Positions 1 through 64,000 of a DNA stretch of 64,000 bases are shown here, one piece after another (positions within the stretch are counted from its first letter, which is position 1; each line of letters opens with the position of its first letter). Source of the DNA: Flavobacterium sp. HSC-61S13. Lineage in GTDB: Bacteria; Bacteroidota; Bacteroidia; Flavobacteriales; Flavobacteriaceae. The DNA lies in assembly GCF_024171535.1 (NCBI RefSeq), contig NZ_JALJZV010000002.1, forward strand, positions 186,001-250,000, read 5' to 3'. The position numbers were made by a program, and so were the translations under genes. The notes beneath the pieces are model-generated. The model did not search any database, was not told the DNA's origin, and saw only the letters and a program-made list of their open reading frames with translations.

Positions 1-942
1 ACCTTCACTATCAACTTTTTTAGCAAAGTTAGTGATTACGAATTTAGATGCATTAGTTACAGGAGATTCAACAGCGTCTACATCACCATTCAAGATGAAT
101 CCAGTACCTGCCCAAGCAGCAACAGATACTTGTCCGTCAAATGGATATGTTTTCACAGCTGGGTTAGGTCTAACAAAAGCCGCAGAGAAATCCATTCTAT
201 TTTCGATATTTTGTCCAGAAGCATCCATCTTAACTGTAATAATTCTCCAGATATCGATTGTATCAGCACCAAAAGCCTGAGATCCAACGTAAACAACTAC
301 AGCTTCGTTAGTTTCATACTTAACACCATCGAACTCGATGTAATTAGCAAGAGTTGGCTCAGTAATACCATTGAAATCCAATGCATTACTAGTCAAAGTT
401 ACACCATCTACTACATAAGTAGCTACAACTTTGGTATTTCCTGCTTTTAAAGTATAAGTATTACCAGTAATAGCAACACCATTTACTTTTATAGCTGAAG
501 TACCAGTTACATCAGCACCAGTATCTCCTTTAACAGTAAAGGCTACTACTTGTCCATATACAGGAGCAGTTCCTGCATTAGAAGTAAGGGTGATTGACTT
601 AATTGCAGCAGCTTTTTCTTTAACCGTAATTGTTAATTCGCTGCTATCTTTAGATCCAGCTTTTCTAGCTACTACTTTGTAAGTTTTTGCAGCTGCAAAA
701 GAAGTCTCATATCCAGAAATTTTCGTTCCGTCAATAACAATTTCTGCATCTGAAACAGCTTTACCATCTAATTTTACTGCAAATGTTACTTTTTCATTAA
801 TTTCTAACGTAGTCTTACTAGCAGACAAAGTCAATTGCCCTCCCTCTGGTGGTGGTGGTGGTGTATTATCATCACTACTGCTACATGCTGTTCCAAAAGT
901 AGCCAATCCTGCTACCGCCAAAAACATAAATAATTTTTTCAT
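1..942 (-). CDS. Surface lipoprotein with Ig-like region, truncated by the window edge
   Basis: The leftward reading frame opens with ATG at 942 and stays open to base 1, so 314 codons are visible and the C-terminus lies outside the window. The N-terminus is a lipoprotein signal: a short Lys-rich start, a hydrophobic stretch and a lipobox ending FGTAC, with the acylated Cys at residue 20. A Ser/Asp cluster and a run of five prolines follow, a typical flexible tether. The rest is rich in Thr, Val and Gly, with alternating beta-type segments such as KSITLTSNAGT, which suggests Ig-like or similar beta-sandwich domains. It is probably anchored in the outer membrane and may face the surface. No enzyme motif is visible and I do not recognise a specific family. 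A divergent gene starts 200 bases to the right. Confidence 0.75.
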   Translation of the reverse strand, partial: MKKLFMFLAVAGLATFGTACSSSDDNTPPPPPEGGQLTLSASKTTLEINEKVTFAVKLDGKAVSDAEIVIDGTKISGYETSFAAAKTYKVVARKAGSKDSSELTITVKEKAAAIKSITLTSNAGTAPVYGQVVAFTVKGDTGADVTGTSAIKVNGVAITGNTYTLKAGNTKVVATYVVDGVTLTSNALDFNGITEPTLANYIEFDGVKYETNEAVVVYVGSQAFGADTIDIWRIITVKMDASGQNIENRMDFSAAFVRPNPAVKTYPFDGQVSVAAWAGTGFILNGDVDAVESPVTNASKFVITNFAKKVDSEG

Positions 943-1142
943 AATTGTTAATTTTAAAATAGTTAATCTGGCGCAAGATATAAATAAATTCAAACTAAAA
1001 AAATATTCACGTTAATTTTTTTTCAATTTTACGTTAAAACCTGTTTGCACTCCTATTGACAAAACAATAACAAGCCTTTAAATGATGTGTAATTAAATTT
1101 TATTATATTTACCAATAATACATATATAAACCTTAGTATAGG

Positions 1143-2891
1143 ATGAAAACGCAAGAATACGAAAGCAATCCCTTAATCAACAGACTTCCAGAACATCTTA
1201 AACAATTCATAAAACCACAGCACTATGATGAATATACCGCCATAAATCAGGCAGTATGGCGATATGTGATGCGCAAAAACGTGAGTTATCTAAGCAAGGT
1301 CGCTCATTCCTCCTATCTCGAAGGCTTAAAGCAAACTGGAATTTCTATTGATGATATTCCGAATATGTATGGAATGAATCGTATTTTAAAAGAAATTGGC
1401 TGGGCAGCAGTAGCAGTCGATGGTTTTATACCTCCTAATGCGTTTATGGAATTTCAAGCCTATAAGGTTTTGGTTATTGCCTCCGACATTCGCCAGTTAG
1501 AACATATTGAATACACCCCCGCTCCGGATATCATTCATGAAGGAGCTGGACATGCTCCTATTATTGCGAATCCAGAATATGCTGAATACCTAAGAAGGTT
1601 CGGTGAAATCGGTTGTAAAGCAATCTCCTCGGCACGGGATTACGAAATGTATGAAGCCATACGCCTGTTATCTATCTTAAAAGAAGCTGAGGATGCAGAT
1701 CCTGCTGCTATAGAAAATGTAGAGAAAAGGGTTGATGAACTCCAACGCAATATGGGTAAATTATCTGAGATGGCTCAAATTCGAAATCTACATTGGTGGA
1801 CGGTTGAATATGGACTAGTTGGAACTCTAGAAAACCCAAAAATTTACGGCGCAGGTTTACTTTCATCAATTGGTGAAAGCGCTTGGTGCATGACTGATGC
1901 TGTCCAAAAACTACCTTATAACATTGATGCAGCTCAGCAAAACTTCGACATCACCAAACCGCAACCACAATTGTTTGTCACTCCAGATTTCGCATATTTA
2001 AGTATGGTATTAGAAGAATTCGCCAACAATATGGGAATCCGAAAAGGCGGACTTGAAGGTGCTCAGAAATTAATCGAATCCAATGCCATAGGAACGATTG
2101 AACTCGCTACAGGAATTCAAATTTCCGGTAAATTCACCAACGTTATCGAATTTCAAGGAAAACCGATATACATACAAGCAGAGGGCCCTACCGCACTTGC
2201 GTACCGCGAAAAAGAATTGGTCGGACACGGTACGGAATACCATGCCTCTGGCTATGGTACTGCACTAGGAACCCTAAAAGGCGTCAATTTGGCCATTGAA
2301 GACATGAGTCCAAAAGATTTGAATGCCTATTCCATTTCCGAAGGACAGAACATTCGTTTAGAATTCGATGGAGGCGTAACTGTTTCCGGTGAAATCATCA
2401 CGGGAATGAGAAACTTACATGGAAAAATCATCTTAATTAGCTTTAAGAACTGTACTGTCAAATATCAAGACCAAATCCTATTCAAACCGGAATGGGGTGT
2501 TTACGATATGGCAGTAGGCACCAATATCATTTCAGCTTATTCAGGTCCTGCAGATTACAACAGCTTCGATTTGATTACACATGTTCCCTCATCGAAAACC
2601 ATAAAATCAGATCGAACACCGATTAAAATAGCACTAGAAAACTTATACCAACAGGTAAGAACAGCTAGAGAATCCGATTCAAAAATCGATTCCCAAGCCA
2701 TATTAAATCAATTAATTCAAAATCATCCTACAGATTGGCTGCTGACTCTAGAACTACTAGAACTTAACACGCTTCAAGGAAATAAAGAGTTAGTCGACAA
2801 AACTAAACAACGGTTAAATCAATTGGCCGTTCAAAGACCTGAAATAGCTCTTTTAATCAACAACGGCATGGAGCTGGTTAACAACAACTAA
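1143..2891 (+). CDS. phhA: Phenylalanine 4-monooxygenase, long Bacteroidota form
   Basis: Member of the pterin-dependent aromatic amino acid hydroxylases, which convert phenylalanine to tyrosine with O2 and a tetrahydropterin. The non-haem iron site is visible: HEGAGH gives His132 and His137, and Glu222 in TVEYGLV is the third ligand. Two things differ from the usual bacterial enzyme of about 260-300 residues. Between the His pair and the Glu there is an extra, probably helical segment of about 55 residues (about 160-215). After the catalytic part, about 260 more residues (about 320-582) form a region with no motif I recognise. This long form occurs in Bacteroidota. The gene stands alone, divergent from the lipoprotein gene, and ends at a strong hairpin. 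The substrate could be another aromatic amino acid, but Phe is the usual assignment. Confidence 0.9.
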   Translation: MKTQEYESNPLINRLPEHLKQFIKPQHYDEYTAINQAVWRYVMRKNVSYLSKVAHSSYLEGLKQTGISIDDIPNMYGMNRILKEIGWAAVAVDGFIPPNAFMEFQAYKVLVIASDIRQLEHIEYTPAPDIIHEGAGHAPIIANPEYAEYLRRFGEIGCKAISSARDYEMYEAIRLLSILKEAEDADPAAIENVEKRVDELQRNMGKLSEMAQIRNLHWWTVEYGLVGTLENPKIYGAGLLSSIGESAWCMTDAVQKLPYNIDAAQQNFDITKPQPQLFVTPDFAYLSMVLEEFANNMGIRKGGLEGAQKLIESNAIGTIELATGIQISGKFTNVIEFQGKPIYIQAEGPTALAYREKELVGHGTEYHASGYGTALGTLKGVNLAIEDMSPKDLNAYSISEGQNIRLEFDGGVTVSGEIITGMRNLHGKIILISFKNCTVKYQDQILFKPEWGVYDMAVGTNIISAYSGPADYNSFDLITHVPSSKTIKSDRTPIKIALENLYQQVRTARESDSKIDSQAILNQLIQNHPTDWLLTLELLELNTLQGNKELVDKTKQRLNQLAVQRPEIALLINNGMELVNNN

Positions 2892-2902
2892 CAATCAAAA
2901 AC

Positions 2903-2939
2903 AAACAGGGCTGTTTCATTCGGTGAAACAGCCCTGTTT
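2903..2939 (+). terminator. Perfect 16-bp hairpin after phhA
   Basis: An exact inverted repeat with 16-base arms (2903-2918 and 2924-2939) encloses a 5-base loop, TTCGG. It begins 11 bases after the phhA stop. The arms end in AAA and TTT, so it can act as an intrinsic terminator for phhA, although the following T run is short. The neighbouring leftward gene ends 95 bases further on, so it could work in both directions. Confidence 0.85.
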
Positions 2940-3033
2940 ATTACATATATATAGCTACTCGTAATTCAAAATATTAATCGCGGTGATCTTTTGCTCGACT
3001 ATCAGGCTTCACTCACCATAATCGGCAATAAAA

Positions 3034-3657
3034 TCACAGTTTCAATTGCTGATTCAAATCTAATTCGGACTCTATTACAGTGTCTTGATACTCCAATTTC
3101 CATCCTAACGACTGCGTCACGATCAAAATTTTAGACAATTCCGTAATTAAGCGATTCTGAGCATTGGTCTTTAGCGTTGACTTTTCTATTTTTCGAAGCA
3201 AATCTTCTTTAACCTTTGCATTAATCTTGTTGTAATCCTCCCCTACAAATGGATTAAATTTACTTTGCTCAACATCATAAAGTTTGATTTCAGGATAAAG
3301 TTTGATTTCTTCATTAGGTAATTTCGTAATTCTAACGATTTTATTTGCTTCATCAATGTCGTATTCAATTTGGCTCATATCATAAGATACCGTAGCATCC
3401 GCGTTAATAATCACCACTGCTTTTTTCTTAAACGACAACAAATCCATCATATATTTTTGCTGATCCTCATAGGTCATCACTTGTGAGAACTTAGCTTCGG
3501 TGACAATCAACTTGCTAACGTTTTTAAACTGATTTTGAATCAAATCGGAATTATATTCCATTTTAGCATCGTCTGCTTTATGATCAAAATAGCGATAGAT
3601 CATCGCTCCCGTGAACATCATGAACAACACAAAAAATATTTTTAATAAACTTTTCAT
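3034..3657 (-). CDS. DUF4230 domain protein, membrane anchored
   Basis: This 207-residue protein has one N-terminal hydrophobic helix (about residues 5-22), then a region that looks like the DUF4230 family: a segment around VTEAKFSQVMTYEDQQKY followed by beta-rich and helical parts. The likely topology is a single membrane anchor with the bulk outside the cytoplasm. The family is widespread in Bacteroidota and some Firmicutes, and its function is unknown. It lies 82 bases downstream of the GSCFA gene on the same strand, so the two could share a transcript. No catalytic motif is visible. Confidence 0.7.
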   Translation of the reverse strand: MKSLLKIFFVLFMMFTGAMIYRYFDHKADDAKMEYNSDLIQNQFKNVSKLIVTEAKFSQVMTYEDQQKYMMDLLSFKKKAVVIINADATVSYDMSQIEYDIDEANKIVRITKLPNEEIKLYPEIKLYDVEQSKFNPFVGEDYNKINAKVKEDLLRKIEKSTLKTNAQNRLITELSKILIVTQSLGWKLEYQDTVIESELDLNQQLKL

Positions 3658-3739
3658 AGTACGTAGCTATTAATTTAACAACAAAACTTTTAGTCTTACC
3701 CCCCTTAAACTTACACAAACAATATAATACAACTCCAAT

Positions 3740-4693
3740 TTATCTAAAACTCATAAAAGGAAACTCATCCAACAAATCATCGATCTTCCCTACTAGCTTG
3801 TCAAGAAATATGCCGTGTTTTTCAGATGCTGGATTAAAAGCTCGATGATTCAATCCCTTTTGCACTTCATCCACTTTTTTCATAATCGCAAAGACGCTTG
3901 GATCAAATATCGTATGAGCCCACTTGTCCCAAATATAATCAATAGCAACAGCACTTGGATGCAGCATATCCGATCCGTAAAAGCGATAATCTCTCAGTTC
4001 ATCCATCATAATTTCATAGGCTGGAAAGTAGCATTCTTGACCCGTTTTGCCTTCTAAAAACTGGTGTAAAGCAGCCACTAAAACCGCCTTACTTCTTTGG
4101 TTTTCAACAAAACCATCTTTAATATGCCGCACTGGTGAAATGGTATAAATCATATTAATTTTAGGATTCAAAGACAGTATCAAAGCAGAAATATTTTGCA
4201 ATGACTTTAAAACCTCGTCATAACTCAACATTTTCTTATTAAATTGTCCTTGAGGAATTTTATGACAGTTAGAAACCAAACTACCTGTCTCTTTAAATTG
4301 ATACACCCAAGCTGTCCCTAAAGTTGTAATCAAGTGAGACGCTTGTTGTATTTCGAATTTCAAGGTTTGCAGCGCAGCATTCAAATGATCTACACAGTCC
4401 GATTGATCTAATTGATTCAAATCCGAGTGTGCATCAAAACAACTCCAAACTCCATCTATACAAAAAACATCCTTTTCAGTAAAAACATAATCCGATACTA
4501 CATATTGCAAAATTTTTTCCATCGCCACTGGATGAAATAGTATCCCAAAAGGATTTGAGGTCACTTGAAACTGGAACTCTTTAAATTTTTGCGCCATATT
4601 AACCGCAAAGCACGAACCCAAAGAAATAATCTTTGAATCATAATTAATCTTGCTTTGATAATCAGTAAGGGGGATCTTCGTATAAAATTCCAT
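3740..4693 (-). CDS. GSCFA domain protein, SGNH-hydrolase-like
   Basis: The 317-residue product carries the motif that names the family, GSCFA, at about residues 26-30. In the related SGNH/GDSL hydrolases the Ser of this block is the nucleophile. Near residue 240 is DMLHPS, the Asp-x-x-His block expected for the rest of the catalytic site, so an esterase or acyl hydrolase on a glycan or lipid is plausible. The substrate is not known. There is no signal peptide. The start is the ATG at 4693, just after the alaS terminator, so the gene probably has its own promoter in the 40 AT-rich bases between. Confidence 0.8.
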   Translation of the reverse strand: MEFYTKIPLTDYQSKINYDSKIISLGSCFAVNMAQKFKEFQFQVTSNPFGILFHPVAMEKILQYVVSDYVFTEKDVFCIDGVWSCFDAHSDLNQLDQSDCVDHLNAALQTLKFEIQQASHLITTLGTAWVYQFKETGSLVSNCHKIPQGQFNKKMLSYDEVLKSLQNISALILSLNPKINMIYTISPVRHIKDGFVENQRSKAVLVAALHQFLEGKTGQECYFPAYEIMMDELRDYRFYGSDMLHPSAVAIDYIWDKWAHTIFDPSVFAIMKKVDEVQKGLNHRAFNPASEKHGIFLDKLVGKIDDLLDEFPFMSFR

Positions 4694-4736
4694 GTCTAGA
4701 ATTACATTACATTAATAAAATTTATTAGTAGGATAA

Positions 4737-4766
4737 AAAAAAGATTCTCTTTCGAGAATCTTTTTT
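4737..4766 (-). terminator. alaS intrinsic terminator
   Basis: The 13-base arms (4737-4749 and 4754-4766), with a GATTCTC core and an A run paired to a T run around a 4-base loop, start two bases past the alaS stop codon. Read leftward this is a hairpin followed by a T tract, a classical intrinsic terminator. It separates alaS from the GSCFA gene. Confidence 0.9.
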
Positions 4767-4768
4767 AT

Positions 4769-7396
4769 TTATTTCACATATTCAATAGCCTTAGACAATG
4801 CCTCTGCGATTCCATCAGGGTTTTTACCTCCAGCCGTTGCGAAGAACGCTTGTCCACCACCACCACCTTGGATGTACTTTCCTAACTCCCGAACCACTTG
4901 TCCAGCATTTAATCCCTTTTCAGTAGCTAATTCCTTAGATATATAACAAGTCAACATAGGTTTCCCCTCTGTAACTGTTGCAAGAACCAAAAATAAATTG
5001 GTTTTATCTGAACCTAATTCATAAGCCAAATCCTTCGCACCATTGGCATCCAAATCAACTTGTTTAGCCAAAAACTGAATATCGTTAATCGTTTGAATTT
5101 CTGAAGACAATTCTCCTTTTAGTCCTTTCGCTTTTTCACGCAACAACTGCTCCAATTGTTTTTTTAGCTTGGCATTGTCATCTTGTAAGGAAACAACCGC
5201 CTTTAAAGTGTCTTGCGGGTTTTTAAGTATGTTTTTCACCTCTCTCAAGGTATCTTCTTGGTCTTTATAAAAAGTTCTTACAGCTTGGTTAGTAATCGCC
5301 TCAATTCTACGAATTCCCGCTGCAACAGCACCTTCACTTATGATTTTAAATTGCCAAATATCAGCCGTATTCTGAACGTGGATTCCTCCACAAAGTTCCA
5401 TACTCGTTCCAAAACGAATGGCACGAACTTCATCACCATATTTTTCTCCAAACAAAGCCATAGCGCCTTCTTCAATAGCTTGGGCAAAAGGAATACTTCT
5501 GCGTTCTACTAAAGGCAATTGATCTTGGATTCTATCATTGACAAAATCTTCAACCGCCTTTAACTCCTCCTCAGTCAATTTTGCGAAATGAGAAAAGTCA
5601 AAGCGCAGGTAATTTGGAGAAACCAAAGATCCCTTCTGCTCCACATGCGTTCCCAAAATTGTTCTCAAAGCCTGATGCAATAAATGGGTTGCAGAGTGGT
5701 TGCTCGCACTTTGTCTTCTCGTTTCCTCATTAACTTGTGCTGTAAAGCTTCCCGTTAAATTCTCAGGTAGTTCTTTGGCGAAGTGAAGAATTAAATTATT
5801 TTCTTTTTTTGTATCGATAATCTCAATGGTTTCATTAGCTGAAATCAAAAAGCCTCGATCTCCAACCTGTCCTCCTCCTTCTGGATAGAACGGCGTTTTA
5901 TCCAAAACCAATTGAAATAACTTTCCGTCTTTTTTACTATCTACCTTTCTAAAACGAGTAATTTTTACCTCATTATTCAACAAATCGTAACCGACAAAGG
6001 TTTCTATGTTTCCAGGAATCAAAACCGTCCAATCGTCCGTTGAAACTTCAGATGCAGCTCTCGAGCGACTTTTCTGTTGACTCATCGCCAAATCAAAACC
6101 AGCCTCATCCAATTCCAACCCACGCTCTCTCAATATCAAAGCAGTTAAATCTATCGGAAAACCAAATGTATCATACAATTCAAAGGCTTTCGCTCCAGAA
6201 ATCACGCTAGATTCCGATTGAGCAATAACTTGATCCAACAAATGTAAACCCTGATCTAAGGTTCTCAAGAAAGAGGCTTCCTCTTCTTTAATTACATTCA
6301 TAACCAATCCCTTTTGAGCTGTGATTTCCGGAAATACACTTCCCATTTGCGAGCTCAAAACCTCTACTAATTGGTAAATAAAAGGCTCTTTTTTATTCAG
6401 AAAGGTAAACGCATAACGAATTGCACGACGTAAAATACGACGAATCACATATCCCGCTCCATTATTAGACGGCAATTGCCCGTCTGCTATAGCAAAAGCA
6501 ACCGCTCGAACGTGATCAGCTATAACTCTAATGGCAATATTTATTTTCTCTTCCTCATCATCCTTAGCCTTAATGGTATATTTCCCCTGAGTCAACTCAG
6601 ATATTTTCGCAATTAATGGACTAAAAACATCGGTATCATAATTGGATTGTACACCTTGCAAAACCATACATAAACGTTCGAATCCCATACCGGTATCTAC
6701 GTGTTGTGCAGGCAGTTTTTCCAAGGAGCCGTCTGCTTTACGGTTAAACTCCATAAATACGTTATTCCAAATCTCTACAACCTGCGGATGATCAGCATTA
6801 ACTAATTCCTTACCAGATATCAAGGCTTTTTCTTCTAGAGAACGAATATCAACATGAATTTCAGAACACGGACCACACGGACCTTGCTCTCCCATTTCCC
6901 AAAAATTATCTTTTTTATTACCCAACAAAATTCTATCCTCAGCGATTAAGGATTTCCAGATATCGTAGGCTTCTTGATCAAAAGGCACATTCTCTTCTAC
7001 ACTTCCTTCAAAAACGGTTACATACAGGATGTCTTTAGGAATTTTATAAACCTCCGTTAATAATTCCCAAGCCCAATGAATGGCGTCTTTCTTAAAATAA
7101 TCTCCAAAACTCCAGTTACCCAGCATTTCAAACATCGTATGATGATAGGTATCAATCCCAACTTCTTCTAAGTCATTATGTTTTCCAGAAACACGAAGAC
7201 ATTTCTGTGTATCGGCAATTCTGTTGCTTTTCGGTATGGCATTTCCTAAAAAATATTCTTTAAACTGGGCCATTCCAGAATTATTGAACATTAAGGTCGG
7301 ATCATCTTTTAAGACAATCGGTGCCGACGGAACAATAAGATGTCCGCGTTCCTCAAAAAAACTTAAAAACTTTTGACGAATTTCTTGTGATTGCAT
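4769..7396 (-). CDS. alaS: Alanine--tRNA ligase
   Basis: Cytoplasmic class II aminoacyl-tRNA synthetase that charges tRNA-Ala. The 875-residue length is normal for bacteria. Class II core blocks are clear near the N-terminus ([14 protein letters not shown], then [15 protein letters not shown]). The editing domain has the zinc-type HSATH block and, about 100 residues later, CGGIH. The C-terminal domain ends with the glycine-rich [11 protein letters not shown] typical of AlaS. The gene is divergent from the M23 peptidase gene and ends in its own terminator, so it looks like a single-gene unit. Nothing is missing from the expected motifs. Confidence 0.98.
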
Positions 7397-7704
7397 ATCG
7401 CGTTTATATTTTTTGTTTAAGGTTTCTCATGAAAAACTCTTGATTACAGTTATTTACTACCACACTCCAGAGTGATTCCAAAGATTGAAACCGGTGATTT
7501 TTTATTATTAAATAATTTAGCTCCTATCAAATCCAGATTTATTGGCTTTTTTAAATACTTTTGAGCGTATTAGATATTAAACTAGTATTAAAATGGCTAA
7601 ATAGAAATACTATCATCAAAACATTTTTTACATTTGTTATCTAATCGACTCGCAAGCATGAAATACAAGGTACTTTAACATGCAAAAATAGCATTTTTTA
7701 ATAT
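7397..7704. other. Divergent intergenic region between alaS and the M23 gene
   Basis: This 308-base AT-rich region must hold promoters for both neighbours. Toward the M23 gene there is a good -7 element (annotated separately) but no TTG at the right distance. Toward alaS I see no full match. No open frame of note and no RNA gene is visible. Confidence 0.6.
7629..7636 (+). promoter_or_regulatory. Likely -7 element before the M23/MerR/LemA/TPM genes
   Basis: TACATTTG is an exact match to the Bacteroidota -7 consensus TAnnTTTG, 68 bases before the M23 start codon. No clear TTG lies about 19 bases upstream, so the call rests on the -7 box only. Confidence 0.45.
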
Positions 7705-8682
7705 ATGTCTAAGGTAAAATATTATTACGATTCCGAAAAACTAGCCTATCAAAAAGTACAACCCAAAAAGCGCAAGCAAATTGGGTTTATTTTGCTATTC
7801 ATATTCTCATCAGCGATGTTCGGTTTGTTGGGATTAATCATTTTATTGAATACCTCCATCTTTGAAACACCGAGGGATAAAATGCAGGCTCGAGAAATCG
7901 AAAACTTCAAAACCAATTACGCCATATTAAATCGAAAGATCGATTTAATCGAGCAAGTGCTTAATGAATTGGAGGTTCGAGACAATTACATCTATAGATC
8001 CTATTTCAACACTACTCCTATTCCAAGTGAACAAAGACGTTCCGGATTTGGAGGATACAATCGATATAAAGACCTCGAGGGGTTTAACAATTCAGAACTG
8101 GTAAAGAGTACGACAAAAAAAGTAGATCGCATCTTAAAACAAACCGCTATACAATCGCGCTCTTTGGATGACATTATTAATTTAGCCAAAGGGAAAGAAA
8201 AACTATTGGCCGCTATTCCGGCTATTCAACCGATAAAAACCGAAGATATGACCCGAGTTGCCTCTGGTTTTGGTTATCGAACCGACCCCTTTACCAAGAT
8301 CCGCAAGTTTCATGAAGGAATGGATTTTTCTTCTAAGCCCGGAACTCCAGTATATGCAACTGGTGACGGAGAGGTTATTCGCGCGAATAATCAATTGTCT
8401 GGCTACGGTAATCTAATCGAAATCAAACACGGTTTTGGTTACCTGACGCGTTATGCCCATTTAAGCAAATACAATGTCAAGGCTGGTCAAAAAATTAAAA
8501 GAGGCGATTTAATTGGCTATGTCGGCAATACCGGCCGAAGCGAAGCCCCACATTTACATTACGAAGTACATTATAATAATGAGGTTATGAATCCTCTTAA
8601 CTTCTACTATGGCTCTATTTCTGCTAAGGAGTTCGAGTTACTTTCACAAGCAGCTAATCATGAAAATCAATCTTTAGACTAA
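7705..8682 (+). CDS. M23 family metallopeptidase, membrane anchored
   Basis: Likely zinc endopeptidase (or regulator of one) acting on peptidoglycan cross-bridges in the periplasm. The 325 residues comprise a basic cytoplasmic N-terminus, one membrane helix at about residues 27-50, a helical segment, and a LytM domain at about 180-305. The zinc site motifs are present: HEGMD (first His and Asp) and HLHYEV (last His), with an intervening His in YAHLS. These suggest an active enzyme rather than a degenerate EnvC-like activator. The stop codon overlaps the start of the MerR gene by one base (TAATG), so the two are translationally coupled. Confidence 0.88.
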   Translation: MSKVKYYYDSEKLAYQKVQPKKRKQIGFILLFIFSSAMFGLLGLIILLNTSIFETPRDKMQAREIENFKTNYAILNRKIDLIEQVLNELEVRDNYIYRSYFNTTPIPSEQRRSGFGGYNRYKDLEGFNNSELVKSTTKKVDRILKQTAIQSRSLDDIINLAKGKEKLLAAIPAIQPIKTEDMTRVASGFGYRTDPFTKIRKFHEGMDFSSKPGTPVYATGDGEVIRANNQLSGYGNLIEIKHGFGYLTRYAHLSKYNVKAGQKIKRGDLIGYVGNTGRSEAPHLHYEVHYNNEVMNPLNFYYGSISAKEFELLSQAANHENQSLD

Positions 8683-9011
8683 TGCATATAGATTTACCCG
8701 AAAAACGATATTACAGCATAGGCGAATTAGCCAAAGCGTTTGACGTAAACACCTCACTTTTGCGCTTTTGGGAAAAGGAATTTGATGTTCTCAAACCCAA
8801 AAAAAACGCCAAAGGCAATCGCATGTTTACGCCTGAAGATGTAAAAAATTTACGCCTGATCTTTCATTTGGTCAAAGAGCGCGGCTTTACTTTAGATGGC
8901 GCCAAAGAGTACATCAAGGCTAAACCGAAAAAATCTCTCGACACTTTCGAAATTATTCGTAAATTAGAAGCAATTAAATCAACTTTGATCCATATTAAAA
9001 ACGAACTTTAA
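8682..9011 (+). CDS. MerR family transcriptional regulator, short form
   Basis: This 109-residue protein has a MerR-type winged helix at the N-terminus: YYSIGELAKAFDV, then LLRFWEKEFDVLKP, then a wing and FTPEDVKNLRLIFHLV. A short helical tail follows, with no C-terminal sensor domain and no metal-binding cysteines. Such short MerR proteins are common in Bacteroidota beside cell-wall genes and their inducers are unknown. The gene overlaps the M23 peptidase stop codon by one base and lies 19 bases before lemA, which suggests one operon with envelope functions. Confidence 0.88.
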   Translation: MHIDLPEKRYYSIGELAKAFDVNTSLLRFWEKEFDVLKPKKNAKGNRMFTPEDVKNLRLIFHLVKERGFTLDGAKEYIKAKPKKSLDTFEIIRKLEAIKSTLIHIKNEL

Positions 9012-9030
9012 CAAAAAAAACAAACTTCCT

Positions 9031-9621
9031 ATGAAAAAGTGGCTTATCCCCGTAATTATTATTGCTGTCATCGTAATTGGTCTTTACAGCTGGGCAAAAA
9101 ACATCAACAACACTGCCGTAACCCTTAATGAAAACATTAGAGAGAGTTGGGGAAATGTTGAAACAGCCTATCAAAGAAGAAATGATTTAATCGGAAACTT
9201 GGTCAACACTGTCAAAGGTGCTGCTGATTTTGAAAAAAGCACTTTAGAAAGCGTTATTAAAGCACGTTCTGAAGCAACCAAAACGGTTATTGATCCATCT
9301 AACATCACTCCAGAACAATTAAAAGAATTCAACCAAGCTCAAAGTGGTGTTTCTTCTGCCCTTTCTAGATTGTTAGTTAGTGTAGAAAGATATCCTGATC
9401 TAAAGGCCAATCAAAATTTCTTGAAGTTACAGGATGAATTGGCTAGTACAGAAAATCAAATTCTTACAGCGAGAACCCGTTTTAATGAAAATGTGAAAGT
9501 ATACAATACTCACGTGAACAGTTTTCCAAATAAAATTTTCGCAGGTATCTTCGGATTTAGCGAAAAAGCGTACTTCGAAGCCGTTGCTGGTGCTGAGAAA
9601 CCGGTAGAAGTTAAATTTTAA
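9031..9621 (+). CDS. LemA family protein
   Basis: The 196-residue product has one N-terminal membrane helix (about residues 3-21) followed by the long helical bundle typical of LemA. Family signatures are visible: ESWGNVETAYQRRNDLIGNLVNTVKG and RYPDLKANQNFLKLQDEL. The role of LemA is not firmly known. In many bacteria it is encoded with TPM proteins, as here, and is linked to envelope maintenance. It lies 13 bases before the first TPM gene and is probably in the same transcript. Confidence 0.92.
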   Translation: MKKWLIPVIIIAVIVIGLYSWAKNINNTAVTLNENIRESWGNVETAYQRRNDLIGNLVNTVKGAADFEKSTLESVIKARSEATKTVIDPSNITPEQLKEFNQAQSGVSSALSRLLVSVERYPDLKANQNFLKLQDELASTENQILTARTRFNENVKVYNTHVNSFPNKIFAGIFGFSEKAYFEAVAGAEKPVEVKF

Positions 9622-9634
9622 TTTAAAGATAAAC

Positions 9635-10072
9635 ATGGCACTAGTAGAAGATTTTTTTTCCGATGCTGACGAAGCAGAGATAGTCCAAGCGATTATTAAA
9701 GCCGAAGAAAATACTTCGGGAGAAATTCGAGTACACCTAGAAGGGCATACCGACCTACCCGCGTTTGACCGAGCGAAAGAAGTTTTCTATGATTTAAACA
9801 TGGATAAAACAGCAGAGAGAAACGGCGTACTATTCTATTTAGCTGTAGAAGACAAATCCTTCGTCATCATTGGTGACGAAGGAATCCATAAAAAAGTCGA
9901 GGCTGATTTTTGGGACTGTATAAAAGATACGGTAATCCATCATTTTAAAATCTCGGACTTTAAAACCGGATTAATTGAAGGTATTCTTAGATCAGGTGAA
10001 AAACTCAAAGCTTTTTTTCCCTATCAAAAAGATGACATCAACGAACTTCCAAATGAAATATCAAAAGGATAA
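9635..10072 (+). CDS. TPM domain protein, short soluble form
   Basis: This 145-residue protein of the TPM (TLP18.3, Psb32, MOLO-1) superfamily has no signal peptide or membrane helix. The pattern EIVQAIIKAEENTSGEIRVHL near the N-terminus, followed by a beta-strand reading FVIIGDEGIH, is characteristic of the fold. Its biochemical function is not established. It is directly followed, with no gap, by a larger exported TPM protein. The LemA, short TPM, long TPM order is a recurrent arrangement in Flavobacteria and suggests a joint role at the membrane. Confidence 0.85.
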   Translation: MALVEDFFSDADEAEIVQAIIKAEENTSGEIRVHLEGHTDLPAFDRAKEVFYDLNMDKTAERNGVLFYLAVEDKSFVIIGDEGIHKKVEADFWDCIKDTVIHHFKISDFKTGLIEGILRSGEKLKAFFPYQKDDINELPNEISKG

Positions 10073-10888
10073 ATGAAAAATTTTTTTCAAAAAGCTTATC
10101 AAAGAAGCCTAGTTATTATTATTGTTTTAATCAGCACTCTTGGATATAGTCAATATACGATACCCGAAAAGCCTAAGAAATCAGCAGAGCAAACCACCGT
10201 ATTTGATTATGCTAAAATTTTAAGTCCCTCTGAAAAAGGCACTCTTGAAAGGAAGTTAATTCATTATTCTGACTCAACCTCTTCACAAATGGTTATTGTT
10301 ACAATTCCCTCATTAAAAGGAGAGGATATTGCCGTACTAACCACCACCTGGGCTCAAAAGTGGGGTTTGGGAAAAGAGAAAGAAGACAATGGCATACTGA
10401 TCCTATTAGCACTAAACGAGCGCAAGATACATATTGCTCCGGGCTACGGCGTTGAAGACAGATTAACAGCAGGCGTAGTTGGCCAAATGATTCGAGACAT
10501 TATCATCCCCGAATTTAAAACGGGCAATTACTACCAGGGTTTAGACAAGGGAACTGATGCTGTAATTGAAATACTAAAAGGCAAATACAAAGGAACTCGA
10601 CAAGCTAACCCCGACAACGGGGAGAGCATGGGTACCATTATACTAATCATCATTGCAGTGGTATTTCTACTATTTATATTCAGTAGAAAAGGGGGCGGCA
10701 AAAACGGCAGAGGTGGAAACGGCGGTCAATTTTCCGGACCGAGCTTAGGAGAAATGATCATACTGAGCAGCCTAGGTCGCGGTGGATTTGGCGGCGGCGG
10801 AAGTGGCGGCGGATTTGATGGCGGCGGAATCGGTGGTGGATTCGGCGGCGGCGGATTTTCCGGTGGAGGTGCTGGCGGAAGCTGGTAA
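10073..10888 (+). CDS. TPM domain protein, exported, Gly-rich C-terminus
   Basis: The 271 residues begin with a signal peptide (about 1-27, ending near LGYSQ), followed by a TPM domain at about 45-165 that includes VFDYAKILS and the block IHIAPGYGVEDRLTAG. A membrane helix at about 185-203 precedes a tail dominated by glycine (GGGFGGGGFSGGGAGGSW at the very end). This is the YgcG-like layout: a periplasmic domain, one helix and a Gly-rich cytoplasmic or membrane-associated tail. The function is unknown. It begins immediately after the stop of the preceding TPM gene and closes the operon, with a strong terminator 15 bases later. Confidence 0.88.
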   Translation: MKNFFQKAYQRSLVIIIVLISTLGYSQYTIPEKPKKSAEQTTVFDYAKILSPSEKGTLERKLIHYSDSTSSQMVIVTIPSLKGEDIAVLTTTWAQKWGLGKEKEDNGILILLALNERKIHIAPGYGVEDRLTAGVVGQMIRDIIIPEFKTGNYYQGLDKGTDAVIEILKGKYKGTRQANPDNGESMGTIILIIIAVVFLLFIFSRKGGGKNGRGGNGGQFSGPSLGEMIILSSLGRGGFGGGGSGGGFDGGGIGGGFGGGGFSGGGAGGSW

Positions 10889-10903
10889 AAACAAGGAGTA
10901 CAT

Positions 10904-10945
10904 AAAAAAGCTGCGGCGATTCCTAGGAATCGTCGCAGCTTTTTT
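10904..10945 (+). terminator. Terminator after the TPM gene, usable in both directions
   Basis: A long inverted repeat (AAAAAAGCTGCGGCGATTCC and its partner, with one G/U pair) lies between two convergent genes. A and T runs on both sides make it a probable bidirectional terminator for the TPM operon and for the outer-membrane receptor gene that ends at 10978. Confidence 0.9.
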
Positions 10946-10977
10946 ATTTTATCTTATCTCGTATTTTAGTTATCAAC

Positions 10978-13770
10978 TTAGTAACTGCGAACCCTCATAT
11001 TCGAGGAACCGCCCCTACCTTTTCCACCTCTATTCGGACGCTCACTTTTTGTTTGTTTTCCTCCAAATTGATCAATTTTATAAGTCAACGAAAACATCAC
11101 ATAACGCTTTAATACCGTGTTTTCCGAATCAATAATCATCGTCGGATCTATCGTTCTGGTCGAACTGATATTTTGATTTAATACATCATAGACCTTTACC
11201 TTTGCCATAAACTTTTTGTCAAAGAAAGCATAGGACAAACTGGTATTCCACAGATAAAAATCTCTTTTAAATCCAGGCGCAATATTCGAATTATAAGTAT
11301 ACCCAAAATCATTGCCAAAAACCCAATTATCAGGCCAATAGGTTGTAGCTTGTACATTGACGCGATGCGAGAAAGTGGTTGCCGATTCTACAGCGTAATT
11401 ATCGTACTTTGTTCGGTTAGAAGAATAATTATACGATGGCATAATCGACAGGAAGTCTCCATAATCCCAACTCAGATATACTCTAGGAGAAACGGAGTTT
11501 GACAGTGCTTCGTACAATTCACCATCGGTAAACCCCTTGCTGTTGTTCAAAGAATATCGCACATCAAGTCCATAACGAATTTTGTGTTCATCAATGGTAT
11601 AGGATTTATTCCAGTTACCCCCAATCCAATACGAATAGGCACCTGACAGTTCCCGATAAGTAGTTGTGCGTTTTCTGTTTTCATCGTAAATTGACGAGGT
11701 CACGTTCTGGTTATCAAAATAACTTCCTCCCGCATAAACACTATAACCCGATCGACTTGCAAAATCATAATTTCTAAAACTCAAAAACGTACTATGAGAT
11801 TTATTTGGGCTTAAATCTGGATTCCCTACAATGGTGTTTAACGGGTTTGACACATCTTCAAAATCGAGAACCGCTCTTGCATTAGGCATTTGAACATTAT
11901 ACTGATAAGATCCCCAAAAAGCCAAAGCTTTATTAAAACGATAGTTTAGAAAAGCGTTCATAACAGGTAAAATATATTTTTTCGAAAAATTAATATCCTC
12001 CTCTTTATAAATGGCATTAACATCGTATTGCGTAATCGCTAATCCAGGGGTTAAATTCAAAGTGAATTTTGATTTTGCAATTTGAATAGCTGTAGTTGGT
12101 CTGATTGTTTTTATTTGTGTATCATAATAATTCGTCAAATCTGTATTAAGACGATCATATCCCTGAGTGATCTCATTAAAGTCAAAAACCTGATCTTCTT
12201 GCCCCCCCTTAACCCAATCATACCCCAAACTAAACTCTAAAGACAAGGAATCAACTATAGGTTGTGAAAATTCTAAAGCCAAGCCGTAGTTATCTGCTGT
12301 AGTTCGGCTAACATTGTATTGTTTTCTAAAATCATCTTTATCCGTTTCTTGAAAAAACTTTGTTTCTGATTCGTTACGCGTCTGTCCATCGTCAACGGTA
12401 TTTTGATTCGTTAATGCAACAGTAAAATACTGCCCTTGCCTTTTTAGATTTTTGGTATAGCGAATTTGATTGGAAAAATTGATTCCATTCGAGGAACTGT
12501 AGGATGTAGATTTGCTTTCATTTAAACGGTTACCCAATTGATCTTCAGCATACTCATCAGCACTCGACCGAGAAGCACGAAATGACTTTGTGATTTTTGG
12601 AGCTATAAACAAGGTTGCTGTAGAATCAATTTTATACTCCACGGAGAAATTCCCATTATGAGACTCACTATTTTGATTCGACACTGCATTTGCATAGGTT
12701 GTAAATTGCCCGGAAGGCAACAGATTGATGCGGGTAGATCGATTTTTATTTTCACTATCACTCGAATTGTAAAAGTAGCTACCTGATGTACTTAAATCTT
12801 TTATAAACTCGTCAGAATAATTAACTCCTAGCATATTGGATTGTGTGATTCCACCTCCTCCAGAGCCTGAAGCGCCATAACTACCCGTTCTGCTTCTTCC
12901 GCCTCCCATATTATCAAATACTTCATCCATTGAGAATCCGGAAGCATTGATATTATTCGAGGAGGCTAATACACTGATCTTTTGCTTGCCCTTAAAATAA
13001 TTTGCTATAGCACTGCCCTCGTAACGTTTATCAGACCCATATCCTCCCATAAACTTACCGAAAAAACCCTTGTTTTTATCCTCGTCAATCGTCAGATTGA
13101 TACTGACATTATTGGAACTCGACGCTTTTTTTGTAAACTCTTCTTTCTTGGTTTTAGTATCGGAAACCTGTATTTTATTGATGATTTCAGCTGGTAAATT
13201 CTGCAAGGCAATTTTTCCATCTTCGTCAAAAAACGGTTTTCCATTTACGAGAATTTGATTGACCTCTTTACCATTTACAGTGATCTTCTTATCCGCATCG
13301 ATTTCTACTCCAGGTAATTGTTTGAGCAATTCTTCTACATTGGCATCAGGACGCACTTTAAATGAAGTAGCATTAAACTCAACGGTATCTTTTTTTATTC
13401 GGATTGGCGGTATATCGGTAATAATCACCAATTCGTCCAAATCAGTAGTTATACTCTTTATTTGAATTTCAGCTAAATCTAAGTTTGCATTTAGTTCACT
13501 CAATTGCTTAACATAATCGGTATAACCCAACATGGAAATCTTTAAAAAAACAGGACGTGTTTGCTTCTTTACCTTTAGATTAAATCCTCCCTTTAGGTTG
13601 GTTACCGTATAGTCGATTAATGTAGAGTCTTTTAAAACGGAAAGAAAAACAGTTGCTGCTTCGATGGGTTTTTTATTCTCATCGAGTACATTTCCTTTTA
13701 ACTCTAAAGTACTTTGTGCGTGACTTAGCCCTGCTATCATCAACGCCAAAAAAAGTATTATTTGTTTCAT
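10978..13770 (-). CDS. Outer-membrane TonB-dependent receptor-like beta-barrel protein
   Basis: This protein has about 930 residues. A signal peptide (MKQIILFLALMIAGLSHAQ) precedes a carboxypeptidase-regulatory-like beta-sandwich at about 20-105, then a plug-like region (VEELLKQLPGVEIDADKKI, VNGKPFF). The remainder is a large barrel with alternating aromatic beta strands and many Asn/Ser/Tyr residues. The C-terminus is Gly/Arg rich. It most resembles the outer-membrane beta-barrel (OMP_b-brl_3) relatives of TonB receptors, whose ligand is unknown. I chose the start at 13770 because the upstream in-frame ATG at 13818 lies inside the der terminator hairpin and would add a non-signal extension of 16 residues. 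No SusD-like partner gene is present. Confidence 0.85.
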   Translation of the reverse strand: MKQIILFLALMIAGLSHAQSTLELKGNVLDENKKPIEAATVFLSVLKDSTLIDYTVTNLKGGFNLKVKKQTRPVFLKISMLGYTDYVKQLSELNANLDLAEIQIKSITTDLDELVIITDIPPIRIKKDTVEFNATSFKVRPDANVEELLKQLPGVEIDADKKITVNGKEVNQILVNGKPFFDEDGKIALQNLPAEIINKIQVSDTKTKKEEFTKKASSSNNVSINLTIDEDKNKGFFGKFMGGYGSDKRYEGSAIANYFKGKQKISVLASSNNINASGFSMDEVFDNMGGGRSRTGSYGASGSGGGGITQSNMLGVNYSDEFIKDLSTSGSYFYNSSDSENKNRSTRINLLPSGQFTTYANAVSNQNSESHNGNFSVEYKIDSTATLFIAPKITKSFRASRSSADEYAEDQLGNRLNESKSTSYSSSNGINFSNQIRYTKNLKRQGQYFTVALTNQNTVDDGQTRNESETKFFQETDKDDFRKQYNVSRTTADNYGLALEFSQPIVDSLSLEFSLGYDWVKGGQEDQVFDFNEITQGYDRLNTDLTNYYDTQIKTIRPTTAIQIAKSKFTLNLTPGLAITQYDVNAIYKEEDINFSKKYILPVMNAFLNYRFNKALAFWGSYQYNVQMPNARAVLDFEDVSNPLNTIVGNPDLSPNKSHSTFLSFRNYDFASRSGYSVYAGGSYFDNQNVTSSIYDENRKRTTTYRELSGAYSYWIGGNWNKSYTIDEHKIRYGLDVRYSLNNSKGFTDGELYEALSNSVSPRVYLSWDYGDFLSIMPSYNYSSNRTKYDNYAVESATTFSHRVNVQATTYWPDNWVFGNDFGYTYNSNIAPGFKRDFYLWNTSLSYAFFDKKFMAKVKVYDVLNQNISSTRTIDPTMIIDSENTVLKRYVMFSLTYKIDQFGGKQTKSERPNRGGKGRGGSSNMRVRSY

Positions 13771-13780
13771 TTTGGAGCAA

Positions 13781-13824
13781 AAAAAAATGCGGTTTAATTG
13801 AGTAAACAATAACCGCATTTTTTT
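13781..13824 (-). terminator. der terminator
   Basis: Arms of 14 bases (13781-13794 and 13811-13824; TGCGGTT core with A and T runs) flank a loop that can form an extra ATTG/CAAT stem. It lies 13 bases past the der stop, in leftward orientation, and just upstream of the receptor start codon at 13770. It therefore separates the two leftward genes. Confidence 0.88.
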
Positions 13825-13837
13825 AATTATATAAAAA

Positions 13838-15142
13838 TTATTTTTGTCTGAAATACAAATCTATCGGAACCCCGTTAAAATCATAGATCTCACGAAGTTT
13901 ATTTTCGATAAATCGCTTGTAAGGATCCTTAACATATTGAGGCAAATTAGCAAAAAACACAAACTGAGGCGTTGCAGTCGGTAATTGCATACAATATTTA
14001 ATTTTCACATATTTCCCTTTAAGCGCAGGTGGCGGTGTTTGCTCAATAATTGGCAACATTGTTTCATTAAACTTAGAGGTAGCTATTCTTCTTTTACGCG
14101 TTTCAAAAACGTTTACTGCCGTTTCCAAAGCTTTCAATAACCTCTGTTTGGTAATTGTAGAGGTAAAAATAATTGGCACATCAGTAAAAGGCGCAATTTT
14201 CTCGCGAATATCTTTTTCGAATTGTACGGTAGTCATGGTTTCTTTCTCAACCAAATCCCACTTATTGATCAAAATAACGATTCCCTTTCTATTCTTCTCT
14301 GCCAACCAGAAAATACTTTGATCCTGTCCTTCGAAGCCACGAGTAGCATCAACGATTAAGATACAAACATCACTGTGTTCGATAGCACGAACTGAACGCA
14401 TTACAGAATAAAATTCCAAATCTTCTTTAACTTTCGCTTTACGTCTGATTCCAGCCGTATCTACTAAGTTAAATTCAAATCCAAAACGGTTGTATCTCGT
14501 ATCAATAGCATCTCTTGTAGTACCTGCTATATCCGTAACGATATATCGATCTTCTCCAATTAATGCATTGATAAAACTAGATTTTCCTGCATTTGGTCTT
14601 CCAACTACAGCAAAACGAGGCAAGGTAACTTCTTCGACTATAGGATTGTCTGGTAAAGCAATTACCAAGGCATCTAATAAATCTCCCGTTCCACTTCCCG
14701 TCATTCCAGCAATAGTAAAATACTCCCCTAATCCTAAGTTATAGAATTCGTAAGCATCTTTTTCTCTTTGTCCGTTATCTACCTTATTTACCGCTAGAAA
14801 AATGGGTTTAGTAACTTTTCTAAGCAATTTTGCTACTTCTGCGTCCATAGGAGTAATCCCCTCTTCGACATCTACCATAAAGATAATTGCATCAGCTTCA
14901 TCAATCGCCAATTCTACCTGACGTCTGATTTCTGCTTCAAAAACATCATCCGATCCTTTTATATATCCCCCAGTATCTATTACAGAAAACTCTTTTCCAT
15001 TCCATTCACTTTTGCCGTAATTTCTATCACGTGTAACTCCACTCACCGAATCCACAATGGCTTCTCTTCTTTGAATCAATCGATTAAAAAAGGTGGATTT
15101 TCCTACATTTGGTCTCCCAACTATGGCTACTATATTGTTCAT
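13838..15142 (-). CDS. der: Ribosome-assembly GTPase Der (EngA)
   Basis: Essential GTPase for maturation of the large ribosomal subunit. The 434 residues carry two tandem G domains, each with its own P-loop: GRPNVGKST at about residue 8 and GRPNAGKSS near residue 182. The matching G3 and G4 motifs are DTGG with NKVD and DTAG with NKWD. A C-terminal KH-like domain ends near FRQK. The length is normal. A -7 promoter element lies just upstream and a terminator follows, so it appears to be a single-gene unit although era lies 118 bases upstream on the same strand. Confidence 0.97.
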
Positions 15143-15161
15143 AACTCCTATAAATATTTTG

Positions 15162-15169
15162 CAAAGGTA
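15162..15169 (-). promoter_or_regulatory. der promoter, -7 element
   Basis: Read leftward the site is TACCTTTG, an exact match to TAnnTTTG, 19 bases before the der start codon. A TTG at -33 is not visible. The position leaves a short untranslated leader. Confidence 0.55.
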
Positions 15170-15260
15170 CTATTTCGACGCGAGATTTCGTTTATTTTTA
15201 TTTTTCAATTGTGAATAAACTCAATAATACTCTAATAAATCAAAAAAAGTAACGCTTTTG

Positions 15261-16145
15261 TTATTTTTGATTGTACCCAAAACGACGCAATTGGAACGCA
15301 CTATTTCTCCAATCTTTATTCACTTTTACAAAGAGTTCAATGTGAACTTGCTTGCCAAAGAACTTTTCTAATTGCTCTCTTGCCATAATTCCCACTTTTT
15401 TTATTGCAGCCCCTTTATGTCCAATAATAATTCCCTTTTGACTATCGCGTTCTACCATAATCAACGCTCTAATTCGAATAATTTCTTCATCTTCTAAGAA
15501 CTCCTCCGTTTCAATCTCTACCGAATAAGGAATTTCCTTATCGTAACACAATAAGATTTTCTCACGTATAATTTCATTGACAAAGAAACGCTCCGGTTTG
15601 TCCGTTAAGGCATCCTTTGGATAATAAGCTGGTGATTCTGGCAGCAATTGAATAATGCGTTCAAAAACTTCAGTTACATTGAATTTCTCCAAGGCCGAGA
15701 TCGGAAAGATCTCTGCATTGGGCACCTTCTCTTGCCAAAGAGCTACCTGTTCTACTAATTGCTCTTGATTCGATAAGTCAATTTTATTAAGCAATAACAA
15801 TACCGGTATAGACGAGTTGGTTATTCTCTTAAAAAAAGCTTCATCTTTAAGTTCCTTTTCTCCGATCTCCACCATGTACAATAAGATATCCGCATCTTCA
15901 AAAGCCGACTTCACAAAATCCATCATCGATTTTTGTAAATCATAAGCGGGCTTAATGATTCCTGGAGTATCCGAAAACATGATTTGAAAATCTTCTCCAT
16001 TAACAATACCTAGAATCCTATGTCTGGTGGTTTGTGCTTTCGAAGTGATGATAGACAAACGCTCTCCTACGAAGGCATTCATTAGAGTGGATTTTCCGAC
16101 ATTCGGATTACCAATAATATTTACAAAGCCTGCTTTATGTGTCAT
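15261..16145 (-). CDS. era: GTPase Era
   Basis: This 294-residue GTPase binds the 3' end of 16S rRNA during small-subunit assembly. It has the P-loop GNPNVGKST near the N-terminus, DTPG as G3 and NKID as G4. The C-terminal KH domain is recognised by the stretch GIIIGHKGAAIKKVGI. The length and motif order are standard. It stands upstream of der on the same strand, giving two ribosome-assembly GTPases side by side, and has its own -7 element upstream. Confidence 0.97.
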   Translation of the reverse strand: MTHKAGFVNIIGNPNVGKSTLMNAFVGERLSIITSKAQTTRHRILGIVNGEDFQIMFSDTPGIIKPAYDLQKSMMDFVKSAFEDADILLYMVEIGEKELKDEAFFKRITNSSIPVLLLLNKIDLSNQEQLVEQVALWQEKVPNAEIFPISALEKFNVTEVFERIIQLLPESPAYYPKDALTDKPERFFVNEIIREKILLCYDKEIPYSVEIETEEFLEDEEIIRIRALIMVERDSQKGIIIGHKGAAIKKVGIMAREQLEKFFGKQVHIELFVKVNKDWRNSAFQLRRFGYNQK

Positions 16146-16165
16146 ATGTTATTTATTTACGTTGA

Positions 16166-16173
16166 CAAAGGTA
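16166..16173 (-). promoter_or_regulatory. era promoter, -7 element
   Basis: Read leftward the site is TACCTTTG, an exact match to the Bacteroidota -7 consensus, 20 bases before the era ATG. Upstream is T-rich, without a well-placed TTG. Confidence 0.5.
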
Positions 16174-16243
16174 GCTATATCAATCAAATAGAGAAAATAA
16201 AAAATAAAGAGCTTTAAATTCTTTTTTAATACAAAAAACGTTG

Positions 16244-16251
16244 TACATTTG
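16244..16251 (+). promoter_or_regulatory. Promoter -7 element of the first initiator tRNA
   Basis: TACATTTG matches TAnnTTTG exactly and ends 11 bases before the tRNA 5' end. The -33 region is a T run (CTTTTTT) rather than a clean TTG. Confidence 0.6.
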
Positions 16252-16262
16252 CACTACAAAAT

Positions 16263-16335
16263 CGCGGGATAGAGCAGTAGGCAGCTCGTCGGGCTCATAA
16301 CCCGAAGGTCACAGGTTCGAGTCCTGTTCCCGCTA
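16263..16335 (+). tRNA. Initiator tRNA-fMet (CAT), copy 1
   Basis: The 73-base cloverleaf has anticodon CAT. Initiator features are three G-C pairs at the bottom of the anticodon stem (TCGGG paired with CCCGA) and an unpaired 1-72 position. Here the mismatch is C1 with U72, not the C1-A72 of E. coli. The D stem is GAGC/GCTC and the T stem ACAGG/CCTGT. The 3' CCA is not encoded (CTA follows). The sequence is identical to the second copy 185 bases downstream. Confidence 0.97.
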
Positions 16336-16405
16336 CTAAGTTACTCCTCATAAAAAAGGATATTTTTATCAAAACGCTCTTAAGAATAAAATCTGAAAAT
16401 AAATT

Positions 16406-16435
16406 TTGATAATTCAAAAAATTGCAATACATTTG
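16406..16435 (+). promoter_or_regulatory. Promoter of the second initiator tRNA
   Basis: TTG (16406-16408), a 19-base spacer and TACATTTG (16428-16435) form a textbook Bacteroidota housekeeping promoter. The -7 box ends 12 bases before the tRNA. Each of the two tRNA copies therefore seems to have its own promoter. Confidence 0.8.
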
Positions 16436-16447
16436 CACCTCAAACAT

Positions 16448-16520
16448 CGCGGGATAGAGCAGTAGGCAGCTCGTCGGGCTCATAACCCGAAGGTCACAGG
16501 TTCGAGTCCTGTTCCCGCTA
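16448..16520 (+). tRNA. Initiator tRNA-fMet (CAT), copy 2
   Basis: Base-for-base identical to the copy at 16263-16335, including the CAT anticodon, the GGG/CCC anticodon stem and the C1/U72 mismatch. The flanks are similar only around the promoter (TACATTTGCAC), which points to a duplication unit of about 185 bases whose spacer has since diverged. A terminator follows directly. Confidence 0.97.
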
Positions 16521-16526
16521 CTAAGT

Positions 16527-16553
16527 AACCACTCTTTTCAGAGTGGTTTTTTT
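16527..16553 (+). terminator. Terminator after the initiator tRNA pair
   Basis: AACCACTC and GAGTGGTT pair around a 6-base loop, followed by a run of T, seven bases after the second tRNA. No equivalent hairpin follows the first copy, so the first transcript may read through into the second. Confidence 0.85.
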
Positions 16554-16590
16554 ATGCTTAAAACTTAGACTTTGCAGATCACCAAGTACT

Positions 16591-17205
16591 TTAATTCTCT
16601 TCTTTTAACTCGTCTAATACCGTTTTCAATTGTTTGACATATTTTCCATAATAGAAATTAGTCCATACTTGAATGGCCACAACTATAAGTAGCGTCATAA
16701 TTAATACCCAAATTACCAACGTAAACTGATCACCAACAGCTATGGTCATCATACTTTTGCCCTGAGCTAAGTTTCGACTTTGAATAAGTACACCAATCCA
16801 AACTAACGCAAATGGCAACAAAAGGAAACCAAAAGAATGGTATCGTTCTATATTCAAACGAAGTTCGAAATAAATCTCCATCAATCCATCTTTAGTCCCA
16901 GCTCCGTAATTACTGATTTGCTGATAAAATTGTCGGAAACCGAAAAAATAATAGCCCGAAAACACCACCAACATCACATAGGCTACATAGTAGATCATAT
17001 AAAGCGAAGGATGTATATGAAATATTTGAGGGGAAAATCCTAATATTATTATAGCAACCGACTGAACATAGGTTTCTAGTCTCATGTTACGCTTTAGCCC
17101 CTCCAAGGGATGTTGCGCCTTTCTCAATTGCTGTAACTGCCTCGGAATTTGTACATCGTCTGTATTTTCCGCATTCCATGCAGATTTAAAGTTATCCAAG
17201 TTCAT
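16591..17205 (-). CDS. Membrane protein, possible anti-sigma factor for the adjacent ECF sigma
   Basis: The 204 residues comprise a cytoplasmic N-terminal part of about 50 residues (begins MNLDNFKSAWNAEN) and then four hydrophobic helices at about 51-67, 70-90, 122-143 and 160-183, with a charged C-terminus. The start overlaps the end of the sigma factor gene by 14 bases, which implies translational coupling. A membrane protein with a small cytoplasmic head co-encoded with an ECF sigma factor is the usual layout of an anti-sigma factor. That role is inferred from context: I see no zinc-binding ZAS motif and no FecR domain. Alternatively it is an unrelated membrane protein. Confidence 0.6.
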   Translation of the reverse strand: MNLDNFKSAWNAENTDDVQIPRQLQQLRKAQHPLEGLKRNMRLETYVQSVAIIILGFSPQIFHIHPSLYMIYYVAYVMLVVFSGYYFFGFRQFYQQISNYGAGTKDGLMEIYFELRLNIERYHSFGFLLLPFALVWIGVLIQSRNLAQGKSMMTIAVGDQFTLVIWVLIMTLLIVVAIQVWTNFYYGKYVKQLKTVLDELKEEN

Positions 17206-17701
17206 AATTTGATTTTTTTATAATATTTTGTAATTGATCTTTTGTTCTCGCTAGCTTTACTCGAGCATTCCCTTCACTGATTCCCAGTTGCAATCCAATA
17301 TCCCGATGTGAAAGTCCTTCCATAAAATAGAATATCAAGGCTTTTTCAACCTGATTTAATTGTTGTACTGCCAGATAAAAAACCTCTAATTGCCGATCTT
17401 TTAGGGGATCATAATTTTCGCTAACCGGTTCTCGCACTTTTTCGCTAGAAAAACGATCATTTCTTCGTTTATCCTTTTTGAAATAGGTAATCGCCGTATT
17501 AATCGCTACGCGATACATCCAGGTAGAAAAAGCACTGTCTCCTTTAAAGTTAGCATAAGACTTCCACAATTGAATAATAATCTCCTGATGCAAATCTTCG
17601 CGATCCTCCAAGTTATCCATGTACATACGAGCCACTTTGTGCAATATGCCCTTATGAGATTCTATCTGAGCCAAAAATTCTTTTTCTTTTGAATTATCCA
17701 C
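17192..17701 (-). CDS. ECF-type RNA polymerase sigma factor
   Basis: The 169 residues show sigma-70 region 2 (DREDLHQEIIIQLWKSYANF, then STWMYRVAINTAITYFKK) and region 4 with a helix-turn-helix (GLSHRDIGLQLGISEGNARV). Regions 1 and 3 are absent, as expected for the extracytoplasmic-function group. It directs RNA polymerase to a small regulon, probably in response to an envelope signal. The membrane protein gene downstream overlaps it and the TraB/GumN gene ends 14 bases upstream, so the three form an operon. Its target promoters cannot be read from the window. Confidence 0.92.
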   Translation of the reverse strand: MDNSKEKEFLAQIESHKGILHKVARMYMDNLEDREDLHQEIIIQLWKSYANFKGDSAFSTWMYRVAINTAITYFKKDKRRNDRFSSEKVREPVSENYDPLKDRQLEVFYLAVQQLNQVEKALIFYFMEGLSHRDIGLQLGISEGNARVKLARTKDQLQNIIKKSNYELG

Positions 17702-17715
17702 CTATAATAATTTTA

Positions 17716-18588
17716 TTAATAAACCGGCTTTACCGTATACCCCCGCTCTCTTAGCAACGCAACAACTCCATTATCACCCATCAAATGACCACTTCCCACG
17801 CCAAACAAAACACTTCCCGCACTCATCATTTCAGGCATATCCTTATCCACCCACTGTATATTACGCTCTGTAAGCATCCATCTTTCTTGATCTACACTCA
17901 TAAACCGAACATCCTTTATCAATTTATCCAATACTACTAAATCTTCATTTATATATCCCTTAATCATTTCTTTAGAAAGCTCTTCATATGCCTGCCCAAG
18001 CTTTAATTGCCTCATCGCTTCTTTTAAGTCATACGATTTTCCCAAAAATGCAAGTTGATCTACGACCTTCTCTAACCCTCCAACAGCCTTACCCTCTTTT
18101 AACGCAATTTTCAGTAATTCAATTTCATACATCCGTATCTCTTCTTGTGGGCAAGGAATCACCTTCATTCCCAAAATAGAATATAGGGCCTGAACACTAT
18201 AATCATCCACAGCTTCCAAAGTTGTTCCGTAAGCTTTCAGAATTTCATTTAGCTCATTGGCATCGTCGACCGAAAGCTGTTCACTCAATTTCTTCTCTGA
18301 CAACATCATTTTTTGCATTTCCACAATTTCTTTCGGATTACTATAGTCGATTTCGAAAACCACCTTTTGAACCTTTTTTAGAGCGCCGAATACTTTGGGC
18401 TTAATTTGAAAATCTTTTTCACACATCATGTGAAAAGTTCCTAACACAAAAGACGACTCCTTCAATCCGTTTCCAGAAATCTCCCAAAGGACGCTATTCA
18501 TTTTTTCATCAATTTTTTTTGTTTGCGCAAAACTAACTGCAGCAAAACACATGGCTACCATCACAGCAAAAGTCATCATTTTTCTCAT
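17716..18588 (-). CDS. TraB/GumN family protein, exported
   Basis: The 290 residues start with a signal peptide (about 1-21, ending near SFAQ). The TraB/GumN pattern is present: VLWEISGNGLKESSFVLGTFHMM near the N-terminus and a glycine-rich GVGSGHLMGDNGVVALL near the C-terminus. The family has a tiki-like fold with proposed metal-dependent protease or hydrolase activity, and its role in bacteria is poorly known. Being first in the operon with an ECF sigma factor suggests involvement in envelope stress. The start is the ATG followed by the signal peptide. Confidence 0.88.
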   Translation of the reverse strand: MRKMMTFAVMVAMCFAAVSFAQTKKIDEKMNSVLWEISGNGLKESSFVLGTFHMMCEKDFQIKPKVFGALKKVQKVVFEIDYSNPKEIVEMQKMMLSEKKLSEQLSVDDANELNEILKAYGTTLEAVDDYSVQALYSILGMKVIPCPQEEIRMYEIELLKIALKEGKAVGGLEKVVDQLAFLGKSYDLKEAMRQLKLGQAYEELSKEMIKGYINEDLVVLDKLIKDVRFMSVDQERWMLTERNIQWVDKDMPEMMSAGSVLFGVGSGHLMGDNGVVALLRERGYTVKPVY

Positions 18589-18811
18589 ATTCGTTTGTTT
18601 TAAATATCTATTATTTACACAGTAAGTAAAACATCCCTACGATTCGTTACACGCTTTTACCTTAAAAAAAAGAATTCTGCAAAAAGAATTTACAAAACTC
18701 CTTTGAATGCTCCTATTCAGAAGAGAAAAAGCACCATCTCCAATAAGAAGATTTACATCACAAACACCAAAAAGACAACAATCCTCTTAATAATACCAAT
18801 TGCATAAAACC

Positions 18812-18839
18812 AAAAAAAGCTGCCCTAAGGACAGCTTTT
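18812..18839 (-). terminator. Terminator of the ABC-F gene
   Basis: Read leftward, AAAGCTG and CAGCTTT form a stem closed by a short loop with an inner CC/GG pair, ending in a T run. It begins four bases after the ABC-F stop codon. Confidence 0.88.
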
Positions 18840-18843
18840 CGTA

Positions 18844-20763
18844 TTATTTTAAGGTCTCTAGCTCTTCTTGAACCAGCTCCCAATCCTCCATTAAAGTATC
18901 TAAATCTTTCTTTTTAGATTCGTAGTCTTTAAAGAACGATTCATTCTGCATCAACTTTTCATAATCAACCGCCAGTTTCGCATCGTCCTTTTGAATTTTC
19001 TTCTCTAATTCTTGAACCTGACTTTCAATTTTACTCAATCTATTTTGCAGTGCCTTTTGTTTTTTTTGATCTTCATAAGAAATTACTTCAACCACCTTCT
19101 CCACTTTTCGAGAAGCTTTAGGCGCGGCAACTTTCTTTTCAACCTCTCGCATATTCTGCAAGTTACGTTGTTCTAGGAAATAATTGATATCCCCCAAATA
19201 TTCACGAATCGCCTGATCTTTGAATTCATAGACCAAATTAGACATTCCCTGAAGAAAATCTCTATCATGGGAAACCAGTATCAAAGTTCCTTCAAAGTTC
19301 TTTAAAGCCGTCTTCAGTACGTTTTTAGACTTGATGTCCAAGTGATTCGTTGGCTCATCCATCAACAATACGTTAATAGGCTGTAAAAGCATTTTACACA
19401 AAGCCAATCGGTTTCGTTCTCCTCCTGAAAGCACTTTAACTTTCTTCTCAACAACATCTCCTCTAAACAAGAAAGATCCCAACATATCTCTAACCTTAGC
19501 GCGATTAGAATCCGTTGCTGCTTCCAACATCGTATCCAACAAAGTCATCTCACCATCCAAATGGTCGGCTTGATTCTGAGCAAAATAACCGATTTGAACG
19601 TTATGCCCTAATTTGATATTTCCGTCGTATTCAAACTCGTCGACAATTGCTTTAATCAAAGTAGATTTACCTTGACCATTCTGTCCAACAAACGCAATTT
19701 TAGAACCGCGCTCAACCAATAAAGAGATGTCTTTAAAAACGGTTTTATCACCAAAACGTTTGGTAACTTCTTCAATCTCCAAAACGACTCTTCCAGGAAT
19801 AACACTGACAGGAAAAGATATATTCATCACAGAATTATCATCCTCATCAACTTCAATACGCTCCACTTTGTCCAACTTCTTAATCAACGACTGGGCCATC
19901 GAAGCTTTAGAAGCTTTTGCTCTAAATTTCTCGATTAATTTTTCAGTCTCCTCAATCTTTTTGGCTTGATTCTTTTGTGTCGCTAGTTGTTTTTCACGCA
20001 ATTCCTGACGCAATTCTAAATACTCAGAATACGGTTTATTAAAATCGTATATTTTACCTAATGAGATTTCGATAGTACGGTTAGTCACGTTGTCCAAAAA
20101 CATTTTATCGTGAGAAACAATCGCAACTGCTCCAGGGTAACTACGTAAAAATTGCTCCAGCCAAATGATACTTTCAATATCTAAGTGATTCGTTGGCTCA
20201 TCCAGCAAAAGCACGTCATTATTCTGCAATAACAATTTAGCCAATTCAATACGCATTCTCCATCCTCCAGAAAAAGTATCCGTCAATTTATCAAAGTCTT
20301 CTCTACGGAATCCCAATCCCAATAAAACTTTTTCCGTTTCTCCTATATAGTTGTATCCACCGATAATTTCAAATCGATGGGTTAAATCGCTCAATTCCTC
20401 AATCAATTCTGAATAGGATTCCGACTCATAATCCGTTCTAGTCACTAATTGCTCGTTAACCACTTCTAACTGGTTTTCGACAATTTTAATATCTACAAAA
20501 GCTTGATACGCCTCTTCCAGAACAGTACGCCCCAAAACAAAATCGATATCTTGTTTTAGGAAACCGATCGAAAGTTCCTTTTCCGTAGCAATACTTCCCG
20601 TGTCAGGCTCAATCTCTCTTGATAAAATTTTTAGCATGGTCGATTTTCCCGCACCATTTTTCCCCACCAATCCCACTCTATCTCCAGCTCCTAAGCGGAA
20701 AGTTACGTTTTCAAACAAATACGTTCCCGAAAAAGAAACAGATAGATTATGTATATTTAACAT
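18844..20763 (-). CDS. ABC-F family ATPase (translation factor type)
   Basis: The 639-residue protein carries two ATP-binding cassettes in one chain and no membrane segments. Cassette 1 has Walker A GKNGAGKST and signature SGGWRMRIELAKLLL. Cassette 2 has GQNGQGKST and LSGGERNRLALCKMLL. Both have DEPTNHLD Walker B regions, which is diagnostic of ABC-F. The linker between them is charged and helical (about 240-320), and the C-terminal about 100 residues form a Lys/Glu-rich coiled coil as in Uup. ABC-F proteins act on the ribosome. Whether this one is Uup-like or a resistance-type factor cannot be decided here, but the coiled coil favours Uup. Confidence 0.92.
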   Translation of the reverse strand: MLNIHNLSVSFSGTYLFENVTFRLGAGDRVGLVGKNGAGKSTMLKILSREIEPDTGSIATEKELSIGFLKQDIDFVLGRTVLEEAYQAFVDIKIVENQLEVVNEQLVTRTDYESESYSELIEELSDLTHRFEIIGGYNYIGETEKVLLGLGFRREDFDKLTDTFSGGWRMRIELAKLLLQNNDVLLLDEPTNHLDIESIIWLEQFLRSYPGAVAIVSHDKMFLDNVTNRTIEISLGKIYDFNKPYSEYLELRQELREKQLATQKNQAKKIEETEKLIEKFRAKASKASMAQSLIKKLDKVERIEVDEDDNSVMNISFPVSVIPGRVVLEIEEVTKRFGDKTVFKDISLLVERGSKIAFVGQNGQGKSTLIKAIVDEFEYDGNIKLGHNVQIGYFAQNQADHLDGEMTLLDTMLEAATDSNRAKVRDMLGSFLFRGDVVEKKVKVLSGGERNRLALCKMLLQPINVLLMDEPTNHLDIKSKNVLKTALKNFEGTLILVSHDRDFLQGMSNLVYEFKDQAIREYLGDINYFLEQRNLQNMREVEKKVAAPKASRKVEKVVEVISYEDQKKQKALQNRLSKIESQVQELEKKIQKDDAKLAVDYEKLMQNESFFKDYESKKKDLDTLMEDWELVQEELETLK

Positions 20764-20842
20764 GTATTATATTTTCAATTAGAAGCTTATCAAGTAAGCA
20801 ATTATATTATTTGGCTTCTTTTTATAAAAAAATTAAGCGGTG

Positions 20843-20871
20843 CAAAATTACTCTAAATTTACGAATATCAA
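20843..20871 (-). promoter_or_regulatory. ABC-F gene promoter
   Basis: Read leftward: TTG (20871-20869), an 18-base spacer, then TAATTTTG (20850-20843). Both boxes match the Bacteroidota consensus. The -7 box is about 80 bases before the start codon at 20763, leaving an AT-rich leader of roughly 70 bases. Confidence 0.75.
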
Positions 20872-20882
20872 TACATTACTTT

Positions 20883-21932
20883 CTATAGCTTTTTTTTATA
20901 AAAACGTTCAATAGAAATATTCACATCCAGAGGCACCCCCTGTTCTATATTTTGATATAATTCTCTGGCTAAAAAAGGTCCTAGAAGCACGCCTCTCGTT
21001 CCCAAGCCGTTCAAAACATGAATTCTGGAACTTTCTCTAGCGTGTCCCACCAAAGGGCGGCGATCTTTAACCGTAGGTCGTACTCCAGCTATATGCTCGA
21101 CAATTTCAAATTCCAAATTGATCACACTCTTTAATCCTTCCAACAATTCTTCTTTCCCCTTTTCTGAAACAGCATCCGTTTTATCTTCCCAATCATAAGT
21201 AGCACCGACTTTATACAAATCATTGCCAATAGGTATTAGAAAAACACCAGCTTTTAAAATTTCATCAAATTTCAATTGAGGTATTCGAACGATTAACAAC
21301 TCTCCTTTTGTGCCGTCTAAAGGCAAGTCTCTAAAAAACGGGTTAGCCAACATACCATAGCCTTCAGCAAAAACAATGTTTTTGGCCTTTATACCTTTAT
21401 AAGTAACAAAATCGGAATTATAAGTCAACTCCGTAAAATCAAAATCTTCACAAAGATATTGCTTACTACTCTTCAAATAAGATCTATACTTTTCAATCAA
21501 AAGCGCCGTATCGACATAACCGGTTTCAAAAACCTCACCAAATGAAAATGGCGCGTGTACACCTTGATTCACATTTTTGATCAGTTGAGAAGACAGATAA
21601 GTGCTTAAATTGGGTTTATCCGACGCTTCAAACCAATTGTTCTGCTCTTCCACTGAGCTAAATCGTCTTAGAAGCGGTAATTTATGATCTAAAGTTACTT
21701 GAAGTTTGTCTTCTAGAGACTTAAAAAAAGGATAAGCAATATCCAATTGTTCTCGAACTTTCCATACTTCAGTAAATCGTTTAAGTACCACAGGATTATA
21801 CATCCCCCCAGCCACAAGCGAGGACGAACGTTGTTCACTATCCACAACCAAAATCGTTTTATCTTTTTGTAAAACGGTTTCGGCAAAACTAATTCCAGCA
21901 AGGCCCGAACCAACAATTATATAGTCTAACAT
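20883..21932 (-). CDS. FAD-dependent oxidoreductase (DAO type)
   Basis: The 349-residue protein opens with a Rossmann FAD-binding motif (DYIIVGSGLAGISFAE) and ends with the GIRP-like block of D-amino-acid-oxidase-type flavoenzymes (HIAGVRPTVKDRRPLVG) followed by GLGTRGVLLGPFLA. It has no signal peptide. The substrate is unknown. The family includes glycine and D-amino acid oxidases and MnmC-like domains. It follows gldN on the same strand, but a clear terminator sits in the 72 bases between, so co-transcription is doubtful and a link to gliding is not supported. Confidence 0.85.
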   Translation of the reverse strand: MLDYIIVGSGLAGISFAETVLQKDKTILVVDSEQRSSSLVAGGMYNPVVLKRFTEVWKVREQLDIAYPFFKSLEDKLQVTLDHKLPLLRRFSSVEEQNNWFEASDKPNLSTYLSSQLIKNVNQGVHAPFSFGEVFETGYVDTALLIEKYRSYLKSSKQYLCEDFDFTELTYNSDFVTYKGIKAKNIVFAEGYGMLANPFFRDLPLDGTKGELLIVRIPQLKFDEILKAGVFLIPIGNDLYKVGATYDWEDKTDAVSEKGKEELLEGLKSVINLEFEIVEHIAGVRPTVKDRRPLVGHARESSRIHVLNGLGTRGVLLGPFLARELYQNIEQGVPLDVNISIERFYKKKL

Positions 21933-21954
21933 AGCGGTATATTTAAAAAATAAA

Positions 21955-21981
21955 AAACTCTTATCTATAAGATAAGAGTTT
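21955..21981 (-). terminator. Terminator of the gld operon
   Basis: Perfect 12-base arms (AAACTCTTATCT and partner) around a 3-base loop, 23 bases beyond the gldN stop. The arms end in A and T runs. It marks the likely end of the topA-to-gldN block. Confidence 0.85.
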
Positions 21982-22004
21982 AATTATACTATTGATTTGT
22001 AAAA

Positions 22005-22892
22005 TTAGTAATTCCACATATCATCTTCAAGGTTTCTAATCGATTCTTTGATTCTTTCTGCTTCAAGTAACTGTTGCATAGAGTTGTCTTTGACATAATC
22101 ATCGATACGACGGTCACCAAACATATTATCTGTTTTATAGATGCTAGCACTAAATCTACGAGAATTCAACATATGATCAAAATTGATTGAACGCATTGGA
22201 TTCTTCTCATTGAACGCATAGTTTCTATGTAGAACATTTCTTGCATCTGGGAAAAACACCCAGAACAATTCCACGTAATTTTCTTTTTCAGATCCCATGG
22301 TATAAATATCTGGAACCACTGGACAAATACCTAACAAACGGTATTTCAATTCCCCTTGAGTTCTATCGAAATACCACATTCCAACAATGTGATATTCCTT
22401 AACGTGACGTGCTTTTAGCTCTTCCTTAACGATATACTCGTCAGGAATGCGCTCTCCAGCATTGTAGTATTCACGTCCAGCATCCATAGTATCAATCTTT
22501 GTAAAGGAAGTTTCTAAATCCTTTAAAGTACGTTTTTTTGTGAAATCACTACCATCATAAACTTCTGTAATTTCACCAGATTTGATACCATCGATTAAAA
22601 CTTCATACATGGATTTACGTCCCGGCATTGCAGATTCATCAACCGGATAATAGTAAGGTAGATTCATTTTCTCATCTAAAGAGATTACTTCCCATACCTT
22701 TTTTCCAAATAAAATATCGCGGTCAGAGACATATCCGTAAGGAATTGGGCCTTCGCTGTCCACAATAATATCTGCAAAAGTTTTCAATCCAATTTCTTCA
22801 GCCGATCTTGCGTTAAGCAAGTTCGCCTGTCCGTAACCAGTTACAGAGATCGCACAAAATGCGACGAATGATGATAATTTTTTCCAGTTCAT
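22005..22892 (-). CDS. gldN: Gliding motility / type IX secretion protein GldN
   Basis: GldN (PorN) is the periplasmic component that, with the lipoprotein GldK, forms rings under the outer membrane in the type IX secretion system. The 295 residues begin with a signal peptide ending near GYGQ. The mature part contains the family pattern: PYYYPVDESAMPGRKSMYEVL and, later, YHIVGMWYFDRTQGELKYRLLGI. It is the fourth gene of the conserved gldK-L-M-N order, 32 bases after gldM, and precedes a terminator. Loss of these genes in relatives abolishes secretion and gliding. Confidence 0.95.
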   Translation of the reverse strand: MNWKKLSSFVAFCAISVTGYGQANLLNARSAEEIGLKTFADIIVDSEGPIPYGYVSDRDILFGKKVWEVISLDEKMNLPYYYPVDESAMPGRKSMYEVLIDGIKSGEITEVYDGSDFTKKRTLKDLETSFTKIDTMDAGREYYNAGERIPDEYIVKEELKARHVKEYHIVGMWYFDRTQGELKYRLLGICPVVPDIYTMGSEKENYVELFWVFFPDARNVLHRNYAFNEKNPMRSINFDHMLNSRRFSASIYKTDNMFGDRRIDDYVKDNSMQQLLEAERIKESIRNLEDDMWNY

Positions 22893-22924
22893 ATTGTATT
22901 TATTTTCTTTTTATATTATCGAAA

Positions 22925-24484
22925 TTAATTAATCTCGAATGTACAAGGTGCCGATTTCGGCAACATATAATCACTTGATCCTTCTAGACGAACTTTAATA
23001 TCCGAAATCACTACTACATCACCCGCTCTAGCTTTTTGAATAGCAGATCTAGCTCTATCATTCATACGATTTCCTTGAACAACAACAGATGGTTGTCCTG
23101 GAACTTGTAGAACAAATCCTGTAACAGTTAAATTAAGATCGAAATCAAAGTCTTCTAATTTGGCACCGATACTAACAATTTCTAAGTTAGATTTTGGTCC
23201 TTTAGCCGAATATTCACCACGAACAGTTCCTCTTGGAGCCGGTATTCCTTTAATTCTAAATGTTTTTCTATCAGAAACCTTCTGACCGTCAGGTAAAGTA
23301 CCCGTAACGTTAATTACTACTTCTCTTCCGGCACCCGGGTTCATAATATACTGATCTGCTTTTGCTCCTTTTCTTAATCCTGGCGCAGAAGCCGTAACCT
23401 TATCAGCAGAGATTCCTGCAAATGAAATAGTCATCGGATTGGAAACTCCTCTATACACTACGTTCATTTTATCAGCAGAAATAGTAGCTGAGTTTGGTTT
23501 AGGTACCACTACATAGTTTCCATCGATTGGAATTGGAATTTCTTTTCCATCTTCCATAAATGAGAACGTTCCTGTAATTTTATGTTCACCAACATTACCC
23601 GTACCGAAAGACAAATTAACTTGTCCGTCTTCCAAAGCACTAGAAAGGTTGATTTGCGATCCATTAACAACCACCTTCGTAGGAACCGTTGATTTGTCAT
23701 AACGACCTAAAACCACTTTACCTTTAAAGCTTTCGCCTGCAAAATAAGCTGATTTTTCTGAAATCACAATAGCTTTATAATTTTTCATGGAAGCCGCTTG
23801 TGTTAAAGTGTGGCCCATAAAAGCATTGATCAATTCATTTTCTATGATTCTAACATCGTTCTGCATAGCAGTTAACTTTGTCAAGGAAGCTACAGCCGGG
23901 AATTTTTGAAAATGATAGTTCAAGTAAGGTTTAACCACTTTTTCACTATCCTTTACGTCTTTTAAATCAAAGCGGCTGTCTAAATCTTGTAAAATAGGCA
24001 AATATTTCACATCACTACCAACAGCTTGTCTGATATCTGCTTTATACTTGGTGATTGTAGCGACAATTTCTTCTCCTTTTTGAGAATACTTATCACCTAC
24101 GAACCACTCCGAATCCACTACTTCCCCTTTATCCATCGCCTCATAAGGCAATCCCCCGTCTTCTTTTTTCTTAACTGGTTCTTTTATCGATGATTTTAAA
24201 GCTTCAATGTAATTGTAAAAATTTCTTGAAATTGCATCAATAGCCTTAGCTCTTTTACTTGGATCAGCATATCTTGTAGGATCATCTGACGCTTTTATAT
24301 CTAAAGCTTGTAATAGGGTTTCATTACTATCTTCAACGGCTTTATTTGCAAATTCAAATTTTTCGTTCATCATCCCAAAAGCGGATAAGACCTCAGGTGA
24401 AATACTTAGCGCCATCATTGCGATGAAAACCAAATACATCAAGTTGATCATTTTCTGCCTAGGGGTTTGTTTTCCTCCTGCCAT
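22925..24484 (-). CDS. gldM: Gliding motility / type IX secretion protein GldM
   Basis: GldM (PorM) is anchored in the inner membrane and spans the periplasm. With GldL it forms the motor that couples proton flow to secretion and gliding. The 519-residue product has a short cytoplasmic start (MAGGKQTPRQKM), one membrane helix at about residues 12-32, then a helical domain and several beta domains in the periplasm. Length and layout match the family. It follows gldL by 35 bases and precedes gldN by 32, consistent with one transcript. Confidence 0.95.
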   Translation of the reverse strand: MAGGKQTPRQKMINLMYLVFIAMMALSISPEVLSAFGMMNEKFEFANKAVEDSNETLLQALDIKASDDPTRYADPSKRAKAIDAISRNFYNYIEALKSSIKEPVKKKEDGGLPYEAMDKGEVVDSEWFVGDKYSQKGEEIVATITKYKADIRQAVGSDVKYLPILQDLDSRFDLKDVKDSEKVVKPYLNYHFQKFPAVASLTKLTAMQNDVRIIENELINAFMGHTLTQAASMKNYKAIVISEKSAYFAGESFKGKVVLGRYDKSTVPTKVVVNGSQINLSSALEDGQVNLSFGTGNVGEHKITGTFSFMEDGKEIPIPIDGNYVVVPKPNSATISADKMNVVYRGVSNPMTISFAGISADKVTASAPGLRKGAKADQYIMNPGAGREVVINVTGTLPDGQKVSDRKTFRIKGIPAPRGTVRGEYSAKGPKSNLEIVSIGAKLEDFDFDLNLTVTGFVLQVPGQPSVVVQGNRMNDRARSAIQKARAGDVVVISDIKVRLEGSSDYMLPKSAPCTFEIN

Positions 24485-24519
24485 TTTTCTCTAATTAGTT
24501 TAAATTAATAATAAAAATA

Positions 24520-25197
24520 CTAATTAGCATTTCTTGATCCACCTCCCATAGCAGAAAGCATTCCACCATAAACGGTATTTAATGATGCTAAATTTGATGT
24601 TAAAGATTGCATTTGCTCTTTTAACTTCATGTTGTTTTCAGCTACTTCGTTATTGATTTCTGCATTTCTAGAGGCGCTTTCCAATTGGATTTTATACATC
24701 CCATTTAAAGATTCCAATTGAGTAGATGCCAAAGACATTTCGTCAGCATATTTTCTAGTAGAAGCCATAGTATCTACGGTAGGAGCAATTTCCTTAGCCG
24801 CAGCCTCAAAGTTTCTAATGCTTTTATTTAAACTATTCATCAGTTCCCCATCAATCTTAGCATCTTTTAAAAGTTGATCTAATTTTTGAGAAAGCATCCC
24901 TTCTTCTTGTGTAGCAACACCACCAAAACCTGTTCCACCGAAACCAGCAACTTGCACTGATTTAGCTTCACCACCTTTTAATTCTGGATATACTTTTGAC
25001 CAATCCAATTCATCATCTACCGGTTCGAAAGCTGAGATCGCAAAAATCAATGCCTCTACTACAAGTCCAATGGTCAACATATTATTTCCATTTAAAGGGC
25101 CAAATTCCATATGAGTAATTTTGAATAAAGCTCCGAGAATTACGACCGCTGCCCCCATCCCGTAGCAGAAGTTCATCACTTTTTTAGGTATCGCCAT
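24520..25197 (-). CDS. gldL: Gliding motility / type IX secretion protein GldL
   Basis: GldL (PorL) is the inner-membrane motor subunit. Its 225 residues include two closely spaced membrane helices (about 9-26 and 40-57) and a long helical cytoplasmic part (about 100-225). The membrane helices carry Lys26 and Glu48. Charged residues at such positions are known in GldL to be needed for using the proton gradient. The arrangement gldK, gldL, gldM with gaps of 65 and 35 bases is the standard order in Flavobacteria. Confidence 0.95.
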   Translation of the reverse strand: MAIPKKVMNFCYGMGAAVVILGALFKITHMEFGPLNGNNMLTIGLVVEALIFAISAFEPVDDELDWSKVYPELKGGEAKSVQVAGFGGTGFGGVATQEEGMLSQKLDQLLKDAKIDGELMNSLNKSIRNFEAAAKEIAPTVDTMASTRKYADEMSLASTQLESLNGMYKIQLESASRNAEINNEVAENNMKLKEQMQSLTSNLASLNTVYGGMLSAMGGGSRNAN

Positions 25198-25262
25198 AAT
25201 TTGTGTAATTAATTTAGTTAGTTAATAGTTTTTTATTGGTTTATTGGTTTTTCAATTTTTTC

Positions 25263-26657
25263 TTATCTAGCTCCTTTTGGTGCATCAACAACGTTTGGAC
25301 CCGAATAGGTTTGAACCGTACGGAAGCCGATATAGCTTCTTGCAGTATCCGCAAATTCAGAATCTCTCGTACTCACTTGTAAGAAATAAGCAGGATCTCT
25401 CCATGAACCACCTCTAACAACTTTTAAAGGGTTAGATGAACCTCTTTCTCTTGGCTTTAACGAAGACACGAAATCATATGAAGCTGGGTCATAAGATGAA
25501 CTTGTCCATTCAGACACGTTACCAGCCATATTGTATAAGTTATAACCATTCGGTAGGTATGATCTCGCCTCAGCTGTATACAAAGCTCCATCGGCTGCAT
25601 AATTTGTTCTTGTCGGCTTAAAGTTCGCTAAGAAACAAGCTTTCTCATCCGTCGTATAAGGACCTCCCCATGGATACATCGCAGATTCTAAACCACCTCT
25701 TGCTGCATACTCCCACTCTGCTTCCATTGGCAAACGGTAAGCATTAACTTGATGAGATTCTCTTCTGGCTTTTAAATGAGAATTTTTATATAAAGTTCTC
25801 CAAGCACAGAATGCTTTAGCTTGATGCCAGCTTACTCCAACAACAGGATATTCTCCATAAGCCGCATGCCAAAAATAATCGTTGTGCATAGGCTCGTTGT
25901 AAGAAAACTGAAATTCTTTAATCCAACGTGTAGTATCTGGATAAATTAAAATCGTTTCCGACTTCATGTGTTTACTTCTCTTCTCTCTTAGATTCGTACT
26001 TTTATCTCTAACCGCCGCATCAATATCCATATAAGAATATTTGAATGAAAGTTTCGATACATCAAAAGTTTTTAATCCATTGAAAGATTCGCTAGCTGGT
26101 AAATAAAGTGAATCCATTACCTCAACAAAATATTCATCTGGATATTTTTTTGAACCGATTGGCAATCTCGCCTTTTTGTTCAATTTTCTGCCTGCGTATA
26201 AATCATCATCCATAGACATGCTATAGTAATTATCATACATATACTTTTCGTATGGAGTTTGGTTTTCTGGATCACCTTCTTCCAAGAAAGCGTATTCACC
26301 AATTCCTCCTGATCCTTTAGCCATTCCCATCTCATCAGCAAAAATTGCCAATCGTGTTCTAACTACCGAATCTTTTACCCATTCAACAAATTTTCGATAC
26401 TGATTATTCGTGATTTCCGTTTCATCCATATAAAATGAACCAACTGTAACAGATTTCGTAGGGGCATCTTGAGTGTTTAAGAAATCTTCGCTAGATTTCC
26501 CCATCGTAAAGGTACCTCCTGGAATCAAAGCCATACCATGAGGCTTCTCTGTTTTCCACTGTCTACCTTGTACTCCACCTAATAGCTCACCTCTATCGCC
26601 AGAACCACAACTGAATAACATTGATACAACTGCTGTTAGTGTAATGAACTTCTTCAT
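25263..26657 (-). CDS. gldK: Type IX secretion lipoprotein GldK
   Basis: GldK (PorK) is an outer-membrane lipoprotein that builds the periplasmic ring with GldN. The 464 residues start with a lipoprotein signal whose lipobox ends LFSC (Cys17). The mature part has a formylglycine-generating-enzyme-like fold, seen in GGTFTMGKS, AYRLPMEAEWEYAARGG, NVSEWTSSSYDP and VVRGGSWRDP. This fold is structural in GldK. A 129-base gap separates it from the arginase-like gene upstream, so a separate promoter is possible. Confidence 0.96.
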   Translation of the reverse strand: MKKFITLTAVVSMLFSCGSGDRGELLGGVQGRQWKTEKPHGMALIPGGTFTMGKSSEDFLNTQDAPTKSVTVGSFYMDETEITNNQYRKFVEWVKDSVVRTRLAIFADEMGMAKGSGGIGEYAFLEEGDPENQTPYEKYMYDNYYSMSMDDDLYAGRKLNKKARLPIGSKKYPDEYFVEVMDSLYLPASESFNGLKTFDVSKLSFKYSYMDIDAAVRDKSTNLREKRSKHMKSETILIYPDTTRWIKEFQFSYNEPMHNDYFWHAAYGEYPVVGVSWHQAKAFCAWRTLYKNSHLKARRESHQVNAYRLPMEAEWEYAARGGLESAMYPWGGPYTTDEKACFLANFKPTRTNYAADGALYTAEARSYLPNGYNLYNMAGNVSEWTSSSYDPASYDFVSSLKPRERGSSNPLKVVRGGSWRDPAYFLQVSTRDSEFADTARSYIGFRTVQTYSGPNVVDAPKGAR

Positions 26658-26786
26658 ATATTTTTGGGTTTATAATATTTTAATATTTCAAAGGCGTAAA
26701 CCTATTTATTTATTTTTAATTACACAACGAAAATCGGAAAAAAAATTAATTTATATTTAACATTTAATTCTTTTCGGCTTCTTTTG

Positions 26787-27938
26787 TTAAAGAAAACTCT
26801 TTTTAATCGCTTTCCACCAACGCTCAGGCACTTGCTGTGCAGTGGCTAATAGATAATCTTCGTAGCTACATGGTAAGAGTGACTTTCTTTTTATAGAATC
26901 ATTAACAGTTCCCCCAAAAGACACTTCAATCCACCATCTCTCTGTTTTATCACTCTTAAAAAAGATTAAATCGTCTTCATCGACCAGCGGAACGATGTAT
27001 TTAAAGTAACTTTCTTTACTTACAAACGGATATTCATTCGCTCTAAAGTTGAAACCTTCGACAAAATACCACAGGATCTGTGCTACTAATAACGCTTCTC
27101 CAATAGAATTATTATGATTAAAAACACCAAAAGAACTTACGCGATCGCTCAAACCAGAATAACGCGATAGGGCACAAATTTCGCGTCCGTCAAATCCATT
27201 GGGATTAAAATAGTCGAAATTACCAGAATCGGCAGATTTTACAGCCGTCATATCGATACTGACCAGATCGGCATCTCGCAATACGGGTTCGGACAATTTA
27301 CTGTCATTAGCAATTTCTCCAACTCGGTACGCTTCAAAATACAATTTATCGATCAAATCGATTTCTTCCTGCGAATTAAAATAGGTTTGATAACCCAAAT
27401 TGGAATAATTAAATAAATTATTCGGAGCCTCCATGATGATTCGGGATAAAAAAGATTCAGCCGGAAAACTATCCTCTTTGACCAAATCCAATTTATTATC
27501 AATACAAACCAAATTGACCATTTGTTCTAATTGATCGTAAGCGCGATACATCGGATAGGTCAAATCTTGAGATCCACCAATTACTATCGGTACTATTTTA
27601 TGACGGATCAACTCGGCAATCAAATTTTTCAACACAAAATAAGTGTCTTCTAAATTTTCCCCGGGTAATACATCACCGAAATCGATCATCTTAGCCGTCC
27701 AGTTGCCCGGAAAAAGCGAATAGAATGCTTTTCTTACCTCCGCGATCTCCGACCAATCATTACCATCGCTTTGACCACGGTTATCCAATACACCGATTAT
27801 TGCGATTTGATAATTTGAAAACGATTCAAATGTCCCACCCGAAAAAAAACTTACTTTTTTTCCGAGTGCTTGTCTGGATAATCCATCGATGAATTGTAAA
27901 AAATCATCGCTTAAGGGTCTTAAAAACTCAAAAGTCAT
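26787..27938 (-). CDS. Arginase-fold protein with degenerate metal site
   Basis: The 383 residues show the overall order of the arginase/formimidoylglutamase family. At the places where binuclear manganese ligands are expected, three are replaced. GGDHS is here GGSQD (Gln124 for His). The DAHxD block is DNKLD (147-151, Lys149 for His). The SxDxD block is SIDMT (227-231, Thr231 for Asp). Catalysis by the usual mechanism is therefore unlikely. It starts five bases after topA and precedes gldK, a position I recall as conserved in Flavobacteria. It is often labelled formimidoylglutamase, but the sequence argues for a non-catalytic role. Confidence 0.75.
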   Translation of the reverse strand: MTFEFLRPLSDDFLQFIDGLSRQALGKKVSFFSGGTFESFSNYQIAIIGVLDNRGQSDGNDWSEIAEVRKAFYSLFPGNWTAKMIDFGDVLPGENLEDTYFVLKNLIAELIRHKIVPIVIGGSQDLTYPMYRAYDQLEQMVNLVCIDNKLDLVKEDSFPAESFLSRIIMEAPNNLFNYSNLGYQTYFNSQEEIDLIDKLYFEAYRVGEIANDSKLSEPVLRDADLVSIDMTAVKSADSGNFDYFNPNGFDGREICALSRYSGLSDRVSSFGVFNHNNSIGEALLVAQILWYFVEGFNFRANEYPFVSKESYFKYIVPLVDEDDLIFFKSDKTERWWIEVSFGGTVNDSIKRKSLLPCSYEDYLLATAQQVPERWWKAIKKSFL

Positions 27939-27943
27939 GATGC

Positions 27944-30472
27944 TTATTTTTTAGTTGTTGTCTTCTTTGCCGGTGCTTTTTTGGCTGTAGCCTTTTTAGC
28001 AACTGTTTTCTTTGCCGCTGTTTTTTTAGCAGGAGCCTTTTTCTCTATCATTTCTTGAACTTCCTCTAATGTCAAGGCAGCAGCATCGACCTCTTTGCTC
28101 AATTCAATTTTCAACTTGCCTTTTAGGATCACAGAACGTCCCCATCGGGCTTTTTCTACTCGAATTCCCTCTTCTTTCCAATCGTGAACAACCTTGTCGA
28201 TATCCTTCTGGATTTTGTCAGAAATCAATTCTTCTATATCTGATTTAGACAGATTGTCAAAATCGTATTTCTTATTTACATTGATAAAAAGTCCGTACCA
28301 CTTTAAGTACGGTCCAAAACGCCCCACCCCTTTTTGTACAGGTAAATCCTGATAAGTCGCAATGGGCGCATCAGCTACTTCTTTTTCTTTGATCAATTCC
28401 GTGGCACGCTCCAAACTCACATCTAAAGGATCCTCTCCCCTAGGCAATGAGATAAACACCGCACCGTGACGCACATAAGGCCCAAAACGACCGTTATTCA
28501 CTTCAACTTCTTCACCTTTATACTCCCCTAACATCTTAGGCAATAAAAACAAGGTCAATGCCTCCTCTAAGGTAATTGTTCCAATATTTTGATCGGGTTT
28601 TAAACTAGCGAATTGCTTTTGCTCATCATCGGCATCACCGATTTGCGCAATCGGTCCGAATTTACCTAAACGAACCAAAACCGGTTTCCCAGATTGCGGA
28701 TCGGTTCCCAATATACGTTCACCTGATTCGCGTTCTGCGTTTTCCTCTACATCACGTACTATTGGATGAAAATGATTATAAAAATCTTGCATCATCATGG
28801 CCCAGTCTTCATTTCCGGCCGCAATTTCATCAAAATCTTGCTCTACCTTCGCCGTAAAATTATAGTCTAAAATAGTCCCAAAGTTCTTCACCAAGAAATC
28901 ATTGACGATAATTCCGATATCGGTTGGCAATAGTTTTCCCTTTTCAGAACCCACTTTTTCAATTAAATCAGAAGAAGTAACAGTCCCGTTTTTTAACACC
29001 AACATTTGGTAAGGTCTTTCTTTTCCTTCAGAAATACCCTTTTCGACATAGGTTCTGGCGATAATCGTAGAGATTGTCGGTGCATATGTTGACGGTCTTC
29101 CTATACCCAACTCTTCTAGTTTTTTAACCAACGAAGCCTCTGTATAACGAGACGCTGGTCTAGAAAAACGCTGTGTAGCCGTAATATAATTATTGAGTAG
29201 GACCTCATTGATTTTTAAAGCAGGCAAAATACCTTCTACCTCTTCCTCTTCATCATCATGTCCTTCTAAATATACTTTTAAGAACCCTTCAAACAACAAG
29301 ACCTCACCTGTAGCACTAAAAAGCTCTTTATATTGATTGGATTCAATTTTCACTACAGTTCGCTCTAAACGCGCATCGCTCATTTGTGAAGCCAAGGTAC
29401 GTTTCCAGATCAAGTCATATAAACGCGCTTGATCTCTGTCAATATTGGCATGGTGCAAAGACATATCCGTGGGACGAATAGCCTCGTGAGCCTCTTGAGC
29501 TCCTTTACTTTTGGTGATATATGTTTGTGGCTTGCTGTATTCCGCTCCATAAGATTTTGTGATTTCGGCCGCCGCTGCTTTCATCGCATCTTGCGACAAA
29601 TTCACACTGTCCGTTCTCATATAGGTGATCAATCCGCTTTCATACAGGCGTTGAGCCAACATCATGGTTTGACCAACGGTATAATGCAATTTCCTAGCGG
29701 CTTCTTGCTGAAGTGTCGATGTTGTAAAGGGTGCAGCTGGAGACTTTTTGGCCGGTTTGGTTTCTAAGTCAGCCACTTTATATTTAGCTCCAATATTTTT
29801 ATTTAAAAAATCTTGTGCTTCCTTTAAGGTAGTAAAATTTTTAGGCAGTTTAGCTTTTAATGTTTTACCCGCTTCATTAGAAAATTCTGCAGTAATACTA
29901 AAAGATGCTTCCGCATTAAAATTATTAATCTCTCTTTCGCGTTCTACTATTAATCGTACAGAAACGGATTGTACCCGTCCTGCTGAAAGTCCTCCTTTAA
30001 CTTTTTTCCACAAAACAGGAGATAATTCATAACCCACTAAACGATCTAGAACCCGTCGGGCTTGCTGTGCATTAACCAGATTGTAATCGATCTTTCGTGG
30101 ATTTTCAATCGCCTTATGAATGGCGGTTTTGGTAATCTCATGAAATACAATTCGTTTCGTTTTCTCTTCTGTCAAATTTAATTCTTCTGCTAAATGCCAA
30201 GCAATAGCCTCACCCTCACGATCCTCATCAGAAGCCAACCAAACCATTTCTGCTTTTTTAGAAAGATCTTTCAGTTTCTTAACCACCGCCTTTTTATCTG
30301 GAGAGACTTCATATTTGGGTTTAAATCCATTTTCGATATCTACTCCTATTTCTTTAGACGGAAGGTCAGCAATATGTCCATAACTGGATTCAACTTGAAA
30401 ATCTTTACCCAAAAACTTTTCTATGGTTTTCGCTTTCGCAGGGGACTCCACTATCACTAAATTCTTTGCCAT
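27944..30472 (-). CDS. topA: DNA topoisomerase I
   Basis: Type IA topoisomerase that relaxes negative supercoils. The 842 residues have an N-terminal Toprim domain (MAKNLVIVESPAKAKTIEKF; DEDREGEAIAWHL) and the active-site tyrosine in ITYMRTDS. The C-terminal half has repeated GRFGPYV-type motifs (IGDADDEQ region, NNGRFGPYV, GVGRFGPYL), which replace the zinc ribbons of E. coli TopA. The last about 30 residues are a Lys/Ala/Pro-rich histone H1-like tail (repeats of AKK and PAKK), probably for non-specific DNA binding. It heads the leftward block that includes the gld genes. Confidence 0.97.
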   Translation of the reverse strand: MAKNLVIVESPAKAKTIEKFLGKDFQVESSYGHIADLPSKEIGVDIENGFKPKYEVSPDKKAVVKKLKDLSKKAEMVWLASDEDREGEAIAWHLAEELNLTEEKTKRIVFHEITKTAIHKAIENPRKIDYNLVNAQQARRVLDRLVGYELSPVLWKKVKGGLSAGRVQSVSVRLIVEREREINNFNAEASFSITAEFSNEAGKTLKAKLPKNFTTLKEAQDFLNKNIGAKYKVADLETKPAKKSPAAPFTTSTLQQEAARKLHYTVGQTMMLAQRLYESGLITYMRTDSVNLSQDAMKAAAAEITKSYGAEYSKPQTYITKSKGAQEAHEAIRPTDMSLHHANIDRDQARLYDLIWKRTLASQMSDARLERTVVKIESNQYKELFSATGEVLLFEGFLKVYLEGHDDEEEEVEGILPALKINEVLLNNYITATQRFSRPASRYTEASLVKKLEELGIGRPSTYAPTISTIIARTYVEKGISEGKERPYQMLVLKNGTVTSSDLIEKVGSEKGKLLPTDIGIIVNDFLVKNFGTILDYNFTAKVEQDFDEIAAGNEDWAMMMQDFYNHFHPIVRDVEENAERESGERILGTDPQSGKPVLVRLGKFGPIAQIGDADDEQKQFASLKPDQNIGTITLEEALTLFLLPKMLGEYKGEEVEVNNGRFGPYVRHGAVFISLPRGEDPLDVSLERATELIKEKEVADAPIATYQDLPVQKGVGRFGPYLKWYGLFINVNKKYDFDNLSKSDIEELISDKIQKDIDKVVHDWKEEGIRVEKARWGRSVILKGKLKIELSKEVDAAALTLEEVQEMIEKKAPAKKTAAKKTVAKKATAKKAPAKKTTTKK

Positions 30473-30491
30473 TTTTCACTATTTTATGGAG

Positions 30492-30499
30492 CAAAAGTA
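30492..30499 (-). promoter_or_regulatory. topA promoter, -7 element
   Basis: Read leftward the site is TACTTTTG, an exact match to TAnnTTTG, 19 bases before the topA ATG. No TTG is seen at -33. Confidence 0.5.
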
Positions 30500-30759
30500 T
30501 GCGAATTTTTTAAATATAGCGTTTTTACAAATTTTAAAAATATTTTTAATACAGTTTGTACAGCAATAAATCGCTATAATTCTCCGTTTTTTACCGCTTC
30601 AAAACCCTTAAAATTAACCGAAAAATAAAAAGTCCCTGCATTCTTTATAAAAAGTATAATTTTAGCTTCTCTCTATAATTTATGGAATCCAATTTTCTTA
30701 GTTAACTGTAATTTACCCCTATTGCTTACAACAAAAATGTTAAATGTAAAGCTGTCAAC

Positions 30760-30791
30760 TTGTCAGAATACATTATTATGTAGTATCTTTG
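30760..30791 (+). promoter_or_regulatory. miaB operon promoter
   Basis: TTG (30760-30762), a 21-base spacer and TATCTTTG (30784-30791) match the Bacteroidota housekeeping promoter. The -7 box ends 32 bases before the miaB start codon. Confidence 0.75.
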
Positions 30792-30823
30792 CTCCTAGAT
30801 TTTGACCCCCTTTAGAGTAAGAT

Positions 30824-32272
30824 ATGGAAAAGGTAATTGAGGAAACTAAGCAAGGAACTTCCCTTGTTTTAGAACATAAAGCAGGAAATACTAAGAAACT
30901 TTTTATTGAGAGTTATGGATGTGCTATGAATTTTTCAGACAGTGAAATTGTAGCGTCTATACTTGCCAATGAAGGCTTTAATACCACTCAAATTTTAGAA
31001 GAGGCTGATTTGGTCTTGGTAAACACTTGTTCTATTCGAGACAAGGCAGAGCAGACGGTTCGAAAACGCCTTGAGAAATACAATGCCGTAAAGAAAATCA
31101 ACCCCGGAATGAAAGTAGGCGTTTTAGGCTGTATGGCAGAACGTTTAAAGAATCAATTCTTAGAGGAAGAGAAAATAGTAGATATGGTTGTAGGACCAGA
31201 TGCCTACAAAGATTTACCCAATTTATTAAAAGAAGTTGAAGAAGGTCGCGATGCTATTAATGTAATTTTATCTAAAGACGAGACCTATGGCGACATTTCA
31301 CCGGTTCGTTTACTCAGTAATGGTGTAACCGCTTTTGTTTCTATCACAAGAGGGTGTGACAATATGTGTACTTTCTGTGTGGTTCCTTTTACTAGAGGCC
31401 GCGAACGCAGTAGAGATCCACAAAGTATTTTGGAAGAAATAGCGGATTTATCTGAGCGAGGTTTTAAAGAGGTTACGCTATTAGGACAAAATGTAGATAG
31501 TTTTCTGTGGTACGGTGGTGGTCTAAAAAAGGACTTTGTCAAAGCCAGCGAAATGCAAAAGGCTACAGCAGTTGATTTTGCTCAACTACTAGAAATGTGT
31601 GCAGTGGCTTATCCAAAAATCCGTTTCCGATTCTCCACTTCCAATCCCCAAGATATGCACGAAGAGGTTTTTCACGTGATTGCGAAACACCATAATGTAT
31701 GCAATTACATTCACTTGCCTGTTCAATCGGGTAGTACGAGAATCTTAAAAGAGATGAATCGTCAACACACTCGAGAAGAATACATGAAATTGATCGATAG
31801 AATCCACGAGATCATCGAGGATTGTTCCATCTCACACGATATTATTACCGGATTCCCTACCGAAACAGAAGAAGACCATCAAGATACCTTGAGCTTGTTA
31901 AAATATGTCAATTATGATTTCGGTTATATGTTTGCTTATTCTGAAAGACCGGGTACATTGGCCGCTCGTAAATTAGAAGACGACATTCCAGAGGAAGTTA
32001 AGAAAAGACGTCTTCAAGAGATCGTCGACTTACAACAAGAAATCAGTTTAACTAGAACCGCTCGTTTTATTGGTCAAACTGTCGAAGTATTAATAGAGAA
32101 ATCCTCTAAAAAATCCGATGCGCATTGGTCAGGAAGAAATTCGCAAAACACGACGGTTGTTTTCCCTAAAGAACAGTACCAAGTAGGAGAATTCGTTATG
32201 GTAAAAATAAACGACTGTACCTCTGCCACACTGATCGGTGAGGCTGTAGAATACAGTTCGATTATGCAATAA
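30824..32272 (+). CDS. miaB: tRNA methylthiotransferase MiaB
   Basis: Radical-SAM enzyme that adds a methylthio group to isopentenyladenosine-37 of tRNAs reading U-starting codons. The 482 residues contain an N-terminal UPF0004 domain with the cluster cysteines (ESYGCAMNFSDSE, VNTCSIRDKAE, GVLGCMAERL), then the radical-SAM motif CDNMCTFC, and a C-terminal TRAM domain (about 410-475). It has a good promoter and is the first of five closely spaced rightward genes ending with secG. The following gene begins 40 bases later. Confidence 0.97.
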   Translation: MEKVIEETKQGTSLVLEHKAGNTKKLFIESYGCAMNFSDSEIVASILANEGFNTTQILEEADLVLVNTCSIRDKAEQTVRKRLEKYNAVKKINPGMKVGVLGCMAERLKNQFLEEEKIVDMVVGPDAYKDLPNLLKEVEEGRDAINVILSKDETYGDISPVRLLSNGVTAFVSITRGCDNMCTFCVVPFTRGRERSRDPQSILEEIADLSERGFKEVTLLGQNVDSFLWYGGGLKKDFVKASEMQKATAVDFAQLLEMCAVAYPKIRFRFSTSNPQDMHEEVFHVIAKHHNVCNYIHLPVQSGSTRILKEMNRQHTREEYMKLIDRIHEIIEDCSISHDIITGFPTETEEDHQDTLSLLKYVNYDFGYMFAYSERPGTLAARKLEDDIPEEVKKRRLQEIVDLQQEISLTRTARFIGQTVEVLIEKSSKKSDAHWSGRNSQNTTVVFPKEQYQVGEFVMVKINDCTSATLIGEAVEYSSIMQ

Positions 32273-32312
32273 TACCCATTAATAATTACTAACTTTCTTA
32301 TACTACACACTC

Positions 32313-33599
32313 ATGGAAAGCATACAAGCCATAAAACAACGCTTTGAAATTATCGGAAACGATCCCAAATTGAATCGGGCCATTGAAAAAGCGATTCAAG
32401 TTGCCCCAACGGATATTTCGGTTTTAGTCACAGGGGAGAGCGGTGTAGGAAAAGAGAGTATTCCGAAAATTATTCATGCTTTATCGCATCGAAAACACGG
32501 AAAATATATAGCTGTAAACTGTGGAGCAATTCCAGAAGGCACTATAGACAGTGAATTATTCGGTCATGAGAAAGGCGCTTTTACCGGTGCCATAGGAACG
32601 AGAGAGGGATATTTTGAAGTTGCTGATGGGGGTACTATTTTCTTAGATGAAGTCGGTGAACTTCCCTTGACAACTCAGGTTCGCTTGTTGCGTGTATTAG
32701 AAAACGGTGAATTCATAAAAGTAGGATCTTCTAAAGTTCAAAAAACCGATATCCGCATTATCGCTGCAACCAACGTCAAGATGGTCGAAGCGATAGAAAA
32801 AGGAAAATTCAGAGAAGATTTATACTATCGTTTAAGTACTGTTGAAATACTACTGCCCCCCTTAAGAGAGCGCGGAGATGATATTCATCTCTTGTTTCGG
32901 AAGTTTGCTGCCGATTTTGCGCATAAATACAAAATGCCTCCGATTCGATTAGACGAACAGGCTGCTCAGTATTTGATCCGTTTTCGTTGGGATGGAAACA
33001 TCCGTCAATTGAGAAACGTCGCTGAACAAATCTCCGTTTTGGAAACAGAAAGAGTCATCACTCTTGCTGTTTTGCAAGGATATCTACCAACCAATCACAA
33101 GAATCAATTACCGAGTATCGTTGGCGGAAAAAAAACGGAGGGAGAATTTAGCAACGAACGCGAAATTCTTTATAAGGTTCTTTTCGACATGAAAAACGAC
33201 TTAAACGACCTTAAAAAACTGACTTTAGAGTTGATGAAAAACGATAGTGCTGTTAAGGTACAAGAAACCAATAAAAACTTGATTCAACGCATCTATGGAC
33301 AACATGAGGAGCCACAAACCAACAGTCCTAGCACTTATCCGTCAGAGCAGCATGTTCAGATGTTGCCCTTGGAAAAACACAATAAAGAAGACAGTTTCAA
33401 CGAGCTTGAAGATGAAGATGAACATTATCTTTTAGCCGAAACCGTCGAAGAAGAAGAAACCTTACGCCTCGATGAGAAAGAAATTGAATTGATTAAAAAA
33501 GCCCTCGAACGCAATCACGGTAAGCGAAAAGCAGCTGCAGATGAGCTTGGAATTTCCGAAAGGACATTATATAGAAAAATAAAACAATACGATTTATAA
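32313..33599 (+). CDS. Sigma-54-dependent transcriptional activator, no receiver domain
   Basis: AAA+ activator of RNA polymerase holding sigma-54. The 428 residues start directly with the ATPase domain: Walker A GESGVGKES (41-49), the sigma-54 contact loop GAFTGA (88-93), and Walker B FLDEVGE (110-116). An acidic linker at about 280-385 precedes a Fis-type helix-turn-helix (KRKAAADELGISERTLYRKI) at the C-terminus. There is no N-terminal receiver, GAF or PAS domain, so control must come through expression or a partner protein, as in PspF-type activators. It sits 40 bases after miaB and 10 before lptE, an order common in Flavobacteria. Confidence 0.93.
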   Translation: MESIQAIKQRFEIIGNDPKLNRAIEKAIQVAPTDISVLVTGESGVGKESIPKIIHALSHRKHGKYIAVNCGAIPEGTIDSELFGHEKGAFTGAIGTREGYFEVADGGTIFLDEVGELPLTTQVRLLRVLENGEFIKVGSSKVQKTDIRIIAATNVKMVEAIEKGKFREDLYYRLSTVEILLPPLRERGDDIHLLFRKFAADFAHKYKMPPIRLDEQAAQYLIRFRWDGNIRQLRNVAEQISVLETERVITLAVLQGYLPTNHKNQLPSIVGGKKTEGEFSNEREILYKVLFDMKNDLNDLKKLTLELMKNDSAVKVQETNKNLIQRIYGQHEEPQTNSPSTYPSEQHVQMLPLEKHNKEDSFNELEDEDEHYLLAETVEEEETLRLDEKEIELIKKALERNHGKRKAAADELGISERTLYRKIKQYDL

Positions 33600-33609
33600 A
33601 ACCGTAACC

Positions 33610-34113
33610 ATGAAAATAAAAAGCCTATTTCTATTACTGTGTTGTTGTACCCTACTAAGCAGTTGCAAATATTATAACTTTACCGGAACTGGAAAAATCG
33701 ATGCCAAAACCTTTCAGGTAAATTATTTTCAAAATACCGCTGCCTTTGTTGAGCCCGGTATTGAAAGAACTTTTACCTTAGCCTTACAAGATCTCATTCA
33801 AAATCAAACGAATTTGAGTTTGACCAATAATGGAGCTGATCTCATATACGAAGGAGAAATAGTTGATTTTAGGATTTCTCCGATGACGGCAACTGCCGAT
33901 CAAAGAGCCGCTCAAAACCGATTATACATTTCAATTAATGTACGTTTTATCAACAAAAAAACACCGGAAGATGATTTTGAAAAACGTTTTTCTCACTTTG
34001 TTGATTTTCCCGGTAATGAGCAATTGGTAGGAGCCAAACTGACAACAGCTTTAGAAGAAATTTACGAGCGTATAACTCAAGATGTATTTAATGCATCACT
34101 TGCGAAATGGTAA
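33610..34113 (+). CDS. lptE: LptE-like outer-membrane lipoprotein
   Basis: LptE plugs the LptD barrel that inserts lipopolysaccharide into the outer leaflet. The 167 residues start with a lipoprotein signal (lipobox LSSC, Cys19), followed by the family hallmark KYYNFTGTGKID and a small alpha/beta domain with FRISPMTAT and a C-terminal helix. The length fits the Bacteroidota LptE family. The genes on both sides are within 15 bases, so it is co-transcribed with the sigma-54 activator and with secG. Confidence 0.88.
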   Translation: MKIKSLFLLLCCCTLLSSCKYYNFTGTGKIDAKTFQVNYFQNTAAFVEPGIERTFTLALQDLIQNQTNLSLTNNGADLIYEGEIVDFRISPMTATADQRAAQNRLYISINVRFINKKTPEDDFEKRFSHFVDFPGNEQLVGAKLTTALEEIYERITQDVFNASLAKW

Positions 34114-34128
34114 CTAAAACCCGGTATT

Positions 34129-34983
34129 TTGAACACAATTGAACTACATAACTTACTACATCATCCTGAAAAGATGGATCCAGAGAAGACTGTGCAATTA
34201 GAAGAAATCGCACGAGAATTTCCCTATTTTCAATCGATTAAAGTGCTAGTACTAAAAGGTCTTTATACCCAAAAGAGTTTTCGTTACAATTCAGAACTGA
34301 AAAAAACGGCTGCTTATACCACAGATCGGGATGTTCTTTTTGATTTTATTGTGTCCGATCAATTTGTCGGATACAAACCCCTTGATCTAGCCCTACCGCA
34401 AGAGCAAGATCCTATAGAGGCGAAAGCGACCGCAACCGCTGAGTCGCCAAAGACAACTCCTTTGGTAGCATCGTTACTAAAAACCATTATCCAAACAGAA
34501 GCAGAAGCCCCAGAAGTCCCACCTTCCATTCATCCTATTGCTACTATGGAGGTCGTAGAGGAATTAGAAGAAAAGCTCGAAATTGGCAAGCCTTTATCGT
34601 TTGGATCTGATGAAAAATATTCGTTTCAAGAATGGCTACAATTGGCAAAAACGGGTACAATTGCTCGGGAAGAGCCCCCAAAAGAGCAAATTAATGACCC
34701 TGAAAAACAAAAAAAACAAGAATTAATTAACAAATTCATCGAGTCGAATCCAAAGATTGTAGCAGTGAAGAATTCCGTTATAACTCCCGCAAATATTGAG
34801 GTTTCCAACCAAGACAACAGTTATATTATGACCGAAACCTTGGCAAAAATTTATCTGGAACAGAAAAAATATCAAAAAGCGATACAAGCTTATGAGATTT
34901 TAATTTTGAAATATCCAGAAAAAAGTAGTTTCTTTGCAGACCAAATATTAGATATAAAGTCTTTACAACAATATAATAATTAA
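34129..34983 (+). CDS. TPR-like protein of unknown role
   Basis: This 284-residue protein has no signal peptide. The N-terminal part is helical (LHHPEKMDPEKTVQLEEIAR). The middle is Pro/Glu/Thr rich and likely disordered (about 95-180). The C-terminus has a single TPR-like unit (LAKIYLEQKKYQKAIQAYEIL). I chose a TTG start at 34129: the lptE stop is in frame 18 bases upstream, no ATG lies between, and the first ATG is 15 codons in and would remove conserved-looking residues. It lies between lptE and secG in the same block. The function is not known. Confidence 0.75.
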   Translation: MNTIELHNLLHHPEKMDPEKTVQLEEIAREFPYFQSIKVLVLKGLYTQKSFRYNSELKKTAAYTTDRDVLFDFIVSDQFVGYKPLDLALPQEQDPIEAKATATAESPKTTPLVASLLKTIIQTEAEAPEVPPSIHPIATMEVVEELEEKLEIGKPLSFGSDEKYSFQEWLQLAKTGTIAREEPPKEQINDPEKQKKQELINKFIESNPKIVAVKNSVITPANIEVSNQDNSYIMTETLAKIYLEQKKYQKAIQAYEILILKYPEKSSFFADQILDIKSLQQYNN

Positions 34984-34989
34984 AAAACA

Positions 34990-35388
34990 ATGAACACATT
35001 TACAATATTTTTAGTATTAATCGCAATTGTTTGTTTATTACTAATCGTAGTTATCATGGTACAAAATCCTAAAGGAGGAGGTTTGGACTCTTCTTTCGGT
35101 GGATCAACAGTTGTTGGTGGTGTAAAGAACACAAATAACTTTTTGGACAAAAGTACTTGGGCACTTGGCGGATTATTAATCGTATTGATTTTATTATCTG
35201 GATTAAGTTTTACAGGTGGTTTTGGCGGAGATTCTAAAATTTTAGATGAGAGCGCGATATCTACTACACCTGTTACTACACCCGCTACAGCTAAGCCAAC
35301 AGAAGGAGCAGTACAAACTCCAGCAGCAGTTGCAACACCTGAAGCTAACACTACTACACCAGCAGAACAAGAAGCTCCTAAAAACTAA
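34990..35388 (+). CDS. secG: Preprotein translocase subunit SecG
   Basis: Small membrane subunit of the SecYEG channel. The 132 residues have two membrane helices (about 4-22 and 54-73) with the typical loop between, VVIMVQNPKGGGLDSSFGG. The C-terminal about 50 residues are rich in Thr, Pro, Ala and Glu, an extension often seen in Bacteroidota SecG. It starts six bases after the preceding gene and is followed by a strong terminator, so it ends the miaB block. Confidence 0.95.
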   Translation: MNTFTIFLVLIAIVCLLLIVVIMVQNPKGGGLDSSFGGSTVVGGVKNTNNFLDKSTWALGGLLIVLILLSGLSFTGGFGGDSKILDESAISTTPVTTPATAKPTEGAVQTPAAVATPEANTTTPAEQEAPKN

Positions 35389-35411
35389 GAAGCTTTTCTA
35401 TACAATATACC

Positions 35412-35444
35412 ATGCCAGCTCTGACAAGCTGGCATTTTTTTTTT
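35412..35444 (+). terminator. secG terminator
   Basis: Nine-base arms ATGCCAGCT and AGCTGGCAT around a 6-base loop, followed by a run of nine T. It ends the miaB-to-secG transcript and isolates groES. Confidence 0.93.
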
Positions 35445-35465
35445 ATAAAATGTCAGGTTTGGCCT

Positions 35466-35481
35466 TTGGCACAGTTTATGA
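35466..35481 (+). promoter_or_regulatory. Sigma-54-like promoter before groES
   Basis: TTGGCACAGTTTATGA lies 51 bases before the groES start. It matches the -24 half (TTGGCAC) fully. Ten bases after the GG comes GA where the -12 GC is expected, so spacing is exact with one base off. No TAnnTTTG box is present between the secG terminator and groES. A sigma-54 activator is encoded 1.9 kb upstream. The assignment is an inference from motif and context. Confidence 0.4.
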
Positions 35482-35532
35482 AAATTCAACCTTGGAGATA
35501 TTATAATATTAACTTCATAAAAATAAGTAATT

Positions 35533-35808
35533 ATGGCATTAAACATTAAACCCCTTTCGGATCGTGTTCTAATAGAACCTTTACCAGCTGAAACCAAAAC
35601 AGCCTCAGGAATTTTTATCCCCGATACTGCTAAAGAAAAACCACAAAGAGGTACAGTTGTGGCAGTAGGAAATGGTACAAAAGATCACGAAATGACAGTT
35701 AATGTAGGTGATACAGTTCTTTATGGAAAATACGCAGGTACCGAACTAAAATTGGATGGTAAAGACTATCTAATTATGCGTGAGGATGACATTTTAGCAA
35801 TTGTCTAA
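35533..35808 (+). CDS. groES: Co-chaperonin GroES
   Basis: The 91-residue lid of the GroEL folding chamber. The sequence has the expected start ([17 protein letters not shown]), the mobile-loop region ([20 protein letters not shown]) and the closing [16 protein letters not shown]. It lies 44 bases before groEL and forms the usual two-gene heat-shock operon. There is no CIRCE element. A sigma-54-like site upstream is listed separately. Confidence 0.98.
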
Positions 35809-35819
35809 AAAAGAGTTAA

Positions 35820-37481
<1,662 letters not shown>

Positions 37482-37499
37482 TATCCTTATATAATCTAT

Positions 37500-37531
37500 A
37501 AAAAAGCGGCTTTTTCAAAGCCGCTTTTTTT
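37500..37531 (+). terminator. groEL terminator
   Basis: AAAAAGCGGCTTT pairs with AAAGCCGCTTTTT around a 3-base loop, 18 bases past the groEL stop, followed by Ts. A strong intrinsic terminator. Confidence 0.93.
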
Positions 37532-37590
37532 GTAAGCAGTAATTAGTCACTAGTAAATGGCCAAAGGGAATTAAGCTTAAAACACTAGAA

Positions 37591-37633
37591 TGAAAAAAGG
37601 GATTGTCTTAGTATAAGACAATCCCTTTTTTCA
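37591..37633 (-). terminator. rpe terminator, perfect 20-bp hairpin
   Basis: Exact 20-base arms (37591-37610 and 37614-37633) around a 3-base loop. It lies 24 bases past the rpe stop in leftward orientation, with A and T runs at the ends. With the groEL hairpin it insulates two convergent genes. Confidence 0.9.
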
Positions 37634-37657
37634 TTTTATGTTGTTGACCTAACTAAA

Positions 37658-38317
37658 CTAGGACAATTGTGATTTTAGATTGGAAATTGTCTCTAAAGGC
37701 GCTACCGATCCAAACACAAAACTACCCGCCACCAAAACATCCGCTCCGGCTGCAGCTAACTGACTAGCATTTTTGTCGGTTACTCCTCCATCAATTTCAA
37801 TCTTTGTAGAAGCTCCCTTTGATTCGATCAAGGCTTTTAATTTACGAACCTTTTCATAAGTATTTTCGATAAAACTTTGCCCCCCAAATCCTGGATTTAC
37901 GCTCATGATACAAACCAAATCAATGTCTTGTATCACCTCTTCCAAAACAGCGACAGGAGTATGCGGATTTAAAGCCACACCCGCCTGCATGCCCGTAGCT
38001 TTAATAGCTTGGAGTGTTCGGTGCAAATGTGTGCAAGCCTCATAGTGTACCGTTAAAACATCTGCTCCCAGATTTTTAAAAGTCGTGATATATCTATCTG
38101 GATCTACAATCATCAAATGCACATCTATGGTTTTCTTCGCATGTCTGGCAATAGCCTCCAAAACGGGCATACCAAAGGAAATATTCGGCACAAAAACGCC
38201 ATCCATGATATCGATATGAAACCAATCAGCTTGACTTTCGTTTACCATTTCAATATCGCGTTGCAAATTCGCAAAGTCTGCCGCCAAAATAGATGGCGCA
38301 ATTAAAGTGTTTTTCAT
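37658..38317 (-). CDS. rpe: Ribulose-phosphate 3-epimerase
   Basis: Interconverts ribulose 5-phosphate and xylulose 5-phosphate in the pentose phosphate pathway. The 219-residue TIM barrel shows the family blocks PSILAADFANL, WFHIDIMDGVFVPNISFG with the metal and acid residues, VHLMIVDP, MSVNPGFGGQ and EIDGGV. The length is normal. It stands alone between terminators, between groEL and rpoD. Confidence 0.97.
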   Translation of the reverse strand: MKNTLIAPSILAADFANLQRDIEMVNESQADWFHIDIMDGVFVPNISFGMPVLEAIARHAKKTIDVHLMIVDPDRYITTFKNLGADVLTVHYEACTHLHRTLQAIKATGMQAGVALNPHTPVAVLEEVIQDIDLVCIMSVNPGFGGQSFIENTYEKVRKLKALIESKGASTKIEIDGGVTDKNASQLAAAGADVLVAGSFVFGSVAPLETISNLKSQLS

Positions 38318-38419
38318 AAACTGTTGTTGTGTTTGTACAAATATACGACATTCTAAAAAACTGAGTTCACCCTATTAACACCTTCCCTATTATCTCTCCC
38401 AAAATACCCTTTAAACTAA

Positions 38420-38451
38420 AAAAAAGCGGCATCCAATGGATGCCGCTTTTA
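38420..38451 (-). terminator. rpoD terminator
   Basis: GCGGCATCC and GGATGCCGC pair around a 3-base loop, with A and T runs, three bases past the rpoD stop. Leftward intrinsic terminator. Confidence 0.9.
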
Positions 38452-38453
38452 TA

Positions 38454-39317
38454 TTAACCTAAATACGTTTTTAAAATCTTACTTCTCGAAGTGTGTTTAA
38501 GCCTTCTTATAGCCTTTTCTTTAATCTGACGAACTCTTTCACGAGTCAGGTCAAAAGTCTCACCAATCTCCTCTAAAGTCATTGGATGTTGGTCTCCCAA
38601 TCCAAAATACAAACGAACAACGTCTGCTTCACGAGGTGTCAAAGTTTCCAAGGCTCTTTCGATTTCTGTACGAAGAGATTCATGAATCAATTCTCTATCC
38701 GGATTTGGAGATTCACCAGAACGCAAAACGTCATACAGGTTAGAATCCTCACCCTCCACCAAAGGAGCATCCATCGATAAGTGACGTCCAGAGTTTTTCA
38801 TACTCTCTTTAACATCATTCACAGTCATGTCCAATTCCTTTGCAATCTCTTCTGCAGAAGGTGGGCGCTCATTGGATTGCTCCAACAAAGCATACATCTT
38901 GTTAATTTTATTGATAGAACCAATTTTATTCAATGGTAACCTAACGATTCTAGACTGTTCCGCCAAAGCAGAAAGAATAGATTGTCTAATCCACCAAACA
39001 GCATAAGATATAAATTTGAATCCACGAGTTTCATCGAAACGTTGAGCTGCCTTAATTAATCCTAAATTTCCTTCATTAATCAAATCGGGAAGTGTCAATC
39101 CTTGATTCTGATACTGCTTTGCTACCGATACGACAAATCTTAAATTCGCTTTGGTCAATTTCTCTAAAGCTCGTTGATCACCAGCCTTTATCTTTTGTGC
39201 CAATTCCACTTCTTCATCCGCAGTAATCAAATCTACTTTACCAATTTCTTGCAAGTATTTATCCAACGAAGCTGTCTCTCTATTGGTAACCTGTTTGGTA
39301 ATTTTAAGTTGTCTCAT
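38454..39317 (-). CDS. rpoD: Primary sigma factor RpoD/SigA, short Bacteroidota form
   Basis: The 287 residues contain region 1.2 ([24 protein letters not shown]), region 2 with the core-binding and -10 helices ([36 protein letters not shown]), region 3, and region 4 with the -35 helix-turn-helix ([29 protein letters not shown]). Region 1.1 is absent, as is usual for the housekeeping sigma of Bacteroidota, which reads the TTG / TAnnTTTG promoters seen in this window. The start is the ATG with MRQLKITK, conserved in relatives. A long gene-free stretch lies upstream. Confidence 0.95.
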
Positions 39318-40200
39318 TGTATATCGTGTTAATTCTGTTTGTATTATTATCCTGTCCTGTCTATATTATACGCTTATCAGGATCTAAATGTTACAAGTTT
39401 TTTGTATATTAATCATTTTTGGTAAAAAATATTGCCTAAAAAAGCATAAATACCTAAAAATCAATAGTTTGAAATAAATTTATTATGCTTTATTTTCCAT
39501 CTCATCCTTTTAACGATATATAAGCCGCCTTTAGATAACAGTCTATACTATAATCTTATTCTCACATCCAAGGCGTTTGACTCATCTCACCCAGTCTACA
39601 CACTTACCCTATCATCACATCCTATGCTTTCTGATTAATCCAACTTTTAAGTATCTTCGCCTTTGAACTACATTATATTACAACTGATCCACTTCCAGCA
39701 CCCCTTATAATTCTCCCTGTACAGTTCTTAGCAAAAAACTTACTAAAGCAGTTAAAAAACGACCATCATTATATATGCTCCAACCGAAAAACGACTGGAT
39801 CAAATTTTGAGTTTACTAAATAGTTTTGAAAATAACAGCTTGACTCTAAATGAAATCAAGACAAAAGTCTTCTTGATGAATTGAGTTCAATTCTCTCAAA
39901 AAAACGGTTAGCATTATGCAAAAAAAACAGTTAAGATGCACTGCCAACTGTAGCACATTATCAAATATAGAAAAAAAAAGCCTCTTTCGCAAATTTTTTA
40001 AAAACCAATGCACTAACAAACAACAAGTTACCGTCATAAAAACAACTTTTCTTGTATCAAAAAAAGTAATCATTGAGAAAACAGGAAAGAATTCCCTTAA
40101 ATAATGACAGTAATTGAAAAATCATATTTCAACAACAAATCCTAATTATCCATTGTATTTACAAATAAAAACCAAAGGACAACGGTTCTTTTAAAAATGA
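39318..40200. other. Long gene-free region upstream of rpoD
   Basis: About 880 bases. Short frames exist on both strands (for example 39916-40104), but their translations have no signal, domain or protein-like composition. I see a -7-like TATCTTCG at 39652-39659 reading right and a 7-base inverted repeat at 39855-39877. The part next to rpoD must contain its promoter and leader. No tRNA, RNase P or tmRNA signature is visible. An unrecognised small RNA is possible but not shown. Confidence 0.5.
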
Positions 40201-40227
40201 AAAAGGCCGCGAAATTCGCGGCCTTTT
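40201..40227 (-). terminator. pnp terminator
   Basis: AAAAGGCCGCG and CGCGGCCTTTT form a GC-rich stem with an AT loop, nine bases past the pnp stop, ending in T in the leftward sense. Confidence 0.9.
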
Positions 40228-40236
40228 CTATTTTGA

Positions 40237-42408
40237 TTACTCTTTCTTATCAGTTGGAGCATCCTTTTTCTCTTCTCTAGGTTTGTCCTCTCGTGGAGGT
40301 CTAGGCATTAAAGCCTTTCTAGATACTTTTTCTTTTCTTGTTTTCGGATCAACTCCTAGGTATTTCACTTCAAATACATCTCCCATTTTCACAACGTCAG
40401 ATACATTTTCTGTTCTTTCCCAAGCCAATTCTGAAACGTGAAGCAACACTTCATTTCCTGGTGCTTGCGCATATTCAACCACAGCTCCGAAATCCAACAT
40501 TTTGATTACCTTTACTGTATAACTTTCACCCAATTGTGGTTTAAAAGTGATCGATTGAATTTTTGCTAATACCGCTTTGATTCCCTCTGGATCAGTACCT
40601 AAGATTTCAATAACTCCCTGTTCATCCACTTCGTTAATAACGATGGTTGTTCCAGTAGCTTTTTGCAACTCTTGGATCACTTTTCCACCAGGTCCGATTA
40701 AGGCTCCAATGAAGTTTCCAGGAATTGTTCTAGTAATAATTTTAGGAGCATACGCTTTAACATCTTCTTTTGGAGCTGCTAAAACATCAGTTATTTTACC
40801 AAGGATATGCAAACGACCATCACGAGCTTGAGCCAAAGCTGCCTCCATAATGTTATAAGCCAATCCTTTGATTTTGATATCCATTTGACAAGCAGTGATT
40901 CCATCAGCAGTACCGGTTACCTTAAAGTCCATATCTCCTAAGTGATCTTCATCACCAAGAATATCAGACAATACAGCAAAACGCTCTCCATCCGTAATCA
41001 ATCCCATCGCAATACCAGAAACCGGTTTGATCATTTGAATACCCGCATCCATTAACGCTAATGTACCAGCACATACGGTAGCCATCGAAGAAGAACCATT
41101 AGATTCTAATACTTCTGACACCACACGAATTGTATATGGACAGTCCAATGGAATCATGTTTTTCAAAGCACGTTGTGCCAAGTTTCCATGACCTACCTCT
41201 CTTCTAGACGTTCCTCTTAATGGTTTTGCTTCACCAGTTGAGAAAGGAGGGAAATTATAGTGTAGGTAAAAACGCTCTTCTCCTTGTTGAGAAGGTGCAT
41301 CAATTTGGTTAGCTTCTCTAGATGTACCTAAAGTAGCCGTAGCCAAAGCTTGAGTTTCCCCACGTGTAAACAATGCCGATCCGTGAACAGAAGGCAAATA
41401 ATCTACTTCCGCCCAGATTGGTCTGATTTCAGTCGTTTTTCTTCCATCCAAACGCGTTCCCAAATCCAAGGTTACGTTACGAACAGCTTCTTTATTTGTT
41501 TTGTGAAAATATTTAGAAACCAAGTCTCCATTTTCAGCTAATTCTTCTTCAGTAAACAAAGCTTTAACCTCTTCTTTGATAGCTTCAAATGCAGCGGTAC
41601 GCTCTTGTTTTGCTGTACCTTGTTTGGCAACAGCATAAATTTTGTCGTAAGACGCGGCTTTAACTTTTTCAAAGATAGCCTCATCTTGTTTTTCTTCTTC
41701 GTAAGTTCTGACTTCTTTTTTACCAAAAGCAGCAACTACACGTTCTTGAGCTTCAATTTGAATTTTGATCGCTTCGTGAGCAAATTTAATAGCTTCCACC
41801 ATTTCTGCTTCAGAGATCTCTTTCATTTCTCCTTCAACCATAGCAATAGAGTCTTTAGATGCTCCAATCATCATATCGATGTCAGATTGCTCTAATTGTT
41901 CTCTACTAGGATTGATGATTAAATTTCCATCTATGCGTGCAACACGAACTTCAGAAATTAATGTAGAGAAAGGAATGTCTGACAAAGCCAAAGCAGCCGA
42001 AGCAGCTAAACCAGCTAATGCATCAGGCATAACACTTTCGTCGTGTGACATCAATTGAATCATCACTTGTGTTTCCGCGTGATAATCACTCGGGAACAAT
42101 GGACGCAAAACCCTATCAACCAATCTCATAGTAAGTACTTCACTATCACTTGGACGTGCTTCACGTTTGAAAAATCCACCAGGAAAACGTCCTGCGGCTG
42201 CAAATTTTTCACGATAGTCTACCGTTAATGGTAGGAAATCAATACCTGGGCTTGCTTTTCTTGCTGATACTACAGTAGCAAGTAACATGGCATTACCCAT
42301 TTGTACTACTACAGATCCATCTGCCTGTTTTGCTAATTTTCCTGTTTCGATCGAAATGGTTCTACCATCTCCAAGATCGATAATTTCTTTAGTAACCTTA
42401 GGAATCAT
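40237..42408 (-). CDS. pnp: Polyribonucleotide nucleotidyltransferase (PNPase)
   Basis: Phosphorolytic 3'-5' exoribonuclease of RNA decay. The 723 residues have two RNase PH domains (first with [18 protein letters not shown]; second with [20 protein letters not shown]), a helical domain between, a KH domain ([19 protein letters not shown]) and an S1 domain ([20 protein letters not shown]). A charged Lys/Glu tail ([11 protein letters not shown]) closes the protein. It lies 176 bases downstream of rpsO on the same strand, the classical order, but a terminator lies between. The leader has an unusual CA-rich tract. Confidence 0.98.
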
Positions 42409-42464
42409 AAATAATTAATTCTTTATTAAACAAAGGGTTTCTCGTCTTCTCCAAATAAGACAGA

Positions 42465-42499
42465 GTGGGTGTTGTGTGTGTGTTGTTGTGTGTGTAGTT
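42465..42499 (-). repeat. CA-repeat tract in the pnp leader
   Basis: Read in the direction of pnp transcription, this 35-base stretch consists of CA dinucleotides with a few AAC steps and contains no G at all. It begins about 90 bases before the pnp start codon. Low-complexity tracts of this kind stay single-stranded in RNA and are prone to slippage in DNA. No similar tract occurs elsewhere in the window. Confidence 0.8.
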
Positions 42500-42550
42500 A
42501 TAATGACCCAATGAAAAACCAAACTTTTTTTAACGCGGAAGGTAAAAAAT

Positions 42551-42575
42551 AAAAAGAGGCGCGCAGGCACCTCTT
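42551..42575 (-). terminator. rpsO terminator or attenuator before pnp
   Basis: Read leftward, AGAGGTGC pairs with GCGCCTCT (one G/U pair) around a 4-base loop, followed by five T. It lies 10 bases past the rpsO stop. If leaky, it would let rpsO transcripts continue into pnp. Confidence 0.75.
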
Positions 42576-42584
42576 CTATATTGA

Positions 42585-42854
42585 CTATTTTCTAATACCC
42601 AATTCTTTAATGATCTCACGATATCTATTGATCTCCGTTTTCTTTAAGTAATCAAGAAGTCTTCTTCTCTTTCCTACTAATAAAACTAGAGAACGCTCTG
42701 TATTATAATCATGACGATTTTTTTTCAAGTGTTCCGTTAGATGTGAAATTCTGAATGTAAACAAAGCAATTTGTCCTTCTGAAGAACCAGTATTCTTTGC
42801 ATTACCTCCGTGTTTTGTAAAGAGCTCCTCTTTAGTTTCTTTTGTTAAATACAT
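42585..42854 (-). CDS. rpsO: 30S ribosomal protein S15
   Basis: The 89-residue S15 binds 16S rRNA in the platform of the small subunit. The sequence has GSSEGQIALFTFRISHLTEHL and the C-terminal RRRLLDYLKKTE block. I set the start at 42854 (MYLTKETKEE), which gives the normal length. An in-frame ATG at 42908 would add 18 residues, but it sits five bases from a -7 promoter box, where transcription should start. It is located upstream of pnp, as in many bacteria. Confidence 0.96.
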   Translation of the reverse strand: MYLTKETKEELFTKHGGNAKNTGSSEGQIALFTFRISHLTEHLKKNRHDYNTERSLVLLVGKRRRLLDYLKKTEINRYREIIKELGIRK

Positions 42855-42912
42855 GCCAATATTATTTAAATGATTATTATGTAGTGAATTATATTGATTA
42901 CAATTCAATGGG

Positions 42913-42920
42913 CAAAGGTA
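42913..42920 (-). promoter_or_regulatory. rpsO promoter, -7 element
   Basis: Read leftward the site is TACCTTTG, an exact -7 match, 58 bases before the S15 start codon. The -33 position is only a partial match. It decides the rpsO start codon, because it places the upstream ATG at about the transcription start. Confidence 0.55.
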
Positions 42921-43013
42921 AATTTATTTTTGACATTTAACTAACAGAATTTCCATTTTTTTATCAACTCTTAAAGTCACCGTATTTCACTGAAGCTCAA
43001 AACCTTTCTTAAT

Positions 43014-43472
43014 CTATATAAACAATACAGAAACCATGGCATTAATCTCTTCCAAGAACTTTTGATCGTCGGCAGTAAAAGCCCCTCGCACATTGGAATC
43101 AATATCAATTTGTCCGATATTTCTTCCTTCGACAAACAACGGAACCACAATTTCTGCTTTCACATGAATATTACAAGAAATATAATTGTCTTGCGCCGTG
43201 ACATCTTCTACTAAAAAGGTTTTGTTAGAAACAGCAACTTGTCCACATATCCCCTTTCCAAAAGGAATAACCGTATGATCGGTCGCTTCTCCTGCATAGG
43301 GACCCAACACCAATTCTTGGCGTTCCTGGTTTGCAAAATAATAGCCAACCCAATCGTAATAATCTATAGTGTCGTGCAGCAAATGACAAATTCTCAATAA
43401 TTTATCTTCACACAACCAAGTTCCGTGATTAACAATATCGTAAACCTTTATTTTCAGCGCTTCGTAGTCCAT
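43014..43472 (-). CDS. GAF domain protein, probable free methionine-(R)-sulfoxide reductase
   Basis: The 152 residues are one GAF domain. The closest match I recognise is fRMsr (E. coli YebR/MsrC), which reduces free methionine-R-sulfoxide using cysteines in the GAF pocket. The pattern FGKGICGQVAV, the ISCN block and IGQIDIDSN fit. The Cys76-Cys100 spacing of 24 equals that of the E. coli Cys94-Cys118 pair. The first of the three E. coli cysteines (Cys84) has no counterpart: the position reads HTVIP. It may use a two-Cys mechanism or be a plain GAF protein. The gene is divergent from the exosortase gene. Confidence 0.75.
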   Translation of the reverse strand: MDYEALKIKVYDIVNHGTWLCEDKLLRICHLLHDTIDYYDWVGYYFANQERQELVLGPYAGEATDHTVIPFGKGICGQVAVSNKTFLVEDVTAQDNYISCNIHVKAEIVVPLFVEGRNIGQIDIDSNVRGAFTADDQKFLEEINAMVSVLFI

Positions 43473-43518
43473 GTCTTTTTATTTACAAATATATTAGAAA
43501 TCGATTCCATAAAATACC

Positions 43519-43526
43519 TATTTTTG
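43519..43526 (+). promoter_or_regulatory. xrtF promoter, -7 element
   Basis: TATTTTTG is an exact match to TAnnTTTG, 22 bases before the xrtF start. The -33 position has TTA instead of TTG, with a 22-base spacer. Confidence 0.5.
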
Positions 43527-43548
43527 TTAAAAAACAACCCGCGTTTTT

Positions 43549-44073
43549 ATGAAGCAATACCAACCGTTTCTATTATTCATCACGAAATTTTTCGGCTCAT
43601 ATATCGCGCTTACCTTAGCCTACAAAGCCTACCTCTCAAAATTTGATTTACAGGCCAACGAAATAGACGGCATAACCAAGATGGTTTCGACCCAAGTTGT
43701 GCGCACTTCCAGACTATTCAACCAAAATGTTGAAATCATTAAAAGCAACTCCGAAGCAGCATATAAAGTATTATTTAATGACCAATTTGTTGCTCGGATC
43801 ATCGAAGGATGCAACAGCATCAGTGTACTTTTACTTTTTACTTCATTTATTATCGCTTTTTCATCCTCATGGCTTAAAACCAGCGCTTACATCATCATTG
43901 GTAGTTTCACCCTCTATGTTTTGAATATCCTTAGAATTGATTGGTTTATCTGGGCGTTATACCACTACCCAGAACAACAACAACTCTTACACGACATTGT
44001 CTTTCCGCTACTTATATACGGATTGGTATTACTACTTTGGTTGGCATGGATTTTTAAATTCTCGAAGAAATGA
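43549..44073 (+). CDS. xrtF: Exosortase family protein XrtF
   Basis: Integral membrane cysteine transpeptidase-like enzyme that processes proteins carrying a C-terminal sorting signal. The 174 residues are largely hydrophobic, with about four to five helices. The exosortase/archaeosortase triad is visible: Cys88 in EGCNSISV, Arg129 in LNILRIDW and His148 in LLHDIVFP. This is the short flavobacterial XrtF type. Its stop overlaps the next gene (ATGA), which encodes the usual XrtF companion. No protein with an obvious sorting tail is in this window, so substrates must be elsewhere. Confidence 0.9.
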   Translation: MKQYQPFLLFITKFFGSYIALTLAYKAYLSKFDLQANEIDGITKMVSTQVVRTSRLFNQNVEIIKSNSEAAYKVLFNDQFVARIIEGCNSISVLLLFTSFIIAFSSSWLKTSAYIIIGSFTLYVLNILRIDWFIWALYHYPEQQQLLHDIVFPLLIYGLVLLLWLAWIFKFSKK

Positions 44074-44531
44074 AAAAGAACTTTCCATTGTTGTTCATTC
44101 GCATCTTAGGAACCCTACTTTGCATCGCATTGTTAGCACTAGTTCGATTCTACGAAACCCATTTGTTCTATGATCCTTTCTTATTGTATTTCAAAAGCGA
44201 TTTCCAAAAACTCCCTCTACCAGATCTCAATCCCATTAAACTATTGATTTCTTATATATTCAGATACAGCATCAATAGCATAATCTCGCTTGGCATCATC
44301 TATTTATGTCTATATGATCGATCCCTGATTCGATTTAGCGCATGGATGTACTTGATTTTATTAATTATTCTGCTGACCCTTTTCAGCTTGTTCTTATTTG
44401 CTTTTCAGCAACCGGACAATATGTTGCTGTTTTACGTTCGTCGTTTAATCATTCAACCGGTTTTTTTACTTTTATTTTTAGCCGGATTTATGTATCAAAA
44501 TCATTCCAAAACCTCCAAAAGAATAAATTAA
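44070..44531 (+). CDS. Exosortase F-associated membrane protein
   Basis: This 153-residue, very hydrophobic protein has four predicted helices (about 7-25, 60-85, 90-113 and 120-143) and a short polar C-terminus. It overlaps the xrtF stop by four bases. A protein of this size and composition directly after xrtF is the known exosortase F-associated family in Flavobacteria. Its function is unknown. The motif NSIISLGIIYLCLYDRSLIRF in the middle is the best conserved-looking part. A role in presenting substrates to XrtF is a guess. Confidence 0.82.
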   Translation: MKKNFPLLFIRILGTLLCIALLALVRFYETHLFYDPFLLYFKSDFQKLPLPDLNPIKLLISYIFRYSINSIISLGIIYLCLYDRSLIRFSAWMYLILLIILLTLFSLFLFAFQQPDNMLLFYVRRLIIQPVFLLLFLAGFMYQNHSKTSKRIN

Positions 44532-44565
44532 TTCATTTTTAACAAGGTAAAACCGAAATATTTAA

Positions 44566-44573
44566 TATTTTTG
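44566..44573 (+). promoter_or_regulatory. -7 element directly before the HYC_CC_PP gene
   Basis: TATTTTTG matches TAnnTTTG exactly and ends only four bases before the ATG at 44578. If used, transcription would start at or next to the start codon and give a nearly leaderless mRNA. No TTG is found at -33. Confidence 0.4.
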
Positions 44574-44577
44574 TAGT

Positions 44578-45003
44578 ATGTATAACAAAAAATGGATCTC
44601 GTATTTATTCCTGTTTTCCCTATTGTTCTCCAATATAGGGCTGGCATATAATATCCATTCTTGTCGTGGCAATATTGAAAAAATTTCGTTAGCCTACACC
44701 AAGCATCACGAGGATTCGTCATGTAAAATGGGCTCCGAGGATTCTTGTTGTTCCATCCCAGAAGTCAAAAAGAAAAACGATTGCTGTAAAGACGATGTAG
44801 TCACTCAGCAACCTACAGATAAGAATCTAGTCAAAACTTTTTTGGTTCAATGGGATCACTTTATCCTTCCTGCTTCATGGAACTCTCTAGATTCATTAGC
44901 CTACATTCCACAAGAGGAGTTGCCGATGGAATTGCTTTTCTACTGTGATTCACACGCTCCACCGCTCTTTAAATTATATTGTCAGTATATTTTCTACGCC
45001 TAA
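44578..45003 (+). CDS. HYC_CC_PP family protein, Cys-rich and exported
   Basis: The 141 residues comprise a hydrophobic signal segment (about 6-23) and then a Cys-rich region with HSCRG, SSCK, SCCSI and DCCKDD. The C-terminus has HAPPLFKLYCQYIFYA. These spaced Cys pairs and the closing PP block fit the HYC_CC_PP family, named for those motifs and found next to TonB receptors in Bacteroidota. The His and Cys content suggests metal binding, likely copper, but this is inferred. It lies 61 bases before the receptor and probably shares its transcript. Confidence 0.8.
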   Translation: MYNKKWISYLFLFSLLFSNIGLAYNIHSCRGNIEKISLAYTKHHEDSSCKMGSEDSCCSIPEVKKKNDCCKDDVVTQQPTDKNLVKTFLVQWDHFILPASWNSLDSLAYIPQEELPMELLFYCDSHAPPLFKLYCQYIFYA

Positions 45004-45064
45004 TATCAATGTCTATTTTTTTGTTGCCACAAGCGATTTAAATTCACATTAATATTAAATTTCA

Positions 45065-47326
45065 ATGAAACACATTATTACCGTATTATTATGTGCCGTT
45101 GCCCCAACCTTATGGGCACAGGAACAAATAACTGGAAGAGTAGTTGACGAAAACAATCAACCGATATGGAGCGCTTCTGTATATTGGGTAAACACGTCAA
45201 TTGGCACTACCACAGATGAGAAAGGACATTTTACATTACCACATCCAAACAGCAATCAACAACTAAAGATTAGTTTTGTAGGATATAAAGATCAACTGAT
45301 CAACCTGGATTCAGCGAAGGAACTAAAAATCAAATTAGAACTAGACACTCAATTAGCAGAAGTGATCGTCAACACCAAACAGCGCAACACTCAGCGCTCT
45401 ATTAAAGGAACCTCGAATACCATCACTATGAATAGTGGGGAACTATTAAAAGCGGCTTGTTGTAATATTTCAGAAGCTTTTGAAACCAATCCGGCCATTG
45501 ATGTCAACTTCTCAGATGCCATTACCGGTACCAAGCAGATCAAAATGTTGGGATTGAGTAGCCCCTATATCCTCATTGCTGAAGAAAACATCCCGTCTGT
45601 CCGAGGAGCATCTCAAGCTTATGGCTTGACATTTACTCCGGGCACTTGGGTCGAAAGCATACAAGTAACCAAAGGCGCCGGGAGTGTTGTTAACGGCTTT
45701 GAAAGTATTTCGGGACAAATCAATACCGAACTGATCAAACCGATGAACGATATCCCCATGTTCATCAACCTCTACGGGTCCTCAGAAGGAAGGTTTGAAG
45801 CCAATGTACACGCTAATAAAAAGGTGTCCGACAAATGGAGTACCTCGCTATTTCTTCACGGAAATGCAAGAAAAACCAAAAACGACATGAATCATGATGG
45901 TTTTCTAGACAATCCATTAGGAGATCAAATCAACGTGATGAATCGTTGGCAATACACCAATCTCGAAAAAGGCTGGATCAGTTTTTTAACTTGGCGCTAC
46001 ATGAAGGACAACAAACAGTCCGGAGAATTTAAGTACGACAAAAGCAAACACCGAATCACCAGCATCACCGACAAGTTTGCAAAAAATTACTGGGGATCCG
46101 AAGTCAATACAGAGAAATTCGATATTTCGTCCAAACTTGGCTATGTATTTCCCGAAATGCCGTTTCAAAGTGTCGGATTACAAATGTCTTACAACTATCA
46201 CAAACAAGACTCCTATTTCGGACTTAATCAATACGACATTAAGCACAACAGTATCTATTCTAATTTAATTTTCAGCTCCATTATCAACAACACCCTAAAT
46301 AAATTTTCTACGGGTGTTAGTTTTACTTTAGATAAATACGACGAAGAATTAGCGCTTCCTGTAGCGACAAGCTACAACAGAATCGACAACTCAGTAGGTA
46401 CGTTTTTCGAATATACGTATGACAATACAGAAAACTTTAGCTTTGTAACCGGCCTACGTTTTGACGTACACAATAGAATGGGCGCGTTTTTTACTCCCCG
46501 ATTTCACTTGAGATACAATCCATGGGAAGAGGCAGTTGTCCGTCTATCGGCAGGTAGAGGGAAACGATTGGCCAATATTTTTGCCGAAAATCAAAATTTA
46601 TTTGCCAGTAATCGCGAATTTTTAATCACTAATGCAGGTGGAAATATTTATGGCTTAGATCCAGAAATCGCTTGGAACTATGGTTTAAGTCTTTCGCAGG
46701 GATTCAACCTATTTGACAGAAAAGGTGATGTAACGGTAGATTTCTATAGAACTGATTTTGAAAATCAAATCATCGTAGATATCGATCAAAGTTCCCACCA
46801 AGTCAATTTCTATAACCTTGAAGGAAGCTCCTATGCCAACAGCTTACAATTGGATGTCAATTACAATCTGGCTCGTAGTTTTAACTTGAGAGCAGCCTAT
46901 AAATATTACGACATACAAACCGATTATAAAGCGGGAAAACAAGAACGCCCCCTACAAGCGAAACATCGTTTTTTTGCCAATTTAGAGTTTGAAACAGAAT
47001 TAAACCAAAATCAAGGTAACTGGAAATTTGATTTCACTTATAATTGGATGGGTAAACAACGCCTACCCAACACAGCTGACAATTTACCACAAAACAGATT
47101 ACCTAAGTATTCCAACCCGTTCTCCACCATGAATGCACAAGTTACGAAGGTCTTTAGTACGCGCTTTGAAGTTTATGCTGGCGGTGAGAACATTGGTAAC
47201 TACAGACAAGGACGCGTGATTTTAGGCGCCAACGACCCATTTGGCAAAGACTTTGATAGTTCAATCACCTATGCCCCAATATTTGGACAAATGTATTATG
47301 CCGGATTAAGATATAAATTAGAATAA
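45065..47326 (+). CDS. TonB-dependent receptor, probable copper-related
   Basis: Outer-membrane importer energised by TonB. The 753 residues contain a signal peptide (ends LWAQ), a carboxypeptidase-like beta domain (about 20-95), a plug domain (about 115-225) and a 22-strand-type barrel ending in an aromatic-rich strand (MYYAGLRYKLE). The plug carries an unusual Cys pair, AACCN (Cys132-Cys133), and GAGSVVNGFESISGQIN, typical of the receptor subgroup found with Cys-rich and HMA partners. Gene context, with a HYC_CC_PP protein before and an HMA protein after, points to copper or another soft metal. The ligand is not proven. Confidence 0.88.
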   Translation: MKHIITVLLCAVAPTLWAQEQITGRVVDENNQPIWSASVYWVNTSIGTTTDEKGHFTLPHPNSNQQLKISFVGYKDQLINLDSAKELKIKLELDTQLAEVIVNTKQRNTQRSIKGTSNTITMNSGELLKAACCNISEAFETNPAIDVNFSDAITGTKQIKMLGLSSPYILIAEENIPSVRGASQAYGLTFTPGTWVESIQVTKGAGSVVNGFESISGQINTELIKPMNDIPMFINLYGSSEGRFEANVHANKKVSDKWSTSLFLHGNARKTKNDMNHDGFLDNPLGDQINVMNRWQYTNLEKGWISFLTWRYMKDNKQSGEFKYDKSKHRITSITDKFAKNYWGSEVNTEKFDISSKLGYVFPEMPFQSVGLQMSYNYHKQDSYFGLNQYDIKHNSIYSNLIFSSIINNTLNKFSTGVSFTLDKYDEELALPVATSYNRIDNSVGTFFEYTYDNTENFSFVTGLRFDVHNRMGAFFTPRFHLRYNPWEEAVVRLSAGRGKRLANIFAENQNLFASNREFLITNAGGNIYGLDPEIAWNYGLSLSQGFNLFDRKGDVTVDFYRTDFENQIIVDIDQSSHQVNFYNLEGSSYANSLQLDVNYNLARSFNLRAAYKYYDIQTDYKAGKQERPLQAKHRFFANLEFETELNQNQGNWKFDFTYNWMGKQRLPNTADNLPQNRLPKYSNPFSTMNAQVTKVFSTRFEVYAGGENIGNYRQGRVILGANDPFGKDFDSSITYAPIFGQMYYAGLRYKLE

Positions 47327-47346
47327 TTTTTAAAACCCCTTTTATT

Positions 47347-47688
47347 ATGAAAAATATACTTTTAGCTACATTCATGGCTTTATTTAGCCTTAGTGGTTTC
47401 GCACAAGAAAAAGCCAATAAAAATGCCAAGCAATCCATAACGGTAAAAGGCAATTGTGAGATGTGTAAAAAACGAATTGAAAAAGCGGCCTTTGCCGTTA
47501 AAGGTGTGCGTTCAGCAGTATGGTCAAGCGAAACCCAGAAATTAGAGCTTTTGATCAATGAGAATAAAACCGACTCTAAGAAAGTACAAAAAGCTATCGC
47601 AAACATCGGACACGATACCGAGGCATATAAGGCAGAACAAAAAGATTATGATGCGTTACACGGCTGCTGTCAATACGTAAGAGATTAA
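47347..47688 (+). CDS. Exported heavy-metal-associated (HMA) domain protein
   Basis: The 113 residues have a signal peptide (ends SGFAQ) and one HMA ferredoxin-like domain. The metal loop is NCEMC (Cys37 and Cys40), the CxxC motif that binds Cu(I) in this fold. A second Cys pair, CC, is near the C-terminus (HGCCQYV). It probably carries metal in the periplasm next to the receptor encoded 20 bases upstream. It is the last gene of the set, followed by two hairpins. Confidence 0.9.
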   Translation: MKNILLATFMALFSLSGFAQEKANKNAKQSITVKGNCEMCKKRIEKAAFAVKGVRSAVWSSETQKLELLINENKTDSKKVQKAIANIGHDTEAYKAEQKDYDALHGCCQYVRD

Positions 47689-47721
47689 ACCAATACATCT
47701 CTTAGAATTAGCATATATTTC

Positions 47722-47767
47722 TTTAAATACAGTGGTTTTCATTATCAGTAAAGCCACTGTATTTAAA
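47722..47767 (+). terminator. First hairpin after the HMA gene
   Basis: TTTAAATACAGTGG and its exact complement enclose an AT-rich loop, with a few more pairs (GGTTTT with AAAGCC) inside. It has no T run of its own and is followed nine bases later by a stronger hairpin. Confidence 0.6.
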
Positions 47768-47775
47768 ATAAAAAC

Positions 47776-47809
47776 AAAAAGGACAGTCTTTTCAGACTGT
47801 CCTTTTTTT
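47776..47809 (+). terminator. Terminator of the copper-related set
   Basis: Exact 14-base arms (AAAAAGGACAGTCT and complement) around TTTC, ending in seven T. Strong intrinsic terminator. Confidence 0.92.
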
Positions 47810-47970
47810 CAAAACAACAAAATACATCTTATGGCTAAACTCACAAACCACAAGACAAAACTTTCTTTTTCATAACAAATTTACATTGTGTTTTAAGCTA
47901 CTCTTATAGTAATCATTCTTTAATATCGCATACAATCAAACCATTCAATACTATTAACGATGACCCCTTG

Positions 47971-48393
47971 TTAATCATACTGTTTTAATAAATATTTCAA
48001 CAAATCTGTCGTCGTTAAAATCCCAACCAACAAATCTCCCTCCATAACCGGCAAAGCACGGAATTCTTCTTTTGATAAAATCTCCACTGCTTCTTTGATA
48101 TTCGCATCAGCCTGGATAGTAACCAAATTTTTGGCCATTACCTGCTCTATGCTAAACATATTATATACAGTCACATCAATGTCTTCATCAAATTCCCCCG
48201 CACTATCTGCTAAACTAACACGTAAAAGATCTGTATAACTCAACATCCCTATGATCTTATTTCCCGAAACAACAGGAACATGCCTAATCTTATATTTTTT
48301 AAAAAGACTTTCTGCCTTGGTTAAGCTATCGGTCAAATTCAACTTAATAACATTTGCAGTCATAATCGTTGATACAGGAATGCGTTGTTTCAT
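47971..48393 (-). CDS. CBS domain pair protein
   Basis: The 140 residues form two CBS domains and nothing else: the first (about 8-60) contains IRHVPVVSGNKIIGMLSYTDLL, the second (about 78-135) FRALPVMEGDLLVGILTTTDLL. CBS pairs bind adenosyl nucleotides and regulate partner proteins. The partner is unknown here. The start is the ATG at 48393 (MKQRIPVSTIM). An upstream in-frame ATG at 48462 is rejected because a -7 promoter element lies between the two. The gene has no same-strand neighbours. Confidence 0.9.
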   Translation of the reverse strand: MKQRIPVSTIMTANVIKLNLTDSLTKAESLFKKYKIRHVPVVSGNKIIGMLSYTDLLRVSLADSAGEFDEDIDVTVYNMFSIEQVMAKNLVTIQADANIKEAVEILSKEEFRALPVMEGDLLVGILTTTDLLKYLLKQYD

Positions 48394-48418
48394 GATTAAT
48401 AGTTTGAAATTGATAGGA

Positions 48419-48426
48419 CAAATGTA
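48419..48426 (-). promoter_or_regulatory. CBS gene promoter, -7 element
   Basis: Read leftward the site is TACATTTG, an exact match, 25 bases before the start codon at 48393. It sets the start codon by excluding the upstream ATG. Confidence 0.55.
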
Positions 48427-49364
48427 AAGGGCGAAACAACTAAAAAACATGACTTTTATCATAAATTAAAAAAAACTTTATAAAAAAATTCATTTTTAAC
48501 TGCCATTAGGGATATATTTTGTCCATTTTTTTATTCGCAAAAAGTCATAAGTAACAAAAATTACCCTCTCAAAAAACAAAGCATCAATACAATAACGCAC
48601 TTTTATTAAAAAAACATTTTCGATTTTATTTTTGAATACAAAATTTTAAAAAGTGTATTATAAATCGATAATCAATATGAAAAAAGTAGTCTTGCTTAAA
48701 ATTTCAAATCAGCTTGTTTTTTTAGTGAACTACACAAACCCCCATAATACGGAATTAGCAATAGTCAAATTCTGTGCTGTAATTTAATTTACGATTCCCT
48801 CGAAATGTACCTATAAAACCCACCGTCATAGCATTAAATATTTTTTAAAAAATTTATAAAATTTATAAAAAAAACAATATTTTTTAAATTAGCTCTTACA
48901 AAAAACTTCTCTTAAGCCACATATCTTTCATTACTACTCAAGTATCACTCTCTATTTCGTTACTTTTCTGAGTAAAAAACACCTGAATTCTGACCGATCG
49001 TAATTCGAATTAGCATACAAACTTTAATTAAAGCATATAAACGAATGACATTACCACAGCTATCGAAGAGCGTTCGCTATGATATCAGACTCTACCCAAA
49101 ATGTAATTTGTCAGTAAAGCATCAAACAACTATTAAAGCTTGACAATTTAAAATACAGACCTTTAGGTTCTTTTAGCTTAAAACCAACAAGGATGCTTCA
49201 TAACCTAAAACAACTTGACAAAAATTCTCGTTTTCGAGGAGTTCAATTAACGTACAATAAAACTTTAATTTTTACCGAAAAAATCATAACTTGTATATTT
49301 AAGAAGTTAGCCCAACAGCAATAAAGTCACTTCATAAACAAGCTCATACTAAACCCATCATAAC
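48427..49364. other. Long AT-rich gene-poor region
   Basis: About 940 bases with no convincing gene. A 36-codon frame starts at 48677 but has no supporting feature. At 48833-48890 the sequence is almost pure A/T, and the 13-base AATATTTTTTAAA occurs twice (48837 and 48876) around tandem AATTTATAA units. Such DNA is likely bent or easily melted. The last about 150 bases must contain the promoter of the following flavoprotein gene, which I could not locate. Confidence 0.55.
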
Positions 49365-50486
49365 ATGAAACCCCTTATAGATACTAACGACGTCGCCACT
49401 ACAAGTCGTCTACAGCCATTTTACAAAGTAGATATTGTAGTGATAGGTGCTGGACAAGCTGGATTATCAGCGGCATATCATTTACAAAAACAAGGCATCG
49501 CGCCCGGCAAGGGTTTCGTGGTATTAGATGATGAGTTTGGTCCAGGTGGTGCTTGGCAGCACCGATGGGATTCCCTGACCTTGAGCAACGTAAATGGAAT
49601 ACACGACTTACCCGGAATGGGTTTTGCTGATGCCGTAAACAGCATCGATAAACAACTACAAGCCAATATCGCTATCCCAAAATATTATGAACAATACGAG
49701 AAATTCTTCGAACTTCCTATCATACGCCCCGTGCGCGTTATAGAAGTTACTGAAAGCAACGGCCGATTTCTGCTACGCACCAACAGCACACAATTCAGTG
49801 CAAGAGGAATTATAAATGCCAGTGGAACTTGGAAAACACCAAACTGTCCACGATATAAAGGATGGGAAAAATTTAATGGTCGACAACTACATACGGGAGA
49901 GTATAAAAATGCCGAAGAATTTATAGGGAAACACGTCATTGTAGTTGGCGGAGGGATCTCAGCCATACAACTATTGGGTGAAATTTCAGCAGTAACCCAA
50001 ACCACTTGGGTAGTACGGCGACCTCCTGACTTTAGAAATTATGATTTCACCCCAGAACAGGGCCGCGAAGCTGTTGCGATGGTCGAAAAAAGGGTACGCG
50101 AAGGTTTGCCTCCAGTTTCAGTAGTCTCGGTAACTGGGCTACCGTTTACACCAACCCTCGAGCAATTGTTAAAGAAGGGCATTTTGGACTACAAACCCAT
50201 GTTTGAAGAGATTACTCCAACCGGCGTTAAATGGGCAGATGGAAGCACCGTGAATGCCGATGTTATTTTTTGGAATACCGGATTTAAGCATTCCTTAGAC
50301 CACTTAGCTCCTCTGAACTTATTCAATGATAATAACGGCATTAAAATGACCGGAAAGCTAGCAACACAAGTAGCTGATGATCCCCGAATTCACTTAACGG
50401 GTTATGGTCCCTCTGCTTCCACAGTTGGGGCGAATCGCGCTGGTAGAGCCGCCGCCCGAGAACTCATACAGTTTTTGAAATTGTAA
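49365..50486 (+). CDS. Flavoprotein monooxygenase-like NAD(P)/FAD oxidoreductase
   Basis: The 373 residues have two nucleotide-binding motifs: VVIGAGQAGLSAAYHL (GAGQAG at 28-33) for FAD and VIVVGGGISAIQLLGEI (GGGISA at 195-200) for NAD(P)H. This two-motif plan is that of flavin-containing monooxygenase and related enzymes. The C-terminal segment (GYGPSASTVGANRAGRAAA) completes the FAD site. The substrate is unknown. The gene is isolated, with about 900 gene-poor bases before it and about 500 after. Its base composition looks less AT-rich than its flanks, which could mean transfer, although coding sequence is normally richer in GC than spacers. Confidence 0.85.
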   Translation: MKPLIDTNDVATTSRLQPFYKVDIVVIGAGQAGLSAAYHLQKQGIAPGKGFVVLDDEFGPGGAWQHRWDSLTLSNVNGIHDLPGMGFADAVNSIDKQLQANIAIPKYYEQYEKFFELPIIRPVRVIEVTESNGRFLLRTNSTQFSARGIINASGTWKTPNCPRYKGWEKFNGRQLHTGEYKNAEEFIGKHVIVVGGGISAIQLLGEISAVTQTTWVVRRPPDFRNYDFTPEQGREAVAMVEKRVREGLPPVSVVSVTGLPFTPTLEQLLKKGILDYKPMFEEITPTGVKWADGSTVNADVIFWNTGFKHSLDHLAPLNLFNDNNGIKMTGKLATQVADDPRIHLTGYGPSASTVGANRAGRAAARELIQFLKL

Positions 50487-50834
50487 ATAGTTTCTTGGAA
50501 TTTCAAAAACCCGCTGAAAAGAAATCACCTTTAGTTCATCTTTAACACCGTTTACCAACCACTAGACATATCTGAATGTAACAAAATGTACTATTGAGAA
50601 TTCACAAAATATAAACGACCACTTGTTAGAAGTAAAGAAAAATATTCACACTCTAAAACTCGCCTACCACTATTGCCAGTTGGTATTACAAACAAATAGA
50701 TCATCGCAGCCAATTAAATACTCGTCTACACTAAACTCACCAGTCCAAATAGTGGGTTTTTAAAAGATTCAATCAAGATTGAAGGCATAACTATTAAACT
50801 ATTAAACTCAGTAACAACAGAATTAAAGACCATA
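50487..50834. other. Spacer after the flavoprotein gene
   Basis: About 350 AT-rich bases. I see no open frame of note, no hairpin terminator and no RNA gene. Confidence 0.5.
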
Positions 50835-50984
50835 TTATATACTATTAAACCCCTTGCTTATTAAAAAGCCCAGTACAAAGATAAATGCAACGGCAGTTAA
50901 TCCAGTAAATATTGCTTGACCGTCTTGTAAAATATTAGGCGTTAAGGTCATCGTAATAATTCCTGCCGCACCAGAAATATACAT
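50835..50984 (-). CDS. 49-residue membrane microprotein or remnant of a transporter gene
   Basis: A short leftward frame with ATG at 50984 and TAA at 50835. It reads MYISGAAGIITMTLTPNIL at the start and then a clear hydrophobic helix (GLTAVAFIFVLGFLISKGF). The composition is protein-like and unlike random AT-rich sequence. An in-frame TAG directly precedes the ATG. It follows the lipoprotein gene on the same strand by 22 bases. It may be a real one- or two-helix protein, or the 3' end of a decayed membrane transporter gene. I do not recognise a family. Confidence 0.4.
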   Translation of the reverse strand: MYISGAAGIITMTLTPNILQDGQAIFTGLTAVAFIFVLGFLISKGFNSI

Positions 50985-51006
50985 CTAATACTGTATTGCT
51001 TTCAAC

Positions 51007-51651
51007 TTAACGATTTGAAAAACAAGCTCCACCAGACACCTCTTTTTCAAAATTATCACCAACCATTTCATCTAACCATTCTTCAGGAAAACCGAAACCC
51101 TTAAAAATTGATCTGTAATTGGTATTTTCATCCCAAGCTCCAATTTTCTTAAACTTATAATAAGAGAATTTATAATTCGCGTGTCCAGGAATTTCATGCG
51201 AAAGCTTTTTGGCAAATACAACCATAATCGTTTGCTGATCGAAGATTTTTACCATAAAAGGCTGTTGATCTTCCTCAGCTAATTTTATCTGAGAATAAAA
51301 CATCCCACTAAAAATCGGATCCGAATACTGCAAACACCCAAATTTGATTTCGACTGGCATAGCACTTTTGTCTCCTTCTGGTTTAATAGCATGAATAAAA
51401 TAAAATATATTATCACTATTCATTCCTATTTTTAAGTACCTACTTTCATCCATCGGTCGGAATTTTACATCAGACTCATCCACTTTACTCAATGATGACA
51501 ATTCCCCTCCTCCAATTCCTTGCTCAGTAGCTATCCACTCGTTTTTTAGGTACTGTATCACCTCCGCTTCTTCCTTATTCGCATCGTCAGATTGGCAATT
51601 CACCAAAGTCAGTAACAATAAACTGGCAATTAAATAAGTAATTCTCTTCAT
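51007..51651 (-). CDS. Unknown lipoprotein
   Basis: The 214 residues have a lipoprotein signal (hydrophobic run, then LVNC with Cys19) followed by an acidic tether. The mature part mixes beta strands and charged loops and has no motif I recognise. The tail near the end reads GFGFPEEWLDEMVGDNFEKE. I set the start at 51651. A longer frame begins at 51756 but would bury the signal peptide, and a -7 promoter element sits between the two ATGs. It could share a transcript with the small frame downstream. The function is unknown. Confidence 0.7.
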   Translation of the reverse strand: MKRITYLIASLLLLTLVNCQSDDANKEEAEVIQYLKNEWIATEQGIGGGELSSLSKVDESDVKFRPMDESRYLKIGMNSDNIFYFIHAIKPEGDKSAMPVEIKFGCLQYSDPIFSGMFYSQIKLAEEDQQPFMVKIFDQQTIMVVFAKKLSHEIPGHANYKFSYYKFKKIGAWDENTNYRSIFKGFGFPEEWLDEMVGDNFEKEVSGGACFSNR

Positions 51652-51683
51652 TTTGTGAAATTTTAGGATTTTAAATAAAAAAT

Positions 51684-51691
51684 CAAAAGTA
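51684..51691 (-). promoter_or_regulatory. Lipoprotein gene promoter, -7 element
   Basis: Read leftward the site is TACTTTTG, an exact match to the -7 consensus, 32 bases before the ATG at 51651. The -33 region is only a partial match. Confidence 0.5.
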
Positions 51692-52059
51692 ATAAATAAT
51701 ATTGATTTAACAGCATATATAGACGCAAGACACAAACACTTTCTCAGAAGAATCAATTAAAAGATTAGTCTTCTTAAATATGATTGCCACCAGTCGATAT
51801 ACATCCTTTCACTTGAAATTCTAAAAGCTAACGAAGCTTAATTGATTGTTCCATTTTAAAAATGCTTGCATTATTAATTTAAAAGAATGTACCCAACAAG
51901 CAGGATCCCTATTTTTTTATATAGCAAACTCAAAATCACCTTAAGCAAAAAAACAATTTTACAAACTATCAACAGCAAATCTACAAATACACACATATAT
52001 CTTTTACAAAAATCCAATTAATCACATATTAATGTTATTTTAGACAAAATTTATATTTT
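51692..52059. other. Divergent AT-rich spacer
   Basis: About 370 bases between two divergent genes for exported proteins. It should hold the promoter of the gene at 52060, but I see no exact TAnnTTTG (TATTTTAG at 52032 is the nearest). No other feature is visible. Confidence 0.5.
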
Positions 52060-52839
52060 ATGAAAAAATTAGTACTTTTTGGCTTTTTAGGAGCTGCAAC
52101 ATTGATCAGTGCACCAACACATGCACAAGAAAAAGTAAAGTTCACAAAAGAACAGTTAAAAATGATGGATGATGAACTATTCGACGAAATGTTCGTCGGT
52201 GTCAGTTCTAAAAAGAATTCAACCCTACTTCTTAAAGATGGAACCAAAAAAGAGGGTCCTGTTTCTGGAATAGATCGAAAAAAGGGTCAAATTACTTCCA
52301 TCAAAATGAAAGATGCTTCCGGTAAAAAAATAGAGTACCAAGCCGATGAAATCGAAGAAATGTATTTACCTATTACTGGAATGGCCAAGGGAGCAAAAGT
52401 GGCAAACTATTTTGGCAACACTAGAAACTGGGGAAGTAAAAGCTTAAATAAATCAACCAATCCAAATGAAGTCTATGTAAAAAACATCAAGGCTTCCTTA
52501 AAAAACAAGAAAACTGAAAAAGAGTTCTTGATGCAATTAATCAATCCAAGCTTCAGTAGCCAAATTGAAGTATATGCTGATCCAATGGCTAGTGAAACAA
52601 CCTCTGTTAGCTTTGGTGGAGGACCTAAAATCGGTGGAGGAGTCACTAAATCATATTACGTAAAGAAAGGCGATGAAGTAATCTGGCTTAAAAAAGGAGA
52701 ATTTGAAGAAAACTACAACTTCCTTTTTGGGGACAATGAAGAATTCCTACAAAAATTCCCGTACAAATCAATTAAATGGGAGCATTTAAGCTATCTAATA
52801 GCGGAATACACCAAAATGTCAGAAGAGAAAAACTCATAA
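52060..52839 (+). CDS. Unknown exported protein
   Basis: The 259 residues have a signal peptide (about 1-22, ending near THAQ). The mature part starts with a helical acidic stretch (KFTKEQLKMMDDELFDEMFVG). A small beta region follows that resembles an SH3-like or membrane-associated repeat (LLLKDGTKKEGPVSGIDRKKGQITSIKM), then a longer alpha/beta part ending FPYKSIKWEHLSYLIAEYTKM. I recognise no family and no catalytic motif. It is a single gene with a terminator 9 bases after the stop. A periplasmic or outer-membrane-associated location is likely from the signal alone. Confidence 0.75.
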   Translation: MKKLVLFGFLGAATLISAPTHAQEKVKFTKEQLKMMDDELFDEMFVGVSSKKNSTLLLKDGTKKEGPVSGIDRKKGQITSIKMKDASGKKIEYQADEIEEMYLPITGMAKGAKVANYFGNTRNWGSKSLNKSTNPNEVYVKNIKASLKNKKTEKEFLMQLINPSFSSQIEVYADPMASETTSVSFGGGPKIGGGVTKSYYVKKGDEVIWLKKGEFEENYNFLFGDNEEFLQKFPYKSIKWEHLSYLIAEYTKMSEEKNS

Positions 52840-52847
52840 ATGAGCGA

Positions 52848-52877
52848 AAAGAGACTGTCCTAACAGGCAGTCTTTTT
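52848..52877 (+). terminator. Terminator of the exported-protein gene
   Basis: AGACTG and CAGTCT with an inner CCT/AGG pair form a stem that ends in seven T, shortly after the stop codon at 52839. Confidence 0.85.
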
Positions 52878-52900
52878 TTACCAAACCTCCTAAAAAGAAT

Positions 52901-52939
52901 AAAGCGAGTACTTACAATCAATTGCAAGCACTCGCTTTG
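52901..52939 (-). terminator. Hairpin downstream of tRNA-Arg
   Basis: GCGAGT, CTT and CAAT pair with ATTG, AAG and ACTCGC, interrupted by two A/C mismatches. Read leftward it lies 15 bases past the tRNA 3' end, with T-rich sequence (TTTATTCTTTTT) after it, so it is the likely tRNA terminator. Confidence 0.7.
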
Positions 52940-52954
52940 TTTTAACCTTTTTTG

Positions 52955-53028
52955 TGACCGCGGAGGGGTTCGAACCCCCAACCCTCAGAGCCGAAATCTG
53001 ATATTCTATCCAATTGAACTACGCAGTC
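52955..53028 (-). tRNA. tRNA-Arg (TCG)
   Basis: The 74-base cloverleaf on the reverse strand has acceptor stem GACTGCG/CGCGGTC with one U-G pair, anticodon stem TCAGA/TCTGA with loop TTTCGGC (anticodon TCG, reading CGA), and T stem GGGGG/CCCTC with loop TTCGAAC. CCA is not encoded. It lies close to yqeY on the same strand, with only 10 bases between, so it may be co-transcribed from the yqeY promoter. Confidence 0.96.
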
Positions 53029-53038
53029 ATTATTATTT

Positions 53039-53491
53039 TTATTTGGTTAAAAGTTGTTTTACCAAAGTTGAGATTGTTTTACCATCTGCTCTTCCTGCAA
53101 CCTCCTTAGTAACCATTGCCATTACTTGACCCATAGATCCCATACCTGCAAATCCGCCTTCCGCAATGATTTTAGCAATCATTTGTCTAACTTCCTCATC
53201 AGATAACTGTTCTGGCAAAAACTGCTCGATAACAGCTGCCTGTGCGATTTCCGGTTCTGCCAAGTCAGCTCTACCTTGTTCGGTAAAAATAGCAGCACTA
53301 TCTTTTCTCTGTTTTACCAACTTCTGAAGAATCTTAATTTCCTCATCTGCTGATAATTCTTCTTTAGCTCCTGATTGAGTCTGAGCTAATAACAATTCTG
53401 ATTTAATTGCTCTTAATGACTCAAGGGCAACGGTATCTTTTGCTTTCATTGCGCTTTTCATAGCGTCCATGATTTTTGCTTGTAAACTCAT
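53039..53491 (-). CDS. GatB/YqeY domain protein
   Basis: The 150-residue YqeY family protein is related to the tail of the GatB amidotransferase subunit. It has the family start (LQAKIMDAMKSAMKAKDTVALESLRAIKSE) and the C-terminal block GFAGMGSMGQVMAMVTKEVAGRADGK. It probably binds tRNA, but a defined role is lacking. It lies downstream of ftsZ, separated by a terminator, and has its own -7 element overlapping that terminator. Confidence 0.95.
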   Translation of the reverse strand: MSLQAKIMDAMKSAMKAKDTVALESLRAIKSELLLAQTQSGAKEELSADEEIKILQKLVKQRKDSAAIFTEQGRADLAEPEIAQAAVIEQFLPEQLSDEEVRQMIAKIIAEGGFAGMGSMGQVMAMVTKEVAGRADGKTISTLVKQLLTK

Positions 53492-53513
53492 AATTCGGTG
53501 CTTTTTTGTTGGG

Positions 53514-53521
53514 CAAATATA
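53514..53521 (-). promoter_or_regulatory. yqeY promoter, -7 element, abutting the ftsZ terminator
   Basis: Read leftward the site is TATATTTG, an exact -7 match, 22 bases before the yqeY ATG. It begins in the T run of the ftsZ terminator, so promoter and terminator share bases, and its -33 region would fall inside the hairpin. Confidence 0.55.
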
Positions 53522-53561
53522 AAAAAATAACCCGAAGAAAGGAAGCCTTTTATCGGGTTAT
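53521..53561 (-). terminator. ftsZ terminator, end of the dcw cluster
   Basis: AATAACCCGA and TCGGGTTATT enclose a second inner stem (AAAGG/CCTTT), followed by a run of T in the leftward sense. It begins 22 bases past the ftsZ stop. Confidence 0.9.
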
Positions 53562-53582
53562 TAGTATAATTTATAATTTTAA

Positions 53583-55604
53583 CTAATCTACGTTGTCATG
53601 TAAAAAAGAATTGTTTGAGCGCAATTGTGAATCGTTATTGCTATCCGTCCCCAAAGACATTCTCGACTGAGAACCCTCTCTAGATGGTGCATTTAAGTCA
53701 ATTCCCATTCGCTTGTATGCCGGTTCCTTTTCCAAATCGTTTAACTGCGTATTGGCGTTGTTAAATTTGTAATTGAAATCCTTCATTTTTTTCTTGCGTT
53801 CTTCCGTACGGTTTCTCAACATTTCCTCGATAGACATTTCTACTGGAGAAATATCTTCGTAGTCGTTCGTATCCATAGGAATCAATTCTTCTGCCGTGCG
53901 AATACTAAAAGAAAACGTTTCTTCTACTTCTTCTACTACTGGCTTTTTATTTTTGGAATTCAACAGTTCGTTCTCAATTTCCATATAGTCCTCCAAAGAG
54001 TAACGAACTACGTCTTCAGGCGCTTTGGTAATAATCTGCGAACGTTGTTCAGAGGATAACGAAGAAATAATATGTTTGGCTTCGTTAACCTGAATTTGAT
54101 TTACTTCTTCTGCAAAATGAAATAAAACCGGCTCTTCTTCGATGATTTGCTGTTTCGGCACATCAAATTCAAACTCAAATTTATCGCGGATAACCGGTTC
54201 CGATTTTTTAAAAATCACGAACTCAGGCTCCACTACATGCATATCTCTTATATCGCGAACCCCTCTATTATTACTGTCATCTGGCGTAGATACTACTGGC
54301 GCAGCTGGAGTAACTATCTCAAAAAACACATCTAAATCTGACGGTTCATTTTCTGGGACATTAACTTCCGCTATTGTTTTTTTTTCAACCTCAAAACCGC
54401 CTTGATCATTGGAATCAATCGGACTTTGATTATCATCTAAACCAAAAACAACTTTTTCTTCAGAAACCTCTGCAACTACTTGATTTGTCAAAGGCTCTTC
54501 CGGAGTAGAGAAATTAAACGAAGGCAAGTTTTTCTGAGACAAATCTCTGACTACTTTTTGCTCCTCCTCCAACGCGTGAACAATCACTCTGTCTTCAGCA
54601 GAATTTACTATCACCTTTTGTTGCTCCACATTAAAACCCGTAGCAATAATAGTAACGGCTACAGACTCTCCTAAGGATTCATCTTCACCAACCCCCATAA
54701 TGATATTCGCATTATGACCGGCTTCTGTTTGAATGTGATCATTGATTTCTCCAATTTCATCAATAGTGATTTCATTAGTTCCTGAAACAATCAACAACAA
54801 GACGTTTTTAGCACCGGTAATTTTATTGTCGTTCAACAATGGCGAATCCAATGCTTCGACGATAGCGTCTTTTGCACGAGTTTCCCCAGATGCAATTGCC
54901 GATCCCATTATTGCCGTACCACTATCTGATAAGACGGTCTTAGCATCTTTTAAATCGATGTTTTGCGTATAGTGATGCGTAATTACTTCAGCAATACCTC
55001 TAGAGGCTGTTGCCAAAACTTCATCCGCCTTAGAGAACCCGGCTTTAAACCCCAGGTTACCATAAACCTCTCTTAATTTATTATTATTGATAACGATCAG
55101 TGAATCGACGTTTTTACGCAAGCGCTCCACTCCTTTTAAAGCTTGTTCCTGACGAACTTTACCTTCAAATTGGAAAGGAATCGTAACAATACCTACCGTA
55201 AGAATGTTTCTCTCTTTAGATAATTGTGCAATCACTGGGGCAGCACCTGTTCCAGTTCCTCCACCCATACCTGCAGTAATGAAAACCATCTTGGTATTTA
55301 CATCCAACATCTTTTCAATTTCCTCGATACTTTCTAAAGCGGATTGTTGTCCAACTTCTGGATTGGCACCTGCACCTAAACCTTCAGTCAGATTAATCCC
55401 CAATTGAATCTTGTTGGGAACGGTACTGTTTTGCAACGCCTGTGAATCGGTATTACAGACCACGAAATCAACTCCTTTAATCCCCTGCTTAAACATGTGA
55501 TTAATGGCGTTGCTTCCGCCTCCACCTACTCCAATTACTTTAATTACGTTTGATTGATTTTTAGGTAAATCAAACTTTATACTTTCAAAATCTGTATTCT
55601 CCAT
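53583..55604 (-). CDS. ftsZ: Cell division protein FtsZ with long C-terminal region
   Basis: Tubulin-like GTPase that forms the division ring. The first about 320 residues are the conserved core, with IGVGGGGSNAINHMF and the GTP-binding GGGTGTG (114-120). The total of 673 residues is far longer than the usual 350-400. The extra about 330 residues are acidic, Pro/Val/Glu rich and probably disordered, with a basic segment (RTEERKKKMKDFNYKF) and a short conserved-looking tail. Long FtsZ tails are common in Flavobacteria. It follows ftsA by 11 bases and closes the dcw cluster. Confidence 0.97.
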   Translation of the reverse strand: MENTDFESIKFDLPKNQSNVIKVIGVGGGGSNAINHMFKQGIKGVDFVVCNTDSQALQNSTVPNKIQLGINLTEGLGAGANPEVGQQSALESIEEIEKMLDVNTKMVFITAGMGGGTGTGAAPVIAQLSKERNILTVGIVTIPFQFEGKVRQEQALKGVERLRKNVDSLIVINNNKLREVYGNLGFKAGFSKADEVLATASRGIAEVITHHYTQNIDLKDAKTVLSDSGTAIMGSAIASGETRAKDAIVEALDSPLLNDNKITGAKNVLLLIVSGTNEITIDEIGEINDHIQTEAGHNANIIMGVGEDESLGESVAVTIIATGFNVEQQKVIVNSAEDRVIVHALEEEQKVVRDLSQKNLPSFNFSTPEEPLTNQVVAEVSEEKVVFGLDDNQSPIDSNDQGGFEVEKKTIAEVNVPENEPSDLDVFFEIVTPAAPVVSTPDDSNNRGVRDIRDMHVVEPEFVIFKKSEPVIRDKFEFEFDVPKQQIIEEEPVLFHFAEEVNQIQVNEAKHIISSLSSEQRSQIITKAPEDVVRYSLEDYMEIENELLNSKNKKPVVEEVEETFSFSIRTAEELIPMDTNDYEDISPVEMSIEEMLRNRTEERKKKMKDFNYKFNNANTQLNDLEKEPAYKRMGIDLNAPSREGSQSRMSLGTDSNNDSQLRSNNSFLHDNVD

Positions 55605-55615
55605 ACGTATCGTTT

Positions 55616-57046
55616 TTATTCTGACTTATCAATAAATTCTTTAATCTTATTATAGAAATGAAACAAAAATCCATTTTTGAATTTGTCTGCAGTCGAAACT
55701 GTCTCCACTTCTTTTTTAGGCTTCACTTGCTCCTTTGTAGCAACAGGCTCGTCAACAACAGGCGACTCCAAATGTACTTCTTGGTAATCAACCACACGCT
55801 CTACACGTTCTGTTTCTCTAAACTGCATCGGATTGTGTTGCTTTTTAGTTTGATCAAATTCTTGCATCGAAACCGCACCTTGTGTTTGGTTCTTTTCGCT
55901 TTCCATGACTAAACCTACAGCAGTTGCAAATAACGGGCTCGAAATCTCTTTCTCTGAATCGCCTGCCAAATGCTCATTTGGATACCCTATTCGAGTATCT
56001 ATACCCGTAATATACTCTACTAATTGTTTGATGTGCTTCAATTCAGAACCACCTCCTGTTAAAACAATTCCTGCGATTAATTTTTTTCTAGGGTTTTCAT
56101 AACCATAGGTCTTAATTTCCGCAAATACCAATTGTATAATTTCTTCTACACGGGCATGAATAATTTTTGACAAGTTTTTTAACGATATTTCTTTCGGTTC
56201 CTTTCCTCTTAAACCCGGAATAGAAACGATTTCATTATCTTTATTTTCACCCGGCCATGCCGATCCAAACTTCGTTTTTAACAACTCTGCTTGTTTTTCA
56301 ATAATCGAACAACCTTCTTTTATATCTTCAGTAATCACATTCCCTCCAAAAGGAACAACTGCTGTATGACGAATAATCCCATCTTTAAAAATAGCCAAGT
56401 CGGTAGTACCACCTCCGATATCAATCAGTGCTACACCCGCCTCTTTTTCTTCTTGACTCAAAACGGCTTCCGCAGAGGCCAAAGGCTCCAAAGTAATCCC
56501 AGACAATTCTAGTCCAGCATCCTTAATACATCTACCCGCATTTTTTATCAATGCCGCCTGACCCACAACTACATGAAAAGTAGCTTCCAAACGAGCGCCA
56601 TACATACCAATAGGTTCTTTTATACCAGCTTCCCCATCGATTTTAAATTCCTGTGGTAAAACATGAATAATCTCTTCCCCAGGAAGCATACTCAATTTCG
56701 ACACTTGACTAATCAGCATTTCGATATCTTTATCGCCAATCACTTCGTCAGGATTGGAACGACTGATATAATCACTATGCTGTATACTGCGAATATGCTG
56801 TCCAGCAATACCGACAACAACATTCTTTATTTTATAACCGGAAGAAGCTTCTGCTTCTGCAACGGCATTCTGAATCGATTGAATGGTCTGCGTAATGTTG
56901 TTTACCACACCTCTTTTTACTCCTAAACTTTTCGCTTTTCCAAGTCCTAGGATTTCGAGTTTACCATACTCGTTTTTCTTTCCTATCATGGCAACGATTT
57001 TCGTCGTTCCAATATCTAATCCTACCGCTATATTATCTTTTTTCAT
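55616..57046 (-). CDS. ftsA: Cell division protein FtsA
   Basis: Actin-like ATPase that tethers FtsZ to the membrane. The 476 residues have the phosphate-binding blocks VGLDIGTTKIVAMIG, ALIDIGGGTTDLAIF and GIVLTGGGSELKHI. The C-terminus has an extension of about 70 residues ending in a stretch with an amphipathic character (FLFHFYNKIKEFIDK), suited to be the membrane-targeting helix. It lies three bases after ftsQ and 11 before ftsZ. Confidence 0.97.
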   Translation of the reverse strand: MKKDNIAVGLDIGTTKIVAMIGKKNEYGKLEILGLGKAKSLGVKRGVVNNITQTIQSIQNAVAEAEASSGYKIKNVVVGIAGQHIRSIQHSDYISRSNPDEVIGDKDIEMLISQVSKLSMLPGEEIIHVLPQEFKIDGEAGIKEPIGMYGARLEATFHVVVGQAALIKNAGRCIKDAGLELSGITLEPLASAEAVLSQEEKEAGVALIDIGGGTTDLAIFKDGIIRHTAVVPFGGNVITEDIKEGCSIIEKQAELLKTKFGSAWPGENKDNEIVSIPGLRGKEPKEISLKNLSKIIHARVEEIIQLVFAEIKTYGYENPRKKLIAGIVLTGGGSELKHIKQLVEYITGIDTRIGYPNEHLAGDSEKEISSPLFATAVGLVMESEKNQTQGAVSMQEFDQTKKQHNPMQFRETERVERVVDYQEVHLESPVVDEPVATKEQVKPKKEVETVSTADKFKNGFLFHFYNKIKEFIDKSE

Positions 57047-57049
57047 ATT

Positions 57050-57793
57050 CTAAAATTTGGTACACACTACTTGCTGGGTAAATCTGAGATTTATCGTTTT
57101 ATAACTATCGATCAGGGTGTCGTTTTTTGCATAATGCAGAAAAGCCTTGTAATTGGCAAATTTGCGTTCTACTTCATCACATCTCCCAAACAAAATATCA
57201 AAATCGTGGTTTCTATTCTTCAAGATCAACGTCTGATCCGGTTGAATAACAATTCCTGTTATACTGGTTTTTAAAAAATCATCTTCGCTTATGGCACTTA
57301 AAACTCGGGTTATATTCGCCCTATTTGCATTATTCACCACGCCGTCAATTACGGGAACTCGGGCAGAAAAACTCTCCGACATCGGCATATCATCCCCCTT
57401 AGTATCAAGGTAATGAGACCCCCTATCCGAATTGACTCGGGCTATAGCTACCTTCTGAACAACATCGGCCATTAAAACCCCATCAACTGTTGTGTAAACT
57501 TGAGCCTCGGCAATCATATCATGCTTAGACAGTTCAAGCTCTAACCTATTCAAATCTAATATAGATTTCTGAATTTTAGAAGTCCTTGGAAAATATTGTA
57601 TCAACAAGTTATTAACCACTTCTGTAGTTACAAAAAAGCCCTTATTATCGAGAAATCTCACCTCAATACGCCCCAATTCTCTGGCTTCATTCCGCTTATT
57701 CGAAAACGAAAACAAGAAAATCATCGCAAAAAAGACGAGCCAAATGCGAATATCATTCCATTTTATTTTCTTAAAAAACTTTATCAAAACCAC
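57050..57793 (-). CDS. ftsQ: Cell division protein FtsQ
   Basis: Bitopic inner-membrane protein linking FtsA/Z to the periplasmic division machinery. The 247 residues have a short cytoplasmic N-terminus with lysines, one helix (about 17-31, IWLVFFAMIFLFSFS) and a periplasmic part with POTRA-like and beta segments. Sequence conservation in FtsQ is low. The assignment also rests on position between murC and ftsA, 13 and 3 bases away. Confidence 0.9.
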   Translation of the reverse strand: MVLIKFFKKIKWNDIRIWLVFFAMIFLFSFSNKRNEARELGRIEVRFLDNKGFFVTTEVVNNLLIQYFPRTSKIQKSILDLNRLELELSKHDMIAEAQVYTTVDGVLMADVVQKVAIARVNSDRGSHYLDTKGDDMPMSESFSARVPVIDGVVNNANRANITRVLSAISEDDFLKTSITGIVIQPDQTLILKNRNHDFDILFGRCDEVERKFANYKAFLHYAKNDTLIDSYKTINLRFTQQVVCTKF

Positions 57794-57806
57794 TTATTTT
57801 TAACTA

Positions 57807-59168
57807 TTATTTACTTTTTAATTTTTCTTCAATTGCCTGTTTTATTTTAGTTACTTCTTCTCCAATATCTCCGGCACCAATAGTCACAATAACATCAGCA
57901 TCGGCATTTAAAATAAAGTCGATTAAGTGATCTTTAGCTACCAAAGTTTTATGATTTGCCGTAATTTTATCCAATAAGACAGCTGATGTGATCCCGTCCA
58001 TAGGCAACTCCCTAGCCGGATAAATATCCAACAATGCTACTTGCTCAAATTGCGATAAACTCTTAGCAAAATCATCCATAAAATCACGTGTTCTACTGTA
58101 TAAATGAGGCTGAAAAATCGCTAATACCTTACGCCCAACATATAATTCTGAAACCGCCTGAAAAACGGCATTTATTTCAGTTGGATGATGCGCATAATCA
58201 TCGATATAAACCATTTCCGCAGTTCTCACCCTATACGAAAAACGTCTTCTCACTCCTTCAAAGCTCTCCAAAGCCGCCTTGATCTTATCCACAGCCACAC
58301 CATAGGTATAAGCCATCGCAAAAGCCAATAAAGCATTGGAAATATTGTGATGCCCCGGTAAGGCAAAACGAACATCCACTATAATCTCATTTGGGGTTTT
58401 GATATCAAACAGATACCACCCATCTGTAATTCGTATATTTCTCGCTTCAAAATCCGCATCTCCTAAAACAGCAACCGTTCTCCCCTCTAAATTCACCTGA
58501 GGCGTTCTAAAGAAGTTGTTTTTATCACTAATCTTATCTGCAAAATCTTGAAATGAGACCAACATTTCTTCCTGTGTTCCAAAAATATCTAAATGATCTG
58601 CATCTGTAGATGTGATACAAGCCATGTCTGGATATAATTTTAAAAATGAACGGTCAAATTCATCAGCCTCTACCACCGTTACCGTTTTCCCATCCCCAAT
58701 CAAATTGGTTTGATAGTTTTCTACTATACCACCCAAAAAAGCCGTAACATCCAAGCCACTTTGATACAATATATGCCCCAATATACTCGACGTTGTGGTT
58801 TTACCATGCGTTCCCGCAACAGCAAAGCAATAGGTATCTTTGGTGATAATTCCCAAGACCTCTGCTCTTTTCTGTATTGTAAAATTGTTATCTATAAAAT
58901 AATTCCACTCCAAATGCGCTTTAGGCACTGCTGGCGTAACCACCACTAAGGTCGTTGCTGCATCGCGATAGTCATCACCAATTTGTGCGATATCATCAGT
59001 AAAATGAATATTGATACCCGCCTCAATCAATTCATCCGTAAGTTGAGTTGGAGTTTTGTCATAACCCGCAACCCGTTTACCTATATTCTTAAAATATCGA
59101 GCAAGAGCACTCATTCCGATTCCTCCGATTCCTATAAAATATACGCTCTTAATCTTATTGATATCCAT
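57807..59168 (-). CDS. murC: UDP-N-acetylmuramate--L-alanine ligase MurC
   Basis: ATP-dependent ligase adding L-Ala to UDP-MurNAc in the cytoplasm, the first step of the stem peptide. The 453 residues have the N-terminal UDP-binding motif YFIGIGGIGMSALARYF, the ATP site GTHGKTTTSS, and the C-terminal domain block DDYAHHPTEI. I chose the start at 59168 (MDINKIKS), four bases after the murG stop. An in-frame ATG at 59192 would overlap murG and add eight non-conserved residues. Confidence 0.96.
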   Translation of the reverse strand: MDINKIKSVYFIGIGGIGMSALARYFKNIGKRVAGYDKTPTQLTDELIEAGINIHFTDDIAQIGDDYRDAATTLVVVTPAVPKAHLEWNYFIDNNFTIQKRAEVLGIITKDTYCFAVAGTHGKTTTSSILGHILYQSGLDVTAFLGGIVENYQTNLIGDGKTVTVVEADEFDRSFLKLYPDMACITSTDADHLDIFGTQEEMLVSFQDFADKISDKNNFFRTPQVNLEGRTVAVLGDADFEARNIRITDGWYLFDIKTPNEIIVDVRFALPGHHNISNALLAFAMAYTYGVAVDKIKAALESFEGVRRRFSYRVRTAEMVYIDDYAHHPTEINAVFQAVSELYVGRKVLAIFQPHLYSRTRDFMDDFAKSLSQFEQVALLDIYPARELPMDGITSAVLLDKITANHKTLVAKDHLIDFILNADADVIVTIGAGDIGEEVTKIKQAIEEKLKSK

Positions 59169-59172
59169 TTCT

Positions 59173-60264
59173 CTATTGTATATATTTGACAATTTGATCT
59201 ACAATGTCTTTTGTCGCATTGGGTAAAGCCACTTTTTTTATGTTTTTTGACAGCTGAGCACGATGAGATTCATCATGCAACAATTCATAAAACCTCAGGT
59301 CAAACGATTCCTCCAAATCACGCTCAGCGATCATTATTGCACCATTTTTTGAAACAATACTTTGAGCATTTTTTGTCTGATGGTCCTCGGCAACATTCGG
59401 AGAAGGAATAAATACAACAGGCTTACCCACTATACTCAATTCCGATACGGATGAAGCTCCAGCACGAGAGATAATAATATCCGCCGCGGCAAATACCAAA
59501 TCCATGCGATCTATAAAATCCAATACACGTACCTCTTTTGAATCAAAGCGCTGGTACTCGTCTTTATAAAATTTACCACATTGCCAGATCACCTGCAAGT
59601 GTTCGTGTTTCAGTTTTGGTAATTGCTCTTCAATCAACTGATTGATTCGCCTCGCTCCCAAACTTCCTCCCAAAACCAATACGGTTTTTTTAGCCGGATT
59701 TAGTTTAAAATAACCTAAGGCTTCTTCTCGCTTAGAATCAATTTCCAACAAATCCTGACGTACAGGGTTTCCCGTTTTAATCAGTTTATTGGCGTCAAAA
59801 AAACGCTCCAAACCATCGTAGGCCACACAGATTTTCTTAGCTTTATGGGATAACATTTTATTGGTAATCCCCGGATATGAATTTTGCTCTTGAATTACTG
59901 TAGGAATCCCCATAGAAGCTGCAACCTTTACGACTGCCCCACTAGCAAATCCCCCAGTCCCAATAACCACATCAGGCTTAAAAGCCTTAATGATTTTTCG
60001 TGATCGAACTAAACTCGATAAAAATTTTACCGGAAACATCAAATTATCTGCTGTTAGCTTTCTTTGTATTCCCGAAATCCAAAGCCCCTCAATCGGATAA
60101 CCCGCCGCGGGAACTTTTTGCATTTCCATTTTGTCTTTCGCTCCAACAAATAAAATTTCCGCCATGGGAAAACGAGTCTTGAGTTCGTTAGCAATAGCAA
60201 TAGCGGGATAGATGTGTCCACCTGTCCCACCGCCGCTAATGATAAATCTAGGATTCTCTTGCAT
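59173..60264 (-). CDS. murG: Lipid II synthase MurG
   Basis: Membrane-associated glycosyltransferase that adds GlcNAc to lipid I to give lipid II. The 363 residues show the first G-loop [16 protein letters not shown], the second [13 protein letters not shown], and the UDP-GlcNAc binding block ([29 protein letters not shown]). The length is standard. It lies 14 bases after ftsW and four before murC. Confidence 0.97.
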
Positions 60265-60278
60265 TTGTCTTTAATATT

Positions 60279-61571
60279 TTATTTATTCCTCACAGCATTC
60301 ATTGGATTCCCGTCTTCTAGATTGTCCCCCATGTCTGCCAAAGCGAGTTGTTGTTCTTTCATATGTTTTAGTAAAAGCTCCTGTAAGGCTTTTTCTTTTT
60401 CTTCTTTTTCCAATTCTTCCAATTTGATTTCTTCTTCCTTCTTAGTCACACTTAAAATAATGCCCAAAGAAATACAAGTCATCCAAATCGAGGTTCCTCC
60501 ACTACTGACTAAAGGCAATGTTTGTCCTGTAGTAGGCAATAGCTCTACGGCTACTCCCATATTGATCAACGCTTGGAATATGATGTAAAAACCCAATCCA
60601 ACGACCAACAATTTCCCAAACATAGTAGGCGCTTTATGTGAAGCCCTTAAAAATCTAAAGAACAAACACAGATAGGCAAATAGTATTGCAAATCCCCCTA
60701 TCATACCGTATTCCTCTACAATAATCGCATAGATAAAATCCGAAGAAGATTGCGGTAAAAAGTTTTTCTGCACACTTTTACCCGGTCCTAAACCACCGAT
60801 TCCTCCTGTGGCAATCGCAATTTTAGCATTCTCAATCTGATAGACATCTACATTCTCATGATCTGCAGCAGTAAATCGATCGATACGACTCAACCACGTA
60901 TCTACCCGATTGGGCATCACCGACGGAAAAGCCTTTGCAACCAAGAAAAACATCATCAAGGCAACAAGTCCCGTAGCGCATATAATGGCTAAGTATTTGA
61001 TCGGATATCGCCCAACATAAACCAACATACAAACCATGACAAAAATCAAAGCCGCAGTCGATAAATTCGAAGGTAAAATCAGTCCTACCACTATAAATAC
61101 CGGTAACCACAGCCAAATTAACGACGACTTAAAGGTCACCACTTTTTTCTCGAAATTGGCCAAATACTGTGCCACATAGACCATTAATACCACCGAAGCA
61201 ACAGACGAAGTCTGTATACTGACGTTGACAAAGGGTATGTTAACCCACCTATTCGCATTCGCACCTCCAATAGTTTTGCCCTGAAATGCAGTCAACAATA
61301 ACAGTATAATCACAAAGATCATAGCAAAAAAGGAGATTGCCCGAAAACGATGGTAAGGCATTTTATGCACAAAATACAAGGCACACATCCCGATCGACAA
61401 GTGGACTAAATGTTTAAACAAATAACCCGCTGTTGTCGTTCCTGCTCCTACGGTATAGACAAGATTGGTACTCGCACTAAAAACAGGCATAAAAGAAAAC
61501 ATGGCCAATAGAAAAACTAATGCCCAAATGATCTTATCACCTTTTAAATGTGAGAGAATTTCCTTCATCAT
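60279..61571 (-). CDS. ftsW: Septal peptidoglycan polymerase FtsW
   Basis: SEDS-family glycosyltransferase of the divisome. The 430 residues have about ten membrane helices and the conserved region IATGGIGGLGPGKSVQKNFLPQSSSDFIYAIIVEE, which includes the SSDFI block typical of FtsW. The protein ends in a Lys/Glu-rich cytoplasmic tail of about 60 residues. Two adjacent ATG codons (61571 and 61568) are both possible starts. It lies 10 bases after murD. Confidence 0.95.
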   Translation of the reverse strand: MMKEILSHLKGDKIIWALVFLLAMFSFMPVFSASTNLVYTVGAGTTTAGYLFKHLVHLSIGMCALYFVHKMPYHRFRAISFFAMIFVIILLLLTAFQGKTIGGANANRWVNIPFVNVSIQTSSVASVVLMVYVAQYLANFEKKVVTFKSSLIWLWLPVFIVVGLILPSNLSTAALIFVMVCMLVYVGRYPIKYLAIICATGLVALMMFFLVAKAFPSVMPNRVDTWLSRIDRFTAADHENVDVYQIENAKIAIATGGIGGLGPGKSVQKNFLPQSSSDFIYAIIVEEYGMIGGFAILFAYLCLFFRFLRASHKAPTMFGKLLVVGLGFYIIFQALINMGVAVELLPTTGQTLPLVSSGGTSIWMTCISLGIILSVTKKEEEIKLEELEKEEKEKALQELLLKHMKEQQLALADMGDNLEDGNPMNAVRNK

Positions 61572-61581
61572 ACTTTGTTAA

Positions 61582-62916
61582 TTATAAATTATGTACGGCT
61601 TGTTTAAATTGATTACCGCGGTCTTCATAACTGGTAAACAAATCGAAACTAGCGCAAGCTGGCGACAATAAAACCGTATCCCCATCTTCTGATAACTTTG
61701 CCGCAATTTTAACAGCCTCATCCATGCTTGTAGTTTCAACGAAAACGTCTACCACATTTCTGTAAGCTGCTTTTATTTTTTCATTATCCACTCCCAAACA
61801 AACAATGCTTTTAACTTTTTCGCGAACCAATGGCATCAATTCATCATAATCATTCCCTTTATCCACACCGCCAAGAATCCAAACCGTTGGTGTTTTCATA
61901 CTCTCTAAAGCATAAAATGTAGCATTGATATTGGTTGCCTTAGAATCATTAATGTATTGTACATTTTTGATTTTAAGCACTTTTTCTAAACGATGTTCTA
62001 CCGCCTGAAAATCCGACAAACTTTCTCTGATTGTTTGTTTTCGTATTCTCATCAATTGCGCTACTGTAGTTGCTGCCATAGCATTCTTTACATTATGTTT
62101 ACCTTCTAAAGAAATATCGTTTATCGCCATAATTAGTTGTTCGTTGTTGCTGTTCGCTATTATATTTTCATCGCTTACATAAGCGCCTTCTAACTGTTTA
62201 TCGACCAAAGAAAACGGTATTTTCTTTGCTCTTATCACGTGGTTTGCCAACCACTTTTTAATTTCAACATCATCAGCATCATAAATCAAGTAATCTTCTT
62301 CTGTCTGGTTCATCGTAATGCGGAATTTCGCATCGATATACTCCTCATAATTATAGTGATATCGATCTAGATGATCCGGACTTAAGTTGGTTATTACCGC
62401 TATATGGGGTCGATACGTCTCTATCCCATCCAACTGAAAACTACTCAACTCCAGCACATATATTTTATTCGGATCTTCTGCTATTTGCTTAGCAAAACTG
62501 TCCCCAATATTTCCCGCGACAACGGCATCTAATCCACCCCTCTTTAAAAGGTGCGCCGTTAACATGGTTGTCGTGGTTTTCCCATTACTACCCGTGATAG
62601 CGATTGTTGGTTGTTTCGAATATGGAAATGCAAATTCTATTTCAGATATTATTGCGATTCCGTTTTCTTTTATTTTTACTATTATAGCCGCTTTATCAGG
62701 TATACCTGGACTTTTTACAACTACATCTGCCGATAAAATCAATGCTTCCGTATGCTGCTGATCTTCCCAATTAATCTGATGTTGATCTAGAATCGCTCGA
62801 TATTTTTCTGCTATCTTACCGAAATCGGACAGAAAAACTTCGAAACCCTGCTGAACTGCTAACAAAGCAGTACCAACACCACTTTCTCCACCTCCCAAAA
62901 TGACTACTCTTTTCAT
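61582..62916 (-). CDS. murD: UDP-N-acetylmuramoylalanine--D-glutamate ligase MurD
   Basis: Adds D-Glu to the growing stem peptide. The 444 residues show the N-terminal VVILGGGESGVGTALLA, the ATP motif TGSNGKTTTTML, the block HRLEKVLKIKNVQYINDSKATN and the C-terminal LLSPACASFD. All standard. One base separates it from mraY and 10 bases from ftsW. Confidence 0.97.
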   Translation of the reverse strand: MKRVVILGGGESGVGTALLAVQQGFEVFLSDFGKIAEKYRAILDQHQINWEDQQHTEALILSADVVVKSPGIPDKAAIIVKIKENGIAIISEIEFAFPYSKQPTIAITGSNGKTTTTMLTAHLLKRGGLDAVVAGNIGDSFAKQIAEDPNKIYVLELSSFQLDGIETYRPHIAVITNLSPDHLDRYHYNYEEYIDAKFRITMNQTEEDYLIYDADDVEIKKWLANHVIRAKKIPFSLVDKQLEGAYVSDENIIANSNNEQLIMAINDISLEGKHNVKNAMAATTVAQLMRIRKQTIRESLSDFQAVEHRLEKVLKIKNVQYINDSKATNINATFYALESMKTPTVWILGGVDKGNDYDELMPLVREKVKSIVCLGVDNEKIKAAYRNVVDVFVETTSMDEAVKIAAKLSEDGDTVLLSPACASFDLFTSYEDRGNQFKQAVHNL

Positions 62917-62917
62917 C

Positions 62918-64000
62918 TTATCTCAGTTTTAATGAAACCAAACAAAATATGCCTAGTAAAATCGCAATAATCCAAAAACGAGTTACAATTTTACTTTCAT
63001 GATATCCCTTCTTTTGAAAATGATGGTGTAAAGGCGCCATCAAGAAAATCCGCCTTCCCTCTCCAAATTTTCGTTTGGTATATTTAAAATAAGCTACCTG
63101 TAGTACCACAGACAAATTCTCTGCTAAAAAGACTCCACATAAAACGGGAATCAACAATTCTTTTCTAACAGCTATAGCCAAAACAGCAATGATTCCACCG
63201 ATAGTCAAACTTCCTGTATCACCCATGAAAACCTGAGCAGGAAAAGTATTGTACCACAGAAAACCGACGAGTGCGCCGACAAATGCGGCTATAAACACCG
63301 TCATTTCTCCGGAGTTGGGTATATACATAATATTGAGGTAGTTCGAAAAAATGACGTTACCAGAAATAAAGGCAAATATTCCCAAAACCAGCACGGATAT
63401 AGCCGATGTCCCTGCGGCGAGCCCATCAATACCATCGGTAAGATTCGCACCATTGGAAACGGCAGTAACAATAAAGATCACGATTGGAATGAATATCAAC
63501 CAAGCGTATTTTTTATAACCATCACCCAACCACGCCAATACTTTGCCGTAGTCAAATTCATTATTCTTTAAAAAAGGAATCGTTGTAGCCGTCGATTTCA
63601 CATCATACTTACTCACCTCTGCATGTACCGCTACGTTTGTAGGCATCTCACGTACAGTTACACTCGGGTGGAAATACAAAACCGATCCAACCAACAAGCC
63701 CAACCCTATTTGTCCAATAACCTTAAAACGTCCTTTTAATCCTTCTTTATCTTTTTTAAATACTTTAATATAATCGTCTAGGAAACCGATGGCTCCCATC
63801 CAAATAGTCGTAACGATCAACAGTATCACGTAAACATTATCCAACCTTGCAAACAATAAAACAGGAATCAAAGTGGATATGATGATAATCACTCCCCCCA
63901 TTGTCGGTGTACCCGATTTCTCTTTTTGCCCTTCTAAGCCCAATTCTCTTACTGTTTCGCCAATCTGTTGTTTGTGTAAAAAATTAATTATACGCTTTCC
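62918..64000 (-). CDS. mraY: Phospho-MurNAc-pentapeptide transferase MraY, cut by the window edge
   Basis: Integral membrane enzyme that makes lipid I on undecaprenyl phosphate. The frame is open to the right edge and reads [19 protein letters not shown] before the TTG codon at 63943, so that codon is internal and the true start lies outside. 360 codons of an expected about 400 are visible. Catalytic blocks are present: [30 protein letters not shown] and [11 protein letters not shown]. Compared with the E. coli enzyme, a longer periplasmic segment (about 40 residues after YFHPSVTV) is inserted, as is usual in Bacteroidota. Confidence 0.96.

Follow-up and report, generated by a model that had tools for sequence, protein, structure and literature searches.

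ARGL, a gene located in a 64,000-nucleotide stretch of the Flavobacterium sp. HSC-61S13 genome (hereafter the window), encodes an arginase-fold protein that lacks a canonical binuclear metal site. The phenomenon is much wider than this single window: it is class-wide, and not a local oddity. The protein is very probably non-catalytic. The reading that we favour, though tentatively, is that it is an arginase-fold binding protein repurposed from an enzyme. Coordinates of the gene, its neighbours and the residues discussed below are collected in Table 1.

Table 1. ARGL and surrounding features in the window
Feature	Position	Strand	Basis
gldN	22005..22892	-	TIGR03523, 248 bits
gldM	22925..24484	-	TIGR03517, 489 bits
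gldL	24520..25197	-	TIGR03513, 212 bits
gldK	25263..26657	-	TIGR03525, 553 bits
ARGL-gldK gap, 129 bases, A+T-rich	26658..26786	-	one promoter-like match
ARGL, putative arginase-fold pseudoenzyme gene, 383 aa	26787..27938	-	ORF, Pfam and predicted fold
C-terminal module, residues 301-383, ~80 residues	26790..27038	-	alignment and models
Thr231, last Asp ligand position	27246..27248	-	profile alignment; family N 80, S 69, T 39, G 20, D 6 of 240
E217-P218-x-x-R221, near-invariant family motif	27276..27290	-	family alignment
Lys149, second His ligand position	27492..27494	-	profile alignment; family K 109, R 63, Q 16, S 13, H 5 of 240
Gln124, first His ligand position	27567..27569	-	profile alignment; family Q 195, H 17, N 11 of 240
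topA, DNA topoisomerase I	27944..30472	-	NCBIfam model above cut-off
Divergent conserved block: miaB, sigma-54 activator, LptE, TPR-like, SecG-like; also groES, groEL	30824-37481	+	groES, groEL by eye

Arginase fold and metal site

ARGL scored 29.5 bits against the Pfam Arginase model PF00491 (cut-off 22), which places it in the arginase fold and family, and 40.9 bits against the hutG model TIGR01227, whose cut-off is 229.15. The latter score, so far below the threshold, agrees with the original prediction, made from the sequence alone, that the protein may not be a formimidoylglutamase. Since all 21 members of set A1 matched TIGR01227 at E<=0.01, ARGL is nevertheless regarded as a relative. 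An AlphaFold2 model built from 54 sequences had a pLDDT of 87 and a pTM of 0.89. Residues 21-300 of this model superposed on the Trypanosoma cruzi formiminoglutamase 4mxr with Z 33.7 and an rmsd of 2.3 over 273 (18% identity), and the model matched the Bacillus subtilis formimidoylglutamase 3m1r with Z 32.0. A profile of 21 relatives found the same B. subtilis and T. cruzi enzymes with E values of 3.6e-16 and 7.3e-11, respectively. The fold shared with these HutG proteins covers about residues 21-300 of ARGL, and the segment that follows the final ligand motif (K-S-x-D) can likewise be aligned with that of T. cruzi. ARGL differs from them in the replacement of the second His and the last Asp, and in carrying an extra C-terminal module.

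In the profile-to-PDB alignment the ARGL segments GGSQD, DNKLD and SIDMT pair with GGGND, DSHLD and SFDVD of the T. cruzi protein. Three of the six metal ligands (Asp147, Asp151 and Asp229) are retained, and Gln124, Lys149 and Thr231 stand in place of His, His and Asp, exactly as had been predicted; all six positions had been assigned correctly. As labels for the ligands we use H101, D124, H126, D128, D232 and D234, which we take to be the human arginase numbering. With three of the six residues, ARGL does not have the ligand set of a catalytic ureohydrolase (H, D-x-H-x-D, D-x-D). Judged by sequence and predicted fold it has instead the features of an arginase-fold pseudoenzyme, that is, the fold with the binuclear site lost, and the earlier description of an arginase-fold protein with a broken metal site is upheld by both the alignment and the model. 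Not all replacements are equally informative. The T. cruzi enzyme 4mxr itself has Asn at the first-His position (the N114H variant is 4myn), and 17 of 240 family members have His there, therefore position 124 alone is weak evidence of loss. In the sequences compared, the telling change is the combined loss of the second His and the final Asp.

Two candidate interpretations were rejected. The presence of intact ligands elsewhere in the protein was checked and ruled out by the profile alignment and the fold match, and an active formimidoylglutamase was ruled out by the ligand losses together with the HutG score.

Ligands were counted in 240 unique full-length sequences from 71 coded families (five rows of family f19 and duplicates were excluded). 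Three canonical ligands were kept in 193 sequences, four in 18, two in 11, one in 16 and none in 2; not one of the 240 had five or six. Asp was kept at positions 147, 151 and 229 in 220, 214 and 227 sequences, whereas 5 sequences had the second His and 6 the last Asp. None of 72 ARGL family representatives had these two residues together, in contrast to 21 of the 21 rows of the outgroup, which was made up of paralogs and of arginase-family rows taken from the phylum's other classes; 17 of these rows had the ligand string HDHDDD. Among the most degenerate proteins, L047 and L049 (f5) and L048 (f13) have all of Asp147, Asp151 and Asp229 replaced; position 231 is Asp in these proteins, E-P-x-x-R is retained, and gldK is absent from the fetched stretch.

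The frequent retention of the three aspartates would be consistent with ARGL still being a ureohydrolase that uses one metal bound by Asp147, Asp151 and Asp229. The near absence of the other two ligands speaks against this, as does the loss of the remaining aspartates in L047, L049 and L048, and we regard a one-metal ureohydrolase as highly improbable.

Arginase-fold pseudoenzymes are already known, and ARGL is a further variant. The T. brucei arginase-like protein is reportedly a case in which the arginase fold evolved without the manganese cluster. Its mutants (4rhm, 4rhq) were among the fold matches of ARGL, although it differs in being eukaryotic and in having no comparable gene context. 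In a Foldseek search with the ARGL model the first two rows were chains of the metformin hydrolase entry 8x3g (subunit unspecified). The metal-free subunit of metformin hydrolase, MetCb, is, like ARGL, an arginase-fold pseudoenzyme; according to PMC11271267, five of its six ligands are changed and it is required for the activity of MetCa. This is a direct precedent for the idea that ARGL is a non-catalytic subunit partnering an active arginase-family enzyme of its own cell, and the genome does encode two other arginase-family proteins with six ligands each. However, metCa and metCb are adjacent, whereas the intact genes lie on contigs other than that of ARGL, and a partner subunit of the MetCb kind seems improbable. 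ARGL further differs from MetCb in its location beside topA and gld genes and in having a C-terminal module of its own. The two intact genes, L001 and L002, are located on contigs C15 and C6; one is agmatinase-like and one hutG-like, neither scoring above its NCBIfam cut-off.

Distribution, selection and acquired residues

ARGL matches were detected in 54 of a set of 60 near relatives that includes the genome itself, in 133 genomes of the order sample (of 176) and in 353 genomes of the class sample (of 376). The last two figures are slight over-counts because the matches in G666 (1.2e-9) and G048 (3.8e-13), both without the C-terminal module, are probably ordinary arginase relatives. In a tree of the 72 representatives and the 21 outgroup rows, ARGL formed one side of a branch with an SH-aLRT of 100, and the same split received 99 when the ligand columns and the C-terminus were omitted; these were quick, unrooted trees with several long branches. 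The dN/dS ratio ranged from 0.026 to 0.094 (median 0.046) in 54 pairs: of 207 eligible pairs of equal length, the first 60 were taken, and 54 of these yielded a ratio. All come from close relatives of the window's genus, and the pairs are not independent of each other. By this sequence measure ARGL is under purifying selection.

A decaying pseudogene was ruled out by the intact reading frames and a dN/dS of about 0.05. Searches of plasmid and phage records likewise ruled out a plasmid- or phage-borne gene: 72,556 plasmid records yielded one weak match (27.5% identity over half of the protein), and 50,697 phage records yielded none.

Several residues distinguish the family from its catalytic relatives. 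Glu217 and Arg221 were found in all 240 sequences outside f19 and in 72/72 representatives. Arg205 and Pro218 were each present in 71 of the 72, Cys255 in 68 and Trp290 in all. None of these residues is conserved in the 21 outgroup rows. The C-terminal module was present in every representative and in 0/21 outgroup rows. Its near-invariant residues are Phe326, Trp335-Trp336, Cys357 and Tyr362; Cys357 occurs in 240/240 sequences outside f19. Modelled as a stand-alone polypeptide, it was predicted to form four strands and two helices (pLDDT 74.6). The module gave no Pfam match above cut-off and no convincing match in the PDB (best E 0.046 in the profile search, best E 2.0 with Foldseek, best Z 3.8 with VIA-align). 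Because the stand-alone model is only of moderate quality, a new fold is not claimed. When 35 genomes were searched for the module, it was not found in the 28 chosen for having no or weak ARGL match; the seven that matched had been included deliberately as already having an ARGL match.

Family f19 indicates which part of the protein is guarded. Three of the five f19 proteins have a shortened or scrambled N-terminal arginase half (L090, 277 aa; L122, 278 aa; L121, 335 aa), yet the C-terminal half of these three is still recognisable, and E-P-x-x-R is present in four of the five; L121 has lost this motif and part of the module. The retention of module and motif despite N-terminal decay shows that it is the C-terminal half that is guarded, and not the old active site.

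Invariance of this kind (Glu217, Arg221 and Cys357 in all 240 sequences) resembles the constraint on a functional site, and together with the mostly retained Asp147, Asp151 and Asp229 it could mean that the active site was rebuilt, with Arg205, Glu217, Arg221 and the cysteines performing a different chemistry. Against this, L047, L049 and L048 keep E-P-x-x-R after losing all three aspartates, some f19 proteins have lost much of the old pocket, and no other catalytic domain was found by Pfam or NCBIfam. A rebuilt enzyme is therefore considered unlikely.

Gene neighbourhood and type IX secretion genes

In the window ARGL begins five bases after the topA stop codon and is followed by gldK, as the original prediction had placed it. 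TopA, GldK, GldL, GldM and GldN all score above their NCBIfam cut-offs, and ARGL is thus encoded with gldKLMN, as a component of the type IX system might be. The promoter scan around the ARGL-gldK gap as a whole gave matches within chance.

The neighbourhood was compared in 115 ARGL loci from 72 families. Directly upstream of ARGL, 42 families have topA on the same strand; the fetched stretch contains gldK in 41 families and does not show it in 31, and 37 families have both. In the 80 named loci the arrangement was more uniform: gldK was in the stretch in 77 and the order topA-ARGL-gldK was found in 74, the remaining three and six loci, respectively, lying near a contig end. An absence of conserved gldK linkage in relatives had been named beforehand as a result that would speak against the original prediction; the linkage recurs in many families. 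A porP-type gene lies between ARGL and gldK in many loci, but in 0/80 named loci; the copy in L034 is PorP_SprF by Pfam. The type IX secretion review PMC5445135 describes a porPKLMN operon in which the position of porP is variable.

In 26 of the 72 families topA is not adjacent and the stretch contains neither gldK nor porP. Most of these are real separations, since 21 of the families include a locus flanked by 3 kb or more on either side. Family f103 was scored as having no adjacent topA, with topA 512 bases upstream and a stretch that stops 1.6 kb past ARGL.

Spacing separates the two neighbours. The topA-ARGL gap had a median of 15 bases (57 loci, 42 families; 36 loci within 30 bases) and of 3 bases in 77 named loci, as against a median of 126 bases from ARGL to porP or gldK (51 loci) and 243 bases to gldK (77 named loci); each frame was taken to begin at its earliest possible start codon, so that the gaps may be underestimated. 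The operon-like spacing of ARGL points to topA, not to gldK. The original prediction of an arginase-fold protein kept by secretion-motor genes is thus supported in so far as the gld linkage is recurrent, while the tightest link is to topA.

The conserved surroundings also extend beyond the gld genes. They include miaB (29 families), a sigma-54 activator (27), LptE (22), a TPR-like protein (22, below its Pfam cut-off) and a SecG-like protein (18, by eye), as determined by neighbour clustering without loci L105, L115 and L247. Guilt by association with gldK is diluted by this wider block. In many families the block is divergent from topA-ARGL-gld, and it mixes envelope biogenesis, secretion and chaperones. 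A gene for an NAD-dependent epimerase/dehydratase-like protein lies within three genes of ARGL in 11 families (e.g. L083:7102-8067); 23 of its 28 copies are directly upstream of ARGL, and in the two that were inspected (L083, L222) it is on the opposite strand.

The tiny topA-ARGL gap and the mixed content of the block are compatible with ARGL being a housekeeping or topA-coupled binding protein, topA and ARGL forming a functional pair or the block having merely stayed together. Five families with topA-ARGL and no gldK in the stretch (f5, f13, f79, f82, f89; the f13 contig stops 1.2 kb past ARGL) fit this as well. It is countered by f19, f81, f105 and f107, and by one f20 locus (L092), where gldK is in the stretch and topA is not adjacent. 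In three of the five f19 loci (L090, L121, L122) gldK and a Mur-ligase-type gene are both convergent on ARGL, with porP in two of them; this arrangement is a second, separate linkage to gldK. In f107 (L244) other genes separate ARGL from gldK and porP, which are some 4-6 kb away. On balance a general or topA-coupled role, which the retention of ARGL in genome G415 (described below) also favours, is the main rival of the secretion reading, though less likely than not.

The Mur-ligase-type gene is directly convergent with ARGL at L090:8166-9470, L121:9648-10958, L122:9813-11108 and L244:7467-8774 (f107). The L090 copy has Mur_ligase_M support from Pfam; the other three were recognised by eye.

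Co-occurrence with the secretion genes was scored in the two genome samples. In the order sample GldM was detected in 139 and ARGL in 133 of 176 genomes, and all ARGL-positive genomes have GldM. This nesting says little because, among the 20 listed of the 37 GldM-less genomes, 18 are reduced (0.3-0.6 Mb) and two fragmented. GldM without ARGL was found in six genomes (three of f9 and one each of f10, f12 and f15), or seven with G048. In the class sample, in which ARGL and GldN are both nearly ubiquitous, GldN was matched in 367 of 376 genomes (343 above cut-off), and GldN-bearing genomes with no ARGL match occurred in f24, f25, f26, f84, f108, f119 and f128.

Three genomes had ARGL and no GldN match. 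In G652 GldL and GldM are present, at a contig end. G495 is 95% complete, with ARGL at a contig end, and gave no match for GldL, GldM, GldN or SprA. G415 (f17, locus L218) is 99% complete and has an intact ARGL, with no match for GldL, GldM or GldN. The lack of an SprA match in G415 says nothing about loss of secretion because no SprA match was obtained either in its relative G061, where GldL and GldM are present. G415 provides a natural test of the independence of ARGL from the secretion system.

A component of the type IX system should be present if and only if the system is present, and ARGL does not follow this rule. It is dispensable for some type IX systems and seems not to be strictly tied to one. 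The secretion link of the original prediction is weakened to this extent, by several GldM- or GldN-containing lineages without ARGL and by G415.

Possible function of ARGL

The loss of the metal site, the new C-terminal tail and the strong selection in most of the class make a new, non-enzymatic job probable. As the sequences show, the metal site decayed in one lineage of the class while the gene was retained under purifying selection, and this lineage acquired Arg205, Glu217-Pro218-x-x-Arg221, Trp290 and the C-terminal module. In the reading that we tentatively favour, the protein was repurposed for a binding or regulatory role; the structural, regulatory and ligand-sensing roles named in the original prediction are all conceivable. 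The protein is presumably cytosolic because no signal peptide was seen by eye. It would lack ureohydrolysis; E-P-x-x-R and the C-terminal module would form a surface for a protein partner or a small ligand, and the old catalytic half would serve as a scaffold.

The leading guess for the partner is the type IX/gliding machinery, either its cytosolic motor end or the expression of its operon, because ARGL lies in or beside the gld block in most families examined. A direct role in secretion is plausible, but less likely than not, and is held with less confidence than the binding function itself. A more specific proposal, that ARGL is a class-wide cytosolic regulator or assembly factor of type IX secretion and gliding, whose dead pocket perhaps senses a nitrogen metabolite, is conceivable at about the same level. 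A model for such a soluble factor is offered by PorX and PorX_Fj, for which binding to PorL or action on the type IX motor is reported. The likeness is one of mode of action; PorX is a response regulator, and no kinship in sequence or fold is claimed.

No description of ARGL beside gldK was found in the literature searched, which included few subscription journals. The words arginase and formiminoglutamase are absent from PMC5445135, as far as its available part goes, and the accessible portions of PMC11271267, PMC10936215, PMC12635249 and PMC8986121 contain no description of ARGL. The co-occurring words in the accessible text of PMC9169529, PMC4755523 and PMC12147357 are unrelated (a biochemical test strip, a transposon cargo gene and reference lists).

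If these conclusions are correct, a protein that matches formimidoylglutamase or arginase best would, in most of a bacterial class, be no enzyme of this kind, and a gene that is among the most frequent neighbours of the type IX motor genes would have been overlooked so far. ARGL would then represent a clean bacterial case of evolution from enzyme to binder, with catalytic outgroups intact.
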